The notes under the pieces: model-generated
The model's database searches: none
What the model saw: the letters and a program-made list of their open reading frames with translations, nothing else
Told to the model about the DNA's origin: nothing
Shown: positions 1 to 34,281 of the stretch, in pieces
Numbering within the stretch: position 1 is the first letter of the stretch
How the letters are laid out: each line of letters starts with the position of its first letter
Translations under genes and position numbers: made by a program
Source of the DNA: Clostridia bacterium
GTDB lineage: Bacteria > Bacillota > Clostridia > Oscillospirales > CAG-272
Direction: 5' to 3'
DNA: 34,281 bases
Assembly: GCA_017407225.1 (NCBI GenBank)
Contig: JAFQWY010000148.1
Span: 1-34,281 of the forward strand

Positions 1-1018
1 AAACATTTCCGTTCCGTGCGATGCTGTTGATGATATACGAAATGCCGTTTTCGTCAATGAGAGCCCATGAGCCGGGGATTTTTTCACCGTCAGCAGGCAG
101 AGGGATTTTTACGGAGGGCGCGGTACCTTCCTTGGCAGCTCCGAAGTAATTGTAGATGATTCTGATCTGCTCGGCTCGAAGGGAGACAATGGAATTTCCA
201 TCGGGAATATCATATCGCTGCAGTGCAATCAGTTCTTCTCCCCGATTGCTGCCGCCTTTGCTGTCAGAATACTCTGCGCCAGTGTTGTCCGTGACGGTAC
301 CTGTTGTTGCGGATACAAATGCTAGTTCCGCGTTTCTGAACAGCTCGGAGGTGAGATAATTCTCATCGTTCACGCCGAGATACACGGTATTCCCCGAAGC
401 GGAGCCGAACAGGGTGATGCCGCCGATGGTGCATTCGCTCATGATATTCTCCGGAGGGAAATTGACGGTTTCTTCAAATGCCGGGGATTCACAGCAGAGT
501 TTCAGCGTTTCAGGCTTGGGTACATCCACTGCGGTATAGCCGATCATGCCGCCGGTGAGATTGAAGGTTTTCTTTGTCAGAGGATATTCTTTTCCGTTGA
601 CGATAGCGGCGGGATTGACCAGTTCCGGTTCGTCGGCGGGAAGCCATACGGCAAGGGTGGTGTGGTTTTCCGCCTGTGCCCATGTGACGGATGCGATGGT
701 GACTTCGCCGTTTGAGATGGTGCGGTCGTTTACCATGGAATCGGCTTCTGTGGTGGTTTCGGCAATATTTCCGCTTTCATCCACAAGATTGCCCCCCGGC
801 GTCCGGTAATAATACGCAATTGCTCCGGCGGATACCAGCATGGTCACACCGATGAGCGCAATCACTGCCGCCAGAATGGGTCTGAGATTTCTTTTTTTCA
901 TGATGATTCCTCCCGTTTCTCTTTGAATCTGCTTCAGAAATTCTTCTTTTTCCGCAGGATTGACCTGTATGGGATTCTCCCGCAGAAGTTTTTTCAGCTT
1001 TCTGTCGGTGAGTTTCAT
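1..1018 (-). CDS. Single-pass membrane protein, probable anti-sigma partner of the adjacent ECF sigma factor (partial)
   Basis: The reading frame is open from an ATG at 1018 to the left edge (339 codons visible; C-terminus missing). Its ATG overlaps the stop of the ECF sigma gene by 4 nt (ATGA), so the two are translationally coupled. The short charged N-terminus (about 45 residues, rich in Lys/Glu) precedes one hydrophobic segment at about residues 46-70, with Arg/Lys just before it, then a long polar, Thr/Asn/Gly-rich region predicted to be outside the cell. That architecture and the coupling to the sigma gene suggest a regulator that holds the sigma factor at the membrane; no known zinc-binding anti-sigma motif is visible, so this role is inferred from context. 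A second ATG with an upstream GGAGG sits just before the membrane segment (residue 40) and could give a shorter product. Confidence 0.7.
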   Translation of the reverse strand, partial: MKLTDRKLKKLLRENPIQVNPAEKEEFLKQIQRETGGIIMKKRNLRPILAAVIALIGVTMLVSAGAIAYYYRTPGGNLVDESGNIAETTTEADSMVNDRTISNGEVTIASVTWAQAENHTTLAVWLPADEPELVNPAAIVNGKEYPLTKKTFNLTGGMIGYTAVDVPKPETLKLCCESPAFEETVNFPPENIMSECTIGGITLFGSASGNTVYLGVNDENYLTSELFRNAELAFVSATTGTVTDNTGAEYSDSKGGSNRGEELIALQRYDIPDGNSIVSLRAEQIRIIYNYFGAAKEGTAPSVKIPLPADGEKIPGSWALIDENGISYIINSIARNGNV

Positions 1019-1491
1019 AATAGTCCCTCCTTGTCACTTAAAATACGCCGCAGCGTGTCACGCGCCAGTTTCAGGCGGCTTTTCACTGCCGATACCGTGG
1101 CGTTCTGGATCTGTGCAATCTCTTTCACCCGGAATCCACTGTAGTAGTAAAGCATGGCGGCTTCCCGCTGAGGATCCGGCAGTTTCGCAAGTGCGGATTC
1201 CAGAACAACGGACAGATCCCTGTCATGCTCCGGTGCGGGGATATCCTCCTCCAGCGGCTCCGTGGGAGTATGGGATGCGAAATAATCCATGCACACGTTG
1301 GATGCAATGGTGTAGAGATAGGCGCGGCGTTTCTGTTCGGATGCAAAGGACACATCCCCGGCATAGCGGATCCACCGCAGGAAGGTTTCCTGAGTCAGAT
1401 CCTCGGCAGAGGTGCGGTCCCGCGTCCGTATGATGAAATAGCGCATGATATCGTCATAGTACTGTCTGACGATACGTTCCGTTTCATCCAT
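1015..1491 (-). CDS. ECF-type RNA polymerase sigma factor
   Basis: Small sigma-70 family protein (158 aa) that redirects RNA polymerase to a limited set of promoters. Region 2 is visible near the N-terminus (YDDIMRYFIIRTRD, then AEDLTQETFLRW, the classic D-L-T-Q-E-T-F signature), and region 4 near the C-terminus (LPDPQREAAMLYYYSGFRVKEIAQ followed at once by a helix-turn-helix with VSAVKSRLKLAR). The intervening linker is short, as in ECF factors. The ATG at 1491 was chosen because AAAGGAG lies 7 nt upstream; an in-frame ATG 30 nt further up lacks such a site. The gene is followed with a 4-nt overlap by a membrane protein that is its likely regulator. The subgroup and the regulon cannot be told from the sequence. 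Confidence 0.93.
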   Translation of the reverse strand: MDETERIVRQYYDDIMRYFIIRTRDRTSAEDLTQETFLRWIRYAGDVSFASEQKRRAYLYTIASNVCMDYFASHTPTEPLEEDIPAPEHDRDLSVVLESALAKLPDPQREAAMLYYYSGFRVKEIAQIQNATVSAVKSRLKLARDTLRRILSDKEGLL

Positions 1492-1603
1492 GGGTGTTCT
1501 CCTTTCATGATTCCGGATCATGTGGTTTCATTTACTATAACCGGAATTTCACGGATTCGGTTGACGGAAACAGAAGATTTCTGAAAAATTCTTCGGAAAA
1601 CGG

Positions 1604-1635
1604 AAAAACCGCACCTTCCGGAAAAGATGCGGTTT
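1604..1635 (-). terminator. Rho-independent terminator of the SNF transporter gene
   Basis: Read on the minus strand, AAACCGCA and TGCGGTTT form an 8-bp stem around a 14-nt loop, running directly into five T. It lies about 20 nt after the transporter stop codon. Confidence 0.8.
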
Positions 1636-1654
1636 GTGTTCATGTCATTTCTGA

Positions 1655-3028
1655 TTAACCAAACAGGGGCATCAGAAGCACGATGAAGATAATAACGGGA
1701 AGAACGTAGGACATATAGGGCTTGAGCCACTTGGGGAGCTTCAGACCGTTGCCGGTGTTGACTTCCGCGTAGAACTTGTCCCAGCCCCAGCCGTAGCGGG
1801 AGGTGCAGAACAGAACGTACAGAAGGCTGCCCACGGGGAGTGCAAGGTTGGAAACCAGCTTGTCTTCCAGATCCAGGAATCCCAGACCTGCGATGGTGAT
1901 ATCACCCCAGATGTTCAGGGAGAAGATTGCGGGCAGTGCCAGAACCATCATCAGACCCATGTTGATGAAGGAGATGGTACGGCGGCTCAGCTTGGTGTTT
2001 TCCATCCAGAAGGATACGATGTTTTCAAATACGGCGATAACGGTGGAGTATGCCGCGAAGATCATGAACAGGAAGAACAGGGCACCGATGATCCGACCGC
2101 CGGGCATGGAGTTGAAGATGCTGGAAAGGGTGGTCAGAAGGAAGGTTGCGCCGACGGATCCTGCGTCAGCGGTCTGGCCGCCGTTGTAGGTGAAGCAGGC
2201 GGGGAATACGATCAGACCTGCCATGAGCGCGATGGAGGTGTCGAGAGCGGTGATGGTAACAGCTTCGCCGAGGAGGGATCTGTCCTTGCCGATGTAGCTG
2301 CCGAAGATGGCGATGGAGCCGATGCCCAGAGAGAGGGTGAAGAAGGACTGACCCATGGCAGCGGAAATGGTGGTCCATACGCCGGCTTCCTTGAGCTTGT
2401 CAAGGCTGGGTACCAGATAAAACTTCAGACCTTCGCCGGCACCGTCCAGGGTGCAGCAGTATACAGCCAGAACGATCATGAGGACGAACAGGATGACCAT
2501 CATGACCTTTGTAACACGTTCCACGCCCTTCTGAAGACCGAAGGAGCATACCAGCAGGCAGAGCACGGTGGTAAATGCAACGGAGATCAGCTGCAGGGGG
2601 AGGTTGGATACGGTCGCACCGAACAGGCCGCCCAGTTCTTCCGCGGTCTTGTAGACAGAAATGGAGCCGGTGACATACTTGCAGAAGTAAATGAGCATCC
2701 AGCTTGCGATGGTGGTGTAGCACATCATCAGCAGGTAGTTGCCGCCGATGCCGAGGTACTTCATCCAGTGCCATTTCTGACCCTTCTTTTCCAGTACCTC
2801 AAAGGAGTTTGCGATGCTTCGCTGGGATCCGCGTCCCACTGCAAGTTCGCAGCACATAACGGGAAGACCCAGCAGAATGAGGAAGCCCAGGTAAATCAGC
2901 ACGAAGAACGCGCCGCCGTAGGCTCCGGTGATGATGGGGAAGCGGTATACATTCCCCAGACCGATGGCACACCCTGCGGAAATGAGGATGAACCCCAGTC
3001 TTGAACCGAATTTTTCTCTCTGATTCAT
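1655..3028 (-). CDS. Neurotransmitter:sodium symporter (SNF) family transporter
   Basis: Integral membrane protein (457 aa) of the LeuT/MhsT-type NSS family, which takes up amino acids or related amines using the sodium gradient. The first membrane segment carries the family signature: GSRLGFILISAGCAIGLGNVYRF, with the unwound-helix motif G-N-V-Y-R-F-P (Trp in LeuT is Tyr here), followed by ITGAYGGAFF and the LPVMCCELAVGRGSQRS stretch after TM2. About eleven hydrophobic segments follow, fitting bacterial members. The start at 3028 has AAAGGA 7 nt upstream. It is transcribed alone from a perfect sigma-A promoter and ends in its own terminator. The substrate cannot be deduced; the family suggests a hydrophobic or aromatic amino acid. 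Confidence 0.93.
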   Translation of the reverse strand: MNQREKFGSRLGFILISAGCAIGLGNVYRFPIITGAYGGAFFVLIYLGFLILLGLPVMCCELAVGRGSQRSIANSFEVLEKKGQKWHWMKYLGIGGNYLLMMCYTTIASWMLIYFCKYVTGSISVYKTAEELGGLFGATVSNLPLQLISVAFTTVLCLLVCSFGLQKGVERVTKVMMVILFVLMIVLAVYCCTLDGAGEGLKFYLVPSLDKLKEAGVWTTISAAMGQSFFTLSLGIGSIAIFGSYIGKDRSLLGEAVTITALDTSIALMAGLIVFPACFTYNGGQTADAGSVGATFLLTTLSSIFNSMPGGRIIGALFFLFMIFAAYSTVIAVFENIVSFWMENTKLSRRTISFINMGLMMVLALPAIFSLNIWGDITIAGLGFLDLEDKLVSNLALPVGSLLYVLFCTSRYGWGWDKFYAEVNTGNGLKLPKWLKPYMSYVLPVIIFIVLLMPLFG

Positions 3029-3071
3029 GAGATTGTCCTTTCTGAAAATTCAAATTTGCAGGTTGCTTTCC

Positions 3072-3100
3072 ATTATACAGGAATTTTTAGTGTTTGTCAA
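3072..3100 (-). promoter_or_regulatory. Sigma-A promoter of the SNF transporter gene
   Basis: Minus strand TTGACA and TATAAT, both perfect consensus, separated by exactly 17 bp; about 45 nt upstream of the start codon. One of the strongest promoters in the window by sequence. Confidence 0.88.
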
Positions 3101-3182
3101 TTTATATTCATAAAATATTGGTAATATTAACGTAGAAATTGTATTTTTGATTTCCGTTATCAGTAAAATTGTCAGCCGGCAG

Positions 3183-3211
3183 TTGATTTTTTGGGATTGA
3201 TATGCTATGAT
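3183..3211 (+). promoter_or_regulatory. Sigma-A promoter of the GH106-like/phosphoesterase operon
   Basis: TTGATT, 17 bp, TATGAT with TGC directly before the -10 (extended -10). It is divergent from the transporter promoter, with about 80 bp of AT-rich DNA between them. The -10 overlaps an in-frame upstream ATG at 3207, which argues that translation starts downstream at 3249. Confidence 0.7.
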
Positions 3212-3248
3212 TGAAGTTAATAACAACCAACGCCAGGAGGGCGGAACG

Positions 3249-6200
3249 ATGACGGATAAACTGAAAACACATCTTCTGAACCGGCTGAAAAAGCCCGAAA
3301 GCCACACCCGGCCGGTGCAGATCATCCACCACTATTTCCCGAAGAATGCGGCGGAAATCGATGCGTACCTTGACCGGGCAGAAGCGCTCGGCATGGGCGG
3401 ATTCTGCGTGAATATGGACGACCCGGAGAGGGGATATCTCGCAGATGACAGCGGCGTGTGGGAGGCCCTGGCACTGTTTATTGATAAAGCGTTTGAGCGC
3501 GGAATGCAGATCTGGATCTACGACGAACGTGCCTATCCCAGCGGTGCGGCAAATGATCTGGTGCTGAAGGAGATCCCGGACGGACAGGTGAAGGGACTGG
3601 TGTGCTGCAGCTGTGAGTCCGCGGGAGGATCCGGTGAGAGGGAGTGCAATGCGGTCTATGCGGCGGCGTATCCCTGTGAAAACGGAATTCTGCTGAAATC
3701 GAAGGCGGTTGAACTGCCCTGCGAAAGCGGTGTGATCCGGTGGGATCTTCCTGCCGGGGACTGGCGGATTCTGGCGTTTGAAACCCGTCCCGTCAATTTC
3801 CTGACGGAGAATAAAGTACCCTATGTGGATCTGATGCGGGCGGATGTGGTCGGCAAGTTTATCGAAGTCACCCACGAGCGGTACCGGAAGCATCTGGGGG
3901 ATGACAGAATCCGGAAAATCACCGCGTTTTTCACCGATGAGCCGGGACTCCCGGTACACGGATGCTCCTCCTATTTCCATGAAACCGATGCGGTCTGCGC
4001 ATGGACGGAGGAAATGAATCTTCTTCTGCCGGGATTTGAGAAGAATTACGTTGATCTGTTCTATGACACTGACGGGGACTGCAGGAAATCCCGGCGGATG
4101 TGGTGGAAAACGGCGGCGCGGCTGTTCGGCGAAAACTATTTCGGTCAGATCGCCGGATGGTGTCAGAAATGGGGCACCCGGATGACAGGGCATCTCTACG
4201 GCGAGGAAACCCTATCCATGCAGATCGGACTGAACGCGGATCTGTTCGGGCTGATGCGGTATATGCAGATGCCCGGCGTGGACCGCCTGTACTGCGACGA
4301 TCCCCGGGATGTGACGGCGGAGAAGACGGCATCCTCTGCGGCTCATCTCTACGGACGGACCATGGTCATGAGCGAGAACAGCTTCCATCTGGAGCATAAC
4401 TGGTGGAAGACGCCGGAGAAGGCGACACACGAAAACCGCCTCAACTCCGCGTACTATCAGGCACAGCTGGGCGTGACCCATCCTGCGTCCTATTTCGGGT
4501 ATCCCGATGAAAACCGTGCCGACTACGAGCTGAAAGCGGCGCGGGCGGGACTGTTCACGTCCTACGGTACCCACAAAACCGATGTGCTGGTGCTCATTCC
4601 CATGACGGCGGCATACGAGCGGTTTGCGGTGCCCGATCATAAATACTGGAATGTAGGCCCCTGCACCGTGGCACCTCATCAGGGAAAGAGCATCCGGAAA
4701 CTGGAAGAAGCTTACGGACAGGTTCTGGAGATTCTGGAAGACCGGCATTTTGACTTTGACCTGATTGATGAAGAGGATCTGTGGAACTGCGGCGGATCAG
4801 CCGGGATTATCAGCACGGGATACGAGGAGTTCACCGCACTGGTGGCGTTTGACAGCGGAGAGTTCACCGAAGAAGCGCGTCTGGCGATGGATATATTCCT
4901 GCGCGGCGGCGGGCACATTACCTTCGTAAATACCGATCAGCCCACGGAGTTTGCGGCATTTCTCGCGGAAAAGTACCCGGGATACGTTTGTTTCACTGAT
5001 GCCGCGGACGCTGCGGAACATATCAGTGCATCTCCGGTTCTGCGGATCAGCGGAGAAACCGATGGCGTTCGGGTAAAGAAAACGGTGACGGCGGGAGCAG
5101 AGCTGTACTTCATCCACAACCGCAGGGACAGTGCACGGAAGTTGACGGTATCTCTCTCCGGCAGTCTGACTCTCTGCACCATGGACATGGACGTGACGGA
5201 TTTTAAATCCGACGGGGAATTTGATCTTACCGTTCCGCCGAAGGATGCCCTGATGCTCATGCGCTGGCTGGCGGAAGATCCCATGCCGGAGATGGAGATG
5301 CACGGGGAATTCCGGATTCTGCAGCTGACGGACACACAGGTGACCGATCTTTTTCAGGCGAGAAACAGCATCCGGTTCGATCAGCTGAAAGGGGCATTTT
5401 TCAAGGAAGGCATCCACGACAATTTCGTGCGCACTTACGATTCCGTTCACCGGATGGTAAAGGCGGCAAATCCCCACCTGATCGTGATTACGGGGGACCT
5501 GATTTACGGCGAGACCGACGACAGCGGCGATCTGTGGCTGCAGTTCACTGATGTGATGGATTCACTGGATGTGCCGTGGGCATTTGTCTGGGGAAATCAC
5601 GACAACGAAAGCGCACGGGGCGTGTCGTGGCAGATCGAGCGGCTGAGCCGGTGCAGAAACTGCATCTTTCGCCGGGGAAGCGTGACCGGAAACTCCAACT
5701 ACGCCATCCGCCTGACGGAAAACGGGGAAGAGCGGGCTATGCTGGTGTTCCTCGACACAAACGGATGCCGCGTGGTGGGCGACTGGTGGGCACCGGAGGA
5801 AGGAATGTCCGAGCCGAATCCGGATGAAGGGCTGCTGGAACACCGGGAATCCATCGCCGACGACCAGTGCGCGTGGTACCGGGATCTGATGGCGGGCAGG
5901 GACATTCCGTCCTATGCGTTCTTCCATGTGCCTCCCCATCAGGTGGACGAGGTTTACGACCGATACGGCAGTGAGCGGAAGCCCTTTGTGTGCGATCAGC
6001 CGGGGGACTTCGGGGAAATCAACGACATCGGCGGCGATCATGCGTGTCTGCATCCGGACTTCTGGGATACGGCAAAAGCGGCAAACTGCCGGGGCATTTT
6101 TGTGGGACATGATCACAAAAACAACGGCAGCTTCATGTATGACGGAATCCGGATCACCTTCGGGCTGAAAACCGGAAGCCATGTCAGCCACAAATCCGAT

Positions 6201-6281
6201 CTGCTGGGAGGTACCCTGATCCGACTGAAGGAAGACGGATTTACCGCAGAGCACATTTATGACTACGCACCGGGGAAATGA
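3249..6281 (+). CDS. GH106-like glycosidase fused to a C-terminal calcineurin-like phosphoesterase
   Basis: A 1010-aa protein with two apparently unrelated catalytic parts. Residues about 1-670 resemble the TIM-barrel core of GH106-type alpha-L-rhamnosidases: HHYFPKNAAEIDAYL near the start, IYDERAYPSG (D92, E93), VIRWDLPAGDWRIL, FTDEPG (D230, E231), and a later beta-rich section. Residues about 684-1010 form a metallophosphoesterase: LTDTQ, VITGDLIYG, GNHDNE (782-787), FFHVPPHQ and GHDHKN (953-958). The first metal motif reads D-T-Q rather than the usual D-x-H. The start at 3249 has GGAGG 8 nt upstream; an ATG 42 nt earlier lies in the promoter. No signal peptide is seen, so it is probably cytosolic. 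It heads an operon with an SGNH hydrolase, an APH-like kinase and a GH78 enzyme. The family assignment of the first half is moderate; that of the second half is firm. The substrate is unknown. Confidence 0.85.
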   Translation: MTDKLKTHLLNRLKKPESHTRPVQIIHHYFPKNAAEIDAYLDRAEALGMGGFCVNMDDPERGYLADDSGVWEALALFIDKAFERGMQIWIYDERAYPSGAANDLVLKEIPDGQVKGLVCCSCESAGGSGERECNAVYAAAYPCENGILLKSKAVELPCESGVIRWDLPAGDWRILAFETRPVNFLTENKVPYVDLMRADVVGKFIEVTHERYRKHLGDDRIRKITAFFTDEPGLPVHGCSSYFHETDAVCAWTEEMNLLLPGFEKNYVDLFYDTDGDCRKSRRMWWKTAARLFGENYFGQIAGWCQKWGTRMTGHLYGEETLSMQIGLNADLFGLMRYMQMPGVDRLYCDDPRDVTAEKTASSAAHLYGRTMVMSENSFHLEHNWWKTPEKATHENRLNSAYYQAQLGVTHPASYFGYPDENRADYELKAARAGLFTSYGTHKTDVLVLIPMTAAYERFAVPDHKYWNVGPCTVAPHQGKSIRKLEEAYGQVLEILEDRHFDFDLIDEEDLWNCGGSAGIISTGYEEFTALVAFDSGEFTEEARLAMDIFLRGGGHITFVNTDQPTEFAAFLAEKYPGYVCFTDAADAAEHISASPVLRISGETDGVRVKKTVTAGAELYFIHNRRDSARKLTVSLSGSLTLCTMDMDVTDFKSDGEFDLTVPPKDALMLMRWLAEDPMPEMEMHGEFRILQLTDTQVTDLFQARNSIRFDQLKGAFFKEGIHDNFVRTYDSVHRMVKAANPHLIVITGDLIYGETDDSGDLWLQFTDVMDSLDVPWAFVWGNHDNESARGVSWQIERLSRCRNCIFRRGSVTGNSNYAIRLTENGEERAMLVFLDTNGCRVVGDWWAPEEGMSEPNPDEGLLEHRESIADDQCAWYRDLMAGRDIPSYAFFHVPPHQVDEVYDRYGSERKPFVCDQPGDFGEINDIGGDHACLHPDFWDTAKAANCRGIFVGHDHKNNGSFMYDGIRITFGLKTGSHVSHKSDLLGGTLIRLKEDGFTAEHIYDYAPGK

Positions 6282-6327
6282 TCCCGGTCTGATATACCGA
6301 AATGTTTATTAGTAAAGGAGAAAAATC

Positions 6328-6978
6328 ATGAAAGTATTGTTCATCGGCAACAGCTTCACTTTTGTAAACGACCTTCCCGCTATGCTGGAAACCCTGTCCG
6401 GGGGAGAGATCACCTACGGCAAGGTGCTCCGCGGCGGTGCTTATCTGAAATGGTACGCGGATCCGGAACATGAGCTGGGTATGCAGGTACGGGAAAAGGC
6501 AAAGGAATCGTGGGATGCCGTAATTCTGCAGGATCAGAGCTTCAACCCGGCACGGGACAAGGACGACTGCGTGAATCAGACGAAGGTTCTGGCAGCCCTG
6601 TTCCCGGAAACTCCCGTGTTCATGTATCAGACCTGGGCATACCGGGACGGTTCCGACAAGCTGAAGAACACCGGACTGACCTACGATGAAATGAAGGAAA
6701 AGCTGTATGATGCCTACAACGCGGCGGCTGAGGCCGTGAACGGCAGAAGGGTTCCCGTAGGCTTCGGATTCGCGGAAGTGAAGCGGACTGCACCTGAGAT
6801 TGACCTGTATACCGAGGATTCCTATCATCCCTCACCGGCAGGAACCTATCTGGCGGCGTGCCTGTTCTATATGGCGCTGACCGGCAAGGACTGCGATGCT
6901 CTGCCCGGGATCGATGCGCTGGATGACGGCACCGTGAAGATTCTCAAGACTGCGGCAAAGGCGGTGTCAGGTACATGA
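6328..6978 (+). CDS. SGNH/GDSL-fold hydrolase, probable carbohydrate esterase
   Basis: A 216-aa single-domain protein. The nucleophile block is FIGNSFT (S9), in the GNS form typical of one SGNH subgroup, and the catalytic Asp/His pair is in DSYHPSPAGTYL (D164, H167). ILQDQS (near residue 70) occupies the position of a middle conserved block. Such enzymes commonly remove acetyl or other acyl groups from sugars; the glycosidase neighbours on both sides make that the likely job here. The start has AAAGGAG 9 nt upstream. It lies 46 nt after the fusion glycosidase with no terminator between, and its stop overlaps the next ATG by 4 nt, so it is the second gene of the operon. No signal peptide is visible. 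Confidence 0.85.
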   Translation: MKVLFIGNSFTFVNDLPAMLETLSGGEITYGKVLRGGAYLKWYADPEHELGMQVREKAKESWDAVILQDQSFNPARDKDDCVNQTKVLAALFPETPVFMYQTWAYRDGSDKLKNTGLTYDEMKEKLYDAYNAAAEAVNGRRVPVGFGFAEVKRTAPEIDLYTEDSYHPSPAGTYLAACLFYMALTGKDCDALPGIDALDDGTVKILKTAAKAVSGT

Positions 6979-7757
6979 CGGATCTGAAGCTGCCGGAAAA
7001 AATCAGGGCATATCTGGGAGAGCGCGGATTTGAAACGGATGAAGTGGGACGATCCGCGTCGACGGTGCTGATGTTCGACGACTGCGTGCTGAAAATCAGC
7101 GGAACCGCACCGGATTCCGTCAACGAATGGCGTGTGATGGAGTACCTTGCCGGAAAGCTTCCCGTGCCGGAGGTGCTGTGCCGGGAATCCGCGGACGGAC
7201 GGGAATATGTGATCATGTCCCGGCTGGACGGTGAGATGTCCTGTGCGGAGCGGTATCTGGACGATGTTCCTACGCTGGTGAAAGGTCTGGTGGAAGGGCT
7301 GAAGATGCTGTGGAGTGTGCCGCTTCCCGAAGGACTGACGGATTTCTCCCTTGAAAACGAACTGGATGACGCGGAAAAACGCCTTGATTCCATTGACTGG
7401 ACGGAAAAGCCGGACGAGCTGAAAGCGGAATTCCCTGCGGCAGGGGATCTGCTCCACTGGCTGAGAGCCAACAAGCCTGAGGAAGACCGGGTGCTGAGTC
7501 ACGGAGACTACTGTCTGCCCAATCTGTTTCTGGAGAACGGCAGAGTCAGCGGATTTCTGGATCTGGGACACTGCGGCATCGCGGACAGATACCGGGATAT
7601 CTCCCTCGGTCTGAAAAGCCTGAAAAATAACCTCGGCGGCGTATTCGGCGGACCTGTGAGAGAGGGATACGATCCGGCACTTCTCTTTGACACGCTGGGC
7701 ATGACGCCGGATGACGAAAAACTGCGGTATTATCTGCTCCTCGATGAGCTGTGGTGA
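6975..7757 (+). CDS. APH(3')-like phosphotransferase (aminoglycoside kinase family)
   Basis: A 260-aa kinase of the aminoglycoside 3'-phosphotransferase type, about the usual family length (roughly 260-265 aa). The catalytic loop is LSHGDYCLPN (H176, D178, N183), the metal-binding segment GFLDLGHCGIADRYRDI (D196), and the C-terminus KLRYYLLLDELW closely matches the end of APH(3')-III-type enzymes as I recall it. The nucleotide-binding strands STVLMFDDCVLKIS and a likely catalytic-lobe Lys are present. The family transfers phosphate from ATP to an aminoglycoside hydroxyl, so the protein could confer kanamycin/neomycin-type resistance; but it is the third gene of a glycosidase operon (4-nt overlap upstream, 11 nt gap downstream), so a sugar or glycoside substrate is also plausible. 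Which of the two applies cannot be decided from sequence. Confidence 0.88.
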   Translation: MTDLKLPEKIRAYLGERGFETDEVGRSASTVLMFDDCVLKISGTAPDSVNEWRVMEYLAGKLPVPEVLCRESADGREYVIMSRLDGEMSCAERYLDDVPTLVKGLVEGLKMLWSVPLPEGLTDFSLENELDDAEKRLDSIDWTEKPDELKAEFPAAGDLLHWLRANKPEEDRVLSHGDYCLPNLFLENGRVSGFLDLGHCGIADRYRDISLGLKSLKNNLGGVFGGPVREGYDPALLFDTLGMTPDDEKLRYYLLLDELW

Positions 7758-7768
7758 AAGGAGAAACC

Positions 7769-9769
7769 ATGAAAGCAATCCCCATCTGCCACCCGGATTT
7801 TGCGGAGCTGGAACCGCTGAACGTGTGGCATAAGGAACACGCGCCTTATGAAAAGCCCCATCATCCGGAGCATCTGAAGAACCGGCATACCCTGTTCCGG
7901 AAGAAATTCATACTGCCGGAATTCGATCCCGAAAAGAACCGCGCCCTGCTTCGGATCACGGCGGATGATTACTATAAACTGCGGATCAACGGAGCGTTTG
8001 TGACACAGGGGCCGGCTCCTGCCTATCCGTCCGCGTACTATTACAACGAGATTGACGTGACGGAATTCCTTCTTGCCGGTGAGAACGTCATTGCCGTCCA
8101 TCAGTATTATCAGGGACTGGTGAACCGTGTGTGGGTGTCCGCGGATCTCAGATCCATGCTCTGCTGTGAGCTGGAGCTGGACGGGAAAATGGTGCTGACC
8201 ACGGACGAAACATGGAAATGCACCACCCATACCGGGTATACTCCTCTGGGGCTGATCGGCTACGAAACCCAGTACTGTGAGCAGTATGACAGCCGGGCAC
8301 CGGAGTGCGGTTTCCACTGTCCGGATTACGACGATTCCGCATGGGGATATGCCGCCGTGAAGAAGCACGCGGACTACGGATTCGTGAAGCAGCCCACGAA
8401 GCAGCTGGTGTTTGAGGGACTCTGTCCCGCAAAGCGTGAGAATCTGCCCGGATGTGTCCGCGTGGATTTCGGTCAGGAGATTGTGGGAACTCTCGCGATC
8501 ACCGGCATCGGGCGGAACGGTGACTGCGTGACCGTGCGGTACGGGGAAGAGCTGAATCCCGAAGGATCGGTGCGGTACGAGATGCGGTGTAACTGCCGGT
8601 ACGAGGACAAATGGATTCTCTCGGGCAGCCCGGACGAGTTTATTCCCTATGACTACAAGGCGTTCCGGTATGCGGAGATTCTGTATCCGGAAACGGCGGA
8701 GATCCGGCTGATTCAGGCATCGGTGCGTCATTATCCCTACGAAAAACGGGCATCCTACACGGACGTCCCCGATGAAATGGGAGAAATCCTCACCCTGTGC
8801 GAAAATACCATCAAATACGGGATGCAGGAATGCTTCGTGGACTGTCCCACCCGGGAAAAAGGGCAGTATTCCGGAGATGTTTCTATCAGCGGACGATCTC
8901 ACGCCATTCTCACCGGTGACACATCCATGATGAAGAAGGCGATCCGGGAGTTCTGCCATTCCGCGTTCATCTGCGAAGGCTTGATGGCGGTGTCAAACGG
9001 TTCCCTGATGCAGGAAATCGCCGACTACTCCCTCCAGATGCCGGCTCAGGCGTGCTTCGTGTACGCGCTGGATCATGACATGGATTTTATCCGGGAAATC
9101 GAGCCTGTCATGACCGGAGTGTACCGGTATTTCCGGAAATATATGCGGGAAGACGGTCTCATCGGCGGCGTGAAGGACAAATGGAATCTGGTGGACTGGC
9201 CTGCCAATCTGCGGGACGGCTACGATTTTCCCCTGCCCAAGCCCATCGGCGACGGGGTACACAACGTGCTCAATGCCTTCTGGTGCGGATTCCTCGATTC
9301 CATGGACGAGCTGTACACAGTTCTGGGAATGCCCGTCACGGGCGAATCGGAGCGGGTGAAGGCGGCGTTCGGAAAAGAGTTTTACAATCCCGAAACCGGA
9401 CTGTACTGCGACAGCGGCACTCTCACCCATTCGGCGGCCCATTCCGTCATCCTGCCCCTGCTGTTTGACATCGGCACGGAAGATGAAAAACGGACGGAGC
9501 GGATGATTTCCTTTATTACGGAAAAGCGGCTGACCTCCGTGGGCGTGTATATGGCGTATTTTGCTCTGGCGGCACTGGTGAAGCACGGACGGCGTGATCT
9601 TGCCGTTGAGCTGGCACTGGACGAGGGCTGCTGGAAGAATATGCTGAAGGAAGGTGCCACCACTGCCTACGAAGCATGGGGGAAGGATCAGAAGTGGAAT
9701 ACCAGTCTGTTCCATCCGTGGGCAACCGCTCCCCTGATCGTTTTTGCGGACGGTGTGCGGGTATATTGA
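7769..9769 (+). CDS. GH78 family alpha-L-rhamnosidase-like enzyme
   Basis: A 666-aa enzyme expected to release terminal L-rhamnose from glycosides or pectic oligosaccharides. The N-terminal beta-domain (about 1-190) carries ADDYYKLRINGAFVTQGP, typical of GH78 proteins; a further beta region contains VRVDFGQEIVGTL. The catalytic barrel shows VDCPTREKGQYSGD, where D358, E363 (general acid position) and D370 fit the D-x4-E-x6-D spacing of characterised GH78 enzymes, with Tyr where they usually have Trp. Near the end, ATTAYEAWG supplies the second catalytic Glu (E635). It lacks some accessory domains of the 900-1000-aa members. The ATG at 7769 follows AAAGGAG; a GTG 18 nt earlier is less likely. 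No signal peptide. It is the last gene of its operon, followed by a terminator. Confidence 0.9.
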   Translation: MKAIPICHPDFAELEPLNVWHKEHAPYEKPHHPEHLKNRHTLFRKKFILPEFDPEKNRALLRITADDYYKLRINGAFVTQGPAPAYPSAYYYNEIDVTEFLLAGENVIAVHQYYQGLVNRVWVSADLRSMLCCELELDGKMVLTTDETWKCTTHTGYTPLGLIGYETQYCEQYDSRAPECGFHCPDYDDSAWGYAAVKKHADYGFVKQPTKQLVFEGLCPAKRENLPGCVRVDFGQEIVGTLAITGIGRNGDCVTVRYGEELNPEGSVRYEMRCNCRYEDKWILSGSPDEFIPYDYKAFRYAEILYPETAEIRLIQASVRHYPYEKRASYTDVPDEMGEILTLCENTIKYGMQECFVDCPTREKGQYSGDVSISGRSHAILTGDTSMMKKAIREFCHSAFICEGLMAVSNGSLMQEIADYSLQMPAQACFVYALDHDMDFIREIEPVMTGVYRYFRKYMREDGLIGGVKDKWNLVDWPANLRDGYDFPLPKPIGDGVHNVLNAFWCGFLDSMDELYTVLGMPVTGESERVKAAFGKEFYNPETGLYCDSGTLTHSAAHSVILPLLFDIGTEDEKRTERMISFITEKRLTSVGVYMAYFALAALVKHGRRDLAVELALDEGCWKNMLKEGATTAYEAWGKDQKWNTSLFHPWATAPLIVFADGVRVY

Positions 9770-9775
9770 GACAGC

Positions 9776-9815
9776 AAAAGCGTATGCTGAGGTTATGCCC
9801 CGGTGTGCGCTTTTT
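9776..9815 (+). terminator. Terminator of the rhamnosidase operon
   Basis: A stem of 11 bp with G-U pairs (AGCGTATGCTG with CGGTGTGCGCT) is extended by flanking AAA/TTT pairs and ends in five T, 6 nt after the GH78 stop codon. Confidence 0.8.
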
Positions 9816-9874
9816 CTCACGGAATTCTGATTCACCGTTCATATTCCCCGGGATTTCCGTTCATAACTGATGCA

Positions 9875-9903
9875 TTGATTTCCGGTGGGATTCCGGGTAT
9901 AAT
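9875..9903 (+). promoter_or_regulatory. Sigma-A promoter of the cardiolipin synthase gene
   Basis: TTGATT, 17 bp, TATAAT, about 48 nt upstream of the start codon. The rest of the 9770-9951 gap holds only the preceding terminator and a short AT-rich leader. Confidence 0.75.
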
Positions 9904-9951
9904 AAAAGTAAGATATATTTAGAATTATTAATCCGCGGAAGGAGGGAGTGT

Positions 9952-11520
9952 ATGGCAAAGGTCGGGATGCAGCTTCTGAAAAAAGGACAGAAGGGCATCA
10001 TCCGCGCGGTTTTCAGCCGGATCGGACTGATGACCGTGATGCTCCTTCTGCATTTTGCTCTGTTTTTTGCCGCTTTTTTCTGGCTGGGAGAGCAGTATCT
10101 GCCCCATTTTTACACACTGGAAGTGCTGATCTCCCTGGGATCCATTCTGTATCTGATCAACAGCAGCGCCATCGATCCGTCGGCGAAGATCACATGGCTG
10201 ATTGTGCTCATGCTCATGCCCGTGTTCGGAGGACTTCTGCTGATCTACTCCCGCAGTGATCTGGGACACCGTGCCCTGAAAAAGAGGATCCAGACCCTCG
10301 TTGACGAGACGGAATTCAAAATCCCGCAGAACGAAGAAGCCCTGGAGACACTGAGAGGAGAGAATCCCGGAGGTGCGGCGCTGGCACAGTATCTTCGGTC
10401 AAAGGGCGGATTTCCCGTGTACAGCGGCTGTGATGTGACCTATTTCCCGTCCGGAGAGTCGAAATTCGAAGCACTGCTCCGTGAACTGGAGGAGGCACAT
10501 GATTTCATTTTCCTCGAATACTTCATCGTGGATGAAGGGGAAATGTGGGGCAGGATTCTGGAAATTCTGGCACGGAAAGCGGCTGAGGGCGTGGATGTGC
10601 GGCTGATCTACGACGGAACCTGCGAATTTACCACCCTGAGCCACGATTACCCGAAACGGCTCTCAAAGCTGGGAATCCAATGCCGGGTGTTCTCTCCCGT
10701 GACGCCTTTCATTTCCACTCACTACAACTACCGGGATCACCGGAAAATCCTCGTCATTGACGGGAAAACAGCCTTCACCGGAGGCATTAATCTGGCGGAC
10801 GAATACATCAACGCCGTCAAAAAGCACGGTCACTGGAAGGATACGGCGGTGATGATCCGGGGCGCGGCAGTGAAAAGCTTCACCCTGCTGTTTCTGCAGA
10901 TGTGGTGCATTCAGGACAGAAATCCCGATTTTTCCGCGTATCTGGCGGCGGAAACGGAATCCTATGCATCAGCCGGATATGTGATCCCCTACGCGGACTG
11001 CCCGCTGGATGAAGACAAAGTGGGCGAGCGGGTGTACATGGATCTCCTGAACCGGGCGCAGAAGTTCGTTCACGTGATGACGCCCTACCTGATTCTGGAC
11101 GGGGAGCTGGAAACGGCACTGAAATTTGCGGCGGAGCGAGGGGTGGAAGTTGCCCTGATTCTGCCGGGAATTCCCGATATGAAAACGCCCTACGCGCTGG
11201 CAAAGACTCACTATCCGTCCCTGCTGGCATCGGGGGTGAAGATTTACGAATATACGCCCGGATTCGTCCATGCGAAAGTGTTCAGCTGTGACGGGCGGGA
11301 AGCGGTGGTGGGCACCATCAATCTGGATTACCGGAGCCTGTACCATCATTTCGAGTGCGCGGCATACCTGTGCGGAACCGGATGCATTGCTGAAATCGAA
11401 GCGGACTTTGCCGATACTCTGGAAAAATGCCGGGAAGTGACCTCGGACAGTCTGAAAAAAGGCAATCCGATCACATGGCTGCGCGGCATTTTCATGAAGG
11501 CGGCGGCACCGCTGTTATAA
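9952..11520 (+). CDS. cls: Cardiolipin synthase (phospholipase D superfamily)
   Basis: A 522-aa membrane enzyme that joins two phosphatidylglycerol molecules into cardiolipin and glycerol. The N-terminus has two or three hydrophobic segments (about residues 22-100, including FALFFAAFFWLG and LIVLMLMPVFGGLLLIY). Two phospholipase D motifs follow: HRKILVID (H263, K265, D270) ending in FTGGINLADEY, and HAKVFSCD (H440, K442, D447) ending in VVGTINLDYRS. Length and order match bacterial Cls. A GGAGGGAG site lies just before the ATG. The next gene starts 16 nt later with no terminator between, so they form an operon with the permease. Confidence 0.94.
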   Translation: MAKVGMQLLKKGQKGIIRAVFSRIGLMTVMLLLHFALFFAAFFWLGEQYLPHFYTLEVLISLGSILYLINSSAIDPSAKITWLIVLMLMPVFGGLLLIYSRSDLGHRALKKRIQTLVDETEFKIPQNEEALETLRGENPGGAALAQYLRSKGGFPVYSGCDVTYFPSGESKFEALLRELEEAHDFIFLEYFIVDEGEMWGRILEILARKAAEGVDVRLIYDGTCEFTTLSHDYPKRLSKLGIQCRVFSPVTPFISTHYNYRDHRKILVIDGKTAFTGGINLADEYINAVKKHGHWKDTAVMIRGAAVKSFTLLFLQMWCIQDRNPDFSAYLAAETESYASAGYVIPYADCPLDEDKVGERVYMDLLNRAQKFVHVMTPYLILDGELETALKFAAERGVEVALILPGIPDMKTPYALAKTHYPSLLASGVKIYEYTPGFVHAKVFSCDGREAVVGTINLDYRSLYHHFECAAYLCGTGCIAEIEADFADTLEKCREVTSDSLKKGNPITWLRGIFMKAAAPLL

Positions 11521-11536
11521 ACGGAAGGAATTGACT

Positions 11537-12706
11537 ATGGAACTGAAATGGAAAACCTGCCTGAAAGCGGCTCTGACCGTGGCGGCACTGCTTTTTGTGA
11601 TCCACTATTGGGGGGCATTTGCGGATTTTGTGGGTCTGGCAATCGGTGCGGCGTTTCCCCTGATCGTGGGATGCGTGATTGCGTACATTGTCAATATCGT
11701 CATGTCAGCATTCGAGCGGATGTACCCGAAGACGAAGCGGAAGATTTTCACGGCAATCAAACGTCCCCTGTGTATGCTTCTGGCCTATGCGGCGGTGATT
11801 CTCGTGGTGGTTCTGGTGGTGTACATGATTATTCCGGAACTGGTGGAATGTGTACAGCTCCTGATCGACAAGCTGCCGGGTGCCATTGAAACGGCGTACA
11901 ACTGGCTGGACGCAAGATTTGACATGAGCTACCTCATGAGCGAGGGCTCCTCCTACATCCAGAACGGCAACATTGACTGGCAGGGCATCATCGAAAAGGC
12001 GGGCAGCATCCTGATGACGGGTGTGGGCGGCGCTATGGGCTCGATTTTCTCCATTGTGACCTCGGTATTTTCGTTGCTTGTGACGCTGGTTGTGGCGATT
12101 GTGTTCTCCATCTACCTGCTTCTGGGCAAGGAGCAGATCGGACGGCAGTTCACGCGGCTCATGGAAAGCTATCTCCATGCCAGAATTGCCCATCGGGTGC
12201 AGTATGTGGTGAAGGTGGTGGACTCCTCCTTCCACAGCTTCATTGTGGGGCAGTGCGTGGAGGCCGTGGTGCTGGGATGCCTGTGTATCATCGGAATGCT
12301 GATTTTCAATTTCCCCTATGCCACCATGATCGGATGTCTGGTGGGCTTCACGGCGCTGATTCCCGTAGCGGGAGCATATATCGGAGCGGCGGTAGGGGCG
12401 TTCATGATTTTCACCGTGGAACCTCTGCAGGCGCTGTTCTTCGTGATTTTCCTTGTGGTTCTTCAGCAGCTGGAAGGCAACCTGATCTATCCCCGCGTGG
12501 TGGGAGCTTCCATCGGTCTGCCGGGCGTGTGGGTTCTGGCGGCAGTGACCATCGGCGGCGGCGTCCTTGGCGTGGGCGGTATGCTTCTGGGCGTACCTCT
12601 TGCGGCGGCGGTGTACCAGCTTCTCCGGAACGATGTGGCACGGCGAGAGAAGGAAGGCGTGCAGGCCGGCGAAAAGATGAAGCGGCTTCTGGACGACGAA
12701 AACTGA
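11537..12706 (+). CDS. AI-2E family transporter (PerM/TqsA-like permease)
   Basis: A polytopic membrane protein (389 aa) of the AI-2E-type permease family (TqsA/PerM/YdiK relatives). It has about eight hydrophobic segments: two near the N-terminus (LTVAALLFVIHYWGAF and AAFPLIVGCVIAYIVN), a long amphipathic middle (about 95-200, with pairs of helices and KLPGAIETAYNWL), then the conserved C-terminal half with GQCVEAVVLGCLCIIGM, PVAGAYIGAAVGA and the family hallmark QQLEGNLIYPRVVGASIGLPGVWVL in shortened view (QLEGNLIYPRVVG). Members export small molecules or exchange sodium/lithium for protons; the actual substrate cannot be told. The ATG at 11537 has AAGGA 7 nt upstream; an in-frame TTG 6 nt earlier is less likely. 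Cotranscribed with cls. Confidence 0.92.
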   Translation: MELKWKTCLKAALTVAALLFVIHYWGAFADFVGLAIGAAFPLIVGCVIAYIVNIVMSAFERMYPKTKRKIFTAIKRPLCMLLAYAAVILVVVLVVYMIIPELVECVQLLIDKLPGAIETAYNWLDARFDMSYLMSEGSSYIQNGNIDWQGIIEKAGSILMTGVGGAMGSIFSIVTSVFSLLVTLVVAIVFSIYLLLGKEQIGRQFTRLMESYLHARIAHRVQYVVKVVDSSFHSFIVGQCVEAVVLGCLCIIGMLIFNFPYATMIGCLVGFTALIPVAGAYIGAAVGAFMIFTVEPLQALFFVIFLVVLQQLEGNLIYPRVVGASIGLPGVWVLAAVTIGGGVLGVGGMLLGVPLAAAVYQLLRNDVARREKEGVQAGEKMKRLLDDEN

Positions 12707-12709
12707 ATG

Positions 12710-12756
12710 AAAACAGCCGTATTTCCCGGAGGTGAATGGGAAGTACGGCTGTTTTT
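12710..12756 (+). terminator. Strong, probably bidirectional terminator between the permease and XRE genes
   Basis: AAAACAGCCGTA pairs with TACGGCTGTTTT, with a further TTCCC/GGGAA inside, followed by T on the plus strand and TTTTC on the minus strand. It sits 3 nt after the permease stop and 5 nt before the end of the convergent XRE gene, so it can serve both. Confidence 0.88.
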
Positions 12757-12760
12757 TCGT

Positions 12761-13876
12761 TTATGCGGTGGTGAGTACGGCTTCCAGCCGGTCTGTGATG
12801 TCCATGCCGGTGTCTTTCGTGAATTCTTCGGTAATCCGGCGCAGCCATGTCAGAAGCGGATTTCTGCACCACGGAACCCGTCTGCCGATCCGTGTCATCG
12901 CAGTGGAGGTGTAGACTTCAGCTTCATCTGAAATAATGGCGGCAAGCAGATCGAGTCCTTCCTGAACTGCACGGTCTGCGGCGGATGCATTGTTCATGGC
13001 AAGATGAGCCCGTGCGGCATAGAGGCGGTTCTCGATCAGATCGCCTGCCCGCCAGACATCAAAATCCCCGTGATCATGGTAGGCATGATAAATCTTCCAC
13101 TCCATCTCAGTGAGGGCAAGGCGTTCTTCGGGAGAGCAGTTTTTTCTGTAATACCAATCATGCAGTGCGAAATGTATGTGCTTCATGCAGTGATGCAGGT
13201 ATTCTTCGTTGTATTTCCTGTGTTCCTCCGTTCCCCATTCAGCAGCTTCACAGAGAAGGGCTTCCCGGCATCCGTGCATCGGAGGAGCCTGTTCTGCCAG
13301 TGCTTTGATTCTGTCATAACGGTTCAGGTAAGTGTACGTCCAGCACATCAGCCATACGGCATCGTTTCTCAGCTTGCTGTCGGGAGATTCCGCGAGAATC
13401 CGTTCTCCCAGATCCACCAGCTCGCCGTACAGTTCAAATGCTTTCTGATTTCCGTCATAACCGCCTTCTTTCGGGGCGAAGCACAGTACCCATGATAAAT
13501 GAGCCATCAGGCGGTAATTCCCCGGGTATTTCCGGCACATTTTCCGGGCTTCGTCAATGAGGATATCGAATGCTTCTTCCACGGAAATTTCCTGTTCCTT
13601 TGCGAGATTCCGCCCATAGCAGACGATATCATCGAATTTTCCGAGGTATTCCCGGATCTCCTCCTCCGCGGCGTTGTCCCGTCTGCCGAGAATGCAGTCC
13701 ACGGTGACGCCGAAGAAATCCGCCAGCGGCACAAGCTGACTTACATCCGGCAGTCCGGTGCCGTTCTCCCACTTGGATACCGCCTGGGACGTGACGGAAA
13801 TGGCGGCGGCCACCTCGGTCTGGGTGAAGCCCCGCTCCGTGCGGAGTCTGCGTAAAATTTCGCCGATCTGTTCCAT
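12761..13876 (-). CDS. XRE-family transcriptional regulator with helical C-terminal domain
   Basis: A 371-aa regulator. Residues about 4-62 are a Cro/C1-type helix-turn-helix: IGEILRRLRTERGFTQTEVA, ISVTSQAVSKWENGTGLPDV, then LADFFGVTVDCILGR, the standard order in this family. The remaining 300 residues are helical, with repeated Trp/Tyr/Ala-rich pairs (AHLSWVLCF, LMCWTYTYLNRYDR, YAARAHLAMNNASAADRAV) reminiscent of TPR-like repeats; this would be a sensing or protein-binding module. The start at 13876 has AAAGGAGAG upstream and its own promoter. The gene stands alone, so its target is unknown. Confidence 0.9.
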   Translation of the reverse strand: MEQIGEILRRLRTERGFTQTEVAAAISVTSQAVSKWENGTGLPDVSQLVPLADFFGVTVDCILGRRDNAAEEEIREYLGKFDDIVCYGRNLAKEQEISVEEAFDILIDEARKMCRKYPGNYRLMAHLSWVLCFAPKEGGYDGNQKAFELYGELVDLGERILAESPDSKLRNDAVWLMCWTYTYLNRYDRIKALAEQAPPMHGCREALLCEAAEWGTEEHRKYNEEYLHHCMKHIHFALHDWYYRKNCSPEERLALTEMEWKIYHAYHDHGDFDVWRAGDLIENRLYAARAHLAMNNASAADRAVQEGLDLLAAIISDEAEVYTSTAMTRIGRRVPWCRNPLLTWLRRITEEFTKDTGMDITDRLEAVLTTA

Positions 13877-13916
13877 TGGTTCTCTCCTTTGTGATATGAT
13901 TTACCCGGGCATACAC

Positions 13917-13945
13917 AGTATATCATGGAACAGCTCAAAACACAA
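13917..13945 (-). promoter_or_regulatory. Promoter of the XRE regulator gene
   Basis: Minus strand TTGTGT, 17 bp, TATACT with TGA directly before the -10 (extended -10). It lies about 41 nt upstream of the start codon. Confidence 0.65.
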
Positions 13946-13999
13946 GCAACGCTTCCGCAAGCGGCTGAAACGTGCCGTTGGAATTGAAACGGAACGAAG

Positions 14000-14030
14000 A
14001 AACAGCCCCTGAAAAACTCAAAGGCTGTTT
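14000..14030 (-). terminator. Terminator of the GH43 pair
   Basis: AAACAGCC pairs with GGCTGTTT around a 15-nt loop, 10 nt after the stop of the second GH43 gene on the minus strand. The T tract is short (TTTC), so strength is uncertain. Confidence 0.6.
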
Positions 14031-14039
14031 TATCATGCA

Positions 14040-15023
14040 TTATTCCATCTCCCCGGAGGGCGGCACCATATCGCGTTCATACCCCGCAGGCTCGCCGAAA
14101 ACGGGGAATCCGGTGTCATCAAAGTCGATCTTCTGCAGGTTCAGGTACCGTGTCCGGCTTTTGGAAACCGGGCTCGGCTCCATCATGCCGTGATAGGCGC
14201 ACCATGTTTCCTCTCCGTCGGGAGACTTGAAGAAGGAGGCGTGACCGGGACCGTATACGCCGTTTGCCTGCGTGAAGACGGGCTTGTCGTGCTTGACCCA
14301 GTATTTCGCACTGCACAGCTGGGTGCTGTCGGTTTTGTCCCCGGTGAACTCCAGCAGACCCATGCAGTAGTCATCGATGGTGCAGCCGTTTGCGGAATAG
14401 ATCAGGAACAGGCGACCGCTATTCTCCACAAAGAACGGGCCTTCGTTGATGAGATGCCGGGTGTCGTAGGGCGGAATCCGCTCCCACGGGTACTCCGCAC
14501 GCCCGATATCCGCCCACTGGTCACTGGGCTTTTCCGGGGAAATCATCCGCCGGATCTGCAGAACATTGCGGGGATGCCCGTGTTCGTCATGCTCAATGCG
14601 GCAGAAGCTCAGGTACTGGATCCCGTTCGGCGCAATCCACGAGGTGGCGTCAATTGCCCACAGCTCCGGGAAAGGTTTGCCCAGATACTCCCATTCGCCG
14701 AAGGGATCATCGGACAGGGCTCCCATGACGAAAATCCGCTTGGGACCGTGCTCTTCCGTTTCCTGACCGCTGGTGTAGACGTACCATCTGCCGCCCGCTT
14801 TGTGCATTTCCGGCGCCCAGATGCACTTGAGAATCCCGTGGTCGGGTGCGCGGAAGATCACTTTGGAGTCGTTGTCGGAAAGAATCGTGCCTGCATGACG
14901 GCTCCGGAAAATCTCCAGCCGGTTTCCGCAGGTGAAAAGGGAATAGTAATACCCGGTGACGGGATCGTATGTCACGAACGGATCCGGCGCGTCACGCAGG
15001 GCAAGGGGATTACGGAATTTCAT
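14040..15023 (-). CDS. GH43 family glycoside hydrolase (second of a tandem pair)
   Basis: A 327-aa five-bladed beta-propeller glycosidase of the arabinofuranosidase/xylosidase family. The catalytic triad can be read directly: general base in DAPDPF (D14), pKa-tuning Asp in WAIDATSW (D125), general acid in INEGPFF (E194). The conserved blocks IWAPEMHKAGGRWYVY and YGPGHASFF are also present. No signal peptide, so it probably acts on imported oligosaccharides. The ATG lies 3 nt after the stop of the first GH43 gene and its GGGAG ribosome site is inside that gene, so the two are translationally coupled. Members cleave alpha-L-arabinofuranosides or beta-xylosides; the subfamily cannot be settled by eye. 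Confidence 0.92.
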   Translation of the reverse strand: MKFRNPLALRDAPDPFVTYDPVTGYYYSLFTCGNRLEIFRSRHAGTILSDNDSKVIFRAPDHGILKCIWAPEMHKAGGRWYVYTSGQETEEHGPKRIFVMGALSDDPFGEWEYLGKPFPELWAIDATSWIAPNGIQYLSFCRIEHDEHGHPRNVLQIRRMISPEKPSDQWADIGRAEYPWERIPPYDTRHLINEGPFFVENSGRLFLIYSANGCTIDDYCMGLLEFTGDKTDSTQLCSAKYWVKHDKPVFTQANGVYGPGHASFFKSPDGEETWCAYHGMMEPSPVSKSRTRYLNLQKIDFDDTGFPVFGEPAGYERDMVPPSGEME

Positions 15024-15026
15024 GGC

Positions 15027-16010
15027 TTACTCCCAGATTTCCCCGGACGGAGGAACCAGATCGGTTTCGTATCCCACAGGTTCGCCCATGACGGGATAGC
15101 CGGTTTCATCAAAGTTCACCTTCTGGATGTTGAAGAAGCGGGGCGCATAGACTACCTTTTCGTTGTGCTCCTTCATGCCGTGATACGCGCACCACAGCTC
15201 GGTTCCGTCGGGAGAGTGGAAGAAGGACGCGTGGCCGGGGCCGTAAACCTCGTTCGCCATCTCAAAAATGGGCTTGTCGTGCTTGATCCAGTTGGCAGGG
15301 TCGCACATCTTGTCGGGGTCGCCTCTGTCATCGCCGATGTATTCCAGTACGCCGAAGCAGTAGTGGTCGGACCAGCATCCGTTGCCGGAGTAGATGATGT
15401 ACAGTCTGTCGTGTTCTTCCACGAAGAATGCGCCTTCGTTGATGGTGCGGGGACCGTCATAGGGAGGAACCATTTCCCAGTCGTATTTTGCACGGGCGAT
15501 CATGGCCTTCTTTTCGCTGAAGGTCCAGGGATTTTCCAGTGCGCAGATGTCCAGAACCTGACCGTTGTCCACGCGGGAGTAGCAGATGAACTGCTGACCG
15601 TTCTTTGCGGTGTAGATGGTGGGGTCGATGGAGAACACGTCGGGGGTGGGCTTGCACTTGAACTGCCATTCGCCGAAGGGATCGTCCGTGAGTGCTTCCA
15701 TGATGAACAGACGCTTTGCACTGGGCTTTTCTTCCATGCGTCCGCTGGTGTAGATGTACCACTTGCCGTTGGAACCGCGGTGCATTTCGGGAGCCCAGAT
15801 GTCGCCCCAGATGCCGTCGCGTTCTCCGTCCGGGGTGTAGATCACCTTGGAATCTCCGTCGGTGACGATGTTTGCGGCATGGCGGCTGCGGAACAGTTCC
15901 AGAACACGTCCGCGAGTGAACAGGGCGTAGTAGTAGCCGGTGACGGGATCGTACCCCATGTACGGGTCGGGTGCATCATAGGGGGATACGGGATTGCGGA
16001 AGGTCTTCAT
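15027..16010 (-). CDS. GH43 family glycoside hydrolase (first of a tandem pair)
   Basis: A 327-aa GH43 enzyme clearly homologous to its downstream neighbour: shared blocks include APDP, DPVTGYYY, ELFRSRHA/EIFRSRHA, IWAPEMH, DDPFGEW, YGPGHASFF, WCAYHGM and LVPPSGE/MVPPSGE. Catalytic residues are D15 (DAPDPY), D129 (FSIDPTIY) and E192 (INEGAFF). Compared with the neighbour, the segment around residues 140-180 has diverged most, which may reflect a different substrate. The ATG at 16010 is chosen with GAGGA 8 nt upstream; an in-frame TTG 6 nt earlier is less likely. No signal peptide. It has its own strong promoter. Confidence 0.92.
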   Translation of the reverse strand: MKTFRNPVSPYDAPDPYMGYDPVTGYYYALFTRGRVLELFRSRHAANIVTDGDSKVIYTPDGERDGIWGDIWAPEMHRGSNGKWYIYTSGRMEEKPSAKRLFIMEALTDDPFGEWQFKCKPTPDVFSIDPTIYTAKNGQQFICYSRVDNGQVLDICALENPWTFSEKKAMIARAKYDWEMVPPYDGPRTINEGAFFVEEHDRLYIIYSGNGCWSDHYCFGVLEYIGDDRGDPDKMCDPANWIKHDKPIFEMANEVYGPGHASFFHSPDGTELWCAYHGMKEHNEKVVYAPRFFNIQKVNFDETGYPVMGEPVGYETDLVPPSGEIWE

Positions 16011-16072
16011 AATCAAATCCTCGCTTTCGGAATTTCACCGGGATATCACGTTCATTCCGGTGATTTTTCTTC

Positions 16073-16101
16073 ATTATAGCAGAAACACAGGGTACTGTCA
16101 A
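16073..16101 (-). promoter_or_regulatory. Sigma-A promoter of the GH43 pair
   Basis: Minus strand TTGACA, 17 bp, TATAAT, both perfect, with TGC before the -10. The early transcribed sequence begins GAAGAAAAAT, shared with two other promoters in the window, and then a 7-bp inverted repeat (TCACCGG/CCGGTGA, 16035-16063). Confidence 0.88.
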
Positions 16102-16123
16102 CCTTTTTTGTGTGCGGAATCAA

Positions 16124-16154
16124 CAAAAAACGCCATCCTCGCGGACAGCGTTTT
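16124..16154 (-). terminator. Terminator of the metF-metH operon
   Basis: On the minus strand AAAACGC and GCGTTTT enclose a short loop and run into six T, about 12 nt after the metH stop. Confidence 0.8.
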
Positions 16155-16165
16155 AATGGATTCGG

Positions 16166-18583
16166 TTATCCGGCGGAAACGGAGTTTTCCATCTCCTCCG
16201 CCCATCTCACAGTTTCCATGGCATCCTTCGCGTACTTGTCGGCACCCATGCGTTCCGCGGTATCGGCAGTCAGAACGGCTCCTCCTACCACGATTTTACA
16301 CCACGGTGCACGCTTTCTCAGCAGCTTCACTGTCTCCTCCATGGCGGGAACGGTAGTGGTCATCAGGGCACTCAGTCCAACGAAGGGCGCATGAATCCGT
16401 ACCGCTTCGTCGGCGATCACTTCCGGCGGCACATCCCGTCCCAGATCGGTAACGGCAAATCCGTAGTTTTCCAGAATCAGCTTTACGATGTTCTTGCCGA
16501 TGTCGTGAATGTCCCCCTTGACGGTGGCAATCACAAAGGCGGAACGGATGGCGGAGGATGCGGTCAGCTTTTCCTTGATTTTCTCAAAAGCGGATTTTGC
16601 GGCCTCTGCACTCATCAGCAGCTGGGGGAGGTAAACGGTCTTTGCTTCAAATCCACGTCCCACATTGTCAAGTGCGGGGATGATCTCGTTCTGCACCACG
16701 GAAAGGGGGGCGGCAGATACCAGCAGATCTTCCGTGAGCGATGCGGCACGCTCCTTCAGCCCCTTCTCGATGGCCTTCTGCAGCTCGGATCGGGTCTCTT
16801 CCGGCTTGATCTCCGGTTTTGCGGGATTCACCGCCGCAGTCTGAGCCGGTACAAAAGCGGAGGCAAAGGCAATGTAATCTCCGCAGTTTTCATCCAGGGC
16901 ATGGAGGGCGCGGTAGCTGTGGTATGTCTTCAGCATGTCGGCGGAATAGGGATTGAGAATCGCCGCAGACAGCCCGCGCTCCAGTGCCATGGCAAAGAAC
17001 GTGGAGTTGATCAGATCCCGCTGGGGCAGACCGAAGGAGATATTGGACACGCCAAGGGAGGTATGGCATCCCAGACGGTGACGGATTTCATCCAGGGTAT
17101 CTACCGTCGTCATCGCGGACTTCGGGGATGCACTGATGGTCATGGCGAGGGTGTCGAAGATGATGTCGTCTTTGGAAATGCCGTATTTTCCGGCTTCCGC
17201 GAGGATTTTTTCAGCAATTGCCACCCGTCCTTCCGCGGTTTCGGGGATTCCGTCCTCGTCCAGGGTCAGGGCAATAGCGCATCCGCCGTATTTTTTCATC
17301 AGCGGGAAGATGGCATCCATACTTTCCTGCTTGCCGCTGACGGAATTGATCAGTGCCTTGCCGTTGTACCGTCGGAGAGCGGATTCCATGGCGGCGGGAT
17401 CGGAGGTATCAATCTGCAGGGGAAGATCGGTGACCGCCTGCAGTTCGGTGACGGCTTCCGTGAGCATGGAAACCTCGTCAATCTCCGGCAGTCCCACGTT
17501 TACGTCAAGAATGTGCACACCCTTTTCCGCCTGCATCAGACCTTCATTCAGGATATAGCCGATATCGTGCTCCGCAAGAGCCTGCTTGAACCGCTTCTTG
17601 CCCGTGGGGTTGATCCGCTCGCCGATGAGGACGGGATTTTCCCCGAATTCAACGACATGGGTGTAGGAAGACACCACGGTTCGATGCTTTTCCGTCACGG
17701 GAACGGGGGCCAAAGAGCGGATTTTCTCCGTCAGTGCGCGGATATAGTCGGGGGTAGTGCCGCAGCATCCGCCGATGACACGTACACCGCTTCTCACCAT
17801 GGCGTACACATCTTCGGCAAATTCTTCGGGTGTTACATCGTATACGGTATCGCCGCAGTCCGCGCAGACATGGGGCAGTCCGGCGTTGGGCTGAACCATC
17901 ACGGGAACGGAGGAATACTTCAGATATTCATCCGCAATGGGAGAGAGCTGCTTCGGACCCAGGGAGCAGTTGACTCCGATTACATCCGCGCCCATGGATT
18001 CCAGAAGCGCGGTCATGGCAGCGGGATCCGCTCCGGTCATGAGCTTGCCGTCCTCGGAGTAGGCATTGGTGACGAACACGGGCAGGGTGCTGTTTTCCTT
18101 TGCGGCAAGAAGGGCTGCTTTGGTCTCATAGCTGTCGTTCATGGTTTCGATGAGAATCAGATCCGCACCGTATTTCACGCCCAGCTTCACGGTTTCGGCA
18201 AATACCGCCGCGGCATCCTCGAAATCAAGGTCGCCGAGAGGCTTGAGCATCCGTCCGGTGGGACCGATGTCCAGTGCCACGAACTTGGGCTGTGCGGTTT
18301 CGGACAGGACAATGGCAGATCTCGCGTTCTCTACGGCACAGCGGACGATTTCATCCAGCTCGTCTGCGGAAAACTTCAGGCAGTTTGCGCCGAAGGTATT
18401 GGTGGTGGCGACATTTGCCCCTGCCGCGAAATAGTCCGTGTGGATTTTCCGCAGAACCTCCGGGTGAGCGGCATTCCATCTCTCCGGCAGTTCTCCGGGC
18501 GTCAGTCCTTCCTTTTGAAGAAGCGTACCCATACCGCCGTCGAAGACGAGAAAGTGATTTTTGATATATTCAAGTACATTCAT
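16166..18583 (-). CDS. metH: Cobalamin-dependent methionine synthase core (homocysteine, folate and B12 domains)
   Basis: An 805-aa enzyme that moves the methyl group of 5-methyltetrahydrofolate to homocysteine through cobalamin. Residues about 1-290 are the homocysteine domain with zinc ligands C206 (GVNCSLGP) and C273/C274 (GGCCGTTPDY). Residues about 315-580 are the pterin-binding barrel (LIGERINPTGKKRF, ILDVNVGLPEID, LINSVSGK). Residues about 595-800 are the B12 cap and Rossmann domain with DIHDIGKNIV, where H693 is the cobalt ligand, and VVGGAVLTADTAERMGAD. E. coli MetH is about 1227 aa; the missing part is the SAM-binding reactivation domain, which is encoded separately just upstream. 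Third gene of the metF operon; AAGGA precedes the ATG by 10 nt. Confidence 0.96.
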   Translation of the reverse strand: MNVLEYIKNHFLVFDGGMGTLLQKEGLTPGELPERWNAAHPEVLRKIHTDYFAAGANVATTNTFGANCLKFSADELDEIVRCAVENARSAIVLSETAQPKFVALDIGPTGRMLKPLGDLDFEDAAAVFAETVKLGVKYGADLILIETMNDSYETKAALLAAKENSTLPVFVTNAYSEDGKLMTGADPAAMTALLESMGADVIGVNCSLGPKQLSPIADEYLKYSSVPVMVQPNAGLPHVCADCGDTVYDVTPEEFAEDVYAMVRSGVRVIGGCCGTTPDYIRALTEKIRSLAPVPVTEKHRTVVSSYTHVVEFGENPVLIGERINPTGKKRFKQALAEHDIGYILNEGLMQAEKGVHILDVNVGLPEIDEVSMLTEAVTELQAVTDLPLQIDTSDPAAMESALRRYNGKALINSVSGKQESMDAIFPLMKKYGGCAIALTLDEDGIPETAEGRVAIAEKILAEAGKYGISKDDIIFDTLAMTISASPKSAMTTVDTLDEIRHRLGCHTSLGVSNISFGLPQRDLINSTFFAMALERGLSAAILNPYSADMLKTYHSYRALHALDENCGDYIAFASAFVPAQTAAVNPAKPEIKPEETRSELQKAIEKGLKERAASLTEDLLVSAAPLSVVQNEIIPALDNVGRGFEAKTVYLPQLLMSAEAAKSAFEKIKEKLTASSAIRSAFVIATVKGDIHDIGKNIVKLILENYGFAVTDLGRDVPPEVIADEAVRIHAPFVGLSALMTTTVPAMEETVKLLRKRAPWCKIVVGGAVLTADTAERMGADKYAKDAMETVRWAEEMENSVSAG

Positions 18584-18596
18584 GATTCGATGTTCC

Positions 18597-19172
18597 TTAT
18601 GCTTTGATTCCCATGATCGCTGTGACGGATTTGGACGGCGTCATGAGCAGACTTTCGTTCAGGGTCAGCCCGATTTTCCGGGGGCAGTCCAGGACGGAGA
18701 GGATCTCCCTCTGCAGATCCAGCGGCAGATCGCCGTAGCCTGGGCTGAACCGGGGGCGGGTATTCTCAAATTCCCCGCAGAACAGGTCACACAGGGCTTC
18801 GATCCGCTCGTTTCCGACGGATTCCAGAAACAGCGCCTTTACCGGGGAGATTCTGCTGTATTTCTGTGCCAGTCTGTCGGGGGCAATCCCCACGGTGGCG
18901 GCAAAGAGGACGATCCGGTTGCAGCCCCGCAGATTCTTCGCCAGATCCGATGAGTTCACCCGAGCAAAAATCAGATCAAGGGCTTCGCTGTCACGGATTA
19001 CAGGATACTCCGCCCACACCGTACGGTAGGTCAGGGACGGCAGAAGCTCGGCGAGACACTGATCCAGCAGGGCGTTTTCCGTCTCTGACGGGTTGCCGGC
19101 ACGGGCGTATCGGAAGACTTCACGACGGTTCACCGGCGGCAGATCGGCTGAGGTATAAAGCTGTACGTTCAT
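18597..19172 (-). CDS. Methionine synthase activation-domain protein (stand-alone)
   Basis: A 191-aa protein matching the SAM-binding reactivation domain of MetH. The key motif is RFSPGYGDLPL (R141, G145, Y146), the R-x3-G-Y signature of that domain. In full-length MetH this domain allows reductive methylation of cob(II)alamin that has been oxidised by accident; here it must work in trans on the shorter MetH encoded immediately downstream (13 nt gap). Its ATG overlaps the metF stop by 4 nt. About 190 residues is shorter than the roughly 330-residue C-terminal domain of E. coli MetH, so part of that fold is lost or reduced. Split arrangements of this type are known in Thermotoga and some Clostridia. 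Confidence 0.85.
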   Translation of the reverse strand: MNVQLYTSADLPPVNRREVFRYARAGNPSETENALLDQCLAELLPSLTYRTVWAEYPVIRDSEALDLIFARVNSSDLAKNLRGCNRIVLFAATVGIAPDRLAQKYSRISPVKALFLESVGNERIEALCDLFCGEFENTRPRFSPGYGDLPLDLQREILSVLDCPRKIGLTLNESLLMTPSKSVTAIMGIKA

Positions 19173-20044
19173 CTGATGATTTCCGACAAATTGGACTGGA
19201 TTTTTTCAGCCACATCGGGCTTGTTCATGGAGTAAACATGGACGTTTTTGATGCCGTTTGCGTACAGGTCGATGATCTGGTCAAGGGCATAGACGATACC
19301 GGCCTGCTTCATGGCATCGGGGCTGGAGCCGTATTTGTCCACAAGGGATTTGAACCGCTGGGGCATGAAGGAGCCGGACAGCTTGACGGCACGTTCCACC
19401 TGCTTGGCGTTGGTGATGGGCATGATGCCGGGGATAATGGGGACAGTGATGCCGGCCTCCCGGATTTTATACAGGAAATTATACAGCAGATTGTTGTCGA
19501 AGAACATCTGCGTGGTCAGGAATTCGCATCCCGCATCCACTTTTTCTTTCAGATAGAGGATATCTTCCTTCTGGTTCGCGCTTTCCGGGTGAATTTCCGG
19601 ATAGCAGGCACCGCCGATGCAGAAATCCGCACCGGATTCTTTCAGCTCATGAACCAGATCCACGGCGTGGCGGTAGGTCCACTTACTGCGGTCGGCGTTT
19701 TCCATTTCGGGAGTCAGATCGCCGCGGAGTGCCATCACATTCTCGATTCCGGCGTTTTTCATGTCCTCGATTCTGGCGTGAACGGTCTCACGGGTGGAGG
19801 AAACGCAGGTCAGATGGGCAAGGGTGGGGACGCCGTAGGTCTGCTTGATGTTTTTTGCAATCTCAAGGGTATACCGGCTGGTTCCGCCGCCCGCACCGTA
19901 GGTCACGCTGACAAAGGACGGATTCAGCTGAGCGATTTCCTCGGTTGCTTCCCTGACGGAAGAGAAGGCGGTGTCGGTTTTCGGAGGGAATACCTCAAAG
20001 GAGAGGGAGCATTTGTCCTGCTTCAGAAGTTCAGAAAGTTTCAT
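19169..20044 (-). CDS. metF: Methylenetetrahydrofolate reductase
   Basis: A 291-aa flavoenzyme (TIM barrel) that reduces 5,10-methylene- to 5-methyltetrahydrofolate, the methyl donor used by the downstream methionine synthase. Signature stretches are SFEVFPPK, SVTYGAGGGTSRYT, VMALRGDLTP, FCIGGACYPEIHPE, TTQMFFDN and PGIMPITNAKQ. Length matches bacterial MetF (about 290-300 aa). It begins the operon; its stop overlaps the next ATG by 4 nt. The ribosome site is weak (CGGATG about 8 nt upstream), and the predicted leader is only about 27 nt, too short for a riboswitch. Confidence 0.96.
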   Translation of the reverse strand: MKLSELLKQDKCSLSFEVFPPKTDTAFSSVREATEEIAQLNPSFVSVTYGAGGGTSRYTLEIAKNIKQTYGVPTLAHLTCVSSTRETVHARIEDMKNAGIENVMALRGDLTPEMENADRSKWTYRHAVDLVHELKESGADFCIGGACYPEIHPESANQKEDILYLKEKVDAGCEFLTTQMFFDNNLLYNFLYKIREAGITVPIIPGIMPITNAKQVERAVKLSGSFMPQRFKSLVDKYGSSPDAMKQAGIVYALDQIIDLYANGIKNVHVYSMNKPDVAEKIQSNLSEIIR

Positions 20045-20077
20045 AATTATACATCCGATATAAATAATTTACCTTAT

Positions 20078-20107
20078 ATTATAACTCGGATCATAGGTCA
20101 AAATCAA
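20078..20107 (-). promoter_or_regulatory. Promoter of the metF-metH operon
   Basis: Minus strand TTGATT, 18 bp, TATAAT. An overlapping alternative is TTGACC, 17 bp, TATAAG a few bases on. Either puts the start of transcription within about 30 nt of the metF ATG. Confidence 0.65.
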
Positions 20108-20119
20108 GGGTTTCAGCGT

Positions 20120-20157
20120 AAAAAAACGGCGGAAGACCGCAAAAACAATCTCCGCCG
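20120..20157 (-). terminator. Terminator of the M42 peptidase gene
   Basis: On the minus strand CGGCGGA pairs with TCCGCCG and runs into seven T. It lies about 40 nt after the peptidase stop and separates it from the metF operon. Confidence 0.85.
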
Positions 20158-20195
20158 ATTTATTATTTATTCAATATTCTTTCTTCTTTATTCTT

Positions 20196-21230
20196 TCAGA
20201 CATTCAGGTATCCCTTGAGCACCTTCAGGGTATTTTCCACGCCGTCCATGTGGGAGCGTTCGTAGCCGTGGCTTGCGTATACGCCGGGACCGATCAGACC
20301 GTGACGGATATCCCAGCCGCCGCGGAGGGTTGCTTCCACGTCGGAGCCGTAGGAGGCGTAAACGTCGATGGCATAATCCGCGCTTTCCTTCTTTGCCGCT
20401 TCGATCAGGCCGGAGATCATGTCATAGTTGTAGGGACCGCCGGCATCCTTGGCGCAGATGGAAACCTTTCGTTCGGTGCAGGACAGACCGTCGCCCACGC
20501 AACCCATGTCGATGGCAAGACCTTCGGTAACGCCTGCCGGTAAGGATGCGGATCCGCCGTGACCAACTTCTTCGTAAACGGTGATGTGTACATAAACCCT
20601 GCGCTCGGGGGTGATGCCGTTGTCGTTCAGGTACTTTGCCATACCGAGGATGATGCCCACGGACAGCTTGTCGTCAAGGAAGCGGCTCTTGATGTAACCG
20701 GATTCCATGATCTTTGTGCGGGGTTCGAAGCATACGAAGTCTCCCACTTCGATGCCCAGCGCACGGGTATCGGCAGCGGAGCGCACATCCTCGTCCAGAA
20801 CCACTTCAAGGGTGTTGAAGTTCCGGGCAGTGGAGGAGTAGCTGGTGTTTACATGGGTGGAGGCGTTGCAGAGCTGGTAGGTGCCCTCGATCACTCTGCC
20901 GTCCCTGGTGTGAACGCGGACGGTTTCGGTTTCGGTGTTTTCCGTCTTCAGACCGCCGAGGGGAACGATTTTCAGGCGTCCGCTTCCCTTGATTTCGTTG
21001 ACGATGCCGCCGAGGGTGTCAATGTGCGCTTCCACGAAGAGGGCGTTGTTTTCGTCCTTTCCGCCCAGATCGATGAGAACGCCGCCCTTGTTGGTGAATT
21101 CCGCTTTGTATCCAAGGGATTCGAATGCGGACTTTGTCCATGCCGCCGCTTCCCTGGTGTATCCGGTGGGGCTGTCGATGGCGAGAAGCTCCACGGCTTT
21201 GTCAACGGCATACTTGGTGTATTCTTTCAT
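20196..21230 (-). CDS. M42 family metallopeptidase (aminopeptidase)
   Basis: A 344-aa two-metal aminopeptidase of the glutamyl aminopeptidase/tetrahedral aminopeptidase group, which trims peptides in the cytosol as large oligomers. Metal-site and catalytic motifs are in order: EAHIDTLGG (H69, D71), SRFLDDKLSVG (bridging Asp), VYEEVGHGG (catalytic Glu and ligand Glu), AIDMGCVGDG, and SHGYERSHMDGV near the C-terminus for the last His ligand. Length fits the family (about 340-360). AGGAGAAC lies just before the ATG, with its own promoter. It is probably a housekeeping gene, not linked in function to its neighbours. Confidence 0.92.
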   Translation of the reverse strand: MKEYTKYAVDKAVELLAIDSPTGYTREAAAWTKSAFESLGYKAEFTNKGGVLIDLGGKDENNALFVEAHIDTLGGIVNEIKGSGRLKIVPLGGLKTENTETETVRVHTRDGRVIEGTYQLCNASTHVNTSYSSTARNFNTLEVVLDEDVRSAADTRALGIEVGDFVCFEPRTKIMESGYIKSRFLDDKLSVGIILGMAKYLNDNGITPERRVYVHITVYEEVGHGGSASLPAGVTEGLAIDMGCVGDGLSCTERKVSICAKDAGGPYNYDMISGLIEAAKKESADYAIDVYASYGSDVEATLRGGWDIRHGLIGPGVYASHGYERSHMDGVENTLKVLKGYLNV

Positions 21231-21265
21231 GCTGTTCTCCTGTGATGAAAAATTTATTTTTTAAT

Positions 21266-21294
21266 ACTATACTATATCAGTACGGTAAAGTCAA
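21266..21294 (-). promoter_or_regulatory. Sigma-A promoter of the M42 peptidase gene
   Basis: Minus strand TTGACT, 17 bp, TATAGT. A second TATAGT directly upstream forms a tandem copy but would leave only 12 bp of spacing. Confidence 0.75.
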
Positions 21295-21317
21295 GGGGAT
21301 TGCCGGATTTTCTCCCG

Positions 21318-22352
21318 TCACGGTTTTACGGCAGCTTTGATGCACCCGTCTTCACGGGAAGCGAAAATCCGGTAGCCTTCTTCGATGTTTTCCAGGGAAA
21401 CGGTGTGGGTGATCAGGGGTGTGGTGTCGATTTTACCTTCCGCGATGAGACGGAGGGTTTCTTCGCAGTCGCAGCCGTCCACGCCGCCGGTTTTGAAGGT
21501 GAGATTCTTACCGTACATGGAGGGAAGGGGCAGAATCTGAGGCTCATCGTACAGGGCCACCACGGTGACAATTCCGTTGGGACGGGCACATTTCCACGCG
21601 GTTTCAAAGGTGGAAGAGCTGCCTGCCGCCTCCAGAACCACATCCGCACCGCCGTGATCGCTGTGTTCCATGGTGTACGCATAAACTTCGTCGGGGGTAA
21701 CTGCATGAACGGAAGGATAATGCTTCTTCACGAAATTCCGGCGGTGTTCATCCGGTTCGCTGACGATGATTCGCCGGGGATTTTTCAGCATGACGCAGAG
21801 CAGGGTGCAGATGCCCGTGGGACCGGCTCCCAGAATGAGTACGGTGTCCTCCGGGGTGATTTCCGAGATCCGTGCCGCCCAGTAACCGGTAGCGAGAACA
21901 TCACCGACCAGGAGCGCCGCTTCGTCGGAAACGGAATCCGGGATCCGGTTCAGACCGGTGTCGGCAAAGGGAACCCGGACATATTCGGCCTGCCCTCCGT
22001 CGATGCGGCATCCCAGTGCCCATCCGCCGTGTTCGTGGATGCAGTTGTTGACATATCCGTGACGGCAGAACCAGCATTCACCGCAGAAAGTCTCCACGTT
22101 GACGGTGACACGGTCTCCGGGGCTGACATGGGTGACGGCGCTGCCCGTTTCTTCCACGATGCCCACCATCTCATGCCCCACAGTGATTCCGACCTGTGCA
22201 CGGGGAACGGAGCCGTGGAGGATGTGAAGGTCACTGGAGCAGATGCTGGCAAGGGTCACGCGGACGATGGCGTCCCTCGGATGGAGCAGGACGGGCTTCG
22301 GTTTTTCGGTAAGGGCAAATCTGCCGGGGGATGTATAGGTGTATGTAAGCAT
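21318..22352 (-). CDS. Zinc-dependent medium-chain alcohol/polyol dehydrogenase
   Basis: A 344-aa member of the medium-chain dehydrogenase family. Catalytic zinc ligands are C38 (SICSSDLH) with H60/E61 (GHEMVG); structural zinc is bound by the four cysteines in CGECWFCRHGYVNNC (C90, C93, C96, C104). The nucleotide-binding loop is LGAGPTG (175-180), and an acidic residue after the second strand (SEP, E199) favours NAD over NADP. Such proteins oxidise sugar alcohols, threonine or other secondary alcohols; with so many glycosidases nearby a polyol or sugar substrate is reasonable but not proved. AGAGG precedes the ATG by 7 nt. No terminator is obvious between it and the M42 gene. Confidence 0.9.
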   Translation of the reverse strand: MLTYTYTSPGRFALTEKPKPVLLHPRDAIVRVTLASICSSDLHILHGSVPRAQVGITVGHEMVGIVEETGSAVTHVSPGDRVTVNVETFCGECWFCRHGYVNNCIHEHGGWALGCRIDGGQAEYVRVPFADTGLNRIPDSVSDEAALLVGDVLATGYWAARISEITPEDTVLILGAGPTGICTLLCVMLKNPRRIIVSEPDEHRRNFVKKHYPSVHAVTPDEVYAYTMEHSDHGGADVVLEAAGSSSTFETAWKCARPNGIVTVVALYDEPQILPLPSMYGKNLTFKTGGVDGCDCEETLRLIAEGKIDTTPLITHTVSLENIEEGYRIFASREDGCIKAAVKP

Positions 22353-22393
22353 AATATACCTCTGAAACAGGATGAGATGCAGTATCTGAGGAA

Positions 22394-22422
22394 AGTATAG
22401 CCGAAAAAAATGTGATTGTCAA
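22394..22422 (-). promoter_or_regulatory. Sigma-A promoter of the alcohol dehydrogenase gene
   Basis: Minus strand TTGACA, 17 bp, TATACT. It is back to back with the promoter of the metallo-beta-lactamase-fold lipoprotein; the two -35 elements are about 15 bp apart. Confidence 0.85.
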
Positions 22423-22436
22423 TAGCCTTCAGAATC

Positions 22437-22465
22437 TTGCAAAGCAGGACGGAATGTGGTAAAAT
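22437..22465 (+). promoter_or_regulatory. Promoter of the metallo-beta-lactamase-fold lipoprotein gene
   Basis: TTGCAA, 17 bp, TAAAAT, with TGTGG before the -10. The transcription start would fall inside the palindrome at 22465-22479. Confidence 0.7.
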
Positions 22466-22479
22466 GATGACAGTCATCA
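22465..22479. promoter_or_regulatory. Palindromic candidate operator over the transcription start
   Basis: TGATGAC-A-GTCATCA is a perfect 7-bp inverted repeat around one base. It begins at the last base of the -10 and covers the expected +1 position, the classic place for a repressor. No regulator gene lies beside it, so the binding protein is unknown. Confidence 0.5.
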
Positions 22480-22500
22480 CTGGAATTTTGCGAGGTAATT

Positions 22501-24330
22501 ATGAGAATTTCAAAACTGCTGACCGCTGTTCTTGCTGCCGGACTGCTTCTCTGCGGCTGTCAGAATGCGCCCGAACCGGCGGATACAACCGAAGACACTG
22601 CGGCGGAAACCGTCGTGGAAGAAGCGGGCGAGCTCTGCCTGTTCGAGAACGGCGCGGGGCTGTATAAGTTTGTCCGTCCCGATGAATGCAGCAATGATGT
22701 AACCGATACGGCGACTCTCGGCTGGCGTCTGATCAAGGATACCTATGGCTGTGAAGTGAAGATTACCACCGACTGGGTGAAGAAAAATGCGCCAATTCCC
22801 ACGGACACGCCCGAAATTCTCATCGGTGCCACCAACCGTGCCGAATCCGCGGAACTGGCGGCAAGTCTCAATGCTACCAGCTACCGGGTCAAGTGCATGA
22901 ACAACAGAATCGTCATCGTCGGCGCCAAGGACTGGATGCTGCAGCCCGCCATGGAAGCGCTGGTTGCGGCTCTGAGTGTGGACGAAAACGGACGGGGCAC
23001 TGTTCCGGACAATCTGGATCTGACCTATGACTTCGCGGACGGCGCACGTCCCGGATGGCTCCTGAACGATGTACCGTCCTACGACGACGGCGTGCTGTCC
23101 GAAACCTTTGCCAGAGAAACACTGGGATTCAAGAAGAAAAACGCCGCTTCCAAAGTGATGTGCGTCAGCAAGACCACCGGGGAAGAGTTTGAATCCTACA
23201 TTCAGAAGGTACGGGATGCCGGATTCACCGTGGTTCAGCGTGCCGACTGGGGTGTTCTCAGCGCATACCAGTGCGATAAGGACGAAATTTCCTTCTACGC
23301 ATACTATGCGGAAGGAACGGAAGAAGCCCGTATTGTACAGGAAAAATCCGACACCGTATCTCTGGAAGTCTTCAATTATACTTACGAAGCAAAGCCCGGC
23401 GAGACCAACGATGTATATCTGTTCGGCGTGATGATGGACCCGGACGGCATCGACTTTGCCTACAACGGCAATACCCGTCTCAACTGCGGTCAGATGCTGT
23501 TTATGAAGCTGGCTGACAACAGTCTGGTGATCATCGACGGCGGCGGTGTCCAGCAGATGAGTGACACGGCGGCGGAAGAATTCCTCCGTCTGGCCAGAGA
23601 AGCCACCGGTGTGCCGGAAGGGGAGAAGATGCGGATTGCCTGCTGGTTCATTACCCACCGTCACGGCGACCATTTCCAGGGCTTCAACCGGTTCATCACC
23701 AAGTACCACGATCAGTTTGAGATGGAGCGGATTCTGTACAATATCATCTCCACCGACGACGCTTTCACCAGAGTTACAACAACGGTATCCCGGTACTATC
23801 CCGACATTCTCTACCACAAGCCTCACACCGGCGAGACCGTACAGCTTGCCAATATCACCATGGATGTGATGTACACCCAGGAAGATCTGATGCATCCCAC
23901 CACGATGGAGTATAAGTCTTCCGACTTCAACGACAGCTGCACGGTGCTGAAGGTGAACTTTGACGGCAAAACCTTCATGATTCTCGGTGACATTTACGGA
24001 TCCGCCGAAACCACACTGCTCCAGTATTATCCCAGTGATATGCTGAAATCCGATGTGGTTCAGGTGTCCCACCACGGATGGAACTACATGCCCTCCCTGT
24101 ATGCGGCGATTGACGCGAAGATTGCCCTGTACCCCCAGTCCTCGGGCGGTGCGGAACGGGGTCTGTCCGGCGGAGCGGAGCGTGTTGTCATCGATATCCG
24201 GAAGAACTGCGATGAACTGTACTTCGCCGGTGACGAAACCGTAGGTGTACGGGTGGTTGACGGGGACGTGGAAGTGTTCTGCCGCTGTCCCGTGATCGGC
24301 TCCGACTACACCGGCTGGAGCTGGTATTGA
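22501..24330 (+). CDS. Lipoprotein with metallo-beta-lactamase fold, ComEC-like active site
   Basis: A 609-aa protein. Residues 1-20 are a lipoprotein signal peptide (Arg/Lys start, LTAVLAAGLLLCGC, lipidated Cys20), so it is anchored outside the membrane; an acidic Thr/Glu-rich linker follows. Residues about 40-320 contain no recognised domain. From about 325 to the end is a metallo-beta-lactamase fold: MLFMKLADNSLVIIDGG, WFITHRHGDHFQG (H386, H388, D390, H391), a metal-bridging Asp in MILGDIYGS (D497) and VVQVSHHGW (H524, H525), the last resembling the ComEC hydrolase domain. The enzyme could be a phosphodiesterase or another hydrolase; the substrate is unknown. A related gene without a signal peptide starts at 33562. 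The ribosome site GAGG is 6 nt before the ATG. Confidence 0.85.
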   Translation: MRISKLLTAVLAAGLLLCGCQNAPEPADTTEDTAAETVVEEAGELCLFENGAGLYKFVRPDECSNDVTDTATLGWRLIKDTYGCEVKITTDWVKKNAPIPTDTPEILIGATNRAESAELAASLNATSYRVKCMNNRIVIVGAKDWMLQPAMEALVAALSVDENGRGTVPDNLDLTYDFADGARPGWLLNDVPSYDDGVLSETFARETLGFKKKNAASKVMCVSKTTGEEFESYIQKVRDAGFTVVQRADWGVLSAYQCDKDEISFYAYYAEGTEEARIVQEKSDTVSLEVFNYTYEAKPGETNDVYLFGVMMDPDGIDFAYNGNTRLNCGQMLFMKLADNSLVIIDGGGVQQMSDTAAEEFLRLAREATGVPEGEKMRIACWFITHRHGDHFQGFNRFITKYHDQFEMERILYNIISTDDAFTRVTTTVSRYYPDILYHKPHTGETVQLANITMDVMYTQEDLMHPTTMEYKSSDFNDSCTVLKVNFDGKTFMILGDIYGSAETTLLQYYPSDMLKSDVVQVSHHGWNYMPSLYAAIDAKIALYPQSSGGAERGLSGGAERVVIDIRKNCDELYFAGDETVGVRVVDGDVEVFCRCPVIGSDYTGWSWY

Positions 24331-24365
24331 GCGGTATCCACGGCTTCCTAAACCAAAAACGGAAG

Positions 24366-24413
24366 GTGCTGCTGCATTATCGGAATTTATTCCCGAGTGC
24401 AGCAGTACTTTTT
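24366..24413 (+). terminator. Terminator of the metallo-beta-lactamase-fold lipoprotein gene
   Basis: GTGCTGCTGCA pairs with TGCAGCAGTAC (one G-U pair) around a 21-nt loop, followed by five T. Confidence 0.85.
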
Positions 24414-24423
24414 CGTCCCAGGC

Positions 24424-24452
24424 TGGAATTCTTCACAATTCTGTGGTATAAT
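24424..24452 (+). promoter_or_regulatory. Extended -10 promoter of the DUF4317 gene
   Basis: TGGTATAAT is a perfect extended -10; the -35 position reads TGGAAT and is weak. It lies about 35 nt upstream of the start codon. Confidence 0.65.
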
Positions 24453-24486
24453 GGCAGACACTGACGAAAACAACGGAGGAATATTT

Positions 24487-25623
24487 ATGAACCAGAAGGA
24501 ACTGAACGAAATCCGCCGCAGAATCGCGCCCGGAAAGAACAATATGGGCAAGGTTTACGGATGCTACATCAATTACAACAAGGAAATTATTGCCCGGATG
24601 GATGCGTCCATGGGGCTGATGCCGGAGATTGAGCTGGAAAAATTTGTGGCGCTGTTCCGGGGGGCACTGGGCGGTACCCTCGGCAAGAATCTGCTGAGTC
24701 TGCAGTTTACCAACGAGCAGATCACGGACGGTGCGGAAAACAAGCTTCTGAACGATCTGCGGAAAACTGCCTGTCAGGACGAGGAAATGCGGAACAAGCT
24801 GTACGAAAAGATCATTGCAGGTCTTGAAACCCAGGAGATGAACTGGCTGATTCTCATTGCCGCCGATTCCTACGATGTTCCGAAGAAAACGAAGAATGAC
24901 GACATCCTGGACGACGGCTCCGACACGGTTTTCCACTATATGCTCTGCGCCATCTGCCCGGTGAAGGATGGCAAGGCGGAGCTGGGCTATTTTGCCAACG
25001 AAAGCCAGTTCCACAGCTACGCGGCGCAGGCAACGGTTTCCGCACCCATGATGGGTTTTATGTTCCCCTCCTTTGACGGACGTGCGGCCAACATCCACAA
25101 TGCGCTGTTCTACACCAAGAGCGTGAAGGAAATGCCCCAGGGAATCATCGAAAACGTCTTCGGTACGGCGGTACCCCTGTCCTGTACGGAGCACCGGGAT
25201 GCATTCCAGGCGGTTCTGGCTCAATCCCTGGAGGACGAATGCAGCTTTGACGTGGTTCAGGCGGTGCACGAACAGCTGAGAGAGAAGATGGAGCAGCACA
25301 AGGAAAGCCGGGATCCGGAGCCTTTGGACATCACCCCACGGGATGTGGGCGTGATTCTGGAAAACTCCGGTGTGGACGGGGAAAAGGTGCAGGCATTCCA
25401 AGAAAAATGCGGCGAGGAATTCGGAAAAGCGGCGGCGTTCAACCCCATCAACCTCATCGATGCATCGAAGTTTGAGCTTCTGACTCCGCAGGTGAAAATT
25501 TCCGTGGATCCCAAGTTCAGCTACATGGTGGAAACCAAGATTATCGACGGCAAAAAGTACATCATGATCCCCGCTGATGAAGGGGTGGAGGTCAACGGTG
25601 TGGCGGTGAAGATCACGGAATAA
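24487..25623 (+). CDS. DUF4317 family protein of unknown function
   Basis: A 378-aa soluble protein that resembles the DUF4317 family found widely in Clostridia. Recognisable features are the start MNQKELNEIRRRI, the segment MGKVYGCYINYNKEII, FRGALGGTLGKNLLSLQF, and SYDVPKKTKND followed by a cluster of Asp (DDILDDGSD). The end carries a small beta segment (KYIMIPADEGVEVNGV). No catalytic motif, membrane segment or signal is seen. The ATG at 24487 has GGAGGA 6 nt upstream; an in-frame start 90 nt earlier lies before the promoter and was rejected. It is a single-gene unit. The family assignment is from memory of the motif pattern. Confidence 0.82.
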   Translation: MNQKELNEIRRRIAPGKNNMGKVYGCYINYNKEIIARMDASMGLMPEIELEKFVALFRGALGGTLGKNLLSLQFTNEQITDGAENKLLNDLRKTACQDEEMRNKLYEKIIAGLETQEMNWLILIAADSYDVPKKTKNDDILDDGSDTVFHYMLCAICPVKDGKAELGYFANESQFHSYAAQATVSAPMMGFMFPSFDGRAANIHNALFYTKSVKEMPQGIIENVFGTAVPLSCTEHRDAFQAVLAQSLEDECSFDVVQAVHEQLREKMEQHKESRDPEPLDITPRDVGVILENSGVDGEKVQAFQEKCGEEFGKAAAFNPINLIDASKFELLTPQVKISVDPKFSYMVETKIIDGKKYIMIPADEGVEVNGVAVKITE

Positions 25624-25666
25624 TTGCCGCAGAAACCGCACAATCCGCAATATTTGCGGCGCATGG

Positions 25667-25695
25667 TTGACGGATGGCAGAAAAAGTGGTAGAAT
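25667..25695 (+). promoter_or_regulatory. Sigma-A promoter of the second SGNH hydrolase gene
   Basis: TTGACG, 17 bp, TAGAAT with TGG before the -10. Downstream begins GAAGAAAAAT, the element shared with the promoters at 16073 and 27397. Confidence 0.78.
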
Positions 25696-25737
25696 GAAGA
25701 AAAATACCGTACATCACTTACAGAAAGGCAGAAAATT

Positions 25738-26394
25738 ATGGAACTCAAAGGCAAGAAAATCGTATTCCTCGGCGACAGCATTACCGAAGGACACGGCACC
25801 ACCGGCGTTGACAAGCATTTTGTAACCCTGATCGGACAGTGGGCGGAATGCGAAGTGAAGAACTACGGCATCGGCGGCACCCGTTTTGCAAAGCAGTCCA
25901 AGGCCTCCGCAAACCCCAGATGGGATCTTGACTTCTGCAGCCGCGTGGAAGAGCTTGACGGAGATGCGGATATCGCTGTGCTGTTCGGCGGCACCAACGA
26001 CTTCGGTCACGGCGATGCTCCTCTCGGCGATATGTCCAGCCGGGATCAGTACACATTCTACGGGGCATGCCACCACATCATGACCAGACTTCACGAACGG
26101 TTCCCCGGAAAGCCCATCCTGATTCTCACTCCCCTGCACAGATGCAACGAGGACAACGTGAGAGGCGACGGCTGGAAGGAGGAAGAAGCGGCGGATCTGA
26201 AGACCTATGTGAACATCATCCGTGAAGTGGCGGAATACTATTCCCTGACCGTTCTCGATCTGTTCGCGGAAAGCGGAATCCAGCCCAAGGTGGACATCAT
26301 CCGTGAGAAGTTCTGCCCCGACGGACTCCATCCCAACGATGCCGGTCACGTTCTGCTGGCAAAGAAGATCTACGCAAAGCTCTGCGCTATGTAA
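25738..26394 (+). CDS. SGNH/GDSL-fold hydrolase, probable esterase
   Basis: A 218-aa hydrolase with all four SGNH blocks in the expected order: FLGDSITEG (S14), NYGIGGTR (Gly of block II), FGGTNDFG (N87) and DGLHPND (D195, H198). It belongs to a different subgroup from the SGNH gene at 6328, which has GNSF and lacks a GxND block. The likely role is removal of acyl groups from carbohydrates or lipids; no signal peptide is present. AAAGG lies 8 nt upstream of the ATG. It has its own promoter and is followed, after a weak hairpin, by two small genes of unknown role. Confidence 0.92.
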   Translation: MELKGKKIVFLGDSITEGHGTTGVDKHFVTLIGQWAECEVKNYGIGGTRFAKQSKASANPRWDLDFCSRVEELDGDADIAVLFGGTNDFGHGDAPLGDMSSRDQYTFYGACHHIMTRLHERFPGKPILILTPLHRCNEDNVRGDGWKEEEAADLKTYVNIIREVAEYYSLTVLDLFAESGIQPKVDIIREKFCPDGLHPNDAGHVLLAKKIYAKLCAM

Positions 26395-26404
26395 CAGAAT
26401 AATT

Positions 26405-26440
26405 ATGCCCGGACGTTCACTGAGACCGCCCGGGTATTTG
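26405..26440 (+). terminator. Weak hairpin after the SGNH gene
   Basis: ATGCCCGG pairs with CCGGGTAT (one G-U pair) and is followed by TTTG only. It may attenuate rather than stop transcription into the next two genes, for which no separate promoter was found. Confidence 0.35.
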
Positions 26441-26456
26441 TATATGGAGAGAAGAA

Positions 26457-27023
26457 ATGACAGCTCACGAAAGAAAAGCGGCTGCGGATCGGATTCTGTA
26501 TGAGATGGGGCTGTACAACCGCCTTGCCGAAATCGGGAACCCCCATGTGATCGGCAGCTGCCTCATGAATATGATGGCATGGAACGATCTGGATATCGAT
26601 ATTGAAAACGGTGCCATGAACCGGGAAAAACTCTATGCCCTGACCGGGTACATTCTGCAAACCTTCTCGCCGGTGTGGTATGAGGCCAAAGAGGTTGTGA
26701 ACGATGAGGGCAAGACGGTCTGGTTCCACGGATTTGAAGCGGTTGTCGAAGGAGAACTGTGGAATTTCGATCTATGGTTCTTTGACGAAGAAACCATTGT
26801 AAAGGCGGAGGCGTACTGCGACAGTGTTGCGGACAGATGCGAAGCGCTGGCGGGAAGCAGGGAAGCGATCCTCTCGATCAAGCAGGAGCTGATCTGCCGG
26901 GAACTGTACAGCTTTGAAAAATACACCAGTATAGATGTATACCGTGCGGTTCTGGAACAGGGAATTTACACGGCAGAAGAATTTCTTGACCAATATGTCA
27001 AGCCGGAAAGGAACACGATATGA
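26457..27023 (+). CDS. Uncharacterised protein, possibly nucleotidyltransferase-like
   Basis: A 188-aa soluble protein, mixed alpha/beta. The segment GSCLMNMMAWNDLDIDI resembles the G-S-x(n)-D-x-D active-site signature of nucleotidyltransferases, and the following charged region (FHGFEAVVEGELWNFDLWFF) could supply the third acidic residue; the helical C-terminus contains ELYSFEKYTSIDVYRAV. These similarities are weak, so the assignment is a suggestion only. GGAGAGAAG precedes the ATG. The stop overlaps the next start by 4 nt, so the two gene products are probably made together. Confidence 0.72.
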   Translation: MTAHERKAAADRILYEMGLYNRLAEIGNPHVIGSCLMNMMAWNDLDIDIENGAMNREKLYALTGYILQTFSPVWYEAKEVVNDEGKTVWFHGFEAVVEGELWNFDLWFFDEETIVKAEAYCDSVADRCEALAGSREAILSIKQELICRELYSFEKYTSIDVYRAVLEQGIYTAEEFLDQYVKPERNTI

Positions 27024-27400
27024 AATTCAAAGGTGATATCATCATTCTTGACCCGTGCAGTGCGGTGAAATGCGACAGTGACTGGCAGGAGTGCGGCTGG
27101 GGCGCGGACATGGGAAAGCTGGGATTTACCCGGTTTCTCTGTCTGGACGAGGGAGCCGACTGCTGCAGAACGGTGAGAAACGCGGACACCGGAGAGATTC
27201 TCGGGCACTTCTGCACCGACTCGGCGGTTCTGGTTCTGCTGGATTTTGACGAGCTGCTGGCATACAACCCCGGATTCAGCGATCACGTGAAATATCCGGC
27301 CTCCTGCACCGTGATCCGCGGATTTGACGGGGAAGCGACGATGGAAAACGGCTGCTTCATCGGACGGGGGAATATCAATTTCGTCACGGCGGATTCTTGA
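27020..27400 (+). CDS. Small uncharacterised protein with a GDIIILDPC start
   Basis: A 126-aa protein, mostly beta by appearance. It begins KFKGDIIILDPCSAVK and has Cys- and Gly-rich segments (CGWGADMGKLGF, DEGADCCRTV, GHFCTDSAVLVLLDFDELLAYNPGF). Similar small proteins beginning with a G-D-I-x(3)-D-P-C motif are, to my recollection, common and uncharacterised in gut Clostridia. Six cysteines are present but without an obvious zinc-finger spacing. It is coupled by a 4-nt overlap to the preceding gene. The stop codon lies inside the -35 of the next promoter. Function unknown. Confidence 0.8.
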   Translation: MKFKGDIIILDPCSAVKCDSDWQECGWGADMGKLGFTRFLCLDEGADCCRTVRNADTGEILGHFCTDSAVLVLLDFDELLAYNPGFSDHVKYPASCTVIRGFDGEATMENGCFIGRGNINFVTADS

Positions 27401-27426
27401 CGGAAGCGTTTTTTATATGCTATAAT
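27397..27426 (+). promoter_or_regulatory. Sigma-A promoter of the isomerase/sialidase-like operon
   Basis: TTGACG, 18 bp, TATAAT with TGC before the -10. The -35 overlaps the end of the preceding gene. Downstream starts GAAGAAAAAT, as at two other promoters. Confidence 0.78.
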
Positions 27427-27457
27427 GAAGAAAAATCCCTCAAAACAGGAGGAACCT

Positions 27458-28333
27458 ATGAGCACCGGTATCTGCACCACTGATTTTGAAGAAAAAAACG
27501 CCCCCCGGATGATGGCTGACGATCTGTTTGCTCTGATCCGGCAGTACGGCTACACCTGCACGCAGTTTGCGTTTTCGTCCGTCAGCGAAAGCGGGTATTT
27601 CCCCAGCGGAAGCATCGAGATCCCCGGCACCATTGCACCCGAAACCCTGCGTGCTGTCGAAAAAGCGGCACAGAAGCACGACCTGCCCGTCATGGTTATC
27701 AACGGAACCTTCAACATGGCACATCCCGATAAGGAAATCCGGATGACCGGGTTGGAACGGATGAAGATTCTGGCACAGGCGGCACGGGAGTTGGGTGTGA
27801 AGTACATCTCCCTCTGCTCCGGGACCTTCAACCATGACAGTCTGTGGGCGTACTCTCCGGACAACGACACCGATGACGCGTGGAATGCCATGTACGGCAC
27901 CATGGAGCGTGCGGTGGAAATTGCGGAGAAATACGGCATTACCCTCGCCATCGAATCGGAGGCGTCCAATGTGATCTCCACCCCCGAGCGGGCACGGCGG
28001 CTCATGGACTCCATCGGATCGGACAAGCTGAAGATGATCCTTGACTGCGCCAACCTGTTCCACCGGGGCGAGGCTCATCCGGAAAACGTGAAGTCCGTCA
28101 TCACCCATGCCTTTGAGGTGTACGGACACGACATCGTCATCGCCCACGGCAAGGATATCCGGGAAGGAGAGGGCATTGACTTCTGCGGCACCGGGGACGG
28201 CATCGTGGATTTTTCCCTGACTGCGGATCTGCTGAAGCAGTACGGCTATGCGGGGGATATGTTCCTGCACGGGATCTATGAGAGAGAGAATATGGTGAAA
28301 GCGAGAGAACACTGGGAAAACGCATGCCGATGA
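27458..28333 (+). CDS. Sugar phosphate isomerase/epimerase family TIM-barrel protein
   Basis: A 291-aa protein of the xylose isomerase-like TIM barrel family (AP endonuclease 2 fold), whose members isomerise or epimerise sugars or inositols. Likely metal ligands sit at the usual strand ends: E166 (TLAIESEAS), D197 (MILDCANL), H230 (VIAHGKD) and E275 (HGIYERE). The ATG at 27458 has AGGAGG 6 nt upstream; an in-frame ATG 33 nt earlier overlaps the promoter. The BNR-repeat gene follows 21 nt later, so they are cotranscribed and the pair may release a sugar and then convert it. The exact substrate is unknown. Confidence 0.88.
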   Translation: MSTGICTTDFEEKNAPRMMADDLFALIRQYGYTCTQFAFSSVSESGYFPSGSIEIPGTIAPETLRAVEKAAQKHDLPVMVINGTFNMAHPDKEIRMTGLERMKILAQAARELGVKYISLCSGTFNHDSLWAYSPDNDTDDAWNAMYGTMERAVEIAEKYGITLAIESEASNVISTPERARRLMDSIGSDKLKMILDCANLFHRGEAHPENVKSVITHAFEVYGHDIVIAHGKDIREGEGIDFCGTGDGIVDFSLTADLLKQYGYAGDMFLHGIYERENMVKAREHWENACR

Positions 28334-28354
28334 GAGAATAAAGGAGGCTGCAAT

Positions 28355-29455
28355 ATGAAAAACGCACGAATCAGAGCCTGTGAGCTGCTGTACCGCCCGA
28401 CGGATGCGCGGTACGATGAGAAGATCCGCCATTTTCAGGGATGCCCCACCATTGCGGTCACGCCCGGCGGCAGAATTTATCTGGCATGGTATTCCGGCGG
28501 CACCAAGGAACCCCATATGGAGAACTACAATCTGGTCATCACCAGCGTCGACGGCGGAAATACCTGGTCGAAGCCCTTGCTTGTGATTCCCAGCAGCAGA
28601 GAAATGCAGGTTCACGCCCTGGATATCCAGCTGTGGTGCGATCCTGCCGGGAAGCTTCACGTTTTCTGGGTGCAGAACAACACGGAGCCCGCTCCCGGGG
28701 TGATTCCCAGAGGCAAGCCCGGTCAGCCCATGGTGGCAGTGGAAGGATGGCTGTTCAACGACTTCGATCACTCCATGTGGGAAGTGATTTCGGAAAATCC
28801 CGATGACGAGGATCCGATTTTCTCCGAGCCGAAGTGCCTTGATGTGGGATTCCTCCGGTGCAAGCCCACGGTGCTGGCAAACGGGGATATCCTCTACTTC
28901 AACTACGACCAGACCCATGACGAATACGGCTACAGCATTTCCGAAGACGGCGGCAATTCAGTTGCCCGTTACTACGGCGTGAAGAAGCTTGCCACCTATT
29001 TCGATGAAGGCATGGCATATCAGCGCCTTGACGGATCCGTGCGGATGTTTGCCCGTACAGGTCTCGGTGAGCTGGCGGAAACCGTCTCTCACGACAACGG
29101 ACGGACGTGGGAAGAAGCGCGTCTCTCCGGAATCACGGCGGCGGACACCCGGTTTTTCGTATCCCGTACCCCCACCGGGCGGATTCTGCTGGTGATCAAT
29201 GATGATGCGAAAGTGCGCCGGAACATGACCGTGTGCCTGTCCGAGGACGACGGCGCGACCTGGAAGTACAAAAAGTGCATCGACACCCGGAACGATATCT
29301 CCTATCCCGACTGCGATTTTCATGACGGGAAAATCTACCTCACCTATGACCGGGAACGGACGGGAGCAAAGGAAATTTACTTTGCCTGCTTCACGGAGGA
29401 GGATGTGATGAATCCCGAGGCTGTCATTGATGTAAAGATTGTCAGCAAGCCGTAA
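28355..29455 (+). CDS. BNR/Asp-box sialidase-superfamily glycosidase-like protein
   Basis: A 366-aa beta-propeller protein. Asp boxes (S-x-D-x-G-x-T-W) are at residues 64-71 (SVDGGNTW), 245-252 (SHDNGRTW) and 296-303 (SEDDGATW), with a degenerate copy at 196-203. The N-terminal segment HFQGCPTIAV, GRIYLAWYSGGTKEPHMEN is typical of the intracellular BNR_2 group often labelled exo-sialidase. The (F/Y)RIP motif that carries the first catalytic Arg in true sialidases is not visible, so sialic acid cleavage is doubtful and another exo-glycosidase activity should be considered. No signal peptide. AAAGGAGG precedes the ATG. Second gene of an operon with the TIM-barrel isomerase, ended by a terminator. 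Confidence 0.85.
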   Translation: MKNARIRACELLYRPTDARYDEKIRHFQGCPTIAVTPGGRIYLAWYSGGTKEPHMENYNLVITSVDGGNTWSKPLLVIPSSREMQVHALDIQLWCDPAGKLHVFWVQNNTEPAPGVIPRGKPGQPMVAVEGWLFNDFDHSMWEVISENPDDEDPIFSEPKCLDVGFLRCKPTVLANGDILYFNYDQTHDEYGYSISEDGGNSVARYYGVKKLATYFDEGMAYQRLDGSVRMFARTGLGELAETVSHDNGRTWEEARLSGITAADTRFFVSRTPTGRILLVINDDAKVRRNMTVCLSEDDGATWKYKKCIDTRNDISYPDCDFHDGKIYLTYDRERTGAKEIYFACFTEEDVMNPEAVIDVKIVSKP

Positions 29456-29466
29456 ACCGGATCCAG

Positions 29467-29499
29467 GAACTGCTCACGAGAAAATGGGCAGTTCTTTTT
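29467..29499 (+). terminator. Terminator of the isomerase/sialidase-like operon
   Basis: GAACTGC pairs with GCAGTTC around a 14-nt loop, followed by five T, 11 nt after the stop codon. Confidence 0.85.
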
Positions 29500-29520
29500 A
29501 TTAAGATTCACCAAATCCGC

Positions 29521-29549
29521 TTGACGGAGAAGGTACTTCCTGATATAAT
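29521..29549 (+). promoter_or_regulatory. Sigma-A promoter of the GH2 gene
   Basis: TTGACG, 17 bp, TATAAT, about 45 nt upstream of the start codon. Confidence 0.8.
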
Positions 29550-29594
29550 AATCCTAAAGAAGCAAAAAATCCACAAAACGAAAGGAACAAGATT

Positions 29595-32195
29595 ATGGCA
29601 GTTATGAAAACCTGTTTTCCCCAGCCCGATGTTCAGCGGAGCGAATGGCTGAATCTCAACGGCACATGGGAGTTTTCCCTCAATGAAAAGACTTACGCGG
29701 GAACGATCGAAGTCCCCTATCCGTGGGGATCTCCCCTTTCCGGCGTGACCGAAGAAAAGGACGGCACCGGCTACTACCGGAAGACCGTTTCCTGGAATCC
29801 CGCCGGTGAGAAGATCTGGCTGGTATTCGGTGCCGTGGACTACACCTGCGAAGTACGGTGCAACGGAACCGTTGTGGGAACCAACAAGGGCGGCTACAAC
29901 CGGTTTGAATTCGATGTGACCGGCTGCTGGAACCGTGACGGTGAGAACGTAATCGAAGTGGACGCCACCGACCTGAGTGAAAAATCCCAGACCTACGGCA
30001 AGCAGGACTACGGCAACGCAAGAGGTATCTGGCAGACCGTGTGGCTGGAATCCCGTCCGGCGGCGTATATCGCGAATTTCTTTGTCAAAACCAGGCTGGA
30101 CGGCACCGTTTCCTATGACGTAACCTGCGGCGGCGCGGCTGACGGCATGACCGTAACCGCGAATTTCGGCGATATCACCGCGTCCGCTGAAGTGAAGGAC
30201 GGAAAGGCGAAGATTGAATTCACCGTGGCGGATCCCAAGTGGTGGTCCCCGGAAGAACCCAATCTCTACGAAGGAACCATCGCTCTCGGTGACGATGTGA
30301 TCTCCACCTATTTCGGTATCCGCGAGATCGGTACCGGCAAGTTCGGCGCGAACAACCGCAATTATATTACCCTCAACGGCAAGCCCTACTATATCAACGG
30401 CGTTCTCGACCAGAGCTTCAATCCGAAGGGATTCTTCACCCTGCCCTCCGATGACGACTGCCGTGAGGAAATCCTCCGCCTCAAGAGAATCGGCGTGAAC
30501 ATGGCGAGAATCCACATCAAGGCGGAAGAACCCCTCAAGCTGTACTGGGCGGACAAGCTGGGCCTTCTCATCATGGAAGACATCCCCTGCTTCTGGGGCG
30601 AACCGCTCCCGGATACTCAGGCACAGTACGAAATCGAGATGAAGGAACAGATCATCCGCGACCGGAACCATCCGTCCCTGTTCTACTGGGTTATCTTCAA
30701 CGAAACCTGGGGCCTGTTCCACTTCCCGGTGAACGAAGACGGCAGCAAGGGCAGAGTCTATAAGCCCGAAACCGCAGAATGGGTTGTCAGATGCTGTGAA
30801 ATGGCACGGGAACTGGATGACACCCGCCTGATCGAGGACAACTCCGTCTGCAACCGCGACCACACCGTGACCGATGTGAACACATGGCACTTCTACTCCA
30901 ACGGCTACAAGCGCGTGAAGGATGTGGTTGACAACTTCTGCAATACCGCGTACCCGGGTACTCATGCCAACTACAAGGAAGGCTACACCATGGCGGATGT
31001 ACCCTGCATGAACAGTGAATGCGGCAACGTATGGGGCATCACCGGCAATGCGGGTGAGAGCGATATTTCCTGGCAGTACAAGTACATGATGAACGAATTC
31101 CGTCTCCACGACAAGCTGTGCGGCTTCGTATTCACCGAATTCCACGACGTGGTCAACGAATTCAACGGATACTACAAGATCGACAACGGGGACAAGGACT
31201 TCGGCTACGATACCTACGGCATGACCCTCCGCGATCTCCACAGTCAGGATTATCTGGGCTGTGACTACGCTCCCATGACTACCGTAAAGCCCGGTGATGC
31301 CGTGAAGGTTCCCCTGTTCGGCTCCAGCTTCACCGATGCCCGTCACGGCAAGCTGCTGAAGATCGACTGGCAGCTGACCTGTCAGGATCCCATGGACGGC
31401 GATTTCATTGCGGACGGCGGCGACATTGCCATCGTATGGTCCGGCTACGGCACATTCCCGGCAGGTGAGATCGGATTCACCGTTCCCGAACATGACGGCG
31501 TTGCTCTGCTGTCCTTCGCGCTGTACGACGGCGACGAAAGAATCATGCAGAACGGCATCCTCTTCGACGTGGACGGCGGCAGACAGAACGCACTGGTTCT
31601 GGATCCTAAGGATTTCGCGGCAGATTTCGGACGTACCATCCCCACCGCCATGGGCAAGATCAGCGGTCTCGGAAAGGGCAGCTTCACTGCTGAAATCAAG
31701 ACTGCCGATGTACCCGGCCTAGCTGATGCGGACAATCTGCGCCTGATGTTCGAAGCATCCACCAGAGAACCCATGACCCACGACTGGCCCGATGAAACCG
31801 CCGGTGAACGCGTTGACCTGAGCTATATGCTGGGATACCGCTGCGACCCCGGTGCCAACAGAAACTCCTTCCCCCAGACCGACGCCCGGAAATGGAGCGG
31901 CATGATGGATGTTTCCATCGACGGCATCTCCTGCGGCACCGTTTATCTGACGGACGACCCGGCTGACTCCCGCGGCGCTCTGTCCCATCACTATCAGCCC
32001 GTGGACAATCTCCTGGAAGAAGCGGGAACCTACAGCACCCTGTGCGATATCGTGATCCCTTCCGATCTGCTTCTGAAACTCCGCGGCAAGGAATCCTTCA
32101 CTCTGACCCTCACCATGCAGGATGAAGCAGGCCTGTCCCTGTTCTCCAGAACCAGCGGACGCTACGGTATCGGCATCGTGCTTGCGGCAAAGTAA
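29595..32195 (+). CDS. GH2 family glycoside hydrolase (beta-galactosidase/glucuronidase type)
   Basis: An 866-aa enzyme of family GH2. Domains in order: sugar-binding jelly roll (about 10-155, with LNLNGTWEFSL and YYRKTVSW), immunoglobulin-like domain (about 156-260, ending WWSPEEPNLY), TIM barrel (about 265-560), and about 300 C-terminal residues with beta-rich, probably accessory structure. The acid/base is E370 in IFNETWG after RDRNHPSLFYWV; the nucleophile is E475 in MNSECGN. GH2 members cleave terminal beta-galactose, glucuronic acid, mannose or alpha-arabinose; which one cannot be told. It lacks a signal peptide. The start has AAAGGA upstream and a single-gene unit with its own promoter and terminator. 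Gene composition resembles that of its neighbours. Confidence 0.92.
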   Translation: MAVMKTCFPQPDVQRSEWLNLNGTWEFSLNEKTYAGTIEVPYPWGSPLSGVTEEKDGTGYYRKTVSWNPAGEKIWLVFGAVDYTCEVRCNGTVVGTNKGGYNRFEFDVTGCWNRDGENVIEVDATDLSEKSQTYGKQDYGNARGIWQTVWLESRPAAYIANFFVKTRLDGTVSYDVTCGGAADGMTVTANFGDITASAEVKDGKAKIEFTVADPKWWSPEEPNLYEGTIALGDDVISTYFGIREIGTGKFGANNRNYITLNGKPYYINGVLDQSFNPKGFFTLPSDDDCREEILRLKRIGVNMARIHIKAEEPLKLYWADKLGLLIMEDIPCFWGEPLPDTQAQYEIEMKEQIIRDRNHPSLFYWVIFNETWGLFHFPVNEDGSKGRVYKPETAEWVVRCCEMARELDDTRLIEDNSVCNRDHTVTDVNTWHFYSNGYKRVKDVVDNFCNTAYPGTHANYKEGYTMADVPCMNSECGNVWGITGNAGESDISWQYKYMMNEFRLHDKLCGFVFTEFHDVVNEFNGYYKIDNGDKDFGYDTYGMTLRDLHSQDYLGCDYAPMTTVKPGDAVKVPLFGSSFTDARHGKLLKIDWQLTCQDPMDGDFIADGGDIAIVWSGYGTFPAGEIGFTVPEHDGVALLSFALYDGDERIMQNGILFDVDGGRQNALVLDPKDFAADFGRTIPTAMGKISGLGKGSFTAEIKTADVPGLADADNLRLMFEASTREPMTHDWPDETAGERVDLSYMLGYRCDPGANRNSFPQTDARKWSGMMDVSIDGISCGTVYLTDDPADSRGALSHHYQPVDNLLEEAGTYSTLCDIVIPSDLLLKLRGKESFTLTLTMQDEAGLSLFSRTSGRYGIGIVLAAK

Positions 32196-32206
32196 AAGCG
32201 AAGTCC

Positions 32207-32235
32207 AAAACTCCCTCTCTCCGGGGGAGTTTTTT
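32207..32235 (+). terminator. Terminator of the GH2 gene
   Basis: AAAACTCCC pairs with GGGAGTTTT around a 9-nt loop, running into a T tract of six, 11 nt after the stop codon. Confidence 0.88.
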
Positions 32236-32240
32236 GATGG

Positions 32241-32273
32241 AAAAAGAGCCGCTTTCCGGGGAAAACGACTCTT
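32241..32273 (-). terminator. Terminator of the clan GH-A glycosidase gene
   Basis: On the minus strand a 14-bp stem (AAGAGTCGTTTTCC with GGAAAGCGGCTCTT, G-U pairs included) around a 2-base loop ends in five T, 8 nt after the stop codon. It is separate from the GH2 terminator next to it. Confidence 0.85.
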
Positions 32274-32281
32274 GCGATGGA

Positions 32282-33400
32282 TTATTTTTCGATTCCGTCC
32301 CGTTTGTCGGCGAGAGCGGTGAAGCGCTTGATGAGCTTGATTTCATTCGGATCATAGGGGTATCCGTTGAAGCGGTACAGGTCGTGCTGCCACTTGGTCA
32401 GATCCAGCTTGCCGTCCAGGAAATCCTGTCTGCGGAAATAGCCGCCCCAGGGTTCGAAGGTCTGGGAGTATCCCTGCATCAGCCCCCAGCTGTAGGAGCC
32501 GATCTTTTCCAGATAGAACAGGGGGAAGATTTCCTTGTAATTGTTGTCGTTCAGACGGTTGAGCCATTCGTTGTTGATAAGGGGTCTGTTGTATGCTTCC
32601 TTCAGGAGCTCGATCAGGAGAATCATATTGCTGTAGGGGCCGTAGTAGTGGAAGGTGATGATGTCGGACAGCTCAACGGCGATTTTCTCAATCTCGGATG
32701 CCTGTTCCGTAGTGGTGGACATTCTCCATACATCGGCGGTGAGGGGCTGCTTGACCTTCTTTTCCCGGAGAATCGTGAAGAATTTCACCATGGCTTCCGC
32801 ACTCATCATGCCGCGGTTGCTGTTGCCCGGTTCGTTCCATACGTCCCAGATCTGGATTCTGTCATCCTGACCGTATTTTTCCGCCAGTTCCGCCACCATG
32901 TCGTAGTATCTGCCCTCGTATTCGGGATCATCCAGCAGACAGTAGCCCGGTTCCTTGTAGTCCCCGGTGTGAGGTCCCTGACGGATGCCGCTGTGGAAGC
33001 CCCAGTCAACATTCTGGGGACCGAATACCACGGGTTTGAAACGGCTTTTCGGCACGGTGCAGTCGTTGCCCAGACAGAGCATGACGCGGATGCCGTGCTT
33101 GTCCGCCATGGTGATGTAGTCCTCCAGATTTGCCATGAACGCATCGTGTTCGAAGCACCACACCTCAAACTGAATGATGGCGCGGACGGCGTTGAAGCCC
33201 AGCTCTTCGGCGATGCCGAACTCATAGTCGATCTGTTCGGCTACCTCGGCGTGGTTGTATTCCTGCCAGATGGCGATACGGTTGACGCAGTTTGAGGGAT
33301 AGCCGCACCATCCACGGATCCACGGCTGTGCGTTATACCATTCCCATGCCTGCTCCGGTGTCCACTGACCGGCTTTCGCGGCGGCGATAAGTTCATTCAT
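32282..33400 (-). CDS. Clan GH-A glycoside hydrolase (cellulase/mannanase-like)
   Basis: A 372-aa TIM-barrel glycosidase. The acid/base Glu is in IQIWDVWNEPGNS (E190) and the nucleophile in PLINNEWLNR (E278), at the ends of strands four and seven as in clan GH-A. Other expected features are the N-terminal ELGFNAVRAI strand-one region and HYYGPYSN before the nucleophile. Related proteins are often labelled 1,4-beta-xylanase or GH5-like, but the family and substrate cannot be fixed by eye. No signal peptide, so an intracellular role is likely. AAAGGAG lies 9 nt before the ATG. It is transcribed alone and divergently from the gene at 33562. Confidence 0.88.
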   Translation of the reverse strand: MNELIAAAKAGQWTPEQAWEWYNAQPWIRGWCGYPSNCVNRIAIWQEYNHAEVAEQIDYEFGIAEELGFNAVRAIIQFEVWCFEHDAFMANLEDYITMADKHGIRVMLCLGNDCTVPKSRFKPVVFGPQNVDWGFHSGIRQGPHTGDYKEPGYCLLDDPEYEGRYYDMVAELAEKYGQDDRIQIWDVWNEPGNSNRGMMSAEAMVKFFTILREKKVKQPLTADVWRMSTTTEQASEIEKIAVELSDIITFHYYGPYSNMILLIELLKEAYNRPLINNEWLNRLNDNNYKEIFPLFYLEKIGSYSWGLMQGYSQTFEPWGGYFRRQDFLDGKLDLTKWQHDLYRFNGYPYDPNEIKLIKRFTALADKRDGIEK

Positions 33401-33441
33401 ACTCGTCTTCTCCTTTGTTGATCGGATGTGTTTCTGGCTTT

Positions 33442-33470
33442 ATTGTACACACATTGCGGCGGGATGTCAA
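33442..33470 (-). promoter_or_regulatory. Sigma-A promoter of the clan GH-A glycosidase gene
   Basis: Minus strand TTGACA, 17 bp, TACAAT, with GTG before the -10; about 42 nt upstream of the start codon. Confidence 0.85.
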
Positions 33471-33500
33471 GAAAAATTGTGAAAAACTTCATAAAATTCG

Positions 33501-33529
33501 TTGTCACGCACCACAGGGTATGGTATAAT
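33501..33529 (+). promoter_or_regulatory. Sigma-A promoter of the metallo-beta-lactamase-fold gene at the right edge
   Basis: TTGTCA, 17 bp, TATAAT with TGG before the -10. It is divergent from the promoter at 33442; the two -35 elements are about 30 bp apart. Confidence 0.8.
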
Positions 33530-33561
33530 GGAATCAGAAATTACAGAAACGGAGATCTGAT

Positions 33562-34281
33562 ATGACGGATTGGTTTGACAAAATTCCCGTATATGACGGC
33601 GGAACGACTGCGGAAGGATTCTACAACTGCGGTCCCATGCTTGCCGATGACAGGGAAGGCCCCACGGATGAGGACACTGTGATGAAGCTTGTCACCGGCA
33701 CCGATGCCGAAGAATTTGCCGCATACGGGGAGAAGCTGGCGGAGAACGGATTCACGGCGGTATTTTCAAATTCCACTCCCGCGGCGGAGTGCGCGCAGTG
33801 GGTGAAGGACGATATTCACCTGTACGGTGTATTCAACCGCATGGCCGGGGAAGTGCGGCTGTTTGCGGATCCTGCAGGCGTGACCGCTGACCGGTTCGGG
33901 TACACGGCACAGGGCGGAAAGACCGAGATCTACCAGTACGGGCTGTACTATGATCCGCAGAACGGACACTCTCCCACTACCACCAACTGCGGGATGCTGT
34001 ATATCGTGAAGCTCGCCGACAACAGCCTGTTCATGATGGACGGGGGACATATCCTCCAGTGCTCCGTGGAAGCGGTGACGGGACTGTATGATTTCCTCCA
34101 CCGGATCACGGGAAAGGCACCGGGAGAGACCATCCCCATTGCCTGCTGGTTTGTGACCCACGCCCACGACGACCATCTTGCCATGTGCGTGCGGCTGACG
34201 AGAACCTACCCCGGCGAATTTGACATTCAGCGGATTCTGTTCAATTTCCCGTCCTACTCGGTGTGCAGACGGGGTTATGCC
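33562..34281 (+). CDS. Cytosolic metallo-beta-lactamase-fold protein (partial)
   Basis: The frame is open for 240 codons to the right edge, so the C-terminus is missing. The catalytic part starts near residue 135: LYIVKLADNSLFMMDGG, then IACWFVTHAHDDHLAM (H200, H202, D204, H205). The same blocks, including KLADNSL, DGG and IACWF, and the RIL-F/Y-N segment after the metal motif, occur in the lipoprotein at 22501, so the two belong to one family. This one has no signal peptide and a shorter N-terminal domain (about 130 versus 320 residues). The start has ACGGAGA upstream. The substrate is unknown; the remaining metal ligands lie beyond the window. Confidence 0.82.
   Translation, partial: MTDWFDKIPVYDGGTTAEGFYNCGPMLADDREGPTDEDTVMKLVTGTDAEEFAAYGEKLAENGFTAVFSNSTPAAECAQWVKDDIHLYGVFNRMAGEVRLFADPAGVTADRFGYTAQGGKTEIYQYGLYYDPQNGHSPTTTNCGMLYIVKLADNSLFMMDGGHILQCSVEAVTGLYDFLHRITGKAPGETIPIACWFVTHAHDDHLAMCVRLTRTYPGEFDIQRILFNFPSYSVCRRGYA

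Follow-up and report, generated by a model that had tools for sequence, protein, structure and literature searches.

Why should a single bacterial gene encode a glycosidase and a phosphoesterase in one chain, and do the two active sites serve the same molecule? The gene in question occupies positions 3249-6281 on the + strand of the window (the whole stretch of 34,281 nucleotides that was analysed) and runs as a single stop-free frame whose translation is 1010 amino acids long. An in-frame ATG at 3207 would lengthen the open frame upstream; the start was set at 3249 because the N-termini of relatives fall within a few residues of this position and an AGGAGG lies 8 nt upstream of it. The first-pass annotation had described a glycosidase followed by a phosphoesterase, and this layout and its boundary hold: residues 1-676 (3249-5276) form a half related to GH106 glycosidases of the Ram106B type, residues 677-686 (5277-5306) form the joint, which contains three in-frame ATGs (Met679, Met682 and Met684), and residues from approximately 686 to 1010 (5307-6278) form a calcineurin-like phosphoesterase half. 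Both halves align nearly full-length with stand-alone proteins from other genomes; the 1010-residue frame is therefore not a chance one, and a chance frame or a mis-called start was ruled out on this ground. The fusion protein is probably cytoplasmic, since no hydrophobic leader is visible by eye.

The domain search bore out only one half of the proposed pairing above threshold. Pfam Metallophos (PF00149) matched residues 688-957 with 38.1 bits (cut-off 21.5), whereas Glyco_hydro_106 (PF17132) scored 19.9 bits with the whole protein and 22.0 bits with residues 1-676 alone, both below its curated cut-off of 29 bits. When the organism's own genome was searched with PF17132, four other places were listed and the fusion gene was not among them, while five of six close sequences matched the model at E <= 0.1, the best of them at E 4.8e-9. 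Homology nonetheless backs the rhamnosidase-type reading of this half. Built from the six closest sequences, profile A2 gave no match among solved GH106 chains; the wider profile A3, with 27 rows, was required to reach PDB 6q2f, which we take to be RHA-P (E 1e-28), and BT0986 (5mqm, E 5e-21; also solved as 5mqn and 5mwk). In addition, tblastn aligned residues 6-557 of the window protein with a Monoglobus protein (E 6e-21) that is itself a clear GH106 match, with 71.4 bits for PF17132. This homology supports the first half as a putative complete glycosidase domain, related to GH106 and of the Ram106B type.

The active-site residues point in the same direction. None of the eight glycosidase columns checked varies across the 27 rows of A3; among them are E376, which falls on the general base E593 of BT0986 in the profile alignment, and H315, which falls on BT0986 E538 by count along the aligned rows. 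D230-E231 and D345 are also present in all 27 rows, and they probably correspond to the Ram106B sites, a wording chosen because D230-E231 is paired with Ram106B by motif only and D345 lies one column off BT0986 E561 in the HMM alignment; the A3 alignment to BT0986 begins after the general acid E461. The metal-site residues of the window protein differ from those of BT0986 and 6q2f and appear to follow the pattern described for Ram106B from Thermotoga, Caldicellulosiruptor and Thermoclostridium. According to the available portion of that description (PMC6828813), Ram106B differs from BT0986 in having Asp-Glu for Asp-Ser and in replacing E538 with His and E561 with Asp; it keeps the general base Glu (E376 here) and does not match the general acid E461. 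The same portion presents these rhamnosidases as metal-ion dependent and mentions no phosphoesterase domain; the window half additionally differs in lying below the Pfam GH106 cut-off.

The first half is most likely an alpha-L-rhamnosidase. It is rather unlikely, in our estimate, that it is a GH106-fold glycosidase with a specificity for some other sugar. Such a specificity would fit the sub-threshold Pfam score, the distinct clade in which the half is placed (see below) and the lack of a match between solved GH106 chains and the profile built from close orthologs alone. However, Ram106B, whose active-site pattern appears to be the same, cleaved no tested pNP substrate other than the alpha-L-rhamnoside, as far as the available text reports (PMC6828813), and the cluster of the fusion gene includes a GH78-type gene.

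The second half is a complete predicted calcineurin-like phosphoesterase. The motifs reported in the first-pass annotation are present (GDLIYG at residue 749, GNHD at 782 and GHDH at 953), as are all eight metal-binding residues checked (D695-x-Q697, D750, N783-H784, H893 and H954-x-H956), which we take to be the complete metal-binding motif set of calcineurin-like phosphoesterases. In a 21-row alignment of this half (A4), D695, Q697, D750, N783, H893, H954 and H956 are invariant wherever the residue is present, and H784 is kept in 20 rows. Coverage is low at the first motif because many rows entered as trimmed matches, with 12 rows reaching D695 and 14 reaching Q697, all 14 of which share the Gln. 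The nearest solved structures are distant, being purple acid phosphatases or phosphodiesterase-like entries (1ute, 2dxl and Rv0805, 2hyp) that matched weakly by profile (E 3.6e-5 to 8.8e-4). The first motif in most of these enzymes is D-x-H, in contrast to the D-x-Q of the window protein. Closer relatives are encoded by separate genes, in G837 (L136, 47% identity), G023 (L046, 45%) and G022 (41%). L136 and L046 share the motif set of the window protein (by eye in the case of L136), and by eye a lipoprotein-type leader is present in L046 and absent from L136.

Members of the phosphoesterase family also occur in larger proteins. The multidomain proteins L203-L206 belong to the same phosphoesterase family as the window half, which they differ from in that their remaining part gave no GH106 profile match. 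The frames of L195, L201 and L202 are very long (2415, 2207 and 2219 aa, respectively) and carry a phosphoesterase domain of the window family, L196 (2198-4669) and L197 (3595-6375) are single frames with two such domains each, and the long phosphoesterase frame L102 carries SLH domains. On contig 49 of G009, four matches to the family fall within 4.9 kb on one strand (3792-8656, part of which is covered by L035), possibly as a tandem array. The notion that long phosphoesterase frames are hidden GH106 fusions was ruled out for those fetched, none of which matched the GH106 profile.

Both halves were found as stand-alone genes in other genomes, the glycosidase at 57-63% identity and the phosphoesterase at up to 47%. 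The glycosidase ortholog occurs in four other genomes of the genus (G001, G013, G015 and G022, among 25 genus genomes including the organism's own), and G014 holds an ortholog fragment at a contig end. The three orthologs with a complete end stop where the joint begins in the window protein, at residues 672-676 in its numbering, while the copies in G015 and G014 are cut. Stand-alone proteins that align end to end with residues 1-676 are about 700-730 aa long, and a quick tree placed the window glycosidase in a five-row clade (SH-aLRT 100) whose other four rows lie in unfused frames of 717-732 aa.

Occurrence of the same fusion elsewhere, which the first-pass annotation had proposed to look for, was not seen: no second fusion appeared among the matches listed in 98 relatives (own genome included), nor in 25 genus, 295 family, 394 order (phosphoesterase half), 291 class and 398 phylum genomes, sets that overlap and each include the own genome, with part of the matches fetched and, except in the 25 genus genomes, the best 2 to 8 candidates per genome scored. 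An order-wide search with profile A1 reported the glycosidase part alone even for the window and was therefore blind to fusions. Both profiles were also run over the frames of 115 sequences, of 31 loci and of further sets of 26, 13 and 5, and they coincided only in the frame of the window and in copies of it that were fetched again (L001, L055 and L085). A profile search of public genome contigs yielded three loci, none of them fused, and the GH106/metallophosphoesterase pairing was not found in the open-licence papers searched. A mobile origin of the fusion was rejected: no relative turned up when viral contigs were searched with the glycosidase profile, and each of the 10 matching plasmid records aligned with a single half, over no more than 55% of the query and at less than 60% identity. 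The observation is confirmed as real, and the gene appears to be an isolated case in which two complete enzymes, each of a known kind, are fused end to end.

The genome that carries the fusion is a draft assembly (375 contigs, contamination 5.7%), and it could be argued that adjacent or unrelated genes are joined in this draft only, through a mistake in assembly or consensus calling or as the variant of a minor strain. The many contigs, the lack of the fusion in any other genome searched and the short imperfect repeats (16-19 nt) that touch the joint region would be in keeping with such an error, but we regard it as very unlikely. The join is in frame at both domain ends, with a linker of approximately ten residues leading to the first phosphoesterase strand near residue 688; the joint DNA is single-copy in its own genome, and no tandem repeat was found at the joint. 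Moreover, composition does not change abruptly there: GC3 is 0.68 in the glycosidase half and 0.72 in the phosphoesterase half, and the codon-usage score, which is 0.09-0.10 at residues 501-650 and 0.29 at residues 801-900, shows no step at the joint.

It is also possible, though less likely, that the fusion is real and its two activities are unrelated, a chance stop loss or small deletion having joined neighbouring genes to give a product that is tolerated, with a start at Met684 perhaps also yielding the phosphoesterase alone. Met684 is the last of the three ATGs at the joint and has a GGAG 6 nt upstream, an arrangement that resembles a former gene start and would make it a possible relic or working internal start. 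This start is only suggestive, however, because similar Shine-Dalgarno-like (SD-like) sites precede 18 of 242 internal ATGs in the 20 window genes, compared to 9 of the 20 taken gene starts. An accidental joining would be consistent with a fusion that is a singleton and with a pairing that is not clearly enriched elsewhere (see below); it accords less well with the intactness of both active sites and with the place of the gene at the head of a co-directional cluster that includes a GH78 gene.

Three further genes make up this cluster on the + strand. A DUF4886-like gene (6328-6978) begins 46 bp downstream of the fusion gene and is followed by an APH-family phosphotransferase gene (6975-7757), which overlaps both of its neighbours, and by the GH78-type gene with Bac_rhamnosid domains (7751-9769), perhaps the last of the operon. 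The 46 bp gap and the overlapping co-directional genes after it suggest a four-gene operon in which the fusion, DUF4886-like, APH-like and GH78 genes would be co-transcribed. A promoter-like site precedes the fusion gene on the + strand (3183-3211, 9/12). Terminator-like sites on this strand in the cluster stretch are two in number and weak (at 6079 and 8663), and sites on both strands amount to 7 versus 6.0 expected. On the other hand, a single transcript is somewhat disfavoured by promoter-like sites inside the cluster on the + strand, at 6800-6828 (10/12) and 8213-8242 (9/12). The APH-family gene scored 196.8 bits with the NCBI APH(3') model, compared to a cut-off of 205, and may encode a sugar or small-molecule kinase and not a resistance determinant.

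Upstream, a gene for an SNF-family sodium symporter (1655-3028, - strand) is divergent from the fusion gene. G001 and G014 show the same divergent arrangement, with a relative of this symporter (72%) and the glycosidase gene. The symporter was not seen beside the glycosidase gene of G013 or G022, and in G015 the gene lies on a short contig. Elsewhere in the window, on the - strand, positions 16166-20044 encode in a row a methionine synthase-like protein (a homocysteine methyltransferase carrying domains that bind pterin and B12), an activation domain in a short gene of its own and MTHFR, and positions 14040-16016 hold two adjoining GH43 genes.

The first-pass annotation had also proposed a search for the two halves as neighbouring genes in other genomes. 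GH106 genes are present in the fetched flanks of related phosphoesterases at 3 of 39 loci, 2 of 26 (L174 and L175, from one genus) and 1 of 13 (L205, read wider as L208), but GH106-like genes abound in these genomes, so that a rough estimate puts this frequency near chance and not clearly above GH106 abundance. The closest arrangement is that at 7830-13212 of L208 (G1255), where only 25 bp separate the end of a GH106 gene from the predicted start of a 1000-aa phosphoesterase gene of the window family with a leader visible by eye; the surrounding genes include those for a sugar ABC transporter, GH39 and GH3. Alkaline phosphatase and GH3 genes lie near the phosphoesterase in L204/L209, and an alkaline phosphatase gene does so in L203/L210; no GH106, GH3 or alkaline phosphatase neighbours were seen in L206/L211. 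The phosphoesterase gene of L135 adjoins a type I phosphodiesterase-family gene, near carbohydrate ABC-transporter genes, and in L047 a type I phosphodiesterase-family gene is about 1.5 kb away. Among the neighbours of three phosphoesterase genes, 2 of 10 look sugar-related, compared to 0 of 10 for three glycosidase orthologs, where 5 neighbours were without a Pfam match.

The explanation that we favour, with a probability of roughly 0.5, is that two stand-alone genes, one for a Ram106B-type GH106 glycosidase and one for a calcineurin-like phosphoesterase, were recently joined end to end and in frame in this lineage. The product, encoded at the head of the four-gene cluster, would be cytoplasmic and carry a complete active site on either side of the short linker, and both sites are proposed to process one imported oligosaccharide. 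In this scheme the C-terminal site would remove a phosphate or split a phosphodiester, and the N-terminal site would remove a terminal deoxysugar. That both sites act on a single phosphorylated oligosaccharide bearing rhamnose is a plausible proposal, which draws on the pairing itself, the GH78 gene and a few neighbourhoods. The first-pass annotation had suggested a phosphorylated or phosphodiester-linked rhamnose-rich glycan; that the single chain strips both phosphate and rhamnose intracellularly from one such substrate, in the form of phosphate-decorated rhamnans or phosphodiester-linked rhamnosides, is improbable on present evidence, and we know of no such coupled enzyme for either. Counted against the favoured explanation as a whole are the single draft genome, the 3/39 pairing, the small number of sugar-related neighbours, the drift in codon usage, the imperfect repeats, the promoter-like site at 6800-6828 and the PF17132 search that missed the gene.

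What the fusion means depends on whether its two sites share a molecule. If they do, the fusion would suggest that these bacteria feed on a phosphorylated rhamnose-containing glycan, and the protein would be a ready reagent for finding that glycan. If they do not, the locus would stand as a documented recent end-to-end gene fusion between two widespread enzyme families.
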